A DNA stretch of 59,779 nucleotides from a bacterium (GTDB lineage Bacteria > Margulisbacteria > Marinamargulisbacteria > JAHFDA01), in NCBI GenBank assembly GCA_023249225.1, contig JAHFDA010000010.1:1-59779 (forward strand), written 5' to 3'. The notes below the pieces were generated by a model. It was not told where the DNA came from and searched no databases. It worked only from the letters and a program-made list of their open reading frames with translations. Shown one piece after another: positions 1 through 59,779 of the stretch. The translations under genes were made by a program, and so were the position numbers. The stretch's first letter is position 1. Every line of letters begins with the position of its first letter.

Positions 1-317
1 TCAAACAGATCGACAAGATTTCAATAAAGCATGTTGATAATGGCCTTGCGGTGGCTCCCTATCTTTTCGACAATCGGCCAGACCTTATTTTAATGGATCT
101 CGAATTATCCGGGGGGGGGCGTGCAGGCAAACAAATCATTCAGGATTTAAAACTGCACCCTAAGCATAAAAATATTCCTATAATAGTTATTTCGGCACGG
201 CGCACGTTAGGAAGCGTTGAAGAATGTATGAGCCTGGGTGTCAGGGCATATTTAATGAAACCTCTTGATCCGGATCGTTTGGTAAAAAAAATCAACGAAG
301 TTTTATTGGGAAAATAA
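1..317 (+). CDS. Response-regulator receiver domain protein, 5' end outside window
   Basis: The reading frame is open from the first bases of the window, so this is the C-terminal part of a larger protein; the internal GTG at 51 is not a convincing start. The visible part has the receiver-domain hallmarks: the beta-3 strand LILMD with the phospho-acceptor Asp, IIVISA with the switch Ser/Thr, and the conserved Lys-Pro in AYLMKP followed by the last helix. The protein stops right after the receiver fold, so there is no output domain at its C-terminus. It would accept phosphate from a histidine kinase; an N-terminal output domain cannot be excluded. A run of nine G (111-119) encodes the Gly-Gly-Gly after beta-3, so a slip there would break the gene. 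Confidence 0.85.
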   Translation, partial: KQIDKISIKHVDNGLAVAPYLFDNRPDLILMDLELSGGGRAGKQIIQDLKLHPKHKNIPIIVISARRTLGSVEECMSLGVRAYLMKPLDPDRLVKKINEVLLGK

Positions 318-407
318 CGGGTAGCTGAATTCACCACGTAGCCTTATGTCAGCAGTTCCCAACAACAACTTCCTAAATTCTTCCTTTCATTTTATTCTTG
401 TACGTTC

Positions 408-494
408 ATGGCTAAAGGTCTTGCTTTATATAACCGTGTTCGTCGTATTTTGAAGTCTGCCCAGGTAAGCGCGGTGCAAGAGGCACTTTTATGA
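408..494 (+). CDS. Possible 28-codon ORF coupled to the ORF6N gene
   Basis: ATG at 408 opens a 28-codon frame whose TGA (492-494) overlaps the ATG of the next gene (491) as ATGA, the usual arrangement for translational coupling. The peptide starts MAKGLALYNRVRRILKSAQ. This resembles weakly the first helix of DUF1016-type proteins, which often travel with ORF6N genes, so it may be a remnant of one. No Shine-Dalgarno is seen. Expression is inferred only from the overlap. Confidence 0.3.
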   Translation: MAKGLALYNRVRRILKSAQVSAVQEALL

Positions 495-994
495 AAAAGG
501 TGCGCCAAAATCAATTGACCAAATCAGTCCAAAATAAGATCTATTTGCTACGTGGTCAGGAGATTGTTCTTGACAGGGATTTGGCGGAGTTTTATGGAGT
601 TAAACCATATCGTTTACGCGAACAAATAAAGCGTAATCTGCGAAGATTTCCGGATGATTTTATGTTCCAACTGGCTAAAAATGAGATCGAAGTCATGGTC
701 TCGCAAAATGCGATACCTTCAAAAAAGCATTTAGGCGGTTCATTGCCGTATGCTTTTACTGAACACGGGGCGTTGATGGTTGCTTCTGTATTAAATACCA
801 CACAAGCCGTCGAAATGAGCGTATTTATTATCCGGGCATTTGTTGAAATGCGAAAAATGCTTTCTAGTCATCAAGAGATCTTAACCTTGTTGAAGGAAAT
901 GGAACGTCACTTTAATTACAAAATCAATGTCCATCAGATTTTGATTCAAGGCATCGTTAATACGTTGGATGAATTGACTGATAGATTGAGTTAG
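491..994 (+). CDS. ORF6N domain protein
   Basis: This 167-residue protein has the ORF6N pattern (KilA-N/Bro-N relatives). Residues about 15-45 carry IYLLRGQEIVLDRDLAEFYG, followed by LREQIKRNLRRFPDDFMFQL and then YAFTEHGALMVASVLN. The C-terminal 50 residues are predicted helical and could be a coiled coil. ORF6N proteins are phage- and mobile-element-associated putative DNA-binding proteins of unknown role. The start ATG overlaps the stop of a 28-codon ORF. It lies 9 bp before metH, so metH may be co-transcribed with it or use a promoter inside it. A truncated relative lies at 57630-58043. Confidence 0.85.
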   Translation: MKKVRQNQLTKSVQNKIYLLRGQEIVLDRDLAEFYGVKPYRLREQIKRNLRRFPDDFMFQLAKNEIEVMVSQNAIPSKKHLGGSLPYAFTEHGALMVASVLNTTQAVEMSVFIIRAFVEMRKMLSSHQEILTLLKEMERHFNYKINVHQILIQGIVNTLDELTDRLS

Positions 995-1003
995 GACAAT
1001 ACC

Positions 1004-4000
1004 GTGGATCATCAACCAGATACAATTCAGAACATACTCAATCATAAAATCCTCCTCGTCGACGGCGCCATGGGGACGCAGATTCAGGCGCGCGCGCTGA
1101 CGGCGGCGGATTTTGGCGGGGCAGAGCTGGAGGGTTGTAACGAAAACCTAAACCTGACGCGGCCTGATGTGATTCAGAGCATTCATGAAACTTATCTTGC
1201 GGCGGGAGCGGATATTATCGAAACCAATTCCTTTGGTTCCACGCCGGTGGTGTTGGCGGAATATGGCTTGCAGGCCAAGGCTTTTGATATTTCCAAAGCG
1301 GCGGCCGAAATTGCCCGGCGCGCGACAGACAAATTTTCCACACCCGAGTGGCCGCGCTTTGTGGCCGGTTCCATGGGGCCCACCACCAAAACCATTTCCG
1401 TAACGGGCGGTATCAGTTTCGATCAGCTGCGCAAGGATTACGCTGTGCAGGCCGAAGGGCTCATTGCCGGCGGGGCGGACGTGCTGCTTTTGGAAACCGC
1501 GCAGGACACGCTGAACGTCAAAGCCGGATTGCTCGGCATTCAAGATGCCATGCATAAGCTGGGCCGCAAGATCCCGATTATGCTTTCGGTTACCATCGAA
1601 CCCATGGGCACCATGTTGGCGGGGCAGACCATCGACGCGCTCTACGCCTCCGTGATGCACTTTGACCTGCTTTCCATCGGAATGAACTGCGCCACCGGCC
1701 CTGACTTTATGACAGATCACATTCGTACGCTGGCGGAGGTCAGCCGTTTTAATGTGTCGTGCATTCCCAACGCGGGATTGCCGGATGTGGACGGCAAGTA
1801 CAACGAAACGCCGGAAATCCTGGCGAAAAAAGTGGAGCGTTTCGTGGACAGCGGCTGGGTGAACATCATCGGCGGCTGTTGCGGAACCACGCCGGAGCAT
1901 ATTGCGTTGATGCGGAAGATGTTGGATCGCGGCAAAAAACCACGGAATGTTGCCGGTACACGGTCCGCCGTGTCCCTACTTTCGGGGTTGGAACCCTTTG
2001 TCATTTCCGAAGACAAAAACCCGATTATTGTCGGCGAGCGCACCAACGTGATTGGCTCATCGGTTTTCAAAAAGTTGATCGTGGGCGGCGAGTTCGAGGC
2101 GGCGTCGGAAATCGGCCGCAAGCAAGTGCGCAGCGGCGCTCACATTGTGGACGTATGTCTGGCCAACCCCGACCGCAACGAGCTTGACGACATGAACCGC
2201 TTCCTCGACATCCTGGTCAAAAAAGTCAAAGTGCCGCTCATGATCGACACCACCGATGCCAAGATACTCGAAGAAGCGCTCAAGCGCATTCAGGGCAAGT
2301 GCGTCTATAACTCCATCAACCTCGAAGACGGTGAGGAACGTTTCGAAACAGTGCTGCCGCTGCTGCGCCAATACGGAGCGGCCGCAGTGGTGGGCTGTAT
2401 CGACGATGATCCGCAGCAGGGCATGGCGGTGTCGGTCGAGCGCAAATTGCAAGTGGCCGAACGTTCACACCAGTTGCTTACCCAAAAATATGGTCTGCCC
2501 GAAGAAGACATCATCTTTGACCCACTGGTGTTTCCGTGCGGCACAGGTGACGCGAATTACATCGGCTCGGCGGCCAAGACGGTCGAAGGCGTGCGCGCCA
2601 TCAAGCAGCGCTTTCCGCGTTGCAAGACAGTGCTGGGCATTTCCAATGTCTCGTTTGGGTTGCCGCCGCGCGGGCGTGAAATTCTCAACGCGGTGTTTCT
2701 CTATCACAACGTCAAAGCAGGTTTGGATCTGGCCATCGTCAATTCTGAAAAGCTCGAACGCTACGCCTCCATTCCCGAAAACGAGCGGCAGTTGGCCGAA
2801 GACCTTATCTTTTGGCGCGGCAGCGATCCGGTGGCGGCTTTTGCGGCGTATTTCCGCGACGTTAAGGTCAAGCCGACTTTGGACGAGCGCGCCAAACTTT
2901 CCATCGACGAACGTTTGCCGCGCAACGTTGTCGAAGGCAGCAAAGAAGGTCTCGCCGACGACCTCAACGCCTTGCTGGCCGAAGGCCGCAAGCCGCTCGA
3001 CATCATCAACGGTCCGCTCATGAAGGGCATGGACGAGGTCGGTCGGCTTTTTAACGCCAATGAACTTATCGTCGCGGAAGTGCTGCAAAGCGCCGAGGTC
3101 ATGAAGGCGGCCGTGGCGCAACTGGAACCCTTTATGGAAAAAACCGAGTCGTCCACAAAAGGCAAAATCCTTTTGGCCACGGTCAAAGGCGATGTGCATG
3201 ATATTGGCAAAAACCTGGTCGAAATTATTCTTAAAAACAATGGCTACAACGTGATCAACCTGGGCATTAAAGTTCCGCCCGAGGCGCTCATCGAAGCGTA
3301 CAAGCAACACCGGCCCGATGCCATTGGGCTTTCTGGCCTGCTCGTTAAATCCGCCCAGCAAATGGTGGTGACGGCCAGCGATTTTGAAACGGCCAAAATT
3401 GGTTGTCCGGTTTTGGTGGGTGGGGCGGCCCTCTCGCGGCAGTTTACGCATTTACGCATTGGCGCCGAATTCAGCCACCCGGTGATCTACGCGTCGGACG
3501 CCATGAATGGCCTCGACATCATGAACCAGCTCGTTGATCCCGTGCGCCGCGAAGGCTTGCTTCAAAAAGTTCAAAAGGAAATTGCACAGGCCAGGCAACG
3601 CGCGGAGGAGTCGGCGCTTCGTACGGAAAGTCAGGGGGCCGGAACCAGTGATCGGAAATCGGGAATCAGGCACGATGTTGTGCCGCTGCTTCCTCCGGAT
3701 TTGAAGCCGCATGAGGTGACAGGCGTCTCGCTCGACGAAATTTTTGGCTACATCAATCCGGTGATGCTGTATGGCAAGCACCTCGGGCTGAAAGGTTCCT
3801 TTTATAAACTCATCGAAGCGCGGGATGAAAAAGCCCTGCAGCTTCAAAAACAGGTGCGGGCCTTGCAGGATAAAATCCAGGAGCAAAAACTCCTGCGGCC
3901 GCGGGGTATCTTTCAGTTTTACCGCGCTTGTTCCGACGCTAACGATCTGATTATTCTCGACGCCAGTAAAAAGGAACTGCTCCGATTCAATCTGCCGCGG

Positions 4001-4471
4001 CAACAGCGTGAACCCTATTTGTGCCTCGCAGATTTTGTGGCGCCGCAAAGTTCCAGCCTTGAGGATTTTATTGGCATGTTCGTCGTGACTGCCGGAGAAG
4101 GCGTCATGAACCTTGCCAACCGCTTCAAGGACGAAGGTCGTTACTTTGAATCGCACGCCATTGCCGCCATTGCGCTCGAATCGGCCGAGGCCTTTGCCGA
4201 GCTATTGCACAAACGTATCCGCAGCATGTGGGGCATCCATGATGATCCGGGGCTTACGCTAGCGCAGATCCACGATGCCCAGTACCACAGCAAGCGCTTC
4301 AGCTTCGGCTACCAGGCCTGCCCGAACCTCGAAGACCAGGCCAAGCTCTGGCAGCTGCTCCAGCCGGATTCCGTAGGCGTCCGCCTGACCGAAGAATTTA
4401 TGATGGAACCGGAAGCCTCCGTCAGCGCTTTGGTGTTTTCGCACCCGCAGGCGCGGTATTTTAACGCTTAA
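1004..4471 (+). CDS. metH: Cobalamin-dependent methionine synthase
   Basis: The protein transfers the methyl group of 5-methyltetrahydrofolate to homocysteine through methylcobalamin. At 1155 residues (GTG start) it has all four modules. The homocysteine domain (1-310) carries the zinc ligands C229, C292 and C293 (GGCCGTTPEH). A pterin-binding domain spans about 330-590. The B12 cap and Rossmann region hold GDVHDIGK at 729-736, with H732 as the cobalt ligand. The reactivation (AdoMet-binding) domain covers about 870-1155. A short low-complexity linker near residue 880 (about 3600-3680) is variable. No cobalamin or SAM riboswitch was recognised upstream, where the ORF6N gene has replaced any ancestral leader. 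The gene ends just before a strong palindrome. Confidence 0.98.
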   Translation: MDHQPDTIQNILNHKILLVDGAMGTQIQARALTAADFGGAELEGCNENLNLTRPDVIQSIHETYLAAGADIIETNSFGSTPVVLAEYGLQAKAFDISKAAAEIARRATDKFSTPEWPRFVAGSMGPTTKTISVTGGISFDQLRKDYAVQAEGLIAGGADVLLLETAQDTLNVKAGLLGIQDAMHKLGRKIPIMLSVTIEPMGTMLAGQTIDALYASVMHFDLLSIGMNCATGPDFMTDHIRTLAEVSRFNVSCIPNAGLPDVDGKYNETPEILAKKVERFVDSGWVNIIGGCCGTTPEHIALMRKMLDRGKKPRNVAGTRSAVSLLSGLEPFVISEDKNPIIVGERTNVIGSSVFKKLIVGGEFEAASEIGRKQVRSGAHIVDVCLANPDRNELDDMNRFLDILVKKVKVPLMIDTTDAKILEEALKRIQGKCVYNSINLEDGEERFETVLPLLRQYGAAAVVGCIDDDPQQGMAVSVERKLQVAERSHQLLTQKYGLPEEDIIFDPLVFPCGTGDANYIGSAAKTVEGVRAIKQRFPRCKTVLGISNVSFGLPPRGREILNAVFLYHNVKAGLDLAIVNSEKLERYASIPENERQLAEDLIFWRGSDPVAAFAAYFRDVKVKPTLDERAKLSIDERLPRNVVEGSKEGLADDLNALLAEGRKPLDIINGPLMKGMDEVGRLFNANELIVAEVLQSAEVMKAAVAQLEPFMEKTESSTKGKILLATVKGDVHDIGKNLVEIILKNNGYNVINLGIKVPPEALIEAYKQHRPDAIGLSGLLVKSAQQMVVTASDFETAKIGCPVLVGGAALSRQFTHLRIGAEFSHPVIYASDAMNGLDIMNQLVDPVRREGLLQKVQKEIAQARQRAEESALRTESQGAGTSDRKSGIRHDVVPLLPPDLKPHEVTGVSLDEIFGYINPVMLYGKHLGLKGSFYKLIEARDEKALQLQKQVRALQDKIQEQKLLRPRGIFQFYRACSDANDLIILDASKKELLRFNLPRQQREPYLCLADFVAPQSSSLEDFIGMFVVTAGEGVMNLANRFKDEGRYFESHAIAAIALESAEAFAELLHKRIRSMWGIHDDPGLTLAQIHDAQYHSKRFSFGYQACPNLEDQAKLWQLLQPDSVGVRLTEEFMMEPEASVSALVFSHPQARYFNA

Positions 4472-4482
4472 GTGAAGTGTGA

Positions 4483-4496
4483 CCCCCTATAGGGGG
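4483..4496. terminator. GC-rich palindrome after metH
   Basis: CCCCC-TATA-GGGGG forms a perfect 5-bp stem with a tetraloop, 11 nt after the metH stop. It is probably a termination or 3'-end structure. There is no T-run after it, so it is not a textbook intrinsic terminator. Confidence 0.45.
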
Positions 4497-4529
4497 CCTA
4501 TTTGACACACATAAGCTTATTTATCAGAT

Positions 4530-4647
4530 TAAAATTAACCCTTTTGAACTGTATTATATATTAAAATATATAATATATATTAAATTAAATATATTTTAGT
4601 ATATAAATAAAAGTTTAAAATATATATTAAAGTGTATAATATTAATC
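4530..4647 (+). promoter_or_regulatory. AT-rich control region of the mobile mystery A/B pair
   Basis: About 110 bp of almost pure A/T, unlike the neighbouring genes. It contains an inverted repeat TATATATTA (4555-4563) / TAATATATA (4571-4579) with a 7-bp spacer. A perfect TATAAT lies at 4635-4640, seven nt before the ATG. This suggests an autorepressor site plus a promoter for a leaderless mRNA. Confidence 0.6.
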
Positions 4648-5112
4648 ATGAGGCGAAGTAAGTTAAACATCATTGATAACATGGCTTTGGCTCGACTACC
4701 CGACAATGCAAAATCTTTTGTAGAACATACCTACGGGGATTGGATTCGCACACTCCGAATACGCTTGCGTATGACCCAAACCGAGTTGGCACAACGGGCC
4801 AAGGTGACCCAGGCTCAACTGGTGCATATCGAAAGTGGCAAGACGGATCCGCAAGTGAGTACGCTGAAGCGGATTTTTGAGGCGTTATCTTGTCAGTTAG
4901 TCTTGGAACCGAGACCCAAAAAACCGCTCGACGAAATTTTGCGGGGTCGCGCACGCAGCCTGGCGTTAAAGCGTTTAAAAAAAACTGCGGGCACCATGGC
5001 TTTAGAAGGTCAGGCTCCAGATGAGGATGTGTTTCGCCAACTGCTAGAAAAACAGACCGACGAGATTCTGGCTGATCCGCGTGCCAAGCTGTGGGACAAG
5101 ATGGATGAGTGA
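4648..5112 (+). CDS. XRE-type regulator, mobile mystery protein A family
   Basis: This 154-residue protein has a lambda-repressor-like helix-turn-helix at about residues 33-85 (LRMTQTELAQRAKVTQAQLV, then HIESGKTDPQVSTLKRIFEA). The alpha-helical C-terminal extension matches the family that pairs with a Fic protein in mobile regions (mobile mystery A). It probably represses its own operon and may restrain the partner, like an antitoxin (inference). Its stop overlaps the next gene by 8 bp. Flanking AT-rich DNA and a neighbouring tRNA gene fit horizontal acquisition. Confidence 0.85.
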   Translation: MRRSKLNIIDNMALARLPDNAKSFVEHTYGDWIRTLRIRLRMTQTELAQRAKVTQAQLVHIESGKTDPQVSTLKRIFEALSCQLVLEPRPKKPLDEILRGRARSLALKRLKKTAGTMALEGQAPDEDVFRQLLEKQTDEILADPRAKLWDKMDE

Positions 5113-5716
5113 CGATACCCGGTTGGGGGATGCCACGGCTGGAGAAGATGTTTCTGACCTTGTTCTTAGCACTCTTTCAGACCGTCGTGCGCGTAATGCT
5201 GCCGAACTTGAAACGATTACGCGTGCGTACAATAAATATATCTTTCGGGCGAGGCGCAGAAAACCTGGGACAGGGTGGCTGACAGAAGACGTTATCTGTT
5301 GCGTCCATCGCGAAATGTTTGGCGGCATCTGGGCTTGGGCTGGAAAATTCCGCACGGTGGAGGTAAACATTGGTGTAAAGTGGCACACCATTCCGGAACA
5401 AGTACGCTTACTATGTGACGACTTTAAGTATTGGGACTCGCCGGACAGCGCCATGTCGGTTTTTGAAGTTGCCGCCCGGCTGCAAAATCGTTTGACGAGG
5501 ATTCATCCCTTTAAAAACGGCAATGGACGTCATGCCCGATTGATGACCGATATCTTTTTCTATTCCCGCCGACATGCTCTGCCGCAATGGCCGCAGCTAC
5601 AGCTTATGATTCAAGGCGATCAGATTCGCCAAGAGTACATTGCGGCAATGAAAAAGGCAGATGGCGATGATTACAGCGGGTTAATGGCCTTTATCCAACG
5701 GTGTTGCGAAAAATAA
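5105..5716 (+). CDS. Fic-family protein, mobile mystery protein B
   Basis: This 203-residue protein carries the full Fic core HPFKNGNGR (H134 to R142), which in active family members transfers AMP or a related nucleotide moiety to a target hydroxyl. The ATG at 5105 inside the end of gene A is chosen: it gives an 8-bp overlap and the family's usual length, whereas an in-frame ATG at 5081 would extend it by eight residues. The N-terminal WLTEDVICCVHREMFGGIWAWAG block is typical of this subfamily. With gene A it forms a two-gene toxin-antitoxin-like or regulatory module; the target is unknown. Confidence 0.88.
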   Translation: MSDDTRLGDATAGEDVSDLVLSTLSDRRARNAAELETITRAYNKYIFRARRRKPGTGWLTEDVICCVHREMFGGIWAWAGKFRTVEVNIGVKWHTIPEQVRLLCDDFKYWDSPDSAMSVFEVAARLQNRLTRIHPFKNGNGRHARLMTDIFFYSRRHALPQWPQLQLMIQGDQIRQEYIAAMKKADGDDYSGLMAFIQRCCEK

Positions 5717-5739
5717 GCATGTGAGCACGTAAACTTGGC

Positions 5740-5815
5740 TGGTGGGCCCTGCAGGACTTGAACCTGCAACCATTCGGTTATGAGCCGAGTGCTCTAACCA
5801 TTGAGCTAAGGGCCC
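5740..5815 (-). tRNA. tRNA-Ile2 (anticodon CAU, lysidine type)
   Basis: The minus strand folds into a 76-nt cloverleaf with acceptor GGGCCCT / AGGGCCC, discriminator A and encoded CCA (5740-5742). The anticodon loop is CTCATAA (CAU) and the T arm GCAGG-TTCAAGT-CCTGC. The D arm (GCTCAATGGTTAGAGC) and T arm are closest to minor tRNA-Ile, whose C34 is converted to lysidine by TilS, rather than to elongator Met. The Ile assignment is by similarity from memory. It reads towards the Fic gene. Confidence 0.85.
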
Positions 5816-5861
5816 CGCGGCTAAGGCATGCGCAGCGTTCACGTATTATATACGAGAGTAG

Positions 5862-6212
5862 ATGTTGAACTTTGGCGTGACTCCGCAAAAACATCACGAG
5901 CTTGTGACACGCATGACCAGGCTGGGTGTGACCGAAAGCGCGCTCGAAGAAAAATTCATCCGTTCAGGTGGCAAGGGCGGACAAAACGTCAATAAAGTGG
6001 CCACTTGTGTATACCTGCGGCACCCGCCTTCGGGTGTCGAAATCAAAATGCAGCGTGGCCGTTCTCAAGCGTTAAACCGTTTCTTTGCCCGACGGGCACT
6101 TTGCGAAAAACTTGAAAACCTGCGCCTGGGTAAGGCCAGTCCGGAACAACTCCAAATCGAAAAGATTCGCAAGCAAAAACAACGTCGTGGAAGACGGTCT
6201 CGAAACAAATAA
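5862..6212 (+). CDS. Peptide-chain-release-factor-like GGQ protein (ArfB/C12orf65-like)
   Basis: This 116-residue single-domain protein has the catalytic loop SGGKGGQNVNKV with GGQ at 39-41, the motif class-I release factors place in the peptidyl-transferase centre. A basic tail follows (KIRKQKQRRGRRSRNK), which in ArfB-type rescue factors enters the mRNA channel. It lacks codon-recognition domains, so it probably hydrolyses peptidyl-tRNA on stalled ribosomes, a possible backup to the tmRNA at 55.2-55.6 kb. A TATACG box ends 7 nt before the ATG. It lies just upstream of aroE. Confidence 0.88.
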   Translation: MLNFGVTPQKHHELVTRMTRLGVTESALEEKFIRSGGKGGQNVNKVATCVYLRHPPSGVEIKMQRGRSQALNRFFARRALCEKLENLRLGKASPEQLQIEKIRKQKQRRGRRSRNK

Positions 6213-6246
6213 CTTGTCCAATTAAAAATGCTAAAATATTCCCCAC

Positions 6247-7191
6247 ATGACTACCCGTTGTGCCGTGATTGGTCACCCTATTGAACATTCCAAATCTCCG
6301 GACATGCACACGGCGGCTTACAAAGCTTTGGGCCTTGATTTTACCTACGAAAAAATGGATGTCGAGCCACGGGGGCTTAAGGAATGGATGGCCCAGGAAG
6401 CGCCCAAGTTGCGAGGCTTTAATGTCACGGTGCCGCACAAGGTACGGATGCTTAAATTTGCCCATGCCAAAGATCCCTTGGTTGATAAAGTGGGGGCGGC
6501 CAACACCATGATCAACCAGGACGGACAGCTTTTTGCTTACAACACCGATGTCGAGGGATTTCTAAAGGCGCTGAAACAAGACCTTCAATTTGACCCATGC
6601 GACAAACACGTGCTGGTCATTGGAGCGGGTGGCGCGGCGCGGGCCGTATGTGTGGCGCTGTTTGAGAGTGGGGTTAAAAAACTGTCCATGACCAACCGCA
6701 CCCTGGTGTACGCCAAAGACATGCAAGAAGAGTTGACGCCGTTTTACCCCCTGCAAATGGAAGTATACGTTTTAAATTCGATCAACCTGCTGGGAGCCAT
6801 CGAAGAAGCCGACCTCATTGTTCAGACCACCCCTGTGGGCATGACCCCCAACGTGGGCGAGAGTCCGCTTGATAATTTTGTCACCGTACATGCGGGCCAC
6901 AAGGTGATGGATCTCATTTATTCTCCCAAGGAAACCGAGTTCATGCGTCGTTGCCGCGAGCGCGGCGCTCAAGTGGCCAATGGGCTTTCGATGCTGGTGT
7001 ATCAAGGGGTGGCGGCGTTTGAAAAAATGACTGGCCGTACGGTGGATCCTCAGGTCTTTCGTGACGCCGTCGACTTGGGGGCGCCCTTGCCACCTGAAGC
7101 CTGGGCCCGTCAGAACCGTATTCCGCTTCAAGATTTGGCGGGCGACCCGCACGCCAATGATCCGTTATCATTTACAGGGAAGCGCGGATGA
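6247..7191 (+). CDS. aroE: Shikimate dehydrogenase
   Basis: It reduces 3-dehydroshikimate to shikimate with NADPH in aromatic amino-acid synthesis. Substrate-site features are HSKSP (14-18), the catalytic lysine K65 in TVPHK and NTD (99-101); the nucleotide motif is GAGGAAR (127-132). A 35-40 residue tail after the normal end of the fold is unusual, since the protein is 314 residues against roughly 270-290 in most homologues. The TGA overlaps the ATG of the NYN gene (ATGA), so the two are probably translated together. Confidence 0.96.
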   Translation: MTTRCAVIGHPIEHSKSPDMHTAAYKALGLDFTYEKMDVEPRGLKEWMAQEAPKLRGFNVTVPHKVRMLKFAHAKDPLVDKVGAANTMINQDGQLFAYNTDVEGFLKALKQDLQFDPCDKHVLVIGAGGAARAVCVALFESGVKKLSMTNRTLVYAKDMQEELTPFYPLQMEVYVLNSINLLGAIEEADLIVQTTPVGMTPNVGESPLDNFVTVHAGHKVMDLIYSPKETEFMRRCRERGAQVANGLSMLVYQGVAAFEKMTGRTVDPQVFRDAVDLGAPLPPEAWARQNRIPLQDLAGDPHANDPLSFTGKRG

Positions 7192-7853
7192 ACAGCGATT
7201 ATAAAAAATATCAACGTGTGGCGGTGCTGGTCGATGTGCAGAATGTTTATTATTCGGCCCGCCATATTCACGGCGGACGCGTCCATTACAAAAAACTGCT
7301 TGAAGAAGCGGTAGACGGTCGGCAACTGGTTCGCGCCATTGCCTACATTGTTCAAACACCCGAGGCCGACCAAAGCACGTTTCGCGAAATGCTCGATCAC
7401 GAGGGTTTTGAGATCAAGGTGAAAGAAGTGCGTGTGCGTTCAGACGGTTCCATGAAGGCCGATTGGGACATGGGCATTGCCATCGATGCCATCAGCATGG
7501 CCGACAAGCTGGACGTGATTGTACTTGTCAGTGGCGATGGCGACTTTGTAGACATGGTCAACCTTCTCAAAAGTCGTGGCGTGTTTGTAGAAGTCTACAG
7601 TTTTGAAAAAAGCACCAACACCGATTTAATCAAAGTTGCCAACCGGCATTTTCCGATGGGGGCTGCACATGTGATTCGTGCATCACGTCCTGAAAATCAG
7701 TCGGCCCCAGACCGCCGTCCAGCGCAAAACAACCATCGTCCGCGACCCGATAATCCCCCCCGAACCGGAGGCCGACCGGCGCAGTCCCGCCGCATGCGAC
7801 CGCCGCTTAGGGCATCGTTGCCGTCTGGACAGGGACCGACCCAGCCTGGCTAG
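7188..7853 (+). CDS. NYN-domain (LabA/DUF88-like) putative ribonuclease
   Basis: This 221-residue protein has the PIN-like NYN fold: VAVLVDVQN with D16 and N19, ADWD at 91-94 and VSGDGDF at 114-120, giving the acidic metal-binding cluster of this family. Residues after about 165 form a disordered tail rich in Arg, Pro and Gln, which could contact RNA. The start overlaps the aroE stop by four bases and nadC follows 20-30 bp later, so it sits in a metabolic operon although an RNase function is expected. Its RNA target is unknown. Confidence 0.88.
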   Translation: MNSDYKKYQRVAVLVDVQNVYYSARHIHGGRVHYKKLLEEAVDGRQLVRAIAYIVQTPEADQSTFREMLDHEGFEIKVKEVRVRSDGSMKADWDMGIAIDAISMADKLDVIVLVSGDGDFVDMVNLLKSRGVFVEVYSFEKSTNTDLIKVANRHFPMGAAHVIRASRPENQSAPDRRPAQNNHRPRPDNPPRTGGRPAQSRRMRPPLRASLPSGQGPTQPG

Positions 7854-7873
7854 ACCTGACGCAGATCCAGAGT

Positions 7874-8761
7874 ATGCGAGTTGCCATGACCTACTATGAC
7901 GCCACCAGCGCACAGCACTTAATTGATCTTGCCCTGCACGAAGATCTGGGTCATGTGGGCGATGTCACCAGTGATTGTTTATGGGACGAATCAGTTCAGG
8001 GGCACGCCGTACTGCATGCCAAATCAAATGGTGTGTGGTGCGGGGCAGATCTTTTTAGGCAGGTCTTTCATACACTTGATGCCAAGCTCAATGTGCAGCT
8101 AAGTGCTTTGGACGGAAAGCATTTTAAGGCCGGGGATATCTTGGCCGACATGCATGGGTCGCTGGGGGCCATCCTTAAAGGCGAACGTACGGCGCTCAAT
8201 TTTGCCGGACACTTGTGTGGCATTGCCACACTGACGCGTCAGTTTGTCGATCGCATCGCCCATACGCACACCCGCATTCTTGATACTCGCAAGACCTTGC
8301 CGGGCTACCGGGCCCTCGAAAAAATGGCAGTACATTGTGGAGGCGGTCTTAACCACCGCATGGGTCTGCACGATGCGGTTCTGGTCAAAGAAAATCACAT
8401 TGCCGGATTTAAGGGCACATTGTCCGAGCTTGTCCAAATGTACCGTATCAAGCGGCCGGATCTGACGATTGAAGTTGAAGTTGAAACCCTTGCGCAGTTG
8501 CAAGAACTTATTCCTGGCCAGCCCAACCGTGTGCTGCTTGATCATTTTTCGCTAGAGGACATGCGTTCGGCCGTGGCCTTATGCCGCTTGGCGGGTATTC
8601 AGGTTGAGGCCAGCGGAAATATGACGCTCGACCGGATCGCAGCGGTGGCCGAAACCGGAGTAGACTTTATCAGCGTGGGTGCGTTAACACATTCGGCACC
8701 CGTCAGCGATTTATCCCTGCAAATTAAAACAAATCTTGAGAATACCGAGCTATCGATCTAA
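7874..8761 (+). CDS. nadC: Nicotinate-nucleotide pyrophosphorylase (quinolinate phosphoribosyltransferase)
   Basis: It converts quinolinate and PRPP to nicotinate mononucleotide in de novo NAD synthesis. Diagnostic stretches are LHEDLGHVGDVTSD, ILKGERTALNFAGHLCGIAT, LDTRKTLPGYRALEK, GGGLNHRMGLHDAVLVKENH and EVEVETLAQ. It has 295 residues from the ATG at 7874; the ATG at 7886 gives 291 and is equally plausible because neither has a good Shine-Dalgarno. No nadA or nadB is in the window. It is probably co-transcribed with the NYN gene. Confidence 0.96.
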   Translation: MRVAMTYYDATSAQHLIDLALHEDLGHVGDVTSDCLWDESVQGHAVLHAKSNGVWCGADLFRQVFHTLDAKLNVQLSALDGKHFKAGDILADMHGSLGAILKGERTALNFAGHLCGIATLTRQFVDRIAHTHTRILDTRKTLPGYRALEKMAVHCGGGLNHRMGLHDAVLVKENHIAGFKGTLSELVQMYRIKRPDLTIEVEVETLAQLQELIPGQPNRVLLDHFSLEDMRSAVALCRLAGIQVEASGNMTLDRIAAVAETGVDFISVGALTHSAPVSDLSLQIKTNLENTELSI

Positions 8762-8850
8762 GCCACCATGCGAATACCGTCAGCGCGACCGATAGACATT
8801 GGGAAGACTCCAAGACCACGTTTCTGTGACTAGTACTTCAAAATAAGTGC

Positions 8851-8856
8851 TATAAT
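8851..8856 (+). promoter_or_regulatory. TATAAT box 7 nt before an ATPase start
   Basis: A perfect TATAAT is followed by seven nt and the ATG at 8864, so transcription should begin at or next to the start codon (leaderless mRNA). No Shine-Dalgarno fits in the gap. Confidence 0.6.
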
Positions 8857-8863
8857 TTTAAGT

Positions 8864-10024
8864 ATGATTGACAGAATTATAAGATTTCCAGAAAAAAGCT
8901 CATTTTTTCTCTTTGGTCCACGTCAGACTGGCAAAAGTACAGTCATACGGGAACGCTTTCAAAAAGACATTTTTTTAATTGATTTGGCGCAGCAGGAAAC
9001 GTTTAGCCATTACGCCAAGGATCCGGCAGTATTTCGCAAGGATATTCTAAAGCAAGCTCAAATGTACGGCGTCACCACTTTTTTTGTGGACGAAGTGCAA
9101 CGTATTCCGGATGTGCTAAACGACGTGCATTCACTGATAGAATCCCATGCCCTGCGTTTTATTTTAACGGGATCATCAGCACGTAAATTAAAGCGGGGTG
9201 GCGCAAATTTGCTGGCGGGCCGGGCGTATCTTCGGCATTTGCATCCCTGCGTTTATGAAGAAATTAAAAACAGTTTCTTTTTGGAAGACGTTTTAAAGTA
9301 TGGTGCCTTGCCCGCCGTCTTGACCCAATCGCCCGAAGAAAAGGTGGAGTTTCTAAAAGTTTATACCCAAACCTATTTGCGCGAGGAAATCAAAGCCGAA
9401 AGCATTGTGCGTCATATTGGCAACTTTACCCGCTTTTTAGATGTGGCTGCAGCGCAGTCCGGCGAGATCCTGTCATTTTCGGAAATTGCCCGTGAATGCC
9501 AGGTAAGCCCCAACACGGCGCAATCCTATTATCAAATACTCGAAGATACGTTGATCGGCTTTATCCTGTGGCCGTACCGTAAAAGTGTCCGCAAACAATT
9601 GTCGGGACAACCCAAATTTTATTTTTTCGACTGTGGCGTGCTTAACAGCATCAATCACCGCCTGCAAGAAGATCCCGACCCGGTTTACCGGGGCCGTCTG
9701 TTTGAGCATTTTATTATTTTGGAAACCCATCGCATGCAAAGTTATTTGCAGAGTGAGACTCAACTGTTTTTTTGGCGCACCCAGCAAAAAAAGGAAGTTG
9801 ACCTCTTGATCGAAAAACATGGACGCCTGTTTGCTGCCATCGAAATTAAATCCGCCACCCACCTGAACCGTCACGACCTGGGGGGTTTGTTGACCTTTAA
9901 GGCCGAACATCCCGATGTGCCCTGTATGTTGGTAGCGACGATCAGCAACCCCACAGAAATACAGGGTATTACTTGTTTGCCTTATGTGGAATATTTTAAG
10001 TGGCTTAAAGAAAATCTGGTCTAA
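8864..10024 (+). CDS. AAA_14 / DUF4143 ATPase
   Basis: This 386-residue P-loop ATPase has Walker A GPRQTGKST (18-26), Walker B FFVDE (73-77), sensor ILTGSSARKL and a winged-helix-like middle (FSEIARECQVSPNTAQSYY). The C-terminal DUF4143 region carries a PD-(D/E)XK-like pattern (EVDLLI followed by AIEIKS). The family is common as orphan accessory genes; its function is unsettled, with antitoxin-like or nuclease roles suggested. It has its own promoter and interrupts the metabolic genes. A fragment of a relative is at 12699-12878 and a divergent relative at 28943-30232. Confidence 0.9.
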   Translation: MIDRIIRFPEKSSFFLFGPRQTGKSTVIRERFQKDIFLIDLAQQETFSHYAKDPAVFRKDILKQAQMYGVTTFFVDEVQRIPDVLNDVHSLIESHALRFILTGSSARKLKRGGANLLAGRAYLRHLHPCVYEEIKNSFFLEDVLKYGALPAVLTQSPEEKVEFLKVYTQTYLREEIKAESIVRHIGNFTRFLDVAAAQSGEILSFSEIARECQVSPNTAQSYYQILEDTLIGFILWPYRKSVRKQLSGQPKFYFFDCGVLNSINHRLQEDPDPVYRGRLFEHFIILETHRMQSYLQSETQLFFWRTQQKKEVDLLIEKHGRLFAAIEIKSATHLNRHDLGGLLTFKAEHPDVPCMLVATISNPTEIQGITCLPYVEYFKWLKENLV

Positions 10025-10047
10025 GTATAAAATACTGTCCAAACGGT

Positions 10048-10704
10048 ATGTCCACCTACTTTCAGCTTCCGATGGATCTTGCCAATCTCCCGCTCGACGA
10101 TATTCGCGCCCAGGCCTTGCAGTGTCGGCGCTGTCATTTGTGCGAGACGCGCACGCAGGTGGTATTTGGTCAGGGCCCGGTGCCTTGTGACATCATGCTT
10201 ATCGGCGAAGGACCGGGCGCAGACGAAGATGCGCAAGGCATTCCCTTTGTAGGCCGAGCCGGGCAGTTGCTGACAAAAATTCTTGAATCAGTCGATATCA
10301 AGCGGCCTACCGATATATACATTGCCAATACCGTCAAATGCCGACCGCCTGAAAACCGCACGCCTTTTCCAAGCGAAATTGAGGCCTGTGCCGACTGGCT
10401 GGCGGCGCAAATCATGCACATCCAGCCGCGCATTCTACTTCTGGCAGGCACGCCCGCGTTGAAGTCAGTACTGGGAGATCAACTGGGGCCGCACGATACC
10501 ATTACCAAGGTGCGTGGGCGCTGGTTTAAACTTACAGTTCCTTACATGCAGGAACAACTTTACGTGATGCCCATTTTTCATCCTTCTTATTTGTTGCGTA
10601 ACGCCTCGCGTGATGTTGGCAGCCCCAAGTGGCAGACCTGGCAAGACATGAAAGAAGTCCAGGGCGCGCTCAACTTTATCCGCAAGGCCAAGGTAGAGGC
10701 CTAG
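10048..10704 (+). CDS. Uracil-DNA glycosylase, family 4 (Fe-S)
   Basis: It excises uracil from DNA to start base-excision repair. It has 218 residues with the family-4 signature: cysteines C26, C29, C32, C98 and C114, a subset of which bind the [4Fe-4S] cluster; active-site motif GEGPGADED (53-61) and FVGRAGQLL; and the closing motif HPSYLLR. A family-5 enzyme is also encoded here (46312-47010), so this genome has at least two Fe-S uracil glycosylases. The neighbouring nitrilase gene begins 43 bp downstream. Confidence 0.93.
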   Translation: MSTYFQLPMDLANLPLDDIRAQALQCRRCHLCETRTQVVFGQGPVPCDIMLIGEGPGADEDAQGIPFVGRAGQLLTKILESVDIKRPTDIYIANTVKCRPPENRTPFPSEIEACADWLAAQIMHIQPRILLLAGTPALKSVLGDQLGPHDTITKVRGRWFKLTVPYMQEQLYVMPIFHPSYLLRNASRDVGSPKWQTWQDMKEVQGALNFIRKAKVEA

Positions 10705-10746
10705 CATGAATGCTTACGCCTCACGCTTCACGGCGGACGCTTCACG

Positions 10747-11520
10747 ATGCTAGTCGCCGGTATCCAAATCAGCACTATCAACGGTGATTTTCGGGCCAAT
10801 CTCGAAAAAGTGCTCCCGCTTTATCGCCGTGCGGCTGAAAAAGGTGCAAAGCTTATTTTGCTGCAGGAATTCTGGGGCGTCGGGTTTAAAGTTCGGCCCA
10901 CGGACGAGACAGTGGTCGAACGCTGTTCCGAACTCTTGTGCAAAATTTCGGGTTTGTGCATCGAAACCAGAACCTGGTGTATCGCAGGTTCCCTGCCGCG
11001 TTTCAATAAAGACCGCCAGGTGGCCAACGCCATGGCCGTTATCGATCCGGGCGGAAAAATTGTGGCCGAGTACGAAAAGGTCAATCTCTTCCGCCCCGAC
11101 GACGAGCACAAAACCTTTGCGTCCGGCAGTGTGCCCCAAAGCATCACGGTCGACGGCATTTGCATCGGACTGACCATTTGTTTTGACCTGCGTTTTCCGG
11201 AACTCTTTATGCAGCACCGCGAAAAAGGCGCGCACTTTTTTGTGGTGCCGGCGCAGTGGCCGCACAAGCGTGTTGAGCACTGGGAGGCCCTGCTGCGTGC
11301 GCGTGCCATCGACACGCAATGCTACGTTTTGGGTGTCAACCGTGGCGGACGCGATCCGGAAGTGGAGTGGGGCGGACGCAGCCAGTTCATCGATCCCTGG
11401 GGCACGGTGCAGGATCGCTGTGATGGCGATGAAGGTATTGTTTACGGCCACGTGGATCTTGAAAGACTCAACAAAATCCGCGAAAGGCTGCCTATATGGG
11501 AGTGCCGTACGTCAAGTTGA
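10747..11520 (+). CDS. Carbon-nitrogen hydrolase (nitrilase superfamily, omega-amidase-like)
   Basis: This 257-residue protein has the catalytic triad E41 (LLQEFWG), K111 (YEKVNLFRP) and C145 (TICFDLRFPEL). The pattern of VPAQWP, RARAIDTQCYVLGVNRGG and GGRSQFIDPWG resembles YafV/omega-amidase-type members, which deaminate 2-oxoglutaramate or similar amides; the substrate is inferred, not shown. The 42-bp gap upstream holds two short direct copies of ACGCTTCACG. Confidence 0.9.
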   Translation: MLVAGIQISTINGDFRANLEKVLPLYRRAAEKGAKLILLQEFWGVGFKVRPTDETVVERCSELLCKISGLCIETRTWCIAGSLPRFNKDRQVANAMAVIDPGGKIVAEYEKVNLFRPDDEHKTFASGSVPQSITVDGICIGLTICFDLRFPELFMQHREKGAHFFVVPAQWPHKRVEHWEALLRARAIDTQCYVLGVNRGGRDPEVEWGGRSQFIDPWGTVQDRCDGDEGIVYGHVDLERLNKIRERLPIWECRTSS

Positions 11521-11535
11521 ATAACACTTGGCGCA

Positions 11536-11570
11536 ATTATACCTATAGGTATAATGACATTTGGTATAAT
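11536..11570 (+). promoter_or_regulatory. 20-bp perfect palindrome and -10 box before an ATPase gene
   Basis: Positions 11536-11555 read ATTATACCTATAGGTATAAT, a perfect palindrome. Its half GGTATAAT recurs at 11563-11570, where TATAAT (11565-11570) can serve as the -10 box five nt before the ATG. Binding of a dimer would cover the promoter, so this is a strong candidate operator. Confidence 0.7.
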
Positions 11571-11575
11571 GAGAC

Positions 11576-12691
11576 ATGGATAATCCTTTTGTGTTTGGGC
11601 AGTCGGTCAGCGGCGAGTATTTTTGTAACCGGGTTAAGGAGCAGTCTGATCTGGCAGCGTATATGCGTTCGGGCCAGAATGTTTTTATCTACTCCTATCG
11701 GCGTTTGGGCAAAACATCGTTGGTTAAGCAGACCATGGCGGGTCTGGATGTCAAACACTTTACCTTTGTATTTGTGGATATGGAGCGGGTCAGTACCCAG
11801 GCTCAATTTGTGGAAGTCTATTCCAAGGCGCTGGCGGATGCCATGGTTAAAGTCGACAAGCTGCAAAAAATTCGCAACCTGTTTGGCGTGCTGGTGCCCA
11901 CCTTTGAGATATCGCCGCAAGGCGAGGTGTCGTTTGAGTTTAATTTGGCCAAAAAAGTTTCGTCGGTACAAAGGGGGCTTGAGGAGGTGATGGAGCTGCC
12001 GAAAAAAATTGCCACGCGTTACAAGCGGCGGGTGGTGGTTATCTTCGACGAATTTCAGGAAGTTGAAAACATCGGTGGGGCTACTTTTGAAAAGTTCTTA
12101 CGTTCATATATTCAACATCACAAGGATGTCTGCTATATCTTTATGGGCAGCAAGACTACCGTGATGTTTGATATGTTCAACGATCCAAAACGGGCGTTTT
12201 ATCGTTCGTCCTCGGTGTTCCCACTCAAAGCCATACCGGCGCCCGAGCTGGTGGCACACATGATCAAATGCTGTCGCAAGAGTGGTAAAAGCATATCTAG
12301 GTCTTTGGCAAATGAGCTTGTAAGCATGGCGGGGGGCTTGCCGCATTACGTTCAAATGTTGGCCTGGCATACGTGGGAAACAGCCAGGGGTAAAATTGCG
12401 GCCAAACATTTGGAGCAGGGTATTAAAAATGTTCTGCAGTCGCAGTCTGACTTGTTTCAGACCTGGTACGAGCAGGCCACGCTTAGGCAGCGGGCCGTGT
12501 ATCGGGCGCTGGCCGTGCGCCAGGATATATTTTCTGGCCAGGCACTGCACGATTTTGACCTGGGATCGGCCTCAACGGTGCAAAGCGTATTACGGGTGCT
12601 GGTAAAAAAAGGGCTGATTAACCATGAAAATAACGTCTATGCCCTGGCGGATCCGTTTTTTGGGTTGTGGTTGAAAGAACGCAAAGTGTAA
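11576..12691 (+). CDS. AAA/STAND-type ATPase (archaeal-type ATPase_2-like)
   Basis: This 371-residue protein has Walker A SYRRLGKTSL (40-49), Walker B VVVIFDEFQEV (about 153-163), sensor FMGSKTT and a C-terminal winged helix (QALHDFDLGSASTVQSVLRV, then LVKKGLI). It belongs to the large family of accessory ATPases with an uncertain role. The start is fixed by a TATAAT five nt upstream and no leader. Its palindromic operator suggests autoregulation through the winged helix or by another factor. A 59-codon remnant of a different ATPase family lies head-on just downstream. Confidence 0.85.
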   Translation: MDNPFVFGQSVSGEYFCNRVKEQSDLAAYMRSGQNVFIYSYRRLGKTSLVKQTMAGLDVKHFTFVFVDMERVSTQAQFVEVYSKALADAMVKVDKLQKIRNLFGVLVPTFEISPQGEVSFEFNLAKKVSSVQRGLEEVMELPKKIATRYKRRVVVIFDEFQEVENIGGATFEKFLRSYIQHHKDVCYIFMGSKTTVMFDMFNDPKRAFYRSSSVFPLKAIPAPELVAHMIKCCRKSGKSISRSLANELVSMAGGLPHYVQMLAWHTWETARGKIAAKHLEQGIKNVLQSQSDLFQTWYEQATLRQRAVYRALAVRQDIFSGQALHDFDLGSASTVQSVLRVLVKKGLINHENNVYALADPFFGLWLKERKV

Positions 12692-12698
12692 AACGGTA

Positions 12699-12878
12699 TT
12701 AGACTTGGCGGCTGGCGTAGTCGGCAAACTGATCGGTTTTTAGCAGATCGATGAGTTTGACTTCGGGGTCGGCCAGAAGATGTTTTCGAATCCAGTAACT
12801 TTTGCCAGCCTTGCGTGGTCCCCACAAAAAGGCGCTCTTGCCTTTGGGTAATTTGAGGTCGATGACTCTTTGGATCAT
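12699..12878 (-). pseudogene. N-terminal fragment of an AAA_14/DUF4143 ATPase
   Basis: The minus strand encodes 59 residues: MIQRVIDLKLPKGKSAFLWG, then GPRKAGKSYWIRKHL (a Walker A), then KLIDLLKTDQFADY, then a stop. This aligns with the first 55-60 residues of the ATPase at 8864, but everything after the first subdomain is missing. No Walker B or DUF4143 part is found nearby, so this is a decayed or truncated copy. A TATACT box lies 11 nt upstream on the minus strand. Confidence 0.7.
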
Positions 12879-12934
12879 TTTTCCAGTACAGTATAAATTG
12901 TAAACACCATAAGAAATCGATGTTTGGTTTGCGC

Positions 12935-12946
12935 GGGGGGGGGGGG
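12935..12946. repeat. Poly-G tract (12 G)
   Basis: A run of 12 G lies 35 bp before the start of the EF-hand gene, at about the position of a promoter spacer. Such tracts slip during replication and could vary promoter spacing; they are also prone to assembly error. Confidence 0.8.
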
Positions 12947-12981
12947 ATAACTGTTGTAGTTATTCATTCAGGGAGGAAACC

Positions 12982-13386
12982 ATGGTCGAATTCAACGCGC
13001 GTTTATCTACCGAAAATCCCCGCTATAAGCCGGAGATTGCGGGTATTGGGGCCGAATTAGAAGTGGATCAAAATAATGACGGTCAGGTGACGTATAAGGA
13101 AATCCTGCAGGCGGTGAAGGATTTATATCCCGATGCGGGTTTGAATAAAGTGCAGATGATAACGGAGGATTTTATACAAGATATTGGCTTGGCGGACAAG
13201 TTCGACGGGTCCTACATGCGGTGGGATGGCAAAGGAAGTCCGGATCTGACTGATTTTTTTGCGGCAGTACTTAAATACGACAAAGTGCGTTCTAACCCGG
13301 TAACTATGGATATTTTAAAAGCCTTGGGAGACAAAGGAATGATCAAGTTTGAAGCGCAGCGAAAGAACCAGCCGACGGGTGGTTAG
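12982..13386 (+). CDS. Small protein with a single EF-hand-like motif
   Basis: This 134-residue protein of unknown family has a canonical 12-residue calcium loop from D29 to E40 (D29, N31, D33, G34, Q35, V36, E40). No signal peptide or membrane segment is seen, so it is probably cytoplasmic. It has one of the clearest Shine-Dalgarno sequences in the window (GGAGG at 12972-12976, five nt from the ATG), which fixes the start. The 12-G run upstream may make expression variable. I do not recognise the rest of the protein. Confidence 0.7.
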   Translation: MVEFNARLSTENPRYKPEIAGIGAELEVDQNNDGQVTYKEILQAVKDLYPDAGLNKVQMITEDFIQDIGLADKFDGSYMRWDGKGSPDLTDFFAAVLKYDKVRSNPVTMDILKALGDKGMIKFEAQRKNQPTGG

Positions 13387-13477
13387 AGATATAGATTTTT
13401 TGATTTTCCCTTAAGGCCTTTGAAAACCACAAGTACCAGAAAACCCCGATAGATCGGTGCTCTGATTTTTAGAATCT

Positions 13478-13498
13478 ATATTCTATAATTAAGAATAT
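13478..13498 (+). promoter_or_regulatory. Operator-promoter of the VapBC-like pair
   Basis: An inverted repeat ATATTCT (13478-13484) / AGAATAT (13492-13498) brackets a 7-bp spacer that contains most of a perfect TATAAT (13484-13489). Binding by the antitoxin would shut the promoter directly. Confidence 0.6.
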
Positions 13499-13507
13499 GG
13501 ATGTTTT

Positions 13508-13750
13508 ATGAAAACCACTCTTGTGCTTGATGACTTTATCGTCAACCGCGCCCAGCACTACGCCCGGCAGCGCAGCATGACGCTTAGCCAGGTGATCAGC
13601 GAATGGTGTCGTTTGGGCTGGGAGGGCATCCGACAAAAAAACAAGGCCGAGCACAAGCGCAGTTTTAAGCCGCTGAACCTTGGCGGCTCCGCGCGCGTCG
13701 ACCTCAACAACCGCCAACTATGGATGGACCAGTTGGATGATCGGGCTTGA
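13508..13750 (+). CDS. VapB-like antitoxin (ribbon-helix-helix type)
   Basis: This 80-residue protein starts with a beta-strand MKTTLVLDDFIVNRAQHYA and a helix pair ending SQVISEWCRLGWE, typical of RHH antitoxins that bind the operator and cap a PIN toxin with a disordered tail. It overlaps the PIN gene by 14 bp. A four-codon ORF (ATG at 13497) ends with an ATGA overlap at its start. RHH is inferred from pattern, not from a profile search. Confidence 0.75.
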   Translation: MKTTLVLDDFIVNRAQHYARQRSMTLSQVISEWCRLGWEGIRQKNKAEHKRSFKPLNLGGSARVDLNNRQLWMDQLDDRA

Positions 13751-14156
13751 TACCAACATCGTCATTTACGGCATGGTGTCGTCGGTACCGCAACATGCCA
13801 AGGCCTTGGCGTGGTTTAACAAAAACCAGGAGGCCTTGGCGCTAACATCGGTTTCGGTGGGCGAGACGCTGCGCTTGCTCACTCATTCCCAGGTATTTCC
13901 CAAGCCGTTGGACCTCACCAAGGCCGTCGCAGCGCTTGCGGCCTTTGTGTCCGACTTTCGCGTGTCTGTGCTCGAGGAAGATCCGGATTGGTGGACGCAG
14001 TTGCCAGACTTGCTTGCGGACTTTCCGGGTCTGCGTGGCAATGCCGTTTACGATGCGCGGATCGCATTGTGTTTTAAATTCCACGGAGTTCGGCAGCTGT
14101 GCACCAACGATGCGGAGTTTAAGAAGTATGGGTTTTTAAAGGTGCTGACGATCTGA
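13737..14156 (+). CDS. PIN-domain ribonuclease toxin (VapC family)
   Basis: This 139-residue protein has the PIN acidic residues: D5 in MIGLDTNIVIYG, E43 in SVGETLRLL and C-terminal Asp residues in YDARIAL and CTNDAEF, which coordinate Mg for RNA cleavage. The ATG at 13737 is chosen because it gives the classical MIGLDTN start and a 14-bp overlap with the antitoxin; an upstream in-frame ATG would add a non-homologous 19 residues. It is a type II toxin-antitoxin pair with the preceding gene. Confidence 0.85.
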   Translation: MIGLDTNIVIYGMVSSVPQHAKALAWFNKNQEALALTSVSVGETLRLLTHSQVFPKPLDLTKAVAALAAFVSDFRVSVLEEDPDWWTQLPDLLADFPGLRGNAVYDARIALCFKFHGVRQLCTNDAEFKKYGFLKVLTI

Positions 14157-14222
14157 GCAAGCAAGGTACCCATATCTTAAGCCTAAGGGTGCTCTCAAGA
14201 TATAATGAAGTGACCATCCTTT

Positions 14223-14681
14223 ATGACCCGTCTCTCCGACCACTTTTCCGCCGAAGATCTACGTTGCAGTTGCCAGACTTGCGGGGGCAGCCTGCGCATC
14301 AGCCTGGTGCTGGTGGGTATGCTCGAAGAGATTCGGTACTATTACAATCGCCGTGTACATGTGCTGGCTGGTTATCGTTGTGAGGCGCGGCTTAAGGAAC
14401 TTAAGCGTTCGCGCAAAAGCTATCATGGCCTGGGCAAGGCGGTGGATATCCACCTTTCGGGTATTTCCAGCCAGGATCTCTTTGATTTTTGCAGAGGGTT
14501 TAAGGCCATCAAAGGCTTGGGTTATTACCCCGAACAGGATTTTGTGCATATCGACCTGCGTGATCAAAAAGAGCGTTTCGAATTTGTGAACCTGCGTGGC
14601 GAGTACCTGCCATTGACCGGGGATCTGGCCGCAACCTACGGACTCAAAATGGTGGATCATGCCGCCGCAGCCAGCGCCTAA
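14223..14681 (+). CDS. M15-type D-Ala-D-Ala carboxypeptidase-like protein
   Basis: This 152-residue protein has the zinc-site pattern of peptidase M15_3: SYHGLGKAVDIH (His-x6-Asp) and FVHIDLR. Such proteins cleave peptidoglycan stem peptides. There is no signal peptide or TM segment, so it would need holin-type release or a non-wall role. Four cysteines and a Cys-x2-Cys near the N-terminus (CSCQTC) are odd for an exported enzyme. TATAAT (14201-14206) is 16 nt upstream. It overlaps the recombinase gene by 23 bp. Confidence 0.8.
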   Translation: MTRLSDHFSAEDLRCSCQTCGGSLRISLVLVGMLEEIRYYYNRRVHVLAGYRCEARLKELKRSRKSYHGLGKAVDIHLSGISSQDLFDFCRGFKAIKGLGYYPEQDFVHIDLRDQKERFEFVNLRGEYLPLTGDLAATYGLKMVDHAAAASA

Positions 14682-15582
14682 CCGTGTTCACGGCATAGAG
14701 GCTTTTGCGCAGTACTTACGCTTGCAAAAACGGGCCTCGCCGCATACGGTGGCGGCGTACAGACGCGACCTGAAACAATGGGTGCTTTACCTTGGGCAGA
14801 CGGGTGTGTCGGATGCCGATGGGGTGCAAGCCGATACCCTGCGACGCTGGCTGCTATGGCTTGAGACTCAAGGACTTTCGCCGCGTAGCGTGCGACGCAA
14901 GTTTTCGGCGCTGCGCAGTTACTACAAATTCCGGCACCAGAAAGATGTGCAGGCCCACGATCCGTTTGTGCGTATCCAGGCTGCCAAAGCCAAACATCAC
15001 TTGCCGACTGTTTTGTCGCTTGCAGAGGTCGAAAAACTGCTGGCTGCGGGTACCGGGCACGCGTCAGAAGACAGTCGCGATACGGCCTTGATTGAATTGC
15101 TTTATGCCGGGGGTCTGCGTATTTCGGAACTGTTGGCGCTGGGCACGGGCGATGTCAGCCAGTTGCAGCACGGAAAACTGCGTGTGCTTGGCAAGGGTCA
15201 AAAACCGCGCGATGTGTTTTTACACGCACGCGCTGTGGCAGCGCTGACACGTTATTTCAATGAAGCCCGGGCACGCTTTTTACAAAAAGCCACGGCTCGC
15301 GCTAAAGAACGCTTGTTTCTGGGACGGCGTGGCACCATGCTTAGTTCCCGCAGCGTGCAGCGGATGATCAAAAAACGGGCCTTGCTGGCCGGAATATTCA
15401 AAGAAGTAACCCCGCATACGCTTAGGCACAGTTTTGCCACCCACCTGCTTTCCGGTGGCGCTGATCTGCGGGCGGTACAGGCCTTGCTTGGGCATGCGCA
15501 TCTTTCCACCACCCAGATTTACACCCAGCTTTCAGATACGCAACTCCGTGCCGATTTTGACCGCTTTCATCCCAGGGCTTAG
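14659..15582 (+). CDS. Tyrosine recombinase XerC/XerD
   Basis: This 307-residue protein has an N-terminal SAM-like core-binding domain (10-100) and a catalytic domain with R154, K179, H253, R256, H279 and nucleophile Y288 (HTLRHSFATHLLSGGADLRA and TQIYTQ). Length and spacing match the housekeeping chromosome-dimer resolvases rather than phage integrases. The neighbours are core genes (tlyA, recN, glmS), supporting a housekeeping role. XerC and XerD cannot be told apart here. Its TAG is followed immediately by the GTG of tlyA. Confidence 0.92.
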   Translation: MPPQPAPNRVHGIEAFAQYLRLQKRASPHTVAAYRRDLKQWVLYLGQTGVSDADGVQADTLRRWLLWLETQGLSPRSVRRKFSALRSYYKFRHQKDVQAHDPFVRIQAAKAKHHLPTVLSLAEVEKLLAAGTGHASEDSRDTALIELLYAGGLRISELLALGTGDVSQLQHGKLRVLGKGQKPRDVFLHARAVAALTRYFNEARARFLQKATARAKERLFLGRRGTMLSSRSVQRMIKKRALLAGIFKEVTPHTLRHSFATHLLSGGADLRAVQALLGHAHLSTTQIYTQLSDTQLRADFDRFHPRA

Positions 15583-16374
15583 GTGGCAAACAAGCCTTTA
15601 AAAATGCGTTTAGATGAACTGCTGCTGGCACGTGGTTTGTCCGAGTCGCGGGCGCGGGCACAGGCGCACATTCTTTCGGGCAACGTGCTGGTCAACGATT
15701 GTCCCGTGACCAAAAGCGGTCATCAGGTTTTGTCCGACGCGGATATCCGTTTTAAAAAACCAGTGAGTGAATATGCCAGTCGGGGTGCGTACAAGTTGCT
15801 GGCAGCCCTGGATGTTTTTGGTATTGACGTGCGCGACCAGGTGCTTCTCGACATTGGTCAATCCACAGGCGGTTTTACGGATGTGCTTTTGCGCCGGGGA
15901 GTCAATCGGGTGATTGGTGTGGATGTAGGGTATGGTCAGTTACATCCTCATATCAGGCAGGATCCAAGGGTATGGGCCATCGAGCGCTGCAATGCTCGAC
16001 ATTTAACGCGGGATCAGCTCGAAAAGCTTATCCGCAGACCGGCGTCTGAAACACAAGATATATTGAATCAGATCGAAGGATTTGTGATGGATGTTGCGTT
16101 TATTTCAGTGACTAAAATTCTTCCGGCCATCAGCGCCTTATTAGCGCCTAAAGCGTGGGGCGTGATCCTGATCAAACCGCAGTTTGAAGCCAGCCGCGAC
16201 CAGGTGGAGGCCGGTGGTATAATCAAAAATCAGCAAATCCTTAAAAATGTGTTGCTCGCGGTGAGTGAGCAAGTGGCGCAGCAAGGTTGGGTGACGCGCG
16301 CCATGTGTCCAGCTCCCATCAAAGGGGCCGAGGGCAACCAGGAGTATTTGCTATGGGTGACCAATTACCTATGA
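15583..16374 (+). CDS. tlyA: TlyA-family rRNA 2'-O-methyltransferase / hemolysin-like
   Basis: This 263-residue protein has an S4 RNA-binding domain (8-65, RLDELLLARGLSESRARAQA) and an FtsJ-like methyltransferase domain with SAM motif LLDIGQSTGGFTD (88-100) and K71 in SRGAYKLL. TlyA methylates 16S and/or 23S rRNA cytidines and affects capreomycin sensitivity in mycobacteria. The second residue of the usual DxGxSTGGFT motif is Ile and the usual Ala is Gln (DIGQSTGG). GTG start, directly abutting xerC/D; the stop overlaps the next gene. Confidence 0.92.
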   Translation: MANKPLKMRLDELLLARGLSESRARAQAHILSGNVLVNDCPVTKSGHQVLSDADIRFKKPVSEYASRGAYKLLAALDVFGIDVRDQVLLDIGQSTGGFTDVLLRRGVNRVIGVDVGYGQLHPHIRQDPRVWAIERCNARHLTRDQLEKLIRRPASETQDILNQIEGFVMDVAFISVTKILPAISALLAPKAWGVILIKPQFEASRDQVEAGGIIKNQQILKNVLLAVSEQVAQQGWVTRAMCPAPIKGAEGNQEYLLWVTNYL

Positions 16375-16883
16375 ACCTCATTCAATCTGTAAGTATGGCT
16401 GTGATGGCAGGGGTGGGAGCACATCCGCAGCTGGTATTCAGCTTTTTTTTGGTGGTTCTGGTGTGGATGGGCGTGTTTATTGGTGCCTATGGTTTCTATG
16501 TGGCCCAAAGAGCGATCCGCTATTTTCATGACGCTCAAATTCAAAAAGACGCATCACAGGTGGATCAAAACGCGCGACTGATCCTGGAACAGATGGGGTT
16601 TTCAATCGCAAAAAACATCGACAAACAAATCATCCGCGTATACCAGGATGGCAACCCGCTGGATGTGCCCATCAGACCGGACATGTTGGTGAGTAAAGGC
16701 GGTAAGTCTTATGTGGTTGACATTAAGACCAAGCATCAGCGTCCGCGCCTGTCGTATCCAGAAACACGGCGGCAGCTTTTGGAATATTATGTCACCTACA
16801 AGCCCGATGGCGTACTGCTCATGGACATGGAAAACAAGCGCATACACGATGTCCGCTTTGACTTGTTTACAAACGGTTTTTAG
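16371..16883 (+). CDS. Membrane-anchored PD-(D/E)XK-like protein
   Basis: This 170-residue protein has one strong membrane helix (about 21-46), then a linker and a small alpha/beta domain with IRPDMLVSKGG and YVVDIKTK. D104, D117 and K119 form the D...DxK core of restriction-endonuclease-like folds. The ATG at 16371 (ATGA overlap with the tlyA stop) is preferred; ATG 16353 would add six residues. It lies between tlyA and recN in what looks like one operon, so a role in DNA repair or clearance at the membrane is possible (inference). I know no name for it. Confidence 0.7.
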   Translation: MNLIQSVSMAVMAGVGAHPQLVFSFFLVVLVWMGVFIGAYGFYVAQRAIRYFHDAQIQKDASQVDQNARLILEQMGFSIAKNIDKQIIRVYQDGNPLDVPIRPDMLVSKGGKSYVVDIKTKHQRPRLSYPETRRQLLEYYVTYKPDGVLLMDMENKRIHDVRFDLFTNGF

Positions 16884-16891
16884 GTTTTGCG

Positions 16892-18517
16892 ATGATTACT
16901 TATTTGCGCGTTAAAAATTTTCAGTTGATCGAAGACATCGAGATCGAAGTGTCCGCTGGCCTGACTGTGCTTACCGGCGAGACTGGCGCAGGCAAGAGTA
17001 TGCTGGTTGAGGCACTCATGTTTGCCCTGGGTGGACGGGCCCGCAGTGAATGGGTGGGTGCCTGGGGCGATGAAGCCACCGTGGAGCTGCAGTGGCAATC
17101 GACAAACGACCCAGATCCGCAGGTGCTTGTTCGGCGTTGTCACCGCGATGGCCGCAGCGTGATTAAACTAAGTGATGCATTGGTGACGCTATCGGAACTT
17201 GAAAACCGTTTTCAGGATCTGGCCCTGCGCCAGCGCCAGGGTCAGACGTGGCTGCTTAAAAAGAGCCATTATCCCCGTCAGGTACTCGATGATTATGGGC
17301 GCGAAGATATCCAGCCGATGAAAATCAAATTCAGCGCGGCACACACACAGTGGCAGGCCTGCCAGGCGGCGCGTACGCAGCTCGATACACGCCTGAAGCA
17401 ACTCGAAAAAGATGCTGACTACATCACCCACCAGCATGCAGAACTTTCAAAACTTGAGACCGGAGAAATAGATGAAGACGTTCTGCAGACGCGGCGCCAG
17501 CGACTGGCCAATCAGGTGCGCATTACCGAACGCTTGTCGCAGGCGCTCGAAGCGCTTGACGGCGTAGAAGAACGCTGGCACAACCTGGCCGGAGTGCTCG
17601 ATAAACTGCAGGCCGATTGGAGCGACCCGGCACTCTTTGAAGAAGCCTTGCGTGGCGTTGAAGCCTATGTGCAGGACGTCCGTACCAAATTGGGCACGCT
17701 TCCAGAAGACATGGCTGACCCGCGCGCGCTCGATGAAGTCGAGGAACGGCTGGCCTTGTTGCGACTTTTAAAACGTAAATATGGCGACGACCTGTCACAA
17801 GCCATTGCGCAGGCCCAGCGCGATATGCAGGATCTGCAACAGGGGCGGATGCAACTGGTGGAATTGTCTACCCAGGCCCAAACGTTCGAGCGTGCCATGC
17901 AGGCAGCAGGCGAGCAACTTTCACAGCAACGTTGCGTGTGGGCGCAAAAATTGGCAGGTGCCTGTCAGCAGCAGCTTAAGTTGTTGGGGTTTGCATATCC
18001 GCAGTTTAAAGTTCAGACAGAATTACTGCCTTTGCCCGGCCCCGAAGGTTTTGACGACATTCAATTTTTATTTAGCGCCAACCCCGATGTGGCGCCGCTG
18101 CCCATGGCCCAGGTGGCTTCGGGAGGCGAGTTATCGCGGGTATTACTCGCGCTTTACAGCGTCAGCGCCCACAAGATGGCGGTTCCGGTGCTGATCTTTG
18201 ACGAAATCGACAGCGGCCTGGGCGGCCAGACCGCCAATCAGGTGGGTGCGCTACTGCGACAGCTGGGGTCGCATGGCCAGGTTTTGGCCATTACGCATCT
18301 GGCCCAGGTGGCTGCCACCGCCCATCACCATTGGCACCTTGAAAAACAGATTAAAAATAAACGTAGCTGCCTATTGGTGAAAATCGTGTCTGTAAACGAC
18401 CGTCCCAAGGTTTTGGCTGAACTGATGGGGGATCAGGGCACAGAAGCGGGTCTTGAGCATGCCGAATTGCTGCTTAAAAAGGCCGGAGCCAAACTTAAAC
18501 ATGAGAGAATGAAATAG
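16892..18517 (+). CDS. recN: DNA repair protein RecN
   Basis: This 541-residue SMC-like ATPase for double-strand-break repair has Walker A TGETGAGKSM (28-37), a long coiled coil in the middle, the ABC signature ASGGELSRVLLAL and Walker B PVLIFDEIDSGLGG. RecN tethers broken DNA ends and cooperates with RecA. No LexA-type box was recognised in the 8 bp before the start, so it seems to be read as part of the xer-tlyA-recN-glmS run. glmS begins six bp after its stop. Confidence 0.95.
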   Translation: MITYLRVKNFQLIEDIEIEVSAGLTVLTGETGAGKSMLVEALMFALGGRARSEWVGAWGDEATVELQWQSTNDPDPQVLVRRCHRDGRSVIKLSDALVTLSELENRFQDLALRQRQGQTWLLKKSHYPRQVLDDYGREDIQPMKIKFSAAHTQWQACQAARTQLDTRLKQLEKDADYITHQHAELSKLETGEIDEDVLQTRRQRLANQVRITERLSQALEALDGVEERWHNLAGVLDKLQADWSDPALFEEALRGVEAYVQDVRTKLGTLPEDMADPRALDEVEERLALLRLLKRKYGDDLSQAIAQAQRDMQDLQQGRMQLVELSTQAQTFERAMQAAGEQLSQQRCVWAQKLAGACQQQLKLLGFAYPQFKVQTELLPLPGPEGFDDIQFLFSANPDVAPLPMAQVASGGELSRVLLALYSVSAHKMAVPVLIFDEIDSGLGGQTANQVGALLRQLGSHGQVLAITHLAQVAATAHHHWHLEKQIKNKRSCLLVKIVSVNDRPKVLAELMGDQGTEAGLEHAELLLKKAGAKLKHERMK

Positions 18518-18523
18518 ACAACC

Positions 18524-20359
18524 ATGTGCGGAATTGTTGGATATGTCGGCAATAAAGATGTGCTCTCGGTGCTTCTCGTGGGCCTTGAGCGCCTGTCTTA
18601 CCGAGGTTACGATTCGGCTGGCATTGCCACCCTGGCGCAGGGCGAGCTTTTTGTGCGTAAGGAAGTGGGCAAATTACGCACTTTGGGTGCGGCGCTCGAG
18701 GGCAAGCCGGTGCGCGGCGAGCTTGGTTTAGGCCATACGCGTTGGGCCACGCATGGCGCCCCCTCGCAGGAAAATAGTCACCCGCACACAGACTGTAGCG
18801 GACGTATTGCCATGGTGCATAACGGCATCATCGAAAACTATCACGAGTTGCGTCAACAGCTGATGCGCGAGGGGCATATTTTTAAAAGCGACACCGACAC
18901 CGAAGTCATGGTGCACCTTTTAGAACGTTATCTGACGCCCGAACTTAACTTTCTGGATGCCCTGCGGCGTACGCTTAAAGATGTACGTGGCAGTTATGCG
19001 GTTGCGATCATTTCAGAAATGCTTCCGGGATCCATCTTTGTAGCCCGTCAGGGCAGTCCACTGGTGGTGGGTTTGGGTGCTGATGAAAATTTTGTAGCCT
19101 CCGATGTGGCAGCCATGGTGGGTCATACCCGCGATATCGTGTATATGGAAGACGGCGAGATGGCGGCGATCACCAAACAAGCGGTGGTGTTTTATAACGT
19201 TGCGGGTGAGGAACTCATCAAACAGCCGCAAGTGGTGGAATGGGACACGACCCAAATTGATAAAGGCGATTACGATTACTACATGGCCAAAGAAATTTTT
19301 GAACAACCCACCGTGGCTCGCAGTGTGCTTTCACGCAAACTGGGCCCAGGTGGCCTGATCAATTTAGGAGATCTGGGACACTTTAGCAAAGCCGACCTTT
19401 CAAAAGTCACGCGCATCATCATTCAGGCCTGTGGCACAAGCTGGCATGCGGGGCTGGTGGCTAAATACTGGTTTGAAAAATACACCCGTACCTATACCGA
19501 GGTCGATATCAGTTCGGAGTTCCGTTACCGCTCGGCGATCCTTGATCCCAGCACCTTGGTGATGGCCATTACCCAGTCGGGTGAAACGGCCGATACGCTG
19601 GCGGGCATCCGTGAGGCCAAGAGCAAATTTCTTCCGGTGCTTTCGATCTGTAACGTTGAAAAAAGCAGCATTGCCCGCGAATCAGATGGCGTGATTTTTA
19701 CCGAAGCCGGCCCGGAAATCGGGGTGGCCTCCACCAAGGCTTATACCAGCCAGTTGCTGGCCATTTACCTTTTGACGCTCTATCTGGCGCAGGTCAAATG
19801 GACCCTTTCGCCCGAAGAAGTGCAGACCAAAATCAATGATCTTAAAACCATTCCAGGCAAAATGGAAATTGTGCTGGCGCAAAACGATCAGGTCAAACGG
19901 ATTGCCCAACGCTTTGCGCATTCAAGGGACTATATTTACATTGGTCGCGGTTTCGATTATCCAACGGCTCTCGAGGGCGCCCTTAAAATGAAAGAAATCA
20001 GCTATATCCATGCCACCGGTTACCCGGCCGGAGAACTGAAGCATGGTCCTATTGCGCTCATCGACGAAGAGATGCCTGTGGTTTGCATTGCGACAAAGGG
20101 TTATTGGTATGAAAAAATGCTTTCAAATATTCAAGAGGTCAAGGCGCGCAAAGGCATGATCATCGCGCTTGGCACCGAAGGTGACGACAACCTTGCGCGC
20201 TTGGCAGATGAAGTCATTTGGATTCCGCCGGTGGCCGAAGACTTGGCGCCCTTGCTTACCGCCTTGCCTTTACAACTTTTGGCTTACCACACAGCCATCA
20301 AGCTGGGATGTGATGTGGATCAGCCGCGTAATTTGGCTAAATCCGTTACCGTCGAATAA
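18524..20359 (+). CDS. glmS: Glutamine-fructose-6-phosphate aminotransferase (isomerizing)
   Basis: The enzyme makes glucosamine-6-phosphate from fructose-6-phosphate and glutamine, the first committed step to peptidoglycan and LPS amino sugars. It has 611 residues: an N-terminal glutaminase with nucleophile C2 (MCGIVGYVG) and RGYDSAGIA, and two SIS domains (CGTSWHAGLVAKYWFE, SQSGETADT-like TQSGETADT, and EGALKMKEISYIHATGYPAG). It ends with the usual AKSVTVE. There is no room for a glmS ribozyme in the 6-bp gap upstream. Confidence 0.98.
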   Translation: MCGIVGYVGNKDVLSVLLVGLERLSYRGYDSAGIATLAQGELFVRKEVGKLRTLGAALEGKPVRGELGLGHTRWATHGAPSQENSHPHTDCSGRIAMVHNGIIENYHELRQQLMREGHIFKSDTDTEVMVHLLERYLTPELNFLDALRRTLKDVRGSYAVAIISEMLPGSIFVARQGSPLVVGLGADENFVASDVAAMVGHTRDIVYMEDGEMAAITKQAVVFYNVAGEELIKQPQVVEWDTTQIDKGDYDYYMAKEIFEQPTVARSVLSRKLGPGGLINLGDLGHFSKADLSKVTRIIIQACGTSWHAGLVAKYWFEKYTRTYTEVDISSEFRYRSAILDPSTLVMAITQSGETADTLAGIREAKSKFLPVLSICNVEKSSIARESDGVIFTEAGPEIGVASTKAYTSQLLAIYLLTLYLAQVKWTLSPEEVQTKINDLKTIPGKMEIVLAQNDQVKRIAQRFAHSRDYIYIGRGFDYPTALEGALKMKEISYIHATGYPAGELKHGPIALIDEEMPVVCIATKGYWYEKMLSNIQEVKARKGMIIALGTEGDDNLARLADEVIWIPPVAEDLAPLLTALPLQLLAYHTAIKLGCDVDQPRNLAKSVTVE

Positions 20360-20449
20360 ATTCAAATTATTTTGTTAGCGAGAAATAGATGTTCTATAAC
20401 ATCCAATCATCGCTTCAATAACAGGTTTCGATATAGCAAAAGAGTGTTG

Positions 20450-21982
20450 ATGCCTGCATTTTTTTTGTGCCGTCAGGTTGCCATTGCCTTGCCAAAGTTA
20501 GATGTCCGGTGGCGTACGCGCGTGCAAAATTTTGAGACGAGCGTCAACGCGCTTGTCCAGCAAATGCAAAACGATCAGCTCGATGGCGCAATTGCCTTAC
20601 ATGCCATTGCGCAAGAATTAGGCAAGCTGGCGGTCAATGCCGATACCATTCGTTTTTTTTGGGTCAAGCGCCCCAAGGGTCATCACATTGCCCTTCCGGT
20701 GGTGCGTTTTACCAATTATGAAAACTCGCGTGAGGTCACCAGGTGCATGAGCAAAATTGGCCGCGAAGTGGCTCGCAATGTCGATGACATTAAAAAGAAA
20801 CTACCTTTCGATGTGCATGTGCTTTTAGATGGCGCAGTGGATGCTCATGATTATGCTTACGTGGCTGCGATTGCGGCGCCCAACCGCCAGTATCTTGATT
20901 TACGGTCGCTTGAAGCACTGGGCAAGGCTGTGCTGGGTGAGGAGGTCATCACCATTACGCCTAAACAGCTTTTGTCATTTTTTGAGGGTGATCATTTTTC
21001 GGATCTCATGCTAGACATGTTTAGCAGTTACTACGGCGAACGCTTTACCCAGGGTGGCGCTCAAATTATTCCGGTCTTTAACGGTTCTGAACCGCTGGGT
21101 TATTTTGAACTGACATCACCCTTTACGGGTTTGCCGGCGGCTCTGCCCAAGGTTGTGGCGCGCAGCGTGGGACATATTCTGCACCAAGCCCTGGTGCCCG
21201 TAAGCGACCGTTTGCTTGATCGGATTCCCACAGATCCAACGCTTGACCGCACCCAGTTTTCGGGCCCGCTGCCGATTGAAGCCATTGATCCTAAACCCCA
21301 GAGTTGGTCTTTTACCAGCGAAAAGTGGACGGTGGTTAAAGCCAACGTCAATCAAATTCCGCCCAGGATTCTTGAGGCCCTGCGTTCCACCGCACGCGAG
21401 GTGCATAGCACCTTTTTTGCGGGATACGACAGCCGTTATGATCAACAATTTGATCCGCAGGCCACTTATATTTTTGTGTTGGCGGGGGAACAGCCAGTAG
21501 CCTGTCTGCGGATTATCCACCGCAAAAACGATGTAGAAGGATGTGTGCCGCTGCCGACCGAGCAAGCCCAGACATTTAAACCTAGTTCACAGGAGACGTT
21601 TCAACGTACCCTGGAGTCTGACCACCCGGCGGAACTGTCTACTTTTTTTATCATCGACCATGATCCAGCGGTAGAAAGAATGTTGCGTTGGGCTTTTCAT
21701 AAATATTTGCGTGAATGTGGCCCCAAAAAACTTTATCTGCTGGTGGATCCCCAGTATCCCTACGTGCTCATGAAGATGGGGTCGAACGTGGAACGCTCCG
21801 AATATGAACAACGTTGTTTTTTTCAAGGGTACTCTCGGCGAAAGCATCCGGGATCTACCTTGATAGAAGAAAATCCGGCCTTATGGGAAGTTCACCGTTA
21901 CAAAATTCCGAGCCGCGCCAATGATGACGGCATGCCTGTCAGGGTAGTCACGCCAGCATTTAAATTGAACGGGTCCAAATGA
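20450..21982 (+). CDS. Large protein with a C-terminal GNAT/LuxI-fold-like acyltransferase region
   Basis: This 510-residue protein is of unrecognised overall family. The C-terminal third (about 325-460) looks like the GNAT/autoinducer-synthase fold of LuxI, FeeM and exosortase-linked acyltransferases: YIFVLAGEQPVACLRIIHRK, then ELSTFFIIDHDP (E395, compare E-[IV]-S-R-[FL]-[AF]-[IV] in those families), then LYLLVDPQYPYVLMKMG. Residues 1-300 are unrecognised. ATG 20450 is chosen; TTG 20372 would add 26 basic residues. Its TGA overlaps the ATG of the sensor kinase (ATGA), so the two are made together. An acyl-signal synthase or an intracellular signal partner for the kinase is possible (inference). 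Confidence 0.55.
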   Translation: MPAFFLCRQVAIALPKLDVRWRTRVQNFETSVNALVQQMQNDQLDGAIALHAIAQELGKLAVNADTIRFFWVKRPKGHHIALPVVRFTNYENSREVTRCMSKIGREVARNVDDIKKKLPFDVHVLLDGAVDAHDYAYVAAIAAPNRQYLDLRSLEALGKAVLGEEVITITPKQLLSFFEGDHFSDLMLDMFSSYYGERFTQGGAQIIPVFNGSEPLGYFELTSPFTGLPAALPKVVARSVGHILHQALVPVSDRLLDRIPTDPTLDRTQFSGPLPIEAIDPKPQSWSFTSEKWTVVKANVNQIPPRILEALRSTAREVHSTFFAGYDSRYDQQFDPQATYIFVLAGEQPVACLRIIHRKNDVEGCVPLPTEQAQTFKPSSQETFQRTLESDHPAELSTFFIIDHDPAVERMLRWAFHKYLRECGPKKLYLLVDPQYPYVLMKMGSNVERSEYEQRCFFQGYSRRKHPGSTLIEENPALWEVHRYKIPSRANDDGMPVRVVTPAFKLNGSK

Positions 21983-24459
21983 TTGCCAGCGTACTTTTGC
22001 TGGCAGCCGTGTGTACGTATAGCCTGGGCGTGGTGGCGGTGGCCAGGGGACAGCAAGTCGACCGCAGCCGGTCCTTTTTTGTATTTTGCATGTTGGTGGG
22101 CGCATGGCTGACGTGTTATGGCCTTACGTATCTTTTGGCACCCGCTTTTACGGGGGTGCTCACGCGTTGCATTGTGGCGCCAGCCATATTTATTCCACCG
22201 GTATTACTTTATTTTTTACGCACCTTTGAACGCCAGAAACAGTACTTAAGCCCTATAGAAATCTGTGTTTTTGGTTTGGGCGGTTTGGCCGTGCTTGCGT
22301 CGGTTCCAACCTCATGGCACATGCGGCATATCCGTTTTGAATCTGGCGCCATTTTGTTTGAACCCGGACTGATGTATCACCTTCAGGGGCTCTTGCTGCT
22401 TGCGGGCCTGGTGCTGGCTGGACGCACCCTTTGGATGGCTTACCAAAAAGCCCTGCCAGAACAAAAGATTCAAATCAGTCTGGTGTGCGCAGGCATTGGT
22501 GTCAGCGCGTTGGCCGGATTGATTTTTAACTTTGTCTTGCCCGCGCTGGGGTTTGAGCAGTGGAACCGTTTTGGTCCCTTGGCGGTGTTTGCGCTGGTAC
22601 TTACGTCTTACTACGCCATGCTGCGGCATCGTTTTCTTGATGTCAAACACCTGATTCAACGTTCGATGGTGTATGCACTGCTGTATGTGTCGCTGGTTGG
22701 CCTGATGTGGTTTGGAATTTTGGGGGTGGGCACTTATGCCCAGCGTAGGTTTGGCTTGCCTTTGATCACGGTGCTCATTTTTGTGTCTTTTGTGACGGTG
22801 GCTTTGTATGAACCCCTTAAACGTATCTTTCACAAACTGACGCACAGCTTGTTTTTAATTGGCGAACAGACCGAACCAGAATGGGTCAGCCGCTGGATGC
22901 TTGCAACCTCTATGGGTAGCGATCAAAACAATTTACTTAAAGAAGTGTTGGACATACTGGTCAATGACTATGGTATTTCGCGGGTGGGGGTGTATCTTTC
23001 AGAAGATAATGCCGGGCGATTTAGCATGGCTCAATCGGTGGGTGTGTGGCAGCCAGAAACAGAGGCAGTCGAGTCGCTCGGATGGGTGCAGGCCATTAAA
23101 CAAGATCCGCGTATTGTGCTTGGCGAGCTGGAACAGCTTGAAGGCCATGTGCTGCCCGAAGCCCTGACGCAGTTTATGCTGACGCATGGCGTCGAAGCCT
23201 TGGTGCCTTTGCGTTTTCAGGATGCCTGGCAAGGCCTGCTGCTGCTCGGAGAAAAACGGTCGCAGCAAAGGTTTACCCGCGAGGATGGCCACTTGTTAAA
23301 GACCTTGGCCACGCCGCTTTCGGCAGCGTTGGCCAATGCCAAACTCTATAGCAGCGTGTTTAATCTTAAGACGTATTTCGAGTCGGTGCTGGATCGATTG
23401 CCGGTGGGGGTGCTGACCTTTCGTGAAAGCGGACAGGTTTCGTACATTAACAAAAAAGGCGTAGCGTTTTTAGGCGTGATGCCTGGCGCAGACATTCAAC
23501 GTAAGCCGTGGGGCGAAGTTGCCGAACTTTTACCATTTGCGTTTTTACTTGAAGAAGCCTTTCGCGGAGGCCAGATGTATGACTTTATCGAAGTGGAACA
23601 CCATGGGGTGGCCTTTGGCGTGTCGGTGGCGCGCACCATGACGCCGCTAGAGTCTGACGGCCAACAGGGGGTGTTGTTGGTATTGGCAGATCTGACTTCG
23701 TTGCATGAACTGCAATCGCAACTGGCACGCCACGAGCGCCTGGCGGCCCTGGGAGTGATGGCCGCCGGCATTGCGCACGAAATCCGAAACCCAATGGTCA
23801 GCATTAAAACTTTTTCGCAGCTGGTTCCGGTCAAGTTCGAAGATCCGTCTTTCCGTGAAAAATTTGTGCAGGTGGTGTTGCCACAGCTCAACCGCATCGA
23901 AGACCTGGTCACGGCCTTGCTGCATGCCGGACGCCCGCGCAAGCCCAGCCGCGATCTGGTGGACGCCAACGAAATTATCAAGGACGTGCTACTTTTGTGC
24001 GAGGCCGAGCGCCGCGACCACAATTGCAGTTTTTCTTTTGAACCCAGTCGACCGGTGCTTATTTACGCCGATCGCTCGCAGATGACGCAGGTGTTTTTAA
24101 ATCTGGTGCGCAATGCCATTCAGGCCATAGCCAGCAAGGGCCTGTTACAGGTGACGGCTCGTGAAATAGATGAGCGTTGGGCCGAGATCGAGTTTAAAGA
24201 TACGGGCATTGGCATGACCGAAGAACAACTTGAACATCTGTTTGATCCCTTTTATACCACCAAAGATGAAGGCACCGGGCTGGGGTTATCCATCAGCTAT
24301 CGCATTATCGAAGAACATGGTGGACGCATTATCCTTGATAGCACTCCCAAAGTGGGCACGTCTTTCACCTTGCGCATGCCGCGCCGTGCCGATGTCAGCA
24401 CCAAGACGCATTTAAAGATTTTTACCCGCAGTGCCAAGTCTCGGGTGCACGTGTCCTGA
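21979..24459 (+). CDS. Membrane sensor histidine kinase (multi-TM, GAF, PAS, HisKA, HATPase)
   Basis: This 826-residue protein has an N-terminal membrane part of seven to nine helices (1-290, 7TM-sensor style), a GAF-like domain (about 320-460), a PAS-like domain (about 470-590), a dimerisation helix with the phospho-acceptor H600 in AGIAHEIRNPM, and a catalytic domain with N-box RNAIQAI, DTGIGM, and TGLGLSISYRI. Overall it resembles NtrB-type and exosortase-associated kinases. No response regulator gene is adjacent. It is translationally coupled to the acyltransferase-like gene. The sensed signal may be lipophilic or redox; this is inference. Confidence 0.92.
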   Translation: MIASVLLLAAVCTYSLGVVAVARGQQVDRSRSFFVFCMLVGAWLTCYGLTYLLAPAFTGVLTRCIVAPAIFIPPVLLYFLRTFERQKQYLSPIEICVFGLGGLAVLASVPTSWHMRHIRFESGAILFEPGLMYHLQGLLLLAGLVLAGRTLWMAYQKALPEQKIQISLVCAGIGVSALAGLIFNFVLPALGFEQWNRFGPLAVFALVLTSYYAMLRHRFLDVKHLIQRSMVYALLYVSLVGLMWFGILGVGTYAQRRFGLPLITVLIFVSFVTVALYEPLKRIFHKLTHSLFLIGEQTEPEWVSRWMLATSMGSDQNNLLKEVLDILVNDYGISRVGVYLSEDNAGRFSMAQSVGVWQPETEAVESLGWVQAIKQDPRIVLGELEQLEGHVLPEALTQFMLTHGVEALVPLRFQDAWQGLLLLGEKRSQQRFTREDGHLLKTLATPLSAALANAKLYSSVFNLKTYFESVLDRLPVGVLTFRESGQVSYINKKGVAFLGVMPGADIQRKPWGEVAELLPFAFLLEEAFRGGQMYDFIEVEHHGVAFGVSVARTMTPLESDGQQGVLLVLADLTSLHELQSQLARHERLAALGVMAAGIAHEIRNPMVSIKTFSQLVPVKFEDPSFREKFVQVVLPQLNRIEDLVTALLHAGRPRKPSRDLVDANEIIKDVLLLCEAERRDHNCSFSFEPSRPVLIYADRSQMTQVFLNLVRNAIQAIASKGLLQVTAREIDERWAEIEFKDTGIGMTEEQLEHLFDPFYTTKDEGTGLGLSISYRIIEEHGGRIILDSTPKVGTSFTLRMPRRADVSTKTHLKIFTRSAKSRVHVS

Positions 24460-24501
24460 TGATGTTTAATTTTTGGCGCAGATGGGAATACACACCCATG
24501 T

Positions 24502-25020
24502 ATGCGTCGCAGTGGTTTTATGCTTTGTTTGCTATTGGCGGGTTTCTTGTTGTTTCCGGTCAAAGCGCAAGCCTGGTATTTTTGGTTTTTTGACGAGCCG
24601 CTGGCGTATCAGTCTTTTAACCTGACGCTGGTTCCAAAAGATCCCAAAGAAAACGAACTGGATAGTTTTGTCGGACGCCGTATTACATTGGCGCATGCCA
24701 CAAAAGATGCGCCGGTTTATACCTTTGACATTGGGCCCAATACCTTGCTCCGCAAGCGCATGTTCCGTTTTCTGGCGCCACGGGTGATCCAGGGTTCATA
24801 TACGATCAGTGTCACGGGCATGGCCGAGGGTGAAAAACTGGTTCCTGAAAAAGTTGAAATTAATGGTAAAACCAACGATTTATTGATTCAGTATGTTTTT
24901 GCCAAACCCGAAGGGGAAAGCAAAGAATCTAAAGGAGAAAAATCCAAGCCTGCGTCTAAGCAGCAGCGTGAAAGCCAGCAAACCCATGGCGAAGCTCAAA
25001 CCCCGGGAGAACATGGTTAA
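24502..25020 (+). CDS. Secreted protein of unknown function
   Basis: This 172-residue protein has a clear signal peptide (MRRSGFMLCLLLAGFLLFPV, cleavage likely after AQA at 24). The mature part is mainly beta, about 100 residues, with pairs of strands (RRITLAHATKDAPVYTFDIG and GSYTISVTGM). A hydrophilic tail rich in Lys, Glu, Gln and Ser follows and looks unstructured. No homologous family is recognised. It follows the kinase by 42 bp and may share its transcript. Its last four bases overlap the convergent EamA gene. Confidence 0.7.
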   Translation: MRRSGFMLCLLLAGFLLFPVKAQAWYFWFFDEPLAYQSFNLTLVPKDPKENELDSFVGRRITLAHATKDAPVYTFDIGPNTLLRKRMFRFLAPRVIQGSYTISVTGMAEGEKLVPEKVEINGKTNDLLIQYVFAKPEGESKESKGEKSKPASKQQRESQQTHGEAQTPGEHG

Positions 25021-25874
25021 GACCAGATCATGCAGGCCATACCGGCCAGCATCACCAGGGCACCCAGCAATCTTTCTTTAAAGCCTTTTTCTTTAAAAAC
25101 CACAAAGCCAAGTACGGCGCTCATCAAGGTACTGGTGCGTTTGATAGAAATCACATAAGGCACCAGGGCCATTTGCAGTGCCGTCATTTGTGACAGCAAG
25201 GATAAAGCGTTCATCAGGCCAATGGGCAACAGCGCCCGCAGAGTTTTGCCATGTTTGAGCGTTTTGAGTTTGGGCAGCACCAGGGGAAGAAAACCCACGC
25301 TTAATGCGCTGTTGAGTCCAATGATCCACGCCAGGGGCGAGGAGGCTTGGATACCCGTCTTGTCTAAATTGGCCGTGATGCCCCATAGCAGGGCCACCCC
25401 CAGCATGTAACGCGGTCCGGTTTCTTGAAACATGGCAAGGAATGGTGCCAGAAAACCCTGATTTTTTTTTTGGAAATTCAAAATATATGAACCCGCCACA
25501 ATCAGCAGTACGCCCCCCAGCCCGAGCAGCGACGGATATTCACCCAAAATCAGCGGCGATGTGACCAGCAGAAAGAGCGGGCTTATGGCCAAAAGCGGTA
25601 CGGTGTTCGAAAGGTCTCCGTACTTAAGGGCCTTGATGTACCAAAGGTAGGCAATTAAATTGAGGACGCCACTGATGCCGAGTGACCACCAATAGGCGGT
25701 TTGCAGTGTTGGCCAATCTTGGAATACCAAAAACACCAGCAGAAACGGCAGCGAGAATGCGCTCCATGACCAGGCCACCAAGGCCTCGTCAAAATGCTTG
25801 ACGCTGTGCTTGCTAAAAGCATCTTTAACAGCCTCAAGACCCGCCGTGGTGAGTGCCAGCCAGAACCAAGTCAT
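25017..25874 (-). CDS. EamA/DMT-superfamily transporter
   Basis: This 285-residue protein has about ten membrane helices arranged as two EamA repeats (first repeat 1-130, second 150-285; GDLSNTVPLLAISPLFLLVT and the pattern ISIKRTSTLMSAVLGFVVFK). Drug/metabolite transporters of this type export amino acids or small metabolites; the substrate cannot be read from sequence. It converges on the secreted-protein gene with a four-base overlap and faces away from the radical SAM gene. TATATT lies 8 nt upstream of the start on the minus strand. Confidence 0.85.
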   Translation of the reverse strand: MTWFWLALTTAGLEAVKDAFSKHSVKHFDEALVAWSWSAFSLPFLLVFLVFQDWPTLQTAYWWSLGISGVLNLIAYLWYIKALKYGDLSNTVPLLAISPLFLLVTSPLILGEYPSLLGLGGVLLIVAGSYILNFQKKNQGFLAPFLAMFQETGPRYMLGVALLWGITANLDKTGIQASSPLAWIIGLNSALSVGFLPLVLPKLKTLKHGKTLRALLPIGLMNALSLLSQMTALQMALVPYVISIKRTSTLMSAVLGFVVFKEKGFKERLLGALVMLAGMACMIWS

Positions 25875-25895
25875 ATCCCATCAATATACGGCTCA

Positions 25896-25923
25896 CGTCA
25901 TTCTCGCGAAAGCAGGAATCCAG
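25896..25923. repeat. Degenerate REP-like palindrome
   Basis: CGTCATTCTCGCGAAAGCAG followed by GAATCCAG matches the widespread dispersed element whose canonical form pairs ATTCCCGC with GCGGGAAT. Here two base changes weaken the stem. It lies between divergent genes. Only this copy was noticed in the window. Confidence 0.55.
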
Positions 25924-25969
25924 CTTGCTATATTCGTATTTTTTTCGCATATTTTGCTATGCTGGTGCT

Positions 25970-27040
25970 ATGTTGCGTTATCTTGAACCCATCAAAGGCC
26001 GTGGGGCACCCGACAATGCCAATAACCGTTTCGAAGTACTAGGCTATCATCTCGATACAGACATCACCGACGTGTCGGTGCTTGAAAACCCAGACCGTCC
26101 CAAGACCCAATTTTTTAAAGACTCTTCCAAGACCATCATCAATAAAAATGACAGCCCCGATATAGGCTTTAGCTACAGTGTCAATCCTTACCGTGGCTGC
26201 GAGCACGGCTGCATTTATTGTTTTGCGCGTCCCACGCATGAGTATCTTGGTTTTTCGCCAGGCATTGATTTTGAAACTAAAATAATGGTCAAAGAGAATG
26301 CGCCCCAATTGCTGCGCAAGGAACTTTCTAAAAAATCATGGCAGGCCGACCCGATTGCCTTTGGCATCAACGTCGATGCCTTTCAGCTGGTGGAGCGCAA
26401 GCTGGAGCTCTCGCGCCGCTGTCTGGAGGTTTTTGCCGAATTTCGGCAACCGGTTACTTGCATCACCAAAAACTTCTTAATCACACGTGACATTGATTAT
26501 TTAAGTATGCTGGCTCGGGATCAGGCCGTACTGGTGCTGGTGTCGATCACATCACTCGATCAATCCCTGCAATCCAAAATGGAACCGCGCACGTCTATTC
26601 CGCAAAAGCGTTTGGAAGCCATCCGCACGCTGACCGACGCAGGCATTCCCGTTGGTGTCATGGTGGCGCCCGTTATTCCGGGCCTTACCGACCATGAGAT
26701 TTTGCCCATCATGGACGCCGCCAAAAAAGCCGGGGCGGTGACAGCCGGTCACACGCTTGTGCGTTTGCCTTTTGCAGTCAAAGATCTTTTTGAAAACTGG
26801 CTCACGGCCCATTTTCCGGAACGTAAAGACAAAGTGCTGGCGCGCATCCGCGATGTGCGTGGCGGCAAACTCAACGACCCCAACTTCGGCTCGCGCATGC
26901 GCGGACAGGGCATCTTTGCCGAGCAGATTCATGCCACCTTTAAGATTGGCCGGCAAAAGCTGGGTTTTGGGCACTTTGCGGGGCTTTCAAGCGCGGCCTT
27001 TCGGTCGCCGCGCGGGAAGCAGATGGGGTTGTTTGCTTAA
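25970..27040 (+). CDS. PA0069/SPL-like radical SAM protein
   Basis: This 356-residue protein has the radical-SAM cluster motif GCEHGCIYCFARP (C77, C81, C84) and the layout of the PA0069/Rv2578c family (MLRYLEPIKGRGAPDNANNR at the start, LTDHEILPIMDAA, FGLF-type end GKQMGLFA). These proteins resemble spore photoproduct lyase but their substrate is unknown. The ATG at 25970 is chosen: the family starts here and TATGCT ends six nt upstream. A longer frame from 25853 would run through the REP-like repeat. Confidence 0.92.
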   Translation: MLRYLEPIKGRGAPDNANNRFEVLGYHLDTDITDVSVLENPDRPKTQFFKDSSKTIINKNDSPDIGFSYSVNPYRGCEHGCIYCFARPTHEYLGFSPGIDFETKIMVKENAPQLLRKELSKKSWQADPIAFGINVDAFQLVERKLELSRRCLEVFAEFRQPVTCITKNFLITRDIDYLSMLARDQAVLVLVSITSLDQSLQSKMEPRTSIPQKRLEAIRTLTDAGIPVGVMVAPVIPGLTDHEILPIMDAAKKAGAVTAGHTLVRLPFAVKDLFENWLTAHFPERKDKVLARIRDVRGGKLNDPNFGSRMRGQGIFAEQIHATFKIGRQKLGFGHFAGLSSAAFRSPRGKQMGLFA

Positions 27041-27119
27041 AATCCTGATTTTTCGCGACAAGGTATTTATGAGAGGGCTTCTAAAGTTTGGGGCAGGCTC
27101 AATCGTGCTGGTTAATGGA

Positions 27120-27677
27120 TTACCCCCCGGCATTGGGATCGTGTACGGTGCAGGTTCTTGACGTTGAATAGGTTGTTGGAGAGAGTTTGCCTAATGTTTT
27201 TGTAATGGTGTAGTTGGTGTACGAGTAAAAGGTTTGCGTGTGTGTGTCACTTCCGTTTTTGTATAAGACCCTGATGGTTACGTTCTCGATCAGGTTGCTG
27301 CCTGTGGAGCCAAACTTGGTGGCATTCATACTATAAGTTAATTTACCAGAAGATGCGCTCATGGTTCCGGAGAGGGTTTGAGTTTCAGACTTGGCGCCGC
27401 TAAGGTATCTGATGGTAATGGTGGCGCTATCAAAGGTATAAGTTTTCGAGCAATGGGTGGCAGAGTCGTCAGAAATGTAAGTTGAACTTGAATCGAGGTC
27501 ATTGACGACAAACTTAAGCTGGCTACCGACCCTGCCTTCGACCGTTGGGTCACTGAATCCGTAATCGTAATAGGTGCCATCGCCACTATCAACACACTCT
27601 TCATACTCGGTAATATCGGCATAAACGGATGTGCTTAAAAAAGCGGCCAGTAATAAGGCCATCATGGGTAACTTCAT
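27120..27677 (-). CDS. Secreted beta-rich protein of unknown function
   Basis: This 185-residue protein has a signal peptide (MKLPMMALLLAAFLSTSVYA, cleavage after A20). The mature part is rich in Ser, Thr, Tyr and Asp with alternating beta-strand patterns (TITIRYLSGAKSETQTLSG) and four cysteines (EECVDSG, THCSKTY, SRTCTVHDP), which could form disulfides after export. Composition resembles surface or periplasmic beta-sandwich proteins. No family is recognised. Its 3' end lies opposite the end of the radical SAM gene. Confidence 0.65.
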   Translation of the reverse strand: MKLPMMALLLAAFLSTSVYADITEYEECVDSGDGTYYDYGFSDPTVEGRVGSQLKFVVNDLDSSSTYISDDSATHCSKTYTFDSATITIRYLSGAKSETQTLSGTMSASSGKLTYSMNATKFGSTGSNLIENVTIRVLYKNGSDTHTQTFYSYTNYTITKTLGKLSPTTYSTSRTCTVHDPNAGG

Positions 27678-27782
27678 GATTTATTTTTTCCCAGAAATCC
27701 AGGTTTTTAAACTTGGCAACAGAAACATTCATTATGTCTAGATTATTTGATACATATAAATTTAAAAAGATCGATACAGAGT

Positions 27783-28940
27783 ATGTGGCACAGACAGCTC
27801 ACAACACCCAGTGCAGGCACACTCGATTTTCACACATCCCTGGCCGATCATTATCTGGCCACAAGCCCGGTGCCGGGTTGGGGTTTACGGCAAGCATTGG
27901 TCGATCAGGTGTGGGCGGCATGGGAAGATGGCCGTCCGGTTTTAGTCACGGGCTTACCCAAAATTGGAAAGACCACTCTGGGTCTTGATGTGCTGGCGTC
28001 CTGTGAGGGTTCCAAAGTTTATATAAACGCTTCGGACTTTGATGCGTCTGCCCAATCAGCGTCGCTTTTCCGTCGCCAGTTTGGATTGCCCGAAATTCTA
28101 GAGACCTATCTGGGAGGGTTGCGTTTTAGGCGCCGACTTTCGCAAGCGGAACTGGATGTTGAACGGGCCGTATGGTTGCAGGCCGCGCAAGCCGAAAATG
28201 CTCCCACCGCCTTTGCCTTGTGGCAGAACTGGTTGCAGAAAAGTGACCAGTCTGCTGTGGCGGTCATCGACAATGTGGGTTTTCGAGAGTTCCATGGTGC
28301 CATAAGTCCCGTGGATTACTTTCAGTATATTTCGACGCTTCCGTTTTATCATCGCATCCGCTTTTTAATGGTGCTGGACGGATGCAGCCTGCCATTTATG
28401 GAAAAGCTAGGATTGATGCGCCAATTTGACGGTTACGTGCGTGTGCATGTGCCGCCCCTGACACAGGCAGAGGCATACAGCTTGATTCGGTATCCGTTGA
28501 CCGCTGCGGGCATTTCGTTTTCGGATGAAGATTGTCAGACCTTTTGGGCTTTTGCTGGCAGCCACCCCCAGGTTCTGCAGATTTTATGTCAGACTTTTTT
28601 TACACAACAGGGTTTTGTGGGCAAAAAAATTGAACCGCTCGCCATGACCCGGTTTTTTGCCGAGATGCTTGCGCCGTCGAATGAAAGTAGTGAGAAAACG
28701 CTGAACAAGGCCATGAACGCCTATGTGGATGCGCTGGTTTTTGGCTTGCCATCTGAACTCAAAGATTGGCTGGTGCGGCATGTGTTGGATGATGGCATGC
28801 TCACGGATCTGCCTCCCGAAGCAGGCTGGTTGGATACGTTGATGGGCCACGGATTTGTCATACAGAAGCAAGACGGCACTTACCGTTTGCAAGGCATACT
28901 GCTGCTTAAGGCCTTACGCAGTTTGCAGCGGGTGATATAG
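27783..28940 (+). CDS. P-loop ATPase, STAND-like
   Basis: This protein of about 385 residues has Walker A TGLPKIGKTT (56-65), a Walker B-like AVAVIDNVGF, sensor-like MVLDGCSLPF, and a C-terminal winged-helix-type region (GHGFVIQKQDGTYRLQ). The middle resembles other accessory AAA ATPases of this window but the Walker A has an unusual LPKI. ATG 27783 is chosen; TTG 27747 would add 12 residues. It converges on the DUF4143 ATPase with a 2-bp gap, so the two may have moved together or landed separately. Confidence 0.75.
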   Translation: MWHRQLTTPSAGTLDFHTSLADHYLATSPVPGWGLRQALVDQVWAAWEDGRPVLVTGLPKIGKTTLGLDVLASCEGSKVYINASDFDASAQSASLFRRQFGLPEILETYLGGLRFRRRLSQAELDVERAVWLQAAQAENAPTAFALWQNWLQKSDQSAVAVIDNVGFREFHGAISPVDYFQYISTLPFYHRIRFLMVLDGCSLPFMEKLGLMRQFDGYVRVHVPPLTQAEAYSLIRYPLTAAGISFSDEDCQTFWAFAGSHPQVLQILCQTFFTQQGFVGKKIEPLAMTRFFAEMLAPSNESSEKTLNKAMNAYVDALVFGLPSELKDWLVRHVLDDGMLTDLPPEAGWLDTLMGHGFVIQKQDGTYRLQGILLLKALRSLQRVI

Positions 28941-28942
28941 GC

Positions 28943-30232
28943 TCACTCTAACAACCACTTCCAAACTGGGAGAATATGGATCCTGACGGAATGGCCTGAT
29001 TTGAGTTTTGCGCTTTCCTCGCCTTGTTCATCGTGGGTCAGAATCCATCCTTCTTTTAAGCGGTAGCACTCCAGGGCCTCCAACAGGCCGCTCAATTCAC
29101 GGTTACGGGTTTCGGCCTGATCCATGTTCTGGGTTACCTGAATGGCCATGCGGATATGCAGGCCATCCTGGATGACAAAGTCGCATTCGCGCGCGCCTTG
29201 ATGGTAAAAGATTTGTTTGCCCCGGCGTTTAAGTTCGAGCAGCACCACATTTTCGAGCATGCGGCCCGGTTCATCTGTAAAACGAAAGCCAATCGTTTGG
29301 GCCAAAGCCAGGTCGATCATATAGGCCTTTTTGGGCGCCAGTATTTGCCGTTTGACTGATTGATCATATTTATTGATGGTAAACGCCAAGTAGGTGCTTT
29401 CAATATAGTCAAAGTAGTCTTTGACCGTGCTGGCGCTGCCCAGGCCCAGGTGCTGCTTCATTTTTGAAAAACTGATTTCTTTACCTATGTTACTGGCAAT
29501 ATAATGCACCAGGCTTTTCATGACCCGTTCGTTGGTTAATTTGTGCCGCGTCATGATGTCGCGATACAAGATAGACTCGTACAACGATTTTAAATATTCG
29601 GGCTGCTTGTTTTTAAGGTATTCCGGAAACCCGCCTTCGTTCAAGTGGTGCCTGAACAGATTCATCAACTTTCCTTTTAGCGTCGTGGTCGGATTGAGCG
29701 CTTTTTCGGGGGATATGCCGTGGGCGTCCACCAGCTCTTTAAATGAAATCGGAAAAAGTTCCACCGGCACATAACGGCCAGTCAGATGGGTCCCCAATTC
29801 GCGGCTAAGCAGATTGGCATTGGATCCGGTGATAAAAACCTGGTCTCCCTGATCTTTCAGGCGTCGGACAAAGCGTTCCCAGCCGGGGACATTTTGGATT
29901 TCGTCAAAATAAAAACATTTTTGTTCCCCAAACTCTTCCACCAAAAGCTCGTACAGCATTTGAAAATGCTCCACGCCAAAGCCGATCAGGCGGTCATCGT
30001 CAAAATTGACGTAATAGTCCTGATGCCGGGCTTTTTTTCGCACAGCGTTTAATAAAGTCGATTTGCCGCAACGCCGCACACCCGACACCACCACCACCTG
30101 GCCGCTCTTCCCGAGCGACTGAACCTTGCCCAGGGCTTGTCTGGGAATCTCCATGGATTGCTGGTCGGCAGATTTTCTTTGATCTCGAATGACTGGCAAC
30201 AGCTGGTTTTTATTCATGACCAATACATCCAT
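28943..30232 (-). CDS. AAA_14 / DUF4143 ATPase
   Basis: This 429-residue protein has Walker A SGVRRCGKSTL (50-60), Walker B CFYFDEIQ (106-113), sensor FITGSNANLLSRELGTHLTG, a winged-helix part (FSKMKQHLGLGSASTVKDYF) and a DUF4143 C-terminus with the nuclease-like ECDFVIQDG and MAIQVTQNM. It is a typical member of the accessory ATPase family also at 8864. Start ATG 30232; ATG 30217 is an alternative. A 7-bp inverted repeat sits on the start codon, a likely autoregulatory site. Confidence 0.9.
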   Translation of the reverse strand: MDVLVMNKNQLLPVIRDQRKSADQQSMEIPRQALGKVQSLGKSGQVVVVSGVRRCGKSTLLNAVRKKARHQDYYVNFDDDRLIGFGVEHFQMLYELLVEEFGEQKCFYFDEIQNVPGWERFVRRLKDQGDQVFITGSNANLLSRELGTHLTGRYVPVELFPISFKELVDAHGISPEKALNPTTTLKGKLMNLFRHHLNEGGFPEYLKNKQPEYLKSLYESILYRDIMTRHKLTNERVMKSLVHYIASNIGKEISFSKMKQHLGLGSASTVKDYFDYIESTYLAFTINKYDQSVKRQILAPKKAYMIDLALAQTIGFRFTDEPGRMLENVVLLELKRRGKQIFYHQGARECDFVIQDGLHIRMAIQVTQNMDQAETRNRELSGLLEALECYRLKEGWILTHDEQGEESAKLKSGHSVRIHILPVWKWLLE

Positions 30233-30243
30233 TCATAATGGAT
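30227..30243. promoter_or_regulatory. Inverted repeat over the start of the DUF4143 ATPase
   Basis: ATCCATT (30227-30233) / AATGGAT (30237-30243) with a 3-bp spacer covers the start codon of the minus-strand gene and ends next to a TAATAT -10-like box. It could be an operator or an mRNA hairpin that hides the start. Confidence 0.5.
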
Positions 30244-30372
30244 ATTATTACACATAAACCTCCATTCTAAACAGATAGAATTTTAGACCGCTTGAATTTG
30301 GCCCGGATGAAACCAGGGCATAGAATCTAAATCTACCAATCTATTTAAATTTAGAAACCTCGATATTAATTC

Positions 30373-33351
30373 GTGCCCATTTTTTACAAACGCATTGCTG
30401 CTGCTTTTGAAACCAGTGATCGCCGGTTTTTAAATTTCGCCAGGGTCACCGATCCGTCAGAGTTTGCTCGTGTTAAAGCATCTTTGGACGAGTTGTTGGA
30501 TTCCGGCGCGGCACTGATTCACGACCTGGCCGAAATTCATCCGCAGCGCAGCGCTGTCCGGCATGGCCTGAACGCCGTTGTTCAAACGTATCGTCATCTC
30601 GTTTTTTCAACTGGCCAACGTGAAATCGGACGGTTTTTAAGAGAGGCTCAAAATTTGGTGCCAATCGAAAGTTTTTACGCCAAGCAAGGGCATGCTTTAC
30701 AGGTCTATCCGCGTTTTTTGAATTTGGTCGCCAATGTGGAAACTCTGCTGGCGTGGAATCAACTGTTCCAAAGCAGCATCGAGAGTGGGCAAGTCGATCT
30801 GGCACAGCTCGAACACGTGTTGTCGCACTGGAACACCTTTGCGGATGCTTTCGAGTTTTACATGGCCCAGGCACTTGGAAAAAAATCCGGTCGCATTCTT
30901 GACTTAACGTTAAAAGAAGAGTGGGTGCCTTTGCACGAGCGCATCACACAAGACCTGGCGCACACGCTGCTACCCATGCTCGCCCGGCAACTGCATTGTC
31001 CGCAACTTGCGGAGGAGACAGATTATCACCACTTGCTTTTGGCCATACGCCTCAAGCATTTTGGTTTTGCGCCTCTGCGTTACGGCGAGCTTGATCCGCA
31101 GTACGTGCGCGCGCGACTCGAAGTCCGTCCGACCTATGTAAACGAGTTTCCCAGCGAGGATGACCTTTCGCAAATGGAGGCCCTGTATCAGTCCGGTGTT
31201 TGGCCCATGATTATTTGTGAGGACGATTGCTGCGACGAGCGTTACTGCGATGGTCGCCTGCGGGTGTACGTTAAACAAGCCATTGTGCGCGGTCCGGACG
31301 GCTGGTACATGCACAGGTTCAAGGAACCGGTGCTGGTGCATTATGGCGAATGGGGCTACGCCGACATGCCTGGCCCTAGCAGCGATTTTCACGATCAAAT
31401 TTCTGACAGTAAAGATTTGGCGCAGCGCTTATTGCAGGCGCAAGGCGTGCGGGTGCCTGAAACCGTGTGGCTTCCGGGCAGGGATCATGAAAGCGGAAAT
31501 CGTTTTACCAACGCTTTGCACGCGGCCAATCCCCTCGAAACCTGGACCGGTGGTCATCCCGGCCTTTTGCTAAAAAAACTCAAAGCCCGCGGCTGGGATC
31601 AAGTGGTGCTTAAACCCGACAACAGCAACGGGGGCGTGGGTGTGCGCATCGGGTCGCTGCATGATTCCGAGTTTGCTGCATGGATCGCGGACTATGTTGG
31701 CGCACTTTTAAAAACGGGGCAGGGCTTTTTAATTCAGCAACGCATCGAGCCGCCGTATTTATCCATCTCCGGTGCGCTGCACGATTGGAATCTGCGCGTG
31801 TTCATTACGCGCACGGTGGCAGGCGACCCCCTGGTGGCTCCTGCGGTGGTGCGCCATCGCCGGTCGGGCGAGCCGGTCAACATTTCCATCGACGCCCAGG
31901 TGCTGACGATGCCGGGCCTGCGCAAATGTCTTGGCCTCGACGCCGCCGATTTTGAAACCTTGCAACAGGCCATTGATTCTGTGGCGCTGGCCACCTATCG
32001 CGCTGTCGCCGCAGCCGTTGCACCGTATACCCCGCAGCCGCTCGACTGGTGTGGCATCGACATTATCGTCCGGCGCGAAGCGGGGCGTTGGCTTCCGTAT
32101 GTCATTGAAGTCAACGGCGACGGGGCTGGGGCCATGTGGGATCTGGGCAACGCCGCCGGCGATCTTACGCTGGCCTGTCGTGATTGGGCGCAAGGGGTGA
32201 TGGTGCGGGCGCAGGCTTATAAGCAAAAAGTTGCCGGCGAAGACGCGCAGCTTGGAGTCAAACGCTGGAAAAATTCCGGCATGCGGCAAGATGAAAAATA
32301 CTGGCTGCGCAAGCTTGAACAAAACCCGGATGACAAAAGTGCTCTGTGGGAGCTGGTAGAGATGTATGTCCGCCAAAACCGCTTTAAAAAGGCCCAGCCC
32401 ATGGGTGAGCGTTTGGTGGCGCTGGTGCCCCGGCACGCCGACTACTGGGATTATTTGGGTGTGGCCCTGGCCAATCAGAAAAAATGGGCCGAAGCTTTAC
32501 CGTGTTTTGAAAAAGCCTGGGCCTTGGGTCTGCGGACGTCACGCCTGTCAATCAATCTGGCCAGAGCTTGTCGGGAGCTTGGTCAACAAGTCCCGGCGCA
32601 GCGTTATTACCGGTACGCGGTGCGACAGGACCCCCAAAGTTTTGCCATCGGGGCCGAGGTCTGCGGCTTTATGTTGGAGCAGCGTCAGTGGCCGCAGGCC
32701 CGGCGGCAGATGAAAGTTTTGCTGGGTGACATGCCAGCCAACGATCCCGGGATCTGCACTTGGATCGATGATGAGTGGGCTCTGGGCATGGAGCTGGCCG
32801 ATAAAATATTTTCCTCCGGCCAGTCAGATGTTCCGCTGTATGCGGAATTTTTGACGCAGTTTGAGCTTTGGGCACTACGGGAGAAAGAACCAGAGATGCT
32901 TGCTTGGTTGCTCAACCACTATCTGGATCACAATGATCCTGTGCGGGCCATACGGGCGCTTGCAAATATGCTCGAGCTGGATGACAAAAATCCCGAAGCA
33001 GAGTTGATGCTGGCCAAACTTTATTACGAACAAGGTTGGGACATAGAAGCTCAAGAGTTGGCACAGGGAGTTCTGGAGCAGGATCCGGATGCGATTGGGG
33101 GGTATGAAATCCTGATCCTGGCTCTGCTGGCGCAGGAACGCTTCGAGGAAGCTTTTCAGGGGTTTTTGCGCTTAAGGCGGGCCAGACCCTTGAATCCTGA
33201 AGATGCCGGCATAATTCCGCTTTTGACGGAACTATCCGGGCAATTGATGGTTGCAGGCTGTATAAACAATGCGGTCGAGGTGGTGAGTGAAATTTTGCGG
33301 CTCAAGCCCGAGCTGGTGGGCAGCTTCAGGGACGTGCTTGCAGACCATTGA
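30373..33351 (+). CDS. ATP-grasp-like / TPR fusion protein
   Basis: This 992-residue protein (GTG start) has three parts. Residues 1-300 are mostly helical and unrecognised. Residues about 380-620 look like an ATP-grasp ligase core: VVLKPDNSNGGVGVR with K414 and a glycine loop (419-424), QQRIEPPYLSISG, DWCGIDIIV, and VIEVNGDGAGAMWD with E579 and N581 as likely metal ligands. Residues 630-990 are tandem TPR-like repeats (WDYLGVALANQKKWAEALPC and EAELMLAKLYYEQGWDIEAQ). Such a ligase with a scaffold could modify a peptide or protein; the substrate is unknown. No biosynthetic partner lies next to it. Confidence 0.7.
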   Translation: MPIFYKRIAAAFETSDRRFLNFARVTDPSEFARVKASLDELLDSGAALIHDLAEIHPQRSAVRHGLNAVVQTYRHLVFSTGQREIGRFLREAQNLVPIESFYAKQGHALQVYPRFLNLVANVETLLAWNQLFQSSIESGQVDLAQLEHVLSHWNTFADAFEFYMAQALGKKSGRILDLTLKEEWVPLHERITQDLAHTLLPMLARQLHCPQLAEETDYHHLLLAIRLKHFGFAPLRYGELDPQYVRARLEVRPTYVNEFPSEDDLSQMEALYQSGVWPMIICEDDCCDERYCDGRLRVYVKQAIVRGPDGWYMHRFKEPVLVHYGEWGYADMPGPSSDFHDQISDSKDLAQRLLQAQGVRVPETVWLPGRDHESGNRFTNALHAANPLETWTGGHPGLLLKKLKARGWDQVVLKPDNSNGGVGVRIGSLHDSEFAAWIADYVGALLKTGQGFLIQQRIEPPYLSISGALHDWNLRVFITRTVAGDPLVAPAVVRHRRSGEPVNISIDAQVLTMPGLRKCLGLDAADFETLQQAIDSVALATYRAVAAAVAPYTPQPLDWCGIDIIVRREAGRWLPYVIEVNGDGAGAMWDLGNAAGDLTLACRDWAQGVMVRAQAYKQKVAGEDAQLGVKRWKNSGMRQDEKYWLRKLEQNPDDKSALWELVEMYVRQNRFKKAQPMGERLVALVPRHADYWDYLGVALANQKKWAEALPCFEKAWALGLRTSRLSINLARACRELGQQVPAQRYYRYAVRQDPQSFAIGAEVCGFMLEQRQWPQARRQMKVLLGDMPANDPGICTWIDDEWALGMELADKIFSSGQSDVPLYAEFLTQFELWALREKEPEMLAWLLNHYLDHNDPVRAIRALANMLELDDKNPEAELMLAKLYYEQGWDIEAQELAQGVLEQDPDAIGGYEILILALLAQERFEEAFQGFLRLRRARPLNPEDAGIIPLLTELSGQLMVAGCINNAVEVVSEILRLKPELVGSFRDVLADH

Positions 33352-33382
33352 TTCCGGTCGGTGCGGAGAGGCATCTTAAAAA

Positions 33383-33407
33383 CGTACGTTATAATGTACG
33401 CAGGAGG
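33383..33407 (+). promoter_or_regulatory. Operator, -10 box and Shine-Dalgarno of the YefM-type pair
   Basis: CGTAC (33383-33387) / GTACG (33396-33400) flank a perfect TATAAT (33390-33395). AGGAGG follows at 33402-33407, four nt before the ATG at 33412, which fixes that start over the longer frame from 33361. Confidence 0.65.
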
Positions 33408-33411
33408 ATTT

Positions 33412-33666
33412 ATGCAAACTGTGCCAGTGACCGCTGCAAGACAAAACTTATTCAATTTGATTCATCAGGCGATTCAAAGGCATATGCCGTTTCGGATTAC
33501 CACCAAGGCGGGTGGAGCGGTGGTATTGCCCGAGGGCGAGTACGAAAATTTACTGGAAACACTGTATCTTTTGGCGCAACCGGGCTTTAAAAAAAGCATC
33601 CAAAAAGCCAAAAAAGAAATCAAACAGGGCCACTTGTATTCCATGGAAGCTGTTTTTGGAAAATGA
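33412..33666 (+). CDS. Phd/YefM-type antitoxin
   Basis: This 84-residue protein has the Phd/YefM start (MQTVPVTAARQNLFNLIHQA) followed by ITTKAGGAVVLPEGEYENLLETLYLL and a charged C-terminal tail that would wrap the toxin. It should bind the palindrome over its own -10 box and neutralise the RelE/YoeB-like toxin encoded next, with which it has a four-base ATGA overlap. Start chosen at the AGGAGG-preceded ATG. Confidence 0.85.
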   Translation: MQTVPVTAARQNLFNLIHQAIQRHMPFRITTKAGGAVVLPEGEYENLLETLYLLAQPGFKKSIQKAKKEIKQGHLYSMEAVFGK

Positions 33667-33920
33667 AGCGGTATGAGATCGTTTTTACCAAACAGGCCAA
33701 AAAAGATGTTGACCTGCTTATGCCCAAGCTTAAACAAAAACTCAAATCCATCCTTGAAAACGTGATCGCGGTAGATCCGTATGCCGGTAAAAAGCTGGTG
33801 GGGGAGTTGGCTGGATACTATAGTTACCGGTTAAGCTATCAGGATCGTATTGTGTATCAAATTGAGGCACACAAGATTCGGGTGATTATTTTAAGGGTGC
33901 GGACGCATTATGGAGACTAG
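33663..33920 (+). CDS. RelE/YoeB-type mRNA interferase toxin
   Basis: This 85-residue protein has the RelE/ParE fold pattern KRYEIVFTKQAKKDVDLLMP, then KLVGELAGYYSYRLSYQDRI, then VYQIEAHKIRVIILRVRTHYGD. The C-terminal Arg, His and Tyr (RTHYGD) resemble the catalytic end of YoeB/RelE ribosome-dependent RNases. It is coupled to the antitoxin by ATGA overlap. The SAM hydrolase gene starts just at its end, so that gene may be driven in part from this promoter. Confidence 0.85.
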   Translation: MKRYEIVFTKQAKKDVDLLMPKLKQKLKSILENVIAVDPYAGKKLVGELAGYYSYRLSYQDRIVYQIEAHKIRVIILRVRTHYGD

Positions 33921-33924
33921 ACCC

Positions 33925-34701
33925 ATGATCACCCTTACCACCGATTACGGTATTTCGGACGGCAATGTGGCGGCGCTTAAGGGCGTCATTTATTCCATTG
34001 ATCCGCGCGCCCAAGTGGCCGACATGGTGCATGATGTTCCGCCTTTTGACATTGTTCATGGCGCTTTTGTCATCGGCACGTCGTACATGTTCTTTCCTAA
34101 AGGCACCATCCACGTGGGTGTGGTGGATCCGGGCGTGGGCACGCGGCGGCGGCCAGTGCTGATTCAAACAGTTTCGGGCCACATATTCATCGGCCCTGAC
34201 AATGGTTTGTTCAGCCTGGTTTTGGAACGTGAAAAAATTCGTAGCATCCACGAGCTTGTGAACCCCAAATACTTTTTGCCCGAAGTCAGCCGCACCTTTC
34301 ATGGGCGCGACATTTTTGCGCCGGTGGCGGCGCATTTGGCGCGCGGGGTGGCGGCGGCAAAATTCGGAAGGCGTTTGCAGGCGGTGCAGCGGCTCGACAT
34401 GTTTTCGGTGCAGGTGAATAAAAATTCCGTTAGCGGACAGGTGATACATCTCGATCATTTTGGAAATGTGGTGACTTCTATTCCTTCGAAGTTACTTAAG
34501 GAAAATGATCGTTCCATTGTGGTACAGGTCAAAGGCCACAGCATTCGTGGCTTATCGGGAACATTCGGCGAAGTTTCCAAGGGCGCGCCGCTGGCCTATG
34601 CCGGCAGCAGTGGTTACCTGGAACTGGCATTGTGCGAAGGGTCGTTGGCAACGCGTTGGGACATTCAGCGGGGCGCTAAAATCAGCGTCACTTATAAATA
34701 A
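33925..34701 (+). CDS. SAM hydrolase / SAM hydroxide adenosyltransferase (DUF62)
   Basis: This 258-residue protein of the fluorinase/chlorinase superfamily cleaves S-adenosylmethionine to adenosine and methionine. Signature parts: MITLTTDYGISDGNVAALKG, the hydrolase triad region with VVDPGVGTRRRP and GPDNGLFS, HGRDIFAPVAAHLA, and IHLDHFGNVVTSI. ATG 33925 has GGAG nine nt upstream and gives the family's usual start; ATG 33910, overlapping the toxin, is an alternative. The stop is six bp from the convergent decarboxylase gene. Confidence 0.92.
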   Translation: MITLTTDYGISDGNVAALKGVIYSIDPRAQVADMVHDVPPFDIVHGAFVIGTSYMFFPKGTIHVGVVDPGVGTRRRPVLIQTVSGHIFIGPDNGLFSLVLEREKIRSIHELVNPKYFLPEVSRTFHGRDIFAPVAAHLARGVAAAKFGRRLQAVQRLDMFSVQVNKNSVSGQVIHLDHFGNVVTSIPSKLLKENDRSIVVQVKGHSIRGLSGTFGEVSKGAPLAYAGSSGYLELALCEGSLATRWDIQRGAKISVTYK

Positions 34702-34707
34702 AACTGC

Positions 34708-36333
34708 TTATTTGATATTTTTTCCCATGGCGCGCCCAAGCCGTAACAGGGCGTCCGAATGGTCAAAGGGATCAAGTTGCACGTTAATCAGCGAAAAGCT
34801 GGTGCTGTTCAAGCGGGCCTGGCGCAGGGCGTCCTCAAGCTCTCCTTCGGTATGCACCTCACAACCCCAGCCTTTGCGCACAATTTGCGGCCACAGATGG
34901 TAGGCCCATTCATGGATATCATTGTAGGGGCCATCGTGGATAAAGCGTTCGGTGGTGTAGCCTTTGTTGTTAAGCACAAAGATGATCGGGTTTAGGCCGT
35001 AACGCGCGATGGTCGAAATTTCCTGGCCGGTCATTTGAAAGGCCCCATCGCCCACAAACACCACGGGCCGTAGTTTTGGATTACGCATCTGGGCACCAAT
35101 GGCGGCGGGTACGGCAAAGCCCATGGATGTGTAATAGGCAGGACTAATAAATTCGGTGCGGCGGTGAATCGTAAGGTCAGCGGCTCCAAGCAAACTATCG
35201 CCAATGTCGCAGATGACCACATTCTTTGGACCTAAGAAGTGGTTCAGGCGCGCAAAGAAACGGTTCACCGTAATATTTTTTTTGGCAATGCTCTTAAACG
35301 CCTGGGGCAGGGTGGGTGCTGGCCAGCGTCGGCGGGCAGCTTTAAGCGGAAACTTTGTCAGACCGCGGATCATATCCTCGAGCCGGATGTCGGCATAATG
35401 ATGGTGCTTGATGGTGACCAGGCCTTCGTTGATTTGCACAGACCGCTGCGGATTAAGCTGCGCGGTGTTGATGCCAAGGTTGATATCGGTCATAAACACG
35501 CCCAGCATCAGCAGGCAATCGGCTTGTTCTACCAGCTTTCTGACGGGCTGTTTGCCCATGGCGCCCACATAAATGCCCGCATATTGGCGATGGGTTTCGC
35601 TGATGACCGATTTACCCAGCAGAGTAGCGGCCACCGGGTAGCCGGTTTTCTCTACCAGGCGCACCAGGCGCTGTTGCAGTCCGTAGCGGTGAATTTCCAC
35701 ACCGGCCAAAATCACGGGTTGCCTGGCTGCGGCCAACATGGCGTGGCTCTCGAGCAGCGCTTCTTTTAGAGCGTTGCTGTTACTGCGGTAGGCCACGTGG
35801 GCCAAAGGGCCTCTGGGTGCTGGGCAGGGCACATGCACCATATCACGGGGCAGTTCGATGTAGACCGGACGTTTGTGTTGCAGGCAAGCCGACAGCGTGT
35901 GGTCGATCTGGGTGGGCGCCAGCCCGGCGTCTTCGATGGCCACCGAGGCTACGGTGACCTTTTCAAAAATGGACTGTTGCGTATTAAAGTTACCGACGCG
36001 ATGGTGCATGTTGGGCGTGCGTCGACGCTCTGCCATACCGGGCGCGCCGCTGATGATCACCAGGGGAGATTTTTCGGCGTAAGCTCCGGCCACCGCATTG
36101 AGCACGTTAAAACCACCCACGCAGTATGTGACGCACACCGCTCCCAGTCCGTTGACGCGTGCGTAGGCATCGGCGGCAAATCCGGCGCCGATTTCGGAAC
36201 ACGTGCCAATAACCTTGATGGGACTGTCGACCAACTGGTCGTAAAACCCCAGCACATAGTCGCCCGGAATGCCAAAGACGTGTTTAAGCCCAATTTGTTG
36301 CAGACGCTTGATAAGGTATTGGCCGATGTTCAT
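34708..36333 (-). CDS. Thiamine-diphosphate 2-oxo acid decarboxylase (pyruvate/indolepyruvate decarboxylase type)
   Basis: This 541-residue protein has three ThDP-enzyme domains. The catalytic Glu is E47 (GTCSEIGAGFAADAYARV). The paired histidines in NMHHRVGNF are typical of the pyruvate decarboxylase branch. The cofactor motif is GDGAFQMTGQEISTIARYGL followed by IIFVLNNKGYTTE. It would convert pyruvate or an aromatic 2-oxo acid to an aldehyde and CO2. No alcohol dehydrogenase is adjacent, though an aldo/keto reductase gene is at 37972. TATATT lies nine nt upstream. Confidence 0.9.
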   Translation of the reverse strand: MNIGQYLIKRLQQIGLKHVFGIPGDYVLGFYDQLVDSPIKVIGTCSEIGAGFAADAYARVNGLGAVCVTYCVGGFNVLNAVAGAYAEKSPLVIISGAPGMAERRRTPNMHHRVGNFNTQQSIFEKVTVASVAIEDAGLAPTQIDHTLSACLQHKRPVYIELPRDMVHVPCPAPRGPLAHVAYRSNSNALKEALLESHAMLAAARQPVILAGVEIHRYGLQQRLVRLVEKTGYPVAATLLGKSVISETHRQYAGIYVGAMGKQPVRKLVEQADCLLMLGVFMTDINLGINTAQLNPQRSVQINEGLVTIKHHHYADIRLEDMIRGLTKFPLKAARRRWPAPTLPQAFKSIAKKNITVNRFFARLNHFLGPKNVVICDIGDSLLGAADLTIHRRTEFISPAYYTSMGFAVPAAIGAQMRNPKLRPVVFVGDGAFQMTGQEISTIARYGLNPIIFVLNNKGYTTERFIHDGPYNDIHEWAYHLWPQIVRKGWGCEVHTEGELEDALRQARLNSTSFSLINVQLDPFDHSDALLRLGRAMGKNIK

Positions 36334-36392
36334 GGATTGGCGAATATATTGTAGCTGCCCGGAGGCAGATGGTTTTAAACTTCCAGTTTGTC

Positions 36393-36398
36393 ATATAA
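36393..36398 (+). promoter_or_regulatory. TATAAT of the second RelE-type pair
   Basis: A perfect TATAAT lies 19 nt before the ATG at 36418 and 60 nt from the divergent decarboxylase start. Confidence 0.55.
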
Positions 36399-36417
36399 TG
36401 GCTTACAGAAACATCAT

Positions 36418-36648
36418 ATGAAGAAAGCTCATATTAATAAGATTGTAAGTTCGTTAGAGGATTTAAATGATCAGTATGGACCACAGGTACTAAACTTTGT
36501 TTCATATCTGGCTGCTGTTCAGGATTTTGATCAGGACATGCCCCTTTCGGACGAAGCAAAATCCATTCAAGATTTTCGCAAGAAAAAACAAAAAACGATT
36601 CCAGTGGACAAACTTTTAAAAGAGTTCAAGGTTCGTGTATCACGTTGA
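36418..36648 (+). CDS. Putative antitoxin of a RelE-type pair
   Basis: This 76-residue protein is mostly helical and charged (IVSSLEDLNDQYGPQVLNFV, then FRKKKQKTIPVDKLLKEFKV). It has no DNA-binding motif I can name, but its size, its 14-bp overlap with a RelE-like gene and its own TATAAT mark it as the antitoxin. The ATG at 36418 is chosen over an upstream TTG (36388) that would lie on the promoter. Confidence 0.7.
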   Translation: MKKAHINKIVSSLEDLNDQYGPQVLNFVSYLAAVQDFDQDMPLSDEAKSIQDFRKKKQKTIPVDKLLKEFKVRVSR

Positions 36649-36892
36649 AGTTAGTGACAAGGCCTATAAAGCCTTAAAAAAGTTTCCGCTTTTTCATGCC
36701 CAGGTTATTTTACGCAAGATCCATCTGTTAAAGCACTACGATCCATTGATGCCTAACATAAAGGCTTTAAAAGGCGAGTGGCAGGGAGTGTTTCGCCTGA
36801 GGGTTGGGAACTACCGCATTGTTTTTGAAATTCACCAAAGAAGTCTTGCCATCTTGATCATCGATATTTTTCATCGCGGCAAGGGTTACTGA
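36635..36892 (+). CDS. RelE/ParE-family toxin
   Basis: This 85-residue protein (GTG start) has MYHVEVSDKAYKALKKFPLF, NIKALKGEWQGVFRLRVGNY and RIVFEIHQRSLAILIIDIFH followed by RGKGY, the RelE/ParE superfamily core (L-x-G...R-x-R-V-G-x-Y-R-I). It is likely a ribosome-dependent RNase or gyrase poison, restrained by the upstream protein. It overlaps the antitoxin gene by 14 bp. The CysQ-like gene begins 12 bp after its stop. Confidence 0.85.
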   Translation: MYHVEVSDKAYKALKKFPLFHAQVILRKIHLLKHYDPLMPNIKALKGEWQGVFRLRVGNYRIVFEIHQRSLAILIIDIFHRGKGY

Positions 36893-36904
36893 AACAGGAT
36901 CACT

Positions 36905-37948
36905 ATGTCAGCGCAAACCAATTTTCCTTTTCCGACGACTCACCCTCTTATCAACGAAGCCAGGTTTGCAGTGGACGCGGTGCGTCGGGCGGCCTTGCTG
37001 GCGGTGCAGATTCAAGGTCAGTTGGACGGAGCCAAGCTCAATAAGCCAGATTCCTCTCCGGTGACCATGGCCGACTTTGCCATTCAAGCTTGTATGGGCA
37101 AACTTTTGCAAGATCAGTTTCCGGACGATGTGCTGGTGGGCGAAGAAAGTGCAACGGCTTTGCGTTCGCCCACAGGTGACACGATGCGCGGGGCAGTCAC
37201 AGAATGGGTGCGGCGCTGGCCATCTGATTCCGAATTCAAGTTTGCTTCGGCCAGGCCCGAGCAGGTTTGTGACTGGATTGATTTTGGCCAGGCCGAACCC
37301 GGGCGACGTTTTTGGATGCTGGATCCCATTGACGGCACCAAGGGTTTTTTGCGTGGTCAGCAATATGCGGTGGCTCTGGCGCTGATGGTGGATCAAGAGG
37401 TACAGCTGGGCGTTTTAGGTTGTCCTTGTCTGACGCAGGCCCGTTTTCAGGACAGCCAGGGTCCGGGCAGTTTAATGGTGGCTTTAAAAGGAGCGGGGGT
37501 TTTTACGGCTCCCTTGCATGGCGAAATGGTGTTTACAGCGCTTAAGACGTCTTTGCGTTCACAGGCGGCCGAACTTCAGGGGCTGCGTTCGGTAGAGTCG
37601 AGCCGCAGCAGCATCGAAAAATATGACGCCATTTTAAATCGGATCGGTGCCACCAAAGCTCCTATTCTGATGGACAGCCTGGCCAAGTACGCCGTGGTGG
37701 CCAGTGGCATGGCCGATTTGGTGTTGCGTCTGGTGTCGCCGCGCAGCACGCGCAAGGGCGAGTACATTTGGGACGTGGCGCCCGGAGCCCTAATGGTGAC
37801 TGAAGCCGGTGGCCAGGTGACAGATCTTGATGGCCACGCGCTCGATTATTCTGCTGGAAAAATTCTTACGCACAACCGTGGCGTGGTTGCTTCTAACGGA
37901 AAAATTCACGCACAATTGCTGGCGGCCATCAAAGATGAAGTGGCATAA
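36905..37948 (+). CDS. 3'(2'),5'-bisphosphate nucleotidase / inositol-phosphatase family (CysQ/HAL2-like)
   Basis: This 347-residue Mg-dependent phosphatase has the metal sites E80-E81 (VGEESA), D140-P-I-D143-G-T (WMLDPIDGTKGFLRG) and the C-terminal WDVAPGALMVTEAGG. The long form with RGQQYAVALALM resembles HAL2-type 3'-phosphoadenosine 5'-phosphate phosphatases, which recycle PAP from sulfate assimilation; IMPase activity is an alternative. It follows the RelE-type pair by 12 bp and precedes the aldo/keto reductase. Confidence 0.88.
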   Translation: MSAQTNFPFPTTHPLINEARFAVDAVRRAALLAVQIQGQLDGAKLNKPDSSPVTMADFAIQACMGKLLQDQFPDDVLVGEESATALRSPTGDTMRGAVTEWVRRWPSDSEFKFASARPEQVCDWIDFGQAEPGRRFWMLDPIDGTKGFLRGQQYAVALALMVDQEVQLGVLGCPCLTQARFQDSQGPGSLMVALKGAGVFTAPLHGEMVFTALKTSLRSQAAELQGLRSVESSRSSIEKYDAILNRIGATKAPILMDSLAKYAVVASGMADLVLRLVSPRSTRKGEYIWDVAPGALMVTEAGGQVTDLDGHALDYSAGKILTHNRGVVASNGKIHAQLLAAIKDEVA

Positions 37949-37958
37949 GGGGCAGTTG

Positions 37959-37964
37959 TATACT
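37959..37964 (+). promoter_or_regulatory. TATACT box 7 nt before the aldo/keto reductase start
   Basis: TATACT is followed by AGAAAAC and ATG at 37972, giving the spacing expected for a leaderless transcript. Confidence 0.5.
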
Positions 37965-37971
37965 AGAAAAC

Positions 37972-38934
37972 ATGAATCCTGCCATGCCGTACCGGGCACT
38001 GGGGCGCTGTGGGACCAAGGTAAGTGCTTTTGGCTTGGGAGGCTGGGTGACTTTTGGTGACAGTCTGCGCGATGTGCAGAGGGTTCGCGATATTATCCAC
38101 AAGGCCTTTGAAGCCGGCATTAATTTTTTTGATACGGCCGATATCTACGCGCGGGGCGAGTGCGAACGCATCATGGGTGAGGCTTTGCGCGAGTTGCCAC
38201 GCGAACGCCTGGTGATTTCGAGTAAACTTTTTTGGCCGATGAGCCACGATGTCAACGACCGTGGCCTGTCGCGCAAGCACATCATGGAATCAGTCGAACG
38301 CAGCCTTAAGCGCCTAGGTACCGATTATCTGGATCTTTATTTTTGTCACCGCTTTGATGCCGAAACGCCCCTTGAAGAAACCGCCCGGGCCATGGACGAT
38401 CTGGTGCATCAAGGCAAGGTGCTGTACTGGGGTACCAGCGAGTGGAGCGGAGACCAGATTAACGAAGTGCAGGCGTTGTGCCAGGATCACGGCTTATATC
38501 GACCCCAAGTCGAGCAGCCGCAATATAACCTATTGGCGCGGCGGCGATTTGAGCAGGATGTACTCCCGGCAGCCCGCGAATGGGGCATGGGTCTGGTGGT
38601 TTGGAGCCCTCTGGCTTCTGGGGTGCTTAGTGGCAAATACGATCAGGGTTTTCCGGAAGGTTCGCGCCTGGCCCGACCCGAATTACAGTGGCTTAAAGAC
38701 TCGGTGGCCAGTCCCCAACAGGTCGATCACACCCGTAAATTTAAGGTTCATGCCGAAAAAATTGGGGTGTCGCGGGCCCAGCTGGCCCTGGCCTGGCTAC
38801 TGCTGCAACCAGGGGTTTCAAGCGTTATTTTAGGGGTCACCCGCCTGGAACAACTTCAAGAAAACCTGGCTGCCCTCTCGGTTGATTTGACCAGGGGGGT
38901 GGTAGACGCGGTTGAAAAGCTTTTTCCGGACTAA
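37972..38934 (+). CDS. Aldo/keto reductase (Kv-beta-like)
   Basis: This 320-residue TIM-barrel NADPH oxidoreductase has catalytic D54, Y59, K85 and H126 (NFFDTADIYARGECERIMG, ISSKLFW, DLYFCHRFD) and the C-terminal cofactor part LAWLLLQPGVSSVILGVTRL. The spacing and QYNLLAR match the potassium-channel beta-subunit group. It reduces aldehydes or ketones; it could act on the aldehyde made by the decarboxylase 1.6 kb upstream, but they are in separate transcripts (inference). Confidence 0.92.
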   Translation: MNPAMPYRALGRCGTKVSAFGLGGWVTFGDSLRDVQRVRDIIHKAFEAGINFFDTADIYARGECERIMGEALRELPRERLVISSKLFWPMSHDVNDRGLSRKHIMESVERSLKRLGTDYLDLYFCHRFDAETPLEETARAMDDLVHQGKVLYWGTSEWSGDQINEVQALCQDHGLYRPQVEQPQYNLLARRRFEQDVLPAAREWGMGLVVWSPLASGVLSGKYDQGFPEGSRLARPELQWLKDSVASPQQVDHTRKFKVHAEKIGVSRAQLALAWLLLQPGVSSVILGVTRLEQLQENLAALSVDLTRGVVDAVEKLFPD

Positions 38935-38983
38935 ATGCGATCCTAGGTTTAAAGATTAAACAGGCCGGGAAATTCCGCATACG

Positions 38984-39526
38984 ATGTCTTTATCTAAGTG
39001 GCTGATGGGCGTAGGGCTTGTGGTCGTGCTGTGTGTGCCGCGTCCGGCATTTGCCGCCCAATATGTTCCCAAGCCAGTGATTGCCGAGGGTCTGGCGCGG
39101 CGGTTGGTGGTGGTGGCATCCAATGTTCCCGAAGCCTTTGACCTTAAAGAGGGCGACCCTAAAGCGCCTTCTTCGGCACCAGAAGCGGGAACAGTATCTT
39201 ATGAACTTGACGATATCGAAGTGGGGCTCTGGTATAACGATGGCCAAAAGAATCAGTATGCCCCGCAGTCGATGGTACGCAAGGGTGCGGGGGTGTGGCT
39301 GTGCAATTATCACCGGTCAGCCTTAGAAATTGGAAAATGGTATGGCAATATTTATAAATTGGACGTGACGCTTTGGTTTCAATCAGGTGATGACACCAAA
39401 CGCATCAGGCGGCGCTATAGTACGGCAGAGGGTGCCGTCTTGCAGTCCTTGCATGTGGACATTTCAAGAATCACGCCCCGAGAAATAAACTTGGATATGT
39501 CCAAAATAGACCCTAAGATGGAATAG
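38984..39526 (+). CDS. Secreted protein, first of two tandem paralogues
   Basis: This 180-residue protein has a signal peptide (cleavage likely after AFA at 24). The mature part shares a conserved core with the next gene: YELDDIEVGLWYNDGQKN, W..NYHRS, GKWYGNIYKLDVTLWFQ and RRRYSTAEGAVLQSL. This suggests a beta-sandwich domain of about 110 residues. No known family is recognised. It is probably periplasmic or surface-exposed. It is followed by its paralogue and an SGNH-type protein in what looks like one operon. Confidence 0.7.
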   Translation: MSLSKWLMGVGLVVVLCVPRPAFAAQYVPKPVIAEGLARRLVVVASNVPEAFDLKEGDPKAPSSAPEAGTVSYELDDIEVGLWYNDGQKNQYAPQSMVRKGAGVWLCNYHRSALEIGKWYGNIYKLDVTLWFQSGDDTKRIRRRYSTAEGAVLQSLHVDISRITPREINLDMSKIDPKME

Positions 39527-39540
39527 AAAAGGAGATGAAA

Positions 39541-40098
39541 ATGAAGGTGATGGGTGGTCTGCTGGCAGGTCTTTTGCTTTTGGCATCGCCGTTGTATGCC
39601 GAGCAATTTCTTAAAGTGCCTATTTTTAAAGATGGCCAGTCGCGGGCGATTGCCGTCCATCTTGAAAGTGTGCCCGAAAGCTTTGAGCAAGAAACGGTAG
39701 ACTATATCGAAAGCCCCGGCAGCAGCGAAAACCTCACCACGCGTTCAGAAATAAAAATAAAAACAGCTTATGAACTTGACCAGGCCACCTTTGGCATGTG
39801 GTACAACGATGGTGATAAAAACAAGTTTATCGATGTACCTATGTACCGGCGCGCCAAAGGCCAATGGGTTTCTAATTTTCACCGGTCTTTGTTTTTTCCA
39901 TCCGGAAAATGGTTTGGCAATATTTACAAGGTGCAGGTGCAACTCGAGTATCAAAACCAGGATAACACCAAATCGTTGGTACGCATTTACAGCACAAAGT
40001 CCGGAGACCTGCTGTATTCACTGCGGGCAGCCACCATTTCTATGAGTCCTGCTGAATTGCTGCTTAATTTGCAAGGAGTCGACCCGTTGCAGAATTGA
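39541..40098 (+). CDS. Secreted protein, second tandem paralogue
   Basis: This 185-residue protein shares the core YELDQATFGMWYNDGDKN, WVSNFHRS, GKWFGNIYKVQVQLEYQ and RIYSTKSGDLLYSL with the preceding gene, so the pair arose by duplication. The signal peptide is MKVMGGLLAGLLLLASPLYA. ATG 39541 is chosen over 39535 because GGAG (39531-39534) sits at the right distance only from the second. The TGA overlaps the TTG start of the SGNH gene. Function unknown. Confidence 0.72.
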   Translation: MKVMGGLLAGLLLLASPLYAEQFLKVPIFKDGQSRAIAVHLESVPESFEQETVDYIESPGSSENLTTRSEIKIKTAYELDQATFGMWYNDGDKNKFIDVPMYRRAKGQWVSNFHRSLFFPSGKWFGNIYKVQVQLEYQNQDNTKSLVRIYSTKSGDLLYSLRAATISMSPAELLLNLQGVDPLQN

Positions 40099-41240
40099 AA
40101 TCCACACTAAGGAATTTCGCACTTTTTTTAGTTACTCTGCTTTTGACAGGGCTTGGTTTGGGAACGACCGAGTGGCTGGCTCGAAAGTGGCTGCTTAAAC
40201 ATGTAGGCGGCGACCACGAAGCCTATACCCGGAAGCATTTTGCCTGGTCCGGACAGGTGGGATATTACTACGGTCAAAATATAAAACTGAACGACCCGTT
40301 GGGGTTTCATGTGATTGCCGGTCCACCTTTTAACGTGGTGCGTAAGCATAATCGAGAATTTAGAATATTGATGCTGGGGGGGTCGGCTGTAGAGGGTTTT
40401 GACACCGGTCCCGAATTAAATTTACCTTCGGAACTCAATCGCCTGCTACAGCAGTTTAATCCCGATCTTGAATTTCATACGCTCAATGGGGGCGTAAGCG
40501 GTCACCTTTCGTTTACAGAAAATGTCCAGCATTGGTCTTTTCGTAATTACGATTTTGATCTGGTACTGGTCTATACCGGCTACAACGACATGTACTATTT
40601 TTTTATGGATCCCGACTATTATGCGCGTTCAGAGGAATATTGCCATCGTCGTTTTTCTGTTTTAAATCAGGTATCAGAACATCTGGCCGAAAAATCACTG
40701 GTTTTTGCCTGGCTGCGTCATAAGCGTGTGGCTGCTCGGCTGCTCTACGAGATGGTGTCTCAAAGGCGTACCACTGGCTGGGAGGCGCTCGACGCATCGA
40801 GTATCACCTTGTTTAAGGAAAATCTCTCGGAACAGGTGAGGCAAATCATTGAGCGTAGCCAGGCCAGGTCGATTCCGATCATATATCTGATGCAACCTTA
40901 TTTGACCGACCTGCAGCGGAGCCGACTCCTAACGCATTTTGAGATGGAGAAAAAGAGTGTGTATTTAAAGGATAAGAACGCCCAGTGGGAGGCGGTGGTA
41001 GACAGCGTTATGCCGGCGATGGTTGAAACCGTCAGCGGTCTGTGTCAGCAACAGGGTGTACCTTTCATATATTTTAAGGATGTCATCAGTAAGTACACGG
41101 ATATGTTTTATGACGATGTGCACCTGCACGGCACCGGCATGTCGCTTGCAGCCCTAGAGTTGGCTAAAATTGTGCAGCAAAAGGTACTTAAACGCAGTAT
41201 CGAGGGTTGGCCGATATATGGGCGTACATCGGCGTTATAA
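40095..41240 (+). CDS. Membrane-anchored SGNH-hydrolase-like protein
   Basis: This 381-residue protein (TTG start overlapping the previous stop) has an N-terminal membrane anchor (7-25). SGNH blocks follow: ILMLGGSAVEGFD with the nucleophile S97, LNGGVSGHLS, VLVYTGYNDMYYF (block III, GxND) and FYDDVHLHGTG (D340 and H343). This resembles periplasmic esterases or acetyl-transfer partners of the GDSL/SGNH superfamily. With the two secreted paralogues it may act on a cell-surface polymer (inference). A terminator-like structure follows. Confidence 0.82.
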   Translation: MKSTLRNFALFLVTLLLTGLGLGTTEWLARKWLLKHVGGDHEAYTRKHFAWSGQVGYYYGQNIKLNDPLGFHVIAGPPFNVVRKHNREFRILMLGGSAVEGFDTGPELNLPSELNRLLQQFNPDLEFHTLNGGVSGHLSFTENVQHWSFRNYDFDLVLVYTGYNDMYYFFMDPDYYARSEEYCHRRFSVLNQVSEHLAEKSLVFAWLRHKRVAARLLYEMVSQRRTTGWEALDASSITLFKENLSEQVRQIIERSQARSIPIIYLMQPYLTDLQRSRLLTHFEMEKKSVYLKDKNAQWEAVVDSVMPAMVETVSGLCQQQGVPFIYFKDVISKYTDMFYDDVHLHGTGMSLAALELAKIVQQKVLKRSIEGWPIYGRTSAL

Positions 41241-41260
41241 CAGGTTTTGCCACAGCCACA

Positions 41261-41307
41261 CTCGCTCCAGTTTTATTTTTGTCACTCAAAATAGCGAGGG
41301 TTTTTTT
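41261..41307 (+). terminator. Possible rho-independent terminator after the SGNH gene
   Basis: CTCGCT (41261-41266) / AGCGAG (41293-41298) form a 6-bp stem with a long 26-nt loop, followed by GG and seven T. The long loop lowers confidence. Confidence 0.4.
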
Positions 41308-41443
41308 ACATCCATTTGATGCATGGCGCGCAATGCGTGGCCGACAGCATCATGCCCGGCCTTGAAATCCACCTGCGTTCGCGCTTGTATCACGGCAGGT
41401 TTCCAAGCGTTTAAAAATTTTACATACTGGGAAGTTTGCATGT

Positions 41444-44400
41444 ATGGGTCTGTTGCGCCAAGTGACGGATGTTTTGCCTATCGAGCCTTATCAGGTATCG
41501 CCTGCCATGCGCCGGGTGGCCTTGCCACAGTTGGTGGCTTTTTTGGAACATGCCACCAGTCTGCCAGTCGAGCAACGGCCCGCGGTTGAACTCTGGGCGC
41601 AGGACTTTGTTTTTTTTGCGCGTGATTTCAGTGCCTGGTATGTGACGGCCAGCAACCGAGGTGCGGTGACCGAAAAAGATCTGACGGCCTTAATTCAAAA
41701 TCAGGCCGAACATCGCTACCAGAGTTTTCTTGAATCAGTCTGTAATGCCATCGACGCCATGGCCGGCGGGCATAGCGACATCGGGCGTTTTGGGGTGGGG
41801 GTCTTTCAGATTTTCCGTGAACTCGAAAACTTTGGGGACCGTATTACGATTGAGTCGCAGACGCAGCGCGGAACAGGCCTGCGCCTTGACTTTGAAAAAG
41901 ACCGCAGTGGTGAAATTCTGGTGTCGTGGCAGACGGTCAACAAAACGTCGCCTGGGGTCACGCTGCGCTTGCAAAAATCCCTCACCACAGCGGCACAAAC
42001 CGAAATCAGTGGTTTTCTTGAACATAAACTAAAACTTAACCGCCGTGTCGCCCTGCGACTTAACACGGTTTCCATGAACCCGTTGAATGACTGGAAATCT
42101 GTCGAGGGAGAGCAACCAGTCTACGGTGAGTCGCATGGGCAGGTGGACATCAGTATCAACGCAGCAGGATTTACGGTGACGGATTCCGGCACCGGCATGG
42201 ACCCCGAAACTTTGTTTGGCGTTTTCTTGTTGCCGGGCGTCAGCTCAAAATTCCGCTCGCTGGCCAGAGACACGCGCGTGTTTTACCGGCCGCAGCCCGG
42301 CCAAACTTCCGCGTCACCGGCATGCGTGCGCTTGCAAGTGAGTGGAGTCGAGATTAAAACCATCGCGATACCAGCCGATGCCTTTGAAATGCCGTTTTTA
42401 GCGGCCGAAGTTGTACTTGAACTCGGTGAACATACCTGGCTGCCCGAGTCGCGCAACGAAGTTGCGGTGGATGCTGCCTTTAAGCGCAGTTTTGAGCAAG
42501 CATTGGATCAGGTCTTGGCTGCGCTGGCAGATTCTGCACACGATTCCCAGCGTGTTGCGGAGCTGATGGGCGTGATTAACAGCCTGTGGCAGGTAGCCCT
42601 GGCGTTGCAAAAAAAGAACAAATCCACGTTACGGTCTGATGATCTCACCTATGTGATGCTTCAAAAGCTGCGCCCGGTCTTTGAAATGTTAGAGCGCAAG
42701 GGTTATGTTTTTGCCCCCGCCAGCGAAGGATTTTCAAACTTGTCTGCTGACGGGACAAAAACCATTTTGTTTTATTCCCCCGTGGTGGCTCTGGACGGGA
42801 GTGCGCTGTATCTACTGAAACCAGCCGCATTGCCGGGCGCAAGGCAACTTGCTGCCGAGACGGGTACGCATCACGAGGCGTGGATGGTGGATACTTCCGA
42901 CGAGTCGCCCTCGGTTTTTATGTCGGGAGACAAAGTCTTTATTGCGCGTTGGGCGTATGAACGCAACGCAGATGACCTGACCATGATCAACTTGCAGATT
43001 AACCCCTTGGGCGGCACCGGCAACGAACAGCCCTTGCGCTTGTGGCTGACGGGCGGAGAAAAATCCATAGAAAAAAAAGGTGAACCGGTCGAATGGTCAC
43101 ACCATCTGCCCGTGCAAAGATCCGGAGCGGTTTCTGATTTGGTGATCTGGAATCAGGAGCAGGTGCAAAACGCCCATGATGTGGTGGCCGATGCGCTGGG
43201 AGTCGTGGGTATTAAAGTATCCGAAGTCAACCAACACTACCTGGAGGCGCTGACTTTAATGACCTTGTTTGATCAAAGCCATGGCGTGGATGCCCCGCTT
43301 GAAGCCTGGGTGGCTGTGTCTAAGGCGCTGCAGGCGTTGGCGGCCCGTCTTAAAGCCCTGCAAGATGCGGGGCTGCCGGTTCCGGAACTGGCTGCCACGA
43401 TGCACTGGTTGCGATCTCATGAATTCAATTTCGAAAAAGTTCATGAAGATAACGACTTGTCTTTGGATGCATTTACTTTTATTCATAAGAGCCGGGGGTA
43501 TTTGGTGGGTACTTTTATGGCCCAGGTATTTTTTATTAGCAGGTATAAAGAGGATTACTTTAGCGGACGGGAATTAAAAAAAATGGTCAAAGGAGTCAGG
43601 TTTGGGTGCGGATACCTGAATGCTTTGCCTATACCGGAAGCACAGGATGATGGAAGTCTAGATTTCAGCACTGTCCACAAGGAGCTCAATGATTTTGTAG
43701 AGCAGCATGCCTGGCTGCGTGGGCCTTATGCTTTTGATCAGAGCGAATGCCTTGTCCGTAATATCTTGCGCGGATATAAACAGCCCCAGAATTATTTACT
43801 GGCCGCCTTTTTTGAAGTGGAAACCTTGCAACGTCTGTACCCCGAAACCTGCCTTGTGCTACGTGCATTGCTGGCAGACAAGCCCATGGAATACATTCAA
43901 GACTTTTTTGTATTGCCGTCTATATTGCAACAGGTTCCGGCAGACAAGCTGGATGAGGAGGCTTTAAACCGCCTGCTGCAGCGTTGGGCCCGCCTGTATG
44001 CCGGCAGCAAGCGTCATGGCGATGAACTGGCCAGGCGTTTTACGTGCAAAGGAATTTTTACAGATTGGAAGCGATTTCATGATGCGGTTCAATCATTTCA
44101 AAACAGTCCAAATCCGGTTGAACAGGCATATGGAAATGCCATGGCAGAGAGACTGCGTTACACGACAGACGTTGTTGCTTCGTTGCAGCTTGAGCTTCCG
44201 CAGGGTCTTTACCCCATGCTTTATGGGCAACCTTTTCCGCCCGAACTGCGCTGGGTAGAGTTTTTGCTGGCAGACAAGGTCAATATACTACCGGTCAGGC
44301 AGCTGTCTGCAGATCTGGCGCCGGGTACTCGTGAGGATGCATGGTTGTCTACGGCGGTACATGCCCGGGTTGTATCCGACATGGGCGGGTCTTTTCCGCT

Positions 44401-46315
44401 GGCGCTGTTTACTCTGATTGAACGCGAAGAGCGCGAGCAGCTTGGCGTGGGCTTATCTTTGTCTATGTTTTCGCGCCTGGCTGGCTTGTATCGCGGCCGC
44501 CCGCTCACACGTGTCGAAGCCCAGCTACGCGAAGTGATCGCTGGCCAGGATCAGGCCGAAAATCTGTTTTTACGTGAAGTGGCTGCCCAAAACCCGCGTG
44601 ATTACTTTCGCTCGCATCAAATACCGCGTGAGCAACGGCGGGTCGATGTGCGCCATGAAATCTGTGAAAGTATTGCGCGGGGCGTGGTGACAGACACATG
44701 GTCGGTGGTGACAGTAGAAAATTCTGGGCGTGTCAGTCTGGGCGACCTGGTTCGCTACCTCTTTCCGCTGGATGCCAGCTCTAAACGGGGCCGGGTCTTA
44801 AACCCGGAGCTTCTTACGGGCATGTTCGGGCGTGGGTTTTATACGGTGTTTGCCGATTTTGACCGTGTGCGGGTGACAGCGGGTGACGGTCGCGGGCGGG
44901 TGTGGGAGGTGGACATTGAAAAACATGTCGATGGCCGTATTTGGGTGCGTGACCTGCGTGAACGGCACGAAAAATTTTCTGGCTTGCGCGTGGAGCGTTT
45001 TAAACGCGTTGATCCTGCCCAGGTCTGGCAGGCCCATATGGAAGGCGTGTTTATCAAAGAAGATCTTTATTTGTACGCATCGGCGATCCATGACATGGAT
45101 ATTTATTACAACGATAATGAACGCATCAATGAATCCCTGGTGAATATCGATCCGCAGCCTATGGCGGGTGAGCCCCAGGTACAGTGGCGGGTCTTTCACA
45201 GTCCATGGCGCCGTTGTCGTGTGACCCAGGATCGGCTGTACGTCTGTGATCTTGATGCCAATTTTAACGCGGCTGTTCCCGACTGGTTAAAAAAATACGT
45301 CGATGACTGGGGTCTTGTCATCGATCTGCCGCGCACGCTGCCGCTGACGCGTACGCGCAATGCCCAAGCGGGTCTGACCGAGGCCGACCGCGCTGATTTG
45401 CGGCAACATGTGTTTCATCTGTATTTGCGAGCTGCGATCCACTGTTTTTTAGAGACCGGTACTTTGCCAGGGGGTCCAAAGGACTTTTTGTATAGCGCCA
45501 ACATTGGCATAGATGACAATGCCATGGATCTTTTGTTTGGCATGTCACTACCTGATCTGCACGAACAATATGTCGTGGCGATGCAAGCAGGCGATACGGA
45601 ACTGCTGATTAGAATCGAGGCGGTGCTGATCAGCGCTGGGGTCTTGCTGGCCGCAGAGCGTGTTCAGCATTACCAGGCAGATCCGCGGGTGCTGTTTCAG
45701 CTGCTTTCGCACGTAAAAATCATGTTCAATGAGCGTCTGCTGTCGATGGACGATGTGCGCCGGGCTTGTCTTGAGCGGCGTGATATTCCGGAACTGGGGC
45801 TCTTGCTGCGTGATACCGTTACGGCATTACAACCGATGGTGCTTGGCCGACACGAGCGAGACATCCACGAGATCCGCGATGATTTTTCAGGCCGCTCTGC
45901 TGCGATTGATTTTGCAGCCCGGTTTTTAAGTGGGGCCTATACCGATAAACCGATCAGCCCTGACCAAGTGTTGTTTTATTCAGGTTACGAAGGGGTAAGC
46001 ATGTATATGGTGGCTGACCAGGAATTGCTCATGAACATCAATTCCGAAGGCACCCGAGATTTTTTAGGGACATTCTCCGAGCCTGATGATGAAATCTCTT
46101 TGTTATCTTCCACGTCGTCTTTTGCCAGGGGCTGCCAGGTGCTGGTACACGAAGGCGCGCACCGCATGCAAGACGATCAATATGTGCATGACGAAACGCC
46201 GGGTGCCGAAGGCACGCAAATTGCCTTGGAATATCAAGCCCGCGAGCGGCTGATTCGCGCGGGGGTGTCGCCGCTGGCGTTATTGCGTCAAAGCCTAGTG
46301 AATAATCCAGGCTAG
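41444..46315 (+). CDS. Giant protein with Hsp90/sacsin-like GHKL ATPase motifs and a C-terminal HExxH zincin site
   Basis: This 1623-residue protein is of no family I recognise. N-terminal part: ESVCNAIDAM (97-106) is a Bergerat N-box, IGRFGVGVFQIF (113-124) is like the Hsp90 G2 box, and VTDSGTGMDPETLF (245-258) is a G1 box, so the order is N-G2-G1 instead of N-G1-G2. A second, apparently degenerate GHKL-like region lies at 1070-1150 (EICESIARG, ENSGRV at 1092-1097, GMFGRGF at 1126-1132). The C-terminus has HEGAH (H1569-H1573) with downstream H1582 and E1596, fitting a zinc metallopeptidase. No signal peptide, so it is probably cytoplasmic. Conformational ATPase coupled to proteolysis is an inference. 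Confidence 0.75.
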   Translation: MGLLRQVTDVLPIEPYQVSPAMRRVALPQLVAFLEHATSLPVEQRPAVELWAQDFVFFARDFSAWYVTASNRGAVTEKDLTALIQNQAEHRYQSFLESVCNAIDAMAGGHSDIGRFGVGVFQIFRELENFGDRITIESQTQRGTGLRLDFEKDRSGEILVSWQTVNKTSPGVTLRLQKSLTTAAQTEISGFLEHKLKLNRRVALRLNTVSMNPLNDWKSVEGEQPVYGESHGQVDISINAAGFTVTDSGTGMDPETLFGVFLLPGVSSKFRSLARDTRVFYRPQPGQTSASPACVRLQVSGVEIKTIAIPADAFEMPFLAAEVVLELGEHTWLPESRNEVAVDAAFKRSFEQALDQVLAALADSAHDSQRVAELMGVINSLWQVALALQKKNKSTLRSDDLTYVMLQKLRPVFEMLERKGYVFAPASEGFSNLSADGTKTILFYSPVVALDGSALYLLKPAALPGARQLAAETGTHHEAWMVDTSDESPSVFMSGDKVFIARWAYERNADDLTMINLQINPLGGTGNEQPLRLWLTGGEKSIEKKGEPVEWSHHLPVQRSGAVSDLVIWNQEQVQNAHDVVADALGVVGIKVSEVNQHYLEALTLMTLFDQSHGVDAPLEAWVAVSKALQALAARLKALQDAGLPVPELAATMHWLRSHEFNFEKVHEDNDLSLDAFTFIHKSRGYLVGTFMAQVFFISRYKEDYFSGRELKKMVKGVRFGCGYLNALPIPEAQDDGSLDFSTVHKELNDFVEQHAWLRGPYAFDQSECLVRNILRGYKQPQNYLLAAFFEVETLQRLYPETCLVLRALLADKPMEYIQDFFVLPSILQQVPADKLDEEALNRLLQRWARLYAGSKRHGDELARRFTCKGIFTDWKRFHDAVQSFQNSPNPVEQAYGNAMAERLRYTTDVVASLQLELPQGLYPMLYGQPFPPELRWVEFLLADKVNILPVRQLSADLAPGTREDAWLSTAVHARVVSDMGGSFPLALFTLIEREEREQLGVGLSLSMFSRLAGLYRGRPLTRVEAQLREVIAGQDQAENLFLREVAAQNPRDYFRSHQIPREQRRVDVRHEICESIARGVVTDTWSVVTVENSGRVSLGDLVRYLFPLDASSKRGRVLNPELLTGMFGRGFYTVFADFDRVRVTAGDGRGRVWEVDIEKHVDGRIWVRDLRERHEKFSGLRVERFKRVDPAQVWQAHMEGVFIKEDLYLYASAIHDMDIYYNDNERINESLVNIDPQPMAGEPQVQWRVFHSPWRRCRVTQDRLYVCDLDANFNAAVPDWLKKYVDDWGLVIDLPRTLPLTRTRNAQAGLTEADRADLRQHVFHLYLRAAIHCFLETGTLPGGPKDFLYSANIGIDDNAMDLLFGMSLPDLHEQYVVAMQAGDTELLIRIEAVLISAGVLLAAERVQHYQADPRVLFQLLSHVKIMFNERLLSMDDVRRACLERRDIPELGLLLRDTVTALQPMVLGRHERDIHEIRDDFSGRSAAIDFAARFLSGAYTDKPISPDQVLFYSGYEGVSMYMVADQELLMNINSEGTRDFLGTFSEPDDEISLLSSTSSFARGCQVLVHEGAHRMQDDQYVHDETPGAEGTQIALEYQARERLIRAGVSPLALLRQSLVNNPG

Positions 46316-47010
46316 AGCAGTGTTTTAACTTTTATAAAAATCTGGTCAAACATGGCTTCGGTCAGTTTTCCGGTAAAGGTGTTTTGCTGGCTGGGGTGGT
46401 ATGAGGCTAACAAATAGACCCCCTCACCCTCAATCCCTCTCCCCGGAGAGAGAGGGATGAAAGGTATAGTAGCACCGTGTTTAAAGATGGGCCGTTTGGT
46501 GGGCCGAATCAGCCTGGCGGCCAGCAAGGCATCAAAAGCATTGTCGAAGCCGATCTTTCCGAGTCCGAGTACCACGCGGACATTCCGAAGCAGTGCAAGT
46601 TCACGCAGCAGAAACGGACGACAGGTTTTAAGTTCATTGGGAGTGGGTTTGTTATCCGGCGGAGCGCAGCGGCAGGCGGCGGTGATGTAACAATCTTTGA
46701 GCAACAAGCCATCATTGCGATGTTCCGAGTTTGCTTTGTTGGCAAAACCAGCCTTGTGCAGGGCGCGGTAAAGCCACTCGCCGCTTTTGTCGCCGGTAAA
46801 CATGCGTCCGGTGCGGTTGGCGCCGTGGGCGGCGGGGGCCAGGCCCACAATCAACAGGCGTGCATTTAAATCTCCAAAACCGGGCACAGGTTTACCCCAG
46901 TAATTCCAGTCTAAAAAACGTTTGGTTTTTTCGTGGGCGACTTTTTCGCGCCAGGCGACAAGGCGGGGACAGCGGCGGCAGTGGGTGATGCTTTTTTCAA
47001 GTTTGCGCAT
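46312..47010 (-). CDS. Uracil-DNA glycosylase, family 5 (UdgB)
   Basis: This 232-residue Fe-S enzyme excises uracil and other deaminated bases. Visible are cysteines CRRCPRL, active-site block IVGLAPAAHGANRTGRMFTG, CYITAACRCAPPDNKP and the HPS motif in LLASYHPSQQNTFTGKLT. The ATG at 47010 is chosen because AGGGAGG lies five nt upstream; a frame from 47049 lacks it. A palindromic repeat is inserted in frame before YLLASYHPS, adding about 16 residues (PFIPLSPGRGIEGEGV). It overlaps the upstream epimerase gene by 14 bp. Confidence 0.9.
   Translation of the reverse strand: MRKLEKSITHCRRCPRLVAWREKVAHEKTKRFLDWNYWGKPVPGFGDLNARLLIVGLAPAAHGANRTGRMFTGDKSGEWLYRALHKAGFANKANSEHRNDGLLLKDCYITAACRCAPPDNKPTPNELKTCRPFLLRELALLRNVRVVLGLGKIGFDNAFDALLAARLIRPTKRPIFKHGATIPFIPLSPGRGIEGEGVYLLASYHPSQQNTFTGKLTEAMFDQIFIKVKTLL
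46418..46460. repeat. Dispersed palindromic repeat inside the UdgB gene
   Basis: The run of CCCTCACCCTCAATCCCTCT followed by CCCCGGAGAGAGAGGGATGA has stem ATCCCTCTC (46433-46441) / GAGAGGGAT (46450-46458). It is the type of repeat (CCCTCACCCT...CTCTCCC) widespread between genes of many proteobacteria. Here it stays in frame within a coding sequence. Confidence 0.75.
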
Positions 47011-47827
47011 AACCCTCCCTAAATGTTGGATGCTTAAATGTGTATCCACTTTGCAGGATCAACGCATTCATACAACGTTTATTGCTTTGACGCGTGCGGC
47101 TGTGTGGGTCGGATGCCGCGCTTTGGGCGAGTGTGACGTTGAGTTTGTCTGCCAGCCACGTCAGTACGGTGTTGAGTTCGGCGGGGTCGTGGTCGACGCC
47201 CAGGTATACCGGTTTTGGATTTTTAAGTTTTAGCACATGGGTGAGTATGCCCACAGCGTCATCGCGATGGATGCGGTTGACGTATACAGGCGGCCCGCCA
47301 CGTAACACGGCTTTTCCGCTGCGCACATGTTCTAGCAACGTGCTGCGGCCGGGGCCGTAGATGCCACCTAAGCGCAGTACCGTACTTGCCAAGCCGCTTT
47401 CAAAGACCAACTCTTCAGACCGCAGCATGATTTGGCCTGAAAAATGTTCAGGGTGGGTTTCAGAATTTTCATTGACCCACTCGCCATTTTGTTGGCCATA
47501 AACCGAGGTGCTCGATACAAAAATGAAACGTTTTAGAGGGCGGCGCTTTTTAAGGCAGTCGAGCAAGTTCATTAAGGCATCCTGATAGGTGCTGCGGTAA
47601 GCGGCCTCGTCATGATCCTGGGGGGACAACATAAAACATGCAATATCCAATGGGTCTGGGATCTTTTTTAGTAATTGGGGCTGTAAAAGGTCGACCGTCA
47701 GGGCGTGGATGGGGGCGGGCGGTTTATCAGCCTTACGCCGCAGGCCCCACACCGTATGGCCAGCCCGTGCCAGCTCTATACCCAGGGCAGTACCAAGATA
47801 ACCGCATCCAGCAATTAGAATTTTCAT
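46997..47827 (-). CDS. NAD(P)-dependent epimerase/dehydratase family protein (YeeZ-like extended SDR)
   Basis: This 276-residue Rossmann protein starts MKILIAGCGYLGTALGIELA (GxGxxG variant) and carries RFIFVSSTSVYGQQNGEWVN, RLGGIYGPGR and VNRIHRDDAVGIL of extended SDRs. The usual YxxxK lysine is not evident after the Tyr region (HFSGQIMLRSEE), so it may bind but not oxidise sugars, like YeeZ-type members. It is upstream of and overlaps udgB; no sugar pathway is adjacent. Confidence 0.85.
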   Translation of the reverse strand: MKILIAGCGYLGTALGIELARAGHTVWGLRRKADKPPAPIHALTVDLLQPQLLKKIPDPLDIACFMLSPQDHDEAAYRSTYQDALMNLLDCLKKRRPLKRFIFVSSTSVYGQQNGEWVNENSETHPEHFSGQIMLRSEELVFESGLASTVLRLGGIYGPGRSTLLEHVRSGKAVLRGGPPVYVNRIHRDDAVGILTHVLKLKNPKPVYLGVDHDPAELNTVLTWLADKLNVTLAQSAASDPHSRTRQSNKRCMNALILQSGYTFKHPTFREGYAQT

Positions 47828-47904
47828 ACCATTGATGGCTCTAACGTAATGTTACTTGACCAACCAGTAAAATCTGAAAAAATAGTCTACATTCCAAAAA
47901 AGCT

Positions 47905-49101
47905 ATGGGGCGGGTACTGATCATTGGCGCGGGCGGTGTGGGAGGTGTGGTGACACACAAGTGTGCGCAGGTGCCAGGCGTATTTTCCGAAATTTGCCTG
48001 GCAAGCCGCAGTTTAGAAAAATGCCAACGCATTCAGCAAGCGCTCAATCGGGATATTCAAATTGCCAAGGTCGATGCCGACCAGCCCAGCGATGTGGTGC
48101 GCCTGATTCAATCTTTTAAGCCGCAGGTGCTGATCAACGCTGCCTTGCCCTATCAAGACTTGTCGATCATGGAGGCCTGCTTGCAGACCGGCGTGCATTA
48201 CATTGATACGGCCAACTACGAACATCCTGATGAGGCTAAATTTTCATACCATTGGCAATGGGCTTACCACGATCGTTTTAAAGAACGCGGCATCATGGCT
48301 CTGTTGGGTTGTGGATTTGACCCAGGCGTGACCAATGTATTTTGCGCCTGGGCGCAGAAACAACATTTCGACTGGATCCAAAACATCGATATCCTTGACT
48401 GCAATGCCGGTCATCACGGTCATGCCTTTGCCACCAACTTCAATCCCGAAATCAATATACGCGAGATCACCCAGCCCGGCCGTTATTGGGAAGACGGTCG
48501 CTGGATCGAAACGGCGCCGCTCGCAATGCAAATGATGCATGATTATCCCGAGATTGGCCCGCGCGCGAGTTATTTGCTTTATCACGAAGAACTCGAATCT
48601 CTGGTTAAAAATATCCGTGGTCTAAAACGGATTCGTTTTTTTATGACCTTTAGCGAGTCGTATCTGATGCACCTGCGTGTGCTGCAAAACGTGGGGTTGA
48701 CGCGCATTGATCCGGTAGACTTTGAAGGTCAAAAAATTGTTCCACTTAAGTTTCTGAAGACGCTTTTACCCGAACCTTCGACTTTGGGTAAACACTATAC
48801 CGGCAAGACCAATATCGGTTGCCAGATCGAAGGCATTAAAGACGGGCAGCCACGCAGCCTGTACATCTACAACGTATGCGACCATGCCGAGTGTTACCGC
48901 GAGGTGGGATCGCAGGCGGTGTCGTACACCACGGGTGTGCCGGCCATGATCGGTGCCAAGCTGATGCTCACTGGCCAATGGCATGGCGCGGGCGTGTTTA
49001 ATATCGAACAGCTTGATCCGGCGCCTTTCATGCATGATCTTAACCTCTATGGTTTGCCATGGTCCGTCAAGGAACTTGTGCCGCAACTGGTTCCGGCATA
49101 A
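47905..49101 (+). CDS. Carboxynorspermidine/carboxyspermidine dehydrogenase
   Basis: This 398-residue saccharopine-dehydrogenase-like protein starts MGRVLIIGAGGVGGVVTHKC (NADPH site 7-14). It has VDADQPSDVVRLI, INAALPYQDLSIMEACLQTG, LGCGFDPGVTNVFCAWA and the C-terminal SYTTGVPAMIGAKLML. With the decarboxylase right after it, the assignment is the reductive coupling of aspartate semialdehyde with a diamine to carboxynorspermidine or carboxyspermidine, the alternative route to spermidine or norspermidine. Eight bp separate the two genes. Confidence 0.92.
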   Translation: MGRVLIIGAGGVGGVVTHKCAQVPGVFSEICLASRSLEKCQRIQQALNRDIQIAKVDADQPSDVVRLIQSFKPQVLINAALPYQDLSIMEACLQTGVHYIDTANYEHPDEAKFSYHWQWAYHDRFKERGIMALLGCGFDPGVTNVFCAWAQKQHFDWIQNIDILDCNAGHHGHAFATNFNPEINIREITQPGRYWEDGRWIETAPLAMQMMHDYPEIGPRASYLLYHEELESLVKNIRGLKRIRFFMTFSESYLMHLRVLQNVGLTRIDPVDFEGQKIVPLKFLKTLLPEPSTLGKHYTGKTNIGCQIEGIKDGQPRSLYIYNVCDHAECYREVGSQAVSYTTGVPAMIGAKLMLTGQWHGAGVFNIEQLDPAPFMHDLNLYGLPWSVKELVPQLVPA

Positions 49102-49108
49102 TTTTCGG

Positions 49109-50323
49109 GTGCCACACGCCACGGCCCAACGCAGCGAAGCGGATCTGGCGCTCAAAACAGCCTGGCCTGGCCTGCTCAAGTTACCCACGCCCTGTTACGT
49201 TATCCATGCCGGAGTCTTAAAAGAAAATCTCCAGATTTTGGACCAGCTTCGTCGGCGCAGCGGCTGTAAGGTTCTTTTGGCGCTCAAAGCGTTTGCCGCA
49301 TGGCAGTTTTTTCCGCAACTGCGGACCTTTTTAGATGGCAGCTGCGCCAGTGGCCTGTACGAGGCGCGTCTTGGGCGCGAAGAATTCGGTGGTGAGTTGC
49401 ATGTGTATGCCCCGGCCTATCGCAGCCAGGAGTTTTCTGAACTTTTAAAATATGCCGATCACATTAGTTTTAACTCGTGGACACAGTGGCAAAAGTTCAG
49501 GACACAGGTATCCGTTCAGGATAAAAAAATTCAGTGCGGATTGCGCATTAACCCCCGGCATTCCGAAGTCGAGACGGCGCTTTATGATCCTTGCGCGCCA
49601 GGCTCGCGTCTGGGCATGACGGCAGAACAGCTTGCGGGTCGGGATCTTTCGGGTATTTCTGGCTTGCATTTTCATGCCTTGTGCGAAAAAAATGCCGATG
49701 CTCTGGAACGTACGCTGACGGCAGTGGAGCAAGGTTTTGGCATTTACCTGAAACAAATGCGCTGGATTAACTTTGGCGGCGGGCACCTGATCACACGGGC
49801 AGATTACCAACTGAAACGCTTATGCGATCTGATTGACAGTTTTAAAAAACGTTATGAAGTCGATGTGTATCTTGAACCAGGGACAGCGGTTGTTCTTGAT
49901 GCGGGGTATCTTGTGACCACGGTGTTGGATCTTGTCCAAAACGAGGTCTGCACTGCGATTTTGGACACTTCCGTTACGGCGCACATGCCCGATGTGCTTG
50001 AGATGCCGTATCGGCCCGAAGTGAGCAGGCCGAAAGAAGGTGGCTTTGAGTTGGCGGGGAAGGCGGAAGAATATGCGTACACCTACCGTCTGGGTGGCCT
50101 GACTTGTCTGGCCGGGGATATCATGGGCGACTATTCTTTTTCAGAGCCGCTTGAAGTAGGTGACAAGCTGGTTTTTATGGACATGGCGCATTACACCATG
50201 GTTAAAAACAACACGTTTAACGGCATTGCTTTGCCATCAATCGCGGTTTACGATCCCAGCACAGACACAGCTCGAATTGTTAAAAGCTTCGGTTATGAAG
50301 ATTACAAGCAGCGCTTGTCGTAG
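49109..50323 (+). CDS. nspC: Carboxynorspermidine decarboxylase
   Basis: This 404-residue PLP-dependent fold-III decarboxylase (alanine-racemase-like barrel) starts at GTG 49109. The PLP lysine is K60 in LLALKAFA; further signatures are INPRHSEVETALYDPC, GLHFHALCEKNAD, NFGGGHLITR, YLEPGTAVVLDAG and CLAGDIMGDYSF, with the C-terminal substrate-site Cys. It removes CO2 from carboxy(nor)spermidine. It pairs with the dehydrogenase upstream; no SpeD/SpeE type pathway is in the window. Confidence 0.95.
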   Translation: MPHATAQRSEADLALKTAWPGLLKLPTPCYVIHAGVLKENLQILDQLRRRSGCKVLLALKAFAAWQFFPQLRTFLDGSCASGLYEARLGREEFGGELHVYAPAYRSQEFSELLKYADHISFNSWTQWQKFRTQVSVQDKKIQCGLRINPRHSEVETALYDPCAPGSRLGMTAEQLAGRDLSGISGLHFHALCEKNADALERTLTAVEQGFGIYLKQMRWINFGGGHLITRADYQLKRLCDLIDSFKKRYEVDVYLEPGTAVVLDAGYLVTTVLDLVQNEVCTAILDTSVTAHMPDVLEMPYRPEVSRPKEGGFELAGKAEEYAYTYRLGGLTCLAGDIMGDYSFSEPLEVGDKLVFMDMAHYTMVKNNTFNGIALPSIAVYDPSTDTARIVKSFGYEDYKQRLS

Positions 50324-50329
50324 TTTCAT

Positions 50330-50713
50330 TTAACATTGCGGTGTGGTCAGAATCCATAGCAAACCCAGGGTCGACAATATCGTCAAGAGGATGCGTACTC
50401 TATGGCCAGGATCCATTTTTCTGGAAGCCTGACATGAGGTTAGAATCAGGGTGCCTTCTTCGGGAATAATGCCGCTTACATGCCACCACAGCGTGTGGGT
50501 GCTATCAAAGGTCCGGATGATTGTTCCCTGGCGCAGGGTACCCAGGCGGCTTAATGTGGCAAAAAGATCCAGGCGATGCGCTTCGTTCATAGCGGCACTG
50601 GTTTGGAATTTATAAATTTCTGCCAGTCTGCTTTCGCCTAAATTTCCGGCGACCCATACATAAACATGCGGGTACGGGAGGGGCACTATTTCGGCCACCT
50701 TTTTAAAACGCAT
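50330..50713 (-). CDS. Conserved-looking small membrane protein, unknown
   Basis: This 127-residue protein has a soluble N-terminal domain (KVAEIVPLPYPHVYVWVAGN, then GTIIRTFDSTHTLWWHVSGI) and one C-terminal membrane helix (RVRILLTILSTLGLLWILTT), i.e. a tail-anchored topology. TATAGT ends six nt before the ATG on the minus strand, a leaderless layout. It is divergent from GGCT with start codons 23 bp apart and converges on nspC. No family is recognised. Confidence 0.6.
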   Translation of the reverse strand: MRFKKVAEIVPLPYPHVYVWVAGNLGESRLAEIYKFQTSAAMNEAHRLDLFATLSRLGTLRQGTIIRTFDSTHTLWWHVSGIIPEEGTLILTSCQASRKMDPGHRVRILLTILSTLGLLWILTTPQC

Positions 50714-50739
50714 GGTGTTACTATACCATCGTAATCATG
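50711..50739. promoter_or_regulatory. Compact divergent promoter
   Basis: TATAGT on the minus strand (50725-50720, N6 to ATG 50713) and TATACC on the plus strand (50722-50727, N9 to ATG 50737) overlap. They lie inside an inverted repeat ATGGT...ACCAT. Only one direction could fire at a time. Confidence 0.5.
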
Positions 50740-51177
50740 GCCCCCGACCAGCGACCCATGCCGCTCACCAGCCCTGCCTGTCGCTACCTTTTTGTGTATG
50801 GTACTTTGCGTAAAGGCGCCGAAATTCCCGAAGCCTCGCTGCTTGCGCGCATGTGCCGTCTGGTTGGAACAGGCAAAATCAATGCGCGCCTTTACGATAT
50901 CGGGGCTTATCCGGGCATGGTCAAGGCCGAGCGCCCCGACGAGTGGGTCATGGGCGAAGTGCACGAAATGTTTCATCCCGAGCGGCTTTTGCAGATGCTC
51001 GACGATTACGAGGGCTGCGGCCCTAAACATCAGCGGCCTTACGAGTTCGAACGTGAGGTGGTCAAGCTGACACTCAACCATTCCATGCCCACCGAAGCCT
51101 GGGTGTATTGGTACCGCCCCGACCCCTCCAAATTCCGCCGTATTATATCGGGCGACTACCTTACCGAAAAAAAATAA
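50737..51177 (+). CDS. Gamma-glutamylcyclotransferase-family protein
   Basis: This 146-residue protein has the substrate loop YGTLRKGA (21-28) and the catalytic Glu E92 (LDDYEG), with LYDIGAYPGMVKAER and VMGEVHEMF. It matches the YtfP/AIG2-like branch of GGCT proteins, which release 5-oxoproline from gamma-glutamyl amines or dipeptides; the natural substrate is unknown. It is transcribed divergently from the tail-anchored protein. Confidence 0.9.
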   Translation: MAPDQRPMPLTSPACRYLFVYGTLRKGAEIPEASLLARMCRLVGTGKINARLYDIGAYPGMVKAERPDEWVMGEVHEMFHPERLLQMLDDYEGCGPKHQRPYEFEREVVKLTLNHSMPTEAWVYWYRPDPSKFRRIISGDYLTEKK

Positions 51178-51222
51178 TGCGGATGCGGCGCGGGTGGTGA
51201 TGGGCGATGATGAGTTTCAGAA

Positions 51223-51252
51223 CGTTTTAAAACGGGTGGAAAGCCGTATAAT
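51223..51252 (+). promoter_or_regulatory. Palindrome and -10 box before the FMN reductase
   Basis: CGTTTTAAAACG (51223-51234) is a perfect 12-bp palindrome at the -35 region. TATAAT (51247-51252) lies six nt before the GTG start, so this is a likely operator plus leaderless promoter. Confidence 0.55.
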
Positions 51253-51258
51253 AAACCG

Positions 51259-51813
51259 GTGAATATTCTGGTTTTTTCTGCCTCGCTGCGCAAAGATTCC
51301 TTTAACACCAAGTTGGCGGCGCTGGCGGCTGAAGCCGCGCGTCAAGGCGGGGATTCTACGGTAGAGCTCATCCGCCTCAACGATTACGACATGCCGGCTT
51401 TTAGCAGCGATACCGATGCGGCAGGCAAGCCCGAGGCTGTCGAGCGGTTTAAAAAACTTTTGGATGCCCACCCGGCATTGATCATTGCTTCGCCGGAGTA
51501 TAACTACTCCATGCCGGGGCATCTCAAAAATCTGATTGATTGGATTTCGCGTTATCGGCCCATGCCCTGGTCGCGCAAGGCGATCTTGCTGATGTCGGCT
51601 TCTACATCGGCCATGGCGGGCGTGCGCGGCCTGTGGCAGTTGCGACAACCCTTCGAAGGTTGCGGGGCCTTTGTGTTTCCGGACATGCTTACCGTGGCCC
51701 AGGCCCAGAGCGCTTTTGGGCCTGATGGTCGGCTGGCCGATGCCAGGCAAATGCAACGTCTGCAGGATGTCGTTAAATCATTTGTGGCTTTTGTCGGAGG
51801 GTTAAAATACTAA
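51259..51813 (+). CDS. NADPH-dependent FMN reductase family protein
   Basis: This 184-residue flavodoxin-like protein (GTG start) has the FMN phosphate loop in FSASLRKDSFNTKLA, the signature SPEYNYSMPGHLKNLIDW and a C-terminal part with FPDMLTVAQAQ. Such proteins (ChrR/ArsH/azoreductase relatives) reduce flavin, quinones or chromate. TATAAT six nt upstream indicates a leaderless mRNA. The 12-bp palindrome upstream suggests regulation by an unlinked factor. Confidence 0.9.
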   Translation: MNILVFSASLRKDSFNTKLAALAAEAARQGGDSTVELIRLNDYDMPAFSSDTDAAGKPEAVERFKKLLDAHPALIIASPEYNYSMPGHLKNLIDWISRYRPMPWSRKAILLMSASTSAMAGVRGLWQLRQPFEGCGAFVFPDMLTVAQAQSAFGPDGRLADARQMQRLQDVVKSFVAFVGGLKY

Positions 51814-51846
51814 AGTCCGTCAGTGACTCTTTCGGAAGTCCCCAAT

Positions 51847-51911
51847 TGGTATAATTTTATATTATGAATGCATTTAATGTCATATTATGGTATAAATTGC
51901 ATGTATAATAT
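51847..51911 (+). promoter_or_regulatory. AT-rich promoter region of the AbiE pair
   Basis: The region has direct repeats GGTATAA (51848-51854 and 51889-51895) and ATATTATG (51859-51866 and 51882-51889), and a TATAAT at 51904-51909. ATG 51901 opens a four-codon ORF that ends in an ATGA overlap with abiEi. AbiEi-type repressors bind repeats in their own promoter. Confidence 0.5.
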
Positions 51912-52718
51912 ATGAAAAAAAATACTCAAACTGGCCTTAGCTCCTCCGAAAGAAAAATAGTTGCACATTTTTCTGCAAATGAGCAAACGAGCATTGACGT
52001 TGATGCCCTACTGGGCGTCATGAGCATTTCTAGACCCGCAGCCCATCAAATTCTTAGTCGGCTAGAACGCAAGGGGTGGTTGCAACGATTGAAGCGCGGA
52101 AAATATGCCCTCGTTCCCATTTCATCGAATAGTGCAAACCCCGTTATCGAAGATGCGCTTCCTCTTGCAATGGATTTATTTAAACCTGCTTTTATCAGTG
52201 GTTGGTCAGCTGCCGAGCACTGGGATTTAACCGAACAAATTTTTAATAGCGTTTCAGTGGTAACGGCAAAGACGCAGCGTCAATCGGAAGTTAAAGCGGG
52301 CGGTATTCTATTTCGCCTGAGGGTAATACCCAAAGATCGTTTTTTTGGAAGCAAGTCGATTTGGTTTGGTAGTAAACAAGTTGAGATTGCTGACCCAAGC
52401 CGCATGGTGATCGATATTTTAGACTTGCCTCGATTTGGAGGTGGCGGCCGCCATACGGTGGATGTGATACGCGAGTATCTAAAATCAAAACACTGTAATC
52501 TGGACTTGTTGCTGGAATACGCCTTGCGTTACAAAAAAGGTAGCGTGTTTAAACGGCTGGGGTTTTTGGTTGAAAATTTTCATCCAGCGGTCACTGGGGA
52601 TTGGTGTCATCGATGCATCAGCAATTTAAGCGCAGGTGTTTCTTTGCTAGATCCTGACGGACCCAGCCAGGGAAAGACTTCGACCAAGTGGAAATTGCGC
52701 ATTAACCTGCCGATATAA
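51912..52718 (+). CDS. AbiEi-like antitoxin/repressor
   Basis: This 268-residue protein has an N-terminal winged helix (residues 12-70, SISRPAAHQILSRLERKGWL and then QRLKRGKYALVP), a middle domain with ISGWSAAEHWDLTEQIFNSV and a C-terminal domain ending in KWKLRINLPI, as in AbiEi type-IV antitoxins. It should repress its own promoter and counter the nucleotidyltransferase encoded 6 bp downstream. GC content and codon use are lower than in the flanking housekeeping genes. Confidence 0.9.
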   Translation: MKKNTQTGLSSSERKIVAHFSANEQTSIDVDALLGVMSISRPAAHQILSRLERKGWLQRLKRGKYALVPISSNSANPVIEDALPLAMDLFKPAFISGWSAAEHWDLTEQIFNSVSVVTAKTQRQSEVKAGGILFRLRVIPKDRFFGSKSIWFGSKQVEIADPSRMVIDILDLPRFGGGGRHTVDVIREYLKSKHCNLDLLLEYALRYKKGSVFKRLGFLVENFHPAVTGDWCHRCISNLSAGVSLLDPDGPSQGKTSTKWKLRINLPI

Positions 52719-52724
52719 ACAACG

Positions 52725-53915
52725 ATGATCACCAAAGCGGAAATACTTGCCTTATCAACCCATTTAAACTTGCTGAATACGATCGTTCAAAAAGACTACG
52801 TGATTGGGTGGTTGCTCCGTGGCTTCTCACAGCACGGTGTGCTTTCTGAATGGATATTTAAAGGCGGAACTTGCCTGAAGAAGTGCTATTTTGAAACGTA
52901 CCGATTTTCGGAAGACTTGGATTTTACGGTTCCGGCACACCAAAAAATAGATGTTCCTTTTTTAGAAACACATTTGAATGAGATGGCGGAGTGGGTGGAA
53001 TCAAATTGCGGTCTAACATTTCCACGCGAAGTCTGGAAGATTGAAGCCTACGAAAATACGCGTGGCAAAATGTCGTACCAAGTTAAGCTGCCTTTTTCGG
53101 GACCCCTGGGTCTTTCAAAAAATCAATTACAGCGAGTCAAGCTGGATATTACCCAGGACGAACTGCTCGTGAGCCAGCCTGTCCGACGCAACTTGCATCA
53201 CGACTATTCAGATAAAACGATGCCAATGTCTGAGGTGTTGTGTTATTCGATAGAAGAAGTTTTGGCCGAGAAAACACGAGCACTTTTTGAACGAAGCGGC
53301 CGCGCACGTGACGTTTACGATGTGGTAAACATCAGCCGTCATTTTAGAAGCGAGATAGATCCCGACCAAGTGATACACATAGCCAAGGAAAAATTTCGCT
53401 TCAAAGGAATCTCGGAACCTACGGTCGATCTGATTATGAACAGCCTGGATATTGCTACCTTGGGGGCCAATTGGAAACATCAACTGGCCCACCAAATTAA
53501 TTTGCTTCCGGCGGTTGAAACTTTTATTGAAGACCTTTCGGATGCTTTGGCGTGGTGGCTGGAGCCTAAAAAAGCCAAGCCTGATTTACAGCAAAATCCC
53601 AGTGCTGTTGGTAGGTTAATGGAACGGGTTATGTTTCCCGAGGTCAGCGTCCAACGTGGATTGTCCGCAATGGATCAAATTCGATATGCGGCGCGTAACC
53701 GCTTTTGTGCGGTTGTCAGTTATCACGGTTCAACTCGGCTCGTCATACCTTATTCAGTTCGCTATCCTAGTGCTGGCAACCCATTGCTTCATGCATGGGA
53801 ATTAATGAATGATGGTAAAGCCATCAATGACCACCGAGCCTATAAAATAGACGAAATCACGGAGGCGTCGGTCTCTACCGAAACTTTTGTGCCCAAGTGG
53901 TCGGTGGAATTGTAA
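52725..53915 (+). CDS. AbiEii-like nucleotidyltransferase toxin with a C-terminal WYL-like domain
   Basis: This 396-residue protein's N-terminal 230 residues are the AbiEii nucleotidyltransferase: VQKDYVIGWLL, FKGGTCLKKCYF (G47-G48) and FSEDLDF with D64 and D66, then a conserved EEVLAEKTRALFERSGRARD. The last about 80 residues (YAARNRFCAVVSYHGSTRLV, then IPYSVRY and AYKIDEITEAS) resemble a WYL domain, a ligand- or nucleotide-sensing module. The domain may gate the toxin. The two genes form the AbiE phage-defence / toxin-antitoxin system. Confidence 0.88.
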   Translation: MITKAEILALSTHLNLLNTIVQKDYVIGWLLRGFSQHGVLSEWIFKGGTCLKKCYFETYRFSEDLDFTVPAHQKIDVPFLETHLNEMAEWVESNCGLTFPREVWKIEAYENTRGKMSYQVKLPFSGPLGLSKNQLQRVKLDITQDELLVSQPVRRNLHHDYSDKTMPMSEVLCYSIEEVLAEKTRALFERSGRARDVYDVVNISRHFRSEIDPDQVIHIAKEKFRFKGISEPTVDLIMNSLDIATLGANWKHQLAHQINLLPAVETFIEDLSDALAWWLEPKKAKPDLQQNPSAVGRLMERVMFPEVSVQRGLSAMDQIRYAARNRFCAVVSYHGSTRLVIPYSVRYPSAGNPLLHAWELMNDGKAINDHRAYKIDEITEASVSTETFVPKWSVEL

Positions 53916-53976
53916 TTTTACTTTGAATCTCTAACCCGGATTATTCACTCATATGAAGCGGACACCTACACACGGG

Positions 53977-54043
53977 AGCCCGCTGCAAGAAGATATGAAT
54001 AGTGCGGGCTAATGGGTTCATTCCCCGTGGGCTTGCCCCGGGG
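53977..54043. terminator. Two hairpins downstream of the AbiE pair
   Basis: AGCCCGC (53977-53983) / GCGGGCT (54004-54010) is followed by a tight GC hairpin CCCCG-T-GGGC-TT-GCCC-CGGGG (54023-54043) and then TTCTTTT. The second works as an intrinsic terminator for AbiE. On the minus strand the region reads EVKEPRGKPTGN, seen in spurious ORFs of dispersed repeats in many genomes. Confidence 0.55.
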
Positions 54044-54116
54044 TTCTTTTACTTCTGAATAACCAATTCCATTTTTTGAAACACTGTTATCTTCCATAGA
54101 CTTGCAAAACCGGGAT

Positions 54117-55166
54117 TTAAGGTGTTTTGATCTGATACACCGCCGACCGACCTCCGCCCAGACGCTGGATAATTTCAAGCTGGGTCAGCTTGTTTAAATC
54201 AGCCACGGTTTGTGTTCTTCCCAAACCCAAAAGGGTAGCGTAGTCGGCAGCTTTCAGTTTTTTGTGTTTTTTAAACAGGCCGACGGCTTTTTGCAGGCGT
54301 TCCTCAAGCTCAAGCAGGGCAGGGTCGCTGGGTGCGGCGGCCTGGCAGCGGGAGAGGGCTTCGGCATAGGTTTTTTCAAGACAGCCCAGCCAGTAATTCA
54401 GCCAGGGCGTCAGATCAATGTCCGTGGGGATGTCGTAAAAAGTGGGGGCCTGCAAACGGCGCAAGGCGCGGTAATAGGCGGCACGGTTGAGTTCATGCTG
54501 TTTTTCGATGGCGGCATAGTGCGCCACGGTGTAACCCTGGTGTTCCAAGATAAAGTTGGTCAGCAGTCGGGTGCTGCGGCCGTTCCCATCCAAAAAGGGA
54601 TGGATGGTGACAAAGTAATAATGAAAAATGGGCGCTATCAAAAGCGGGCTGGTCTTGGCCAGCGTGGATTGGCGCACCCAGGCCAGCAGGGATTTCATCA
54701 GTCCCGGAACATCGTCGGCCTGCGGAGGCAGGTACACGATGGCGTTGGAGCCTGTATCTTTGATGACGTTCTGGGATTGACGGTAGTGGCCGGCCAGTTT
54801 GCCCATGAGAATGTTTTTGACCAGTTGCTGGTGTACCCCTAGAACCAAAACGTTATCCATCGTTTTGGCCTTGTCCAAAAGAAAGGCGCGAGCCTTGGCG
54901 TAATTAAGCACCTCTTTAAGATCGCGCTGGGATTTGGTTTTGGGCTTTTGACCGCCCAAGGCGCGGGTCACTTGTTCGTACGACAGCGTGTTGCCTTCGA
55001 GTTTGGTGGAAAAATGCACGGCGTCGATGTTGGCCAGGGCATAAATGTGGGTGGCATCTCCCACGCTATGGAGGGAGCTTTGCATTTGTCCCTGCATACG
55101 GGCAATGGTTTCGAGATGTACAAGCAGTTCCGAGGTTAACTGATATTGCGGGCGATAGACCCCCAT
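54117..55166 (-). CDS. Fic-family AMP transferase with N-terminal inhibitory helix and C-terminal winged helix
   Basis: This 349-residue protein has a class II Fic layout: an inhibitory motif STKLEGN (S53 to N59), a Fic core with HPFLDGNGR (H189 to R197), the upstream flap QNVIKDTGSNAIVYLPP, and a C-terminal winged helix (about 285-349, KAADYATLLGLGRTQTVADL). It would AMPylate a protein hydroxyl and be kept inactive by its own helix. It sits between the AbiE pair and ssrA. Three 11-bp-spaced direct repeats lie just upstream. Confidence 0.92.
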   Translation of the reverse strand: MGVYRPQYQLTSELLVHLETIARMQGQMQSSLHSVGDATHIYALANIDAVHFSTKLEGNTLSYEQVTRALGGQKPKTKSQRDLKEVLNYAKARAFLLDKAKTMDNVLVLGVHQQLVKNILMGKLAGHYRQSQNVIKDTGSNAIVYLPPQADDVPGLMKSLLAWVRQSTLAKTSPLLIAPIFHYYFVTIHPFLDGNGRSTRLLTNFILEHQGYTVAHYAAIEKQHELNRAAYYRALRRLQAPTFYDIPTDIDLTPWLNYWLGCLEKTYAEALSRCQAAAPSDPALLELEERLQKAVGLFKKHKKLKAADYATLLGLGRTQTVADLNKLTQLEIIQRLGGGRSAVYQIKTP

Positions 55167-55179
55167 GACACCAGAATAT

Positions 55180-55210
55180 TATTCTTTCGCTATTCTTTCA
55201 ATATTCTTTC
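55180..55210. repeat. Three direct repeats at 11-bp period before fic
   Basis: TATTCTTTC occurs at 55180-55188, 55191-55199 and 55202-55210 (GAAAGAATA on the coding strand), perfect and spaced one helical turn apart. They lie 14-44 bp upstream of the fic start, covering its -35 region, and end nine bp from the 3' end of ssrA. Confidence 0.75.
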
Positions 55211-55218
55211 ACTAAGCT

Positions 55219-55609
55219 TGGTGGAGACGGCGGGAATTGAACCCGCGTCCGAAACACAAGCACAGCACAGGCGCTACGAGCATAGCCCTACGTTAATCTC
55301 GCAACCAGACGGAGTAAGACATCCACGTTGGTTGCCAGCCTGCAGAGTTAAGTTTCATGCGCGTGCCCGCAGGCACACAAGCGCACTAGCCAGAAGATGG
55401 TCGTTGTTTTAAAGCCTCTGGCAGACCTTAAGCAACGACTAGCGGAATATGTCCGCCAGGTTTAAGCCGCTAAAGCGTAAGCTTCGGCGGTCTCAAACGA
55501 AGCAACTAGGTTGTTTGCGTTTGTTTTTTTGTGCCTTGATAACGGGGCCTGGCACCTCCCCGGCTCGCTCCCATACCGTCTTCTATCCCGTCGAGACCAT
55601 TTCGTCCCC
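55219..55609 (-). ncRNA. ssrA: Transfer-messenger RNA (tmRNA)
   Basis: A one-piece tmRNA of 391 nt. The 5' end GGGGACG (at 55609) pairs with CGTCTCC before A and CCA (55219). The tag reading frame runs 55518 to 55462 on the minus strand and encodes ANNLVASFETAEAYALAA, ending in the ClpXP-type ALAA. It rescues ribosomes stalled on broken mRNA. TATAAT at 55636-55631 (minus) is a plausible promoter, giving a short 5' leader removed by RNase P. The smpB gene is not in the window. Confidence 0.97.
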
Positions 55610-55674
55610 ACAGATAAGTACGATTGCTACATTATATTAGATGACTGGGCTGATCCCTAGGAACCACGATGATT

Positions 55675-55956
55675 TTACTGATAAAGACACAGATAAGAAC
55701 TGTCTTCGTCGACCCGAATCTGGAACTTTTGCTTGGCGGCTACTGTAAAACTTGCCCCAGCGTGCACGGGTTGCCATGTTGCTGAACCGGGCAACTTAAC
55801 AGACACATGCCCGCTGATCATGGTCATCACTTCTTTGCTCGATGTTCCAAACTCGTATTCTCCCTTGGCCATGACCCCCACTGTGGCCGGACCTTGGGCG
55901 GTGTTAAAGCCTAGAGATTTAACCTGGCCGTTAAAATATTCGTTAACCTTGAACAT
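55675..55956 (-). CDS. ppnP: Pyrimidine/purine nucleoside phosphorylase PpnP
   Basis: This 93-residue small cupin of the YaiE/DUF1255 family has [54 protein letters not shown] and [16 protein letters not shown]. coli PpnP cleaves a wide range of nucleosides by phosphorolysis. GGGAG lies 9 nt upstream of the ATG as Shine-Dalgarno. It lies between ssrA and tRNA-Val and is transcribed away from the tRNA. Confidence 0.93.
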
Positions 55957-56007
55957 GCGCTGCTCCCTTACACAAATGGATCAATCCGCTGAATGAATAT
56001 TTTACAG

Positions 56008-56013
56008 TATAAT
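56008..56013 (+). promoter_or_regulatory. TATAAT before tRNA-Val
   Basis: A perfect -10 box lies 12 nt before the first base of the tRNA. No convincing -35 box was seen at 17 bp. Confidence 0.6.
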
Positions 56014-56024
56014 TGTGGCTTCGG

Positions 56025-56101
56025 GGACGCTTAGCTCAGGTGGTTAGAGTACTTGCTTGACATGCAAGGGGTCACTGGTTCGAGTCCAGTAGCGTCCACC
56101 A
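56025..56101 (+). tRNA. tRNA-Val (anticodon GAC)
   Basis: A 77-nt cloverleaf with acceptor GGACGCT / AGCGTCC, discriminator A and encoded CCA. The anticodon arm is CTTGC-TTGACAT-GCAAG (GAC) and the T arm ACTGG-TTCGAGT-CCAGT. It lies at the left edge of a lower-GC stretch. Confidence 0.95.
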
Positions 56102-56151
56102 TACGAAATCCGAACGTTTTGACGTCCGAATCTTGGGGAATAAATGAGATC

Positions 56152-57510
56152 ATGCGTTTGGCTGAAATCCTACCTCCTTTAGGTGGGTCAGAAAGAAACC
56201 ATCCTCGAATTCGTGAGCTACGAGCAATCGAAAATCGATCGCCTCAAGACGAAGCTGAGCTTCGAAGCTATTGTGCCTTTCCTGACAATCCAAGTGCAAG
56301 GGATCTGTTTGTAAAGAACTATTTAACCGAGCAAGGTTTGTCGAAAATGAGCGCAGAAGAGTTGGCCGATTTGAGGGCCTTTCATCGAATACTATTTCTT
56401 CAAAATGAACTCAAAGAATTTGGTGGCATGGCCTGCTCGATTGAAGACCTTGAAAAGATGCTACTGCTGCATTTTGAGATTAACCCGTTGGCCAGCCCAC
56501 TGGAGCGTATTAATGAAATCGTTGCCAAGTTACCTAACTGCATTATTCCGGTTAACACATTGAGTGGAGCAGCCTTCGGATCTAATCCGGGAGAAGCCCT
56601 GGTTAAATTATTTTTAAAAGGAATCCACCTTATCGGAGACTGGGCGACCCAAAGAACCAATGGATGCCTAGCGATATATGAATCCATTGATTGCATACGC
56701 GATGAAGTACGTACCAAAAAATTTCTTCTCGCAATTGACAAATGTATGGCCAATCTTGCTACGCGCAGGCAAGAAAGGATCAATGTACTTGACGCAGGCT
56801 GCGGAGCCATTCCGATCATGGGAATTTATGCAGCGTTGCTAAACCCAAATGCAGCGGTTACGTGCTTGGAACTTAATCCTAAAGCTGCGCGATTTGCCAG
56901 AGCTATTGTTCATTCGCTCGGACTTCAAAAGCAAATAACCGTTGTCAACGCAGACGCGATTACCTATCGCCCGCCACAAAGCATTGATCTGCTGATATCT
57001 GAGACCATGCACAGTGGACTAATTAATGAACCCATTGTGCCGATCATGAAAAACCTGGTGAGTTTTGTGGCAGCCGATGGATTTACCTTGCCCTCTCAAA
57101 TTGAGCTTTTCGCAGGGCTAATACCCCTGAATAGCTTGACCAAGCAAATGATCTTTTACAAAAACGATCCTAGGAACTCGCGGTATTACGCCGCGGGGCC
57201 GTGGAATTCGGTGATGTACTATCAACCCGGATCAGCACTCGATGAAATTAATTTTACCATCGATATTTCCGAGCTCGAGCCAGGAATATATCTGATTTAC
57301 GTGTGCGATAGAGTTTCGCTCTTTGACGAAAGCATCGAAATTCACGACTCGCTCATCACTTCGCCGCAAAACGTTCTTGCCGATGGAAGCAACGTGCAAG
57401 ACCAAGATCCCTGGATTTTGGACTTACGTAACCGGCCATTGAATGGAAAAGTTAGAATCTCATACAAGCCAGGCGGAACACTGGTGGGCGCAGGAAGTTT
57501 TGTTCCGTAG
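56152..57510 (+). CDS. SAM-dependent methyltransferase, arginine-methyltransferase-like
   Basis: This 452-residue protein has a long unrecognised N-terminal region (1-200) followed by a Rossmann methyltransferase with VLDAGCGAIPIMG (212-224), CLELNPKAARFAR (acidic loop), VVNADA and LISETMHSGL (E284, like the double-E loop of PRMTs). A beta-rich C-terminus follows (NFTIDISELEPGIYLIYVCD). A protein-arginine or small-molecule substrate is possible. ATG 56152 is chosen; the frame is open from inside the tRNA, but that part is not coding. Base composition is lower in GC than the flanking genes, suggesting transfer next to tRNA-Val. Confidence 0.72.
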   Translation: MRLAEILPPLGGSERNHPRIRELRAIENRSPQDEAELRSYCAFPDNPSARDLFVKNYLTEQGLSKMSAEELADLRAFHRILFLQNELKEFGGMACSIEDLEKMLLLHFEINPLASPLERINEIVAKLPNCIIPVNTLSGAAFGSNPGEALVKLFLKGIHLIGDWATQRTNGCLAIYESIDCIRDEVRTKKFLLAIDKCMANLATRRQERINVLDAGCGAIPIMGIYAALLNPNAAVTCLELNPKAARFARAIVHSLGLQKQITVVNADAITYRPPQSIDLLISETMHSGLINEPIVPIMKNLVSFVAADGFTLPSQIELFAGLIPLNSLTKQMIFYKNDPRNSRYYAAGPWNSVMYYQPGSALDEINFTIDISELEPGIYLIYVCDRVSLFDESIEIHDSLITSPQNVLADGSNVQDQDPWILDLRNRPLNGKVRISYKPGGTLVGAGSFVP

Positions 57511-57601
57511 ATAAAAACTTATAGTTCAGCGGATTACCAGACTTTTGGCGATCAAAATTTATGGGATTAGGGCTGGATAGTTACTAATTCCGAAGGAAAT
57601 T

Positions 57602-57631
57602 AAATCTTAGTGAAATTGAAAAATAAGATTT
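57602..57631. terminator. AT-rich inverted repeat between convergent genes
   Basis: AAATCTTA (57602-57609) / TAAGATTT (57624-57631), 14-nt loop. It lies between the methyltransferase and the convergent ORF6N remnant and could end transcripts from both sides. Confidence 0.35.
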
Positions 57632-58043
57632 ACTTTCCCCGATCCGTTATAAACCCAATCCTTGTACTCTTTGATTCAGGCGGCACCATTAACTGCCGAA
57701 TAGCTTCAAACAAAGATTGAATATGCCCATCATGGTCTTGCAGCCGAGACTCTAGTTCCGACAACTTGATGGCCAGCGTTCGATGGTTGACTAGCATCTC
57801 GCGCAGCTTGATAAATGTTTTGACTACGATTTTGCTGATTTCAATCGCCCGATTTGAGTTCAAGACATTGGCAGCCATTACCACACCATATTCAGTAAAT
57901 ACCTGAGGTAAATTGGGGGAAAATTTGAGCTTTTCAAGGTGGTCACAAATTGTGACCACCTCCTGCTTCTCTTTTTTTGTCATACGAAACATAAACTCCG
58001 ACGAAAACCGATCTTGATTACGTTTAACAGACGGGTTTAACAT
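57630..58043 (-). pseudogene. 5'-truncated ORF6N domain gene
   Basis: The 137-residue frame begins at MLNPSVKRNQDRFSSEFMF, which aligns with the middle of ORF6N proteins (compare LREQIKRNLRRFPDDFMFQL in the gene at 491). It lacks the preceding IYxLRGxxVLDxDLAxLYG block; the codon before the ATG is TAA. FTEYGVVMAANVLNSNRAIE and a C-terminal coiled coil are intact. It is either a truncated remnant or a shorter functional version. It is low in GC, like the methyltransferase next to it. Confidence 0.65.
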
Positions 58044-58116
58044 TTAAAGTCATACACAAAAAGACATCACTAAACTCAAGCTAAATACCATGCCATATAT
58101 CGTTGAAAGCTCTGAC

Positions 58117-58869
58117 TTATTCCCGTCTTTGTTGCAGTTTCATGAGCAGGCGCAAGATTTCTATATAAAGCCATACCAACGTCACCAAAAGGCCAAAACC
58201 AGCGTACCACTCCATGTATTTAGGTAGCCCTTGTTCACTGGCGGTTTCAATAAAATCAAAATCCAAGACCAGATTCAGTGCGGCCACCACCACCACAAAC
58301 AAGCTAAAAATAATGCCAATGGGGCCGCTGGAGTGCAGCATGGGTATCTGAACCCCAAACATGCCAATCACCATGGACACCAGGTAAAAAAGCGCCAGTC
58401 CCCCGGTGGCAGCCACCACACCCAGCTTAAAGTTTTCGGTGGCTTTAATCAGGCCGCTGCGGTAAGCCATCAGCAGGCCAGCCAGCGTGCCAAAAGTAAT
58501 TGTGACTGCCTGAATGGCAAGGCCCGGATACAGGGCATCCACACTGGCCGAAAAAGCACCCAGAAACAAGCCTTCAAACACGGCATACACGGGCGCGGTT
58601 ACCGGGGACCATTCTTTTTTAAAGATCGTCACCAGAGCAGCGATAAAAGCAATGATGGCCCCACCTAATGTCAGCAGCGTCATGGGGCCAGCAGCCAACT
58701 GGCCGTAACTGACCCACGCAGCGGCAGCCGTGAGCAAAATTAAAAAGCCAGTCTTGTTGACCGTGCCTGCCAGCGTCATGACCTGGTTGTCAGCAGCAGA
58801 ATCAGGGGTCAGTATGCGCGCGCCTTTAAAGGCATTCTCGTTAAGCGCCGGGTTAGCGGTACGGATCAT
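58117..58869 (-). CDS. Bax inhibitor-1/YccA-family membrane protein
   Basis: This 250-residue protein has a hydrophilic N-terminus (MIRTANPALNENAFKG) then seven membrane helices; LFLGAFSASVDALYPG, VSMVIGMFGVQIPM and DFDFIETASEQGLPKYMEWY are typical of the bacterial BaxI_1 group. Members affect ion homeostasis and protease FtsH in other bacteria. AGGAGG (58882-58877, seven nt from the ATG) and TATAAT (58902-58897) give it a full conventional promoter and leader, in contrast to the leaderless genes nearby. Confidence 0.92.
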   Translation of the reverse strand: MIRTANPALNENAFKGARILTPDSAADNQVMTLAGTVNKTGFLILLTAAAAWVSYGQLAAGPMTLLTLGGAIIAFIAALVTIFKKEWSPVTAPVYAVFEGLFLGAFSASVDALYPGLAIQAVTITFGTLAGLLMAYRSGLIKATENFKLGVVAATGGLALFYLVSMVIGMFGVQIPMLHSSGPIGIIFSLFVVVVAALNLVLDFDFIETASEQGLPKYMEWYAGFGLLVTLVWLYIEILRLLMKLQQRRE

Positions 58870-58920
58870 GGATAAACCTCCTGCTTAGTTTTCACTATTA
58901 TAATCTACGCTGGTTTCTGA

Positions 58921-59703
58921 TCAGTGGATGAGTTGGTAGCACAGCGAACGCAGGCGCCGTCGCAACATACGCAGCTCAAACCACAGCCGACCACGCCACT
59001 GTTGGCTGACATACGCCACAGAATCACCGCTGGGGATCCACGGGTACTGTTCCTGACAAAGCTTAAATATGCGTTCGGCAATGGCTTCGGTTGTCAGGGT
59101 ATCGCGCGTCACAGGGCCGTGCATGCGGGTGTTCATGCCGCCGGGATTAAAAGCATAGACCCGGATGGGGTAGCCTTTTTCGCGGAATTCGTAGCCCATT
59201 GATTGTGCCAAACCATTTTGAGCAAACTTCACGGCTGCATAACCGGCATGTTCCGCTGCGCCAATCAGGCCAAAGACCGAGCCCACAAACACCACGCAAC
59301 CGGAGCCATGCTTCATAAACTCGGGTAATACGGTTTGCGTGATTTGCACGGGAGCGCCTACGCCCACAGTCCAGGCATTTTGCAAGGCCTTTAACGAGAG
59401 ATCTTGTGCAAAGGATTGGCAGCGTTCGGCGGCGTTATGAATCAGCACCTGGGGCTGATCCAGTTGTTTGATCTTTGCGCAAAGCAAGTCTACGTCGGCT
59501 GCCTGTGACAGGTCGCAGCGTAGAACCAAACAGTCTACGTGATTTTGAGTGAGTGCTGTTTTTAATCCTTCCAAAGCGGCAGAGTCACGGCCAAACGTAA
59601 AAATGTTAAAACCGGCTTGCGCGAAATGCAGGCACAGGGCTTTGCCAAGCCCCCGCCCCCCGCCCGAGATGATTGCCCACGGTCGAACCAAGTTAAAAAT
59701 CAT
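58921..59703 (-). CDS. Short-chain dehydrogenase/reductase
   Basis: This 260-residue classical SDR has the cofactor motif SGGGRGLGKALCLHFAQAGF (13-32), NAA (IHNAAE), the active-site S in VFVGSVFGLIG and the Y-x3-K in GYAAVKFAQNG, then PGGMNTRMHG. The substrate is not predictable; the C-terminal basic tail (RGRLWFELRMLRRRLRSLCY) may bind a membrane or a partner. It is divergent from a glycosyltransferase gene, suggesting envelope work (weak inference). Confidence 0.9.
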   Translation of the reverse strand: MIFNLVRPWAIISGGGRGLGKALCLHFAQAGFNIFTFGRDSAALEGLKTALTQNHVDCLVLRCDLSQAADVDLLCAKIKQLDQPQVLIHNAAERCQSFAQDLSLKALQNAWTVGVGAPVQITQTVLPEFMKHGSGCVVFVGSVFGLIGAAEHAGYAAVKFAQNGLAQSMGYEFREKGYPIRVYAFNPGGMNTRMHGPVTRDTLTTEAIAERIFKLCQEQYPWIPSGDSVAYVSQQWRGRLWFELRMLRRRLRSLCYQLIH

Positions 59704-59717
59704 TGTATGCTTTTAGG

Positions 59718-59779
59718 GTGAACCCGAGTCAAATTAATATTTCGGTGATCATCCCAGCGTATAACGAAGAAAAAGATCT
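59718..59779 (+). CDS. Glycosyltransferase family 2, N-terminal part (runs out of window)
   Basis: From the GTG at 59718 the visible 20 residues are MNPSQINISVIIPAYNEEKD, the classic start of GT-A family-2 glycosyltransferases. TATGCT ends six nt before the GTG, again the leaderless spacing. The remaining gene is outside the window. Confidence 0.85.
   Translation, partial: MNPSQINISVIIPAYNEEKD

Follow-up and report, generated by a model that had tools for sequence, protein, structure and literature searches.

A very rare bacterial protein family with one segment-transposed Bergerat domain, one canonical Bergerat domain and a C-terminal HExxH module

Introduction

The GHKL (Bergerat) fold is common to Hsp90, sacsin and MutL, and the HExxH motif is the mark of zincins. 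To our knowledge, all known ATP-dependent bacterial proteases use AAA+ motors. Here, a 59,779-nucleotide stretch of margulisbacterial DNA (contig JAHFDA010000010.1, forward strand; the window) was analysed for the gene P0001, the product of which joins two Bergerat domains to a C-terminal HExxH module. Every part of P0001 falls in a known superfamily, and several described systems can be compared with it.

With HtpG/Hsp90, P0001 shares an N-domain that is collinear with its second Bergerat domain (domain 2), parts that recur in its first (domain 1), and arginine-loop-like motifs placed after both domains. It differs in carrying two N-domains per chain, one of them transposed, in its HExxH C-terminus and in being 2.5 times longer. 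The HSP90 middle/C-terminal domain (PF00183) was found neither in P0001 up to E 10 nor in six members of its family up to E 1. Comparison of the middle and C-terminal slices of the family with HtpG was not significant, and the Hsp90 C-terminal dimerisation domain was undetected.

Sacsin is likewise large with repeated Hsp90-like domains, and its NF047352 domain (also the PF25794 type) matches all six family members scanned. Sacsin too has a catalytic arginine, located in a reduced middle domain (PMC9880540). P0001 differs from it by having two repeats instead of three SIRPT repeats, a transposed domain 1 and a zincin module, and the UBL, XPCB, J and HEPN domains gave no Pfam match in any member. 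VcSduA, a Shedu-type protein with an N-terminal GHKL domain (PMC12137116), resembles P0001 in the proposed gating of a linked effector enzyme by a GHKL ATPase; however, its effector is a PD-(D/E)xK nuclease and not an HExxH enzyme, its GHKL domain is single and canonical, and its context is defence.

The zincins of clan MA share with P0001 the HExxH and a downstream His, the third His being followed by Gly in most members of the family, whereas none of the peptidase-family profiles matched the P0001 module significantly. The C-terminal site may be comparable with that of SprT-like HExxH...H enzymes. MutL, MORC and phage rIIA-type GHKL proteins belong to the same Bergerat superfamily, but the profile matches of the P0001 family are closest to sacsin/HSP90, and the MutL and MORC accessory domains were not found in it.

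Results

P0001 (41444..46315, + strand, as are all features of the gene given below) starts with ATG, contains no internal stop and encodes 1623 amino acids; GGGAAG is located about 10 bases upstream of the start. The open reading frame described in an earlier sequence-only reading was confirmed together with its motifs, ESVCNAIDA (97-105), GRFGVGVF (114-121), DSGTGM (247-252) and HEGAH (1569-1573). The terminator-like structure that it had placed before the gene scored no better than shuffled sequence (z -0.44), the scan being at chance level. The GC3 of P0001 is 57% compared with 52-65% in the neighbours; its composition is native and matches the neighbouring genes, by which recent horizontal import was ruled out. 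When P0001 was searched alone, Pfam gave HATPase_c with E 0.0022, below the cut-off and covering only the G1 strip (231-258). NCBIfam gave NF047352, the sacsin-type ATPase domain, with E 1.3e-4 at residues 1076-1144 (22.4 bits, under the 50-bit cut-off), and none of the PDB chain sequences matched significantly.

A search of 95 related genomes recovered the 2102-aa paralogue P0002 from the same genome and relatives from two other genomes of the phylum, so that the family comprises seven members of 1.6-2.1 kaa in three genomes of one phylum. Full-length members were detected by profile search in 3 of the 74 species of the phylum, the weaker matches among these species being short HtpG-like frames that were left out of the count. 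The same three genomes were the only positives when the profile was run over 383 relatives (3/383), and another 382 genomes gave no match. One of the three is candidate division WOR-1 (Margulisbacteria) bacterium RIFOXYB2_FULL_37_13, contig MEUB01000017.1. A genome-contig collection yielded nothing with P0001 as query and only the WOR-1 contig already known with a WOR-1 member subset, and phage, plasmid and viral-contig collections contained no homologue. The family is coherent and very rare.

Each family-bearing genome has 2-3 highly diverged copies. Pairwise identity is 20-30% for most pairs and 57% for one orthologous pair, the closest orthologues, for which dN was 0.34 and dS 1.89, indicating purifying selection. 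In a tree of the C-terminal region the two copies of the window genome are set apart from the WOR-1-side copies, with long branches and an uncertain join. All seven members contain three conserved modules, namely the transposed N-terminal Bergerat domain, the canonical second one and the C-terminal HExxH module. Homologues lacking the motifs were looked for; the family keeps them, and the reading as an ATPase-metallopeptidase was not refuted on this point. One WOR-1 member, P0004/P0003 (L012:5332-10904), consists of two frames overlapping by about 61 nt, which may stem from a frameshift or a faulty assembly, or the protein may really be made of two subunits.

Domain 1 (residues ~84-275; 41693..42268) has the complete GHKL feature set (N-box E..xN, G1 DxGxG and G2 GxxGxG) in 7/7 members. 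The N-box ESVCNAIDA (41732..41758) contains the invariant E97 and N101, equivalents of the catalytic Glu and the Mg-binding Asn of Hsp90, respectively. G2, GRFGVGVF (41783..41806), follows immediately past the N-box with invariant G114, G117 and G119. The G1 segment (42134..42250), a beta hairpin with DSGTGM and SSK, comes only after these, and its D247, G249, G251 and M252 are also invariant, as are thus all ATP-site residues of the domain. The canonical order N-box, G1, G2 is kept by domain 2 and departed from by domain 1. The sequence-only reading had recognised an N-terminal GHKL/Hsp90-related domain, rightly as regards the ATP-site motifs, all of which are present, although it listed their non-canonical order and passed over it.

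The N-terminal slice of the family was compared with HtpG of the same phylum by HMM-HMM alignment (hhalign), and the match was non-collinear. The N-box aligned to HtpG columns 53-70 (P 0.002, weak alone). Columns 144-241 were matched by the G2-plus-sheet stretch that comes next (P 9e-6), and columns 70-127 by the G1 stretch further on (P 8e-6). With HtpG written as A-B-C, domain 1 is A-C-B and is therefore not a cyclic permutation. The G1 segment was then excised from the alignment in silico and reinserted between the N-box and G2. The re-ordered domain gave a single collinear match to HtpG, the score rising from 51 to 111 (P 4.5e-14), and its score against the family's own domain 2 rose from 58 to 101 (P 1.7e-13). 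In the control, 200 random segment moves had a median score of 51-52, and the top ones were mostly near-copies of the G1 move. Since moving G1 back yields one collinear match to HtpG, the alignments show a true, non-cyclic segment transposition; since the order is identical in 7/7 members, the transposition predates their divergence. Domain 1 was missed by standard HMMs in part because G1 is transposed.

The joining stretch of about 1200 residues, previously considered unassignable, holds domain 2 (residues ~1039-1229; 44558..45130), a Hsp90/sacsin-like Bergerat domain in canonical order. It aligned in order to HtpG columns 55-240 (hhalign, probability 98.2, P 2.7e-14), and this homology with HtpG and sacsin is shown by the profile comparisons and the residue table. 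Among the six full-length members scanned, the best NF047352 match was 8.8e-11 and HATPase_c_3 matched five; NCBIfam HSP90 models matched 3-4 members. The earlier statement that P0001 belongs to no recognised family accordingly holds at full length but not for this domain, which is of the sacsin/HSP90 group. The G1 motif of domain 2 is eroded in the window genome, reading ENSGRV in P0001 and SDPAGM in P0002, and is intact or nearly so in other members (DDGKGL, DFGSGM, DSGKGM); in the WOR-1 members domain 2 has the full motif set.

Two arginine motifs follow the Bergerat domains. LPESRN (333-338; 42440..42457) is, by motif register, a possible counterpart of the arginine loop of the Hsp90 middle domain; its SRN arginine is present past domain 1 in the two proteins of the window genome and absent from the WOR-1 members. 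LTRTRN (1301-1306; 45344..45361), with invariant T1302 and R1305, may by its register be the catalytic-Arg loop of domain 2. The resemblance to the Hsp90 middle domain is one of register and motif, the HMM comparison with HtpG being not significant. The distribution of G1 and arginine motifs is suggestive of a division of labour between domains 1 and 2. The variable middle (residues ~560-1000; 43121..44443) is poorly conserved, matches no family and is replaced in the homologues by a different, longer segment. It appears helical in P0001, and residues ~600-950 of the WOR-1 members P0006-P0008 appear strand-rich and repeat-like (propeller-like by eye).

The zincin-like module (residues ~1480-1623; 45881..46312) was delimited by the seven-sequence alignment. 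The last 280 residues contain eight invariant columns over the seven sequences (G1399, L1417, L1420, H1569, E1570, H1573, H1582 and P1610), and four of them correspond to the catalytic Glu and the zinc ligands to be expected, in members only 13-19% identical to P0001. H1569, E1570 and H1573 belong to the HEGAH motif (46148..46162), and H1582 (46187..46189) is the likely third ligand. Its distance from HExxH varies widely and it usually stands within [ST]HG. A downstream His and Glu had both been suggested as third ligand; the His is invariant in 7/7 members and the Glu is not conserved. The conserved HExxH...H strongly supports a functional zinc site, which presumably belongs to a peptidase. 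AlphaFold models reached pLDDT 37 and 38 (from alignments of one or two rows, the 38 model being single-sequence), so the fold and the zinc geometry are predictions from sequence.

The mini-zincin Acel_2062 structurally resembles the C-terminal domain of HtpG (PMC3890501), and given this it is intriguing that the zincin-like module takes the C-terminal position after a Hsp90-like unit. Comparison of the module with the HtpG C-domain gave no sequence link, and sequence homology between the two was rejected.

Discussion

We tentatively propose that P0001 is a cytoplasmic, single-chain ATP clamp of the Hsp90/sacsin type carrying its own zinc peptidase. Domains 1 and 2 of one polypeptide, transposed and canonical respectively, would stand in for the two N-domains of a Hsp90 dimer. 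The variable middle region would hold a client protein, and the clamp would close on it when ATP binds, which in P0001 would happen mainly at domain 1, the intact one. Closing would in turn make the C-terminal HExxH...H site accessible or unlock it, and the client would be cut there. Such a protein would turn over ATP, bind zinc, act as a peptidase and couple these activities, and would serve in protein quality control or stress. A precedent for this kind of control is VcSduA, the GHKL domain of which, with a clamp-like middle, is proposed to control the attached nuclease (PMC12137116). Several points speak against a clamp-peptidase: the models of low pLDDT leave fold and zinc geometry as predictions, the likeness to the Hsp90 arginine loop is not significant by HMM and the arginine past domain 1 is missing in the WOR-1 members, the zincin-like module matches no peptidase family significantly, the G1 Asp/Gly pattern of domain 2 is lost in P0001, no partner gene or regulatory context indicates quality control, and the genome already has an ordinary HtpG.

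An ordinary HtpG is absent from the other two family-bearing genomes, and P0001 is therefore no simple HtpG substitute; replacement of HtpG by P0001 was ruled out, the window genome carrying both. The HtpG of the window genome (G000:C41:7086-8474) scores about 458 bits, like those of other classes of the phylum, compared with about 70-216 bits in its own class. It is of a different type, possibly transferred or due to binning noise.

A role in quality control or stress was preferred over defence on the basis of the kinship with sacsin/Hsp90 and the housekeeping neighbourhoods, while defence retains some likelihood in view of the patchy distribution and the rapid divergence. An anti-phage or conflict protein, in which the double Bergerat unit detects a signal tied to an invader and thereby activates a metallopeptidase that is suicidal or directed at the invader, is in our estimate unlikely. 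It would fit the occurrence in so few species of the phylum, the multiple diverged copies per genome, the variable middle, the proposal that GHKL domains regulate defence effectors (PMC12137116) and an AbiEi-like gene 6 kb downstream of P0001. The loci themselves argue otherwise. P0001 lies among genes for an inositol phosphatase, an aldo/keto reductase, a GDSL lipase, a UDG, an epimerase and a saccharopine-dehydrogenase-like protein (identified by Pfam, except the reductase, which was read from the translation). P0002 (L011:6129-12434, contig C16) is inserted antisense between hemD and hemB, breaking a haem-biosynthesis run. Other members are located near rpsB/polA/sigma-54, nusG/rpoB, fumarase/malate dehydrogenase and NAD kinase. 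None of the family loci is placed in a defence island, PADLOC gave no match for P0001 and only weak GHKL-type matches for single other members, and the native composition and the lack of homologues in phage, plasmid and viral contigs point the same way. That P0001 stands alone, as had been noted earlier, was borne out, no neighbour being common to any homologue's locus.

The protein could also be a sacsin-like chaperone or scaffold without proteolysis, which only holds or remodels its clients and uses HExxH as a structural or regulatory zinc site. We regard this as improbable, although the closeness of domain 2 to sacsin/HSP90 models, the missing peptidase-family match and the variable spacing of the third His are all consistent with it. 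The HExxH catalytic Glu, invariant in 7/7 members, would be needless at a purely structural zinc site.

Still more improbable in our judgement is that domain 1 consists of the remnants of two Bergerat domains, an N-box+G2 half and a G1 half, with each half possibly supplying what the other lacks across two chains, like a strand-swapped dimer. The easiest path to a non-cyclic order would be a duplication with later complementary loss (ABC-ABC to A-C-B). Each motif, however, occurs once and in the same order in 7/7 members, and the re-ordered sequence aligns full length with no parts missing; even then the site would still be transposed. Chance co-occurrence of the motifs in an unrelated long protein, for which only the sub-threshold Pfam match of the single protein would speak, is refuted by the homologues, since profile matches reach P 1e-14 and the motifs are invariant or conserved in six more homologues at about 20% identity.

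If the tentative clamp-peptidase reading is true, ATP would here be coupled to protein destruction in a different way, through a Hsp90-type clamp that has its peptidase built in. The full form of this idea, that a lineage-restricted clamp, made in a single chain from a segment-transposed Bergerat domain and a canonical one, directly drives the zinc protease fused to it without an AAA+ motor, with a working ATP site in a natural non-cyclic Bergerat rearrangement, we consider doubtful. Whatever the function, a conserved non-cyclic G1 transposition is an unusual find in so old an ATPase fold, and it shows how far the Bergerat fold tolerates rewiring. The conserved A-C-B order was not found in the profile libraries or open-access literature searched. 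Neither permuted GHKL domains in the open-access papers searched nor a GHKL-zincin fusion or double-Bergerat-plus-zincin protein in the libraries and open-access literature searched gave a precedent, and such absence is no proof of novelty. Other rearranged GHKL domains may hide in proteins annotated as unknown, and a search for them is suggested.

Some other genes of the window were also observed. A small gene pair at 36388-36892, the second of which matches the ParE toxin, is a probable ParDE-like toxin-antitoxin system. At 38984-40098, two adjacent paralogous proteins of 180 and 187 aa are encoded beside the GDSL-like gene; their starts resemble signal peptides, and Pfam gave no match for either. 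At 51912-53915, an AbiEi-like regulator (Pfam AbiEi_4) precedes a 396-aa gene resembling its AbiEii partner, the two being a probable toxin-antitoxin or defence pair, and a Fic-type protein at 54117-55166 (HPFLDGNGR in its translation) adjoins the tmRNA gene (55219-55609).
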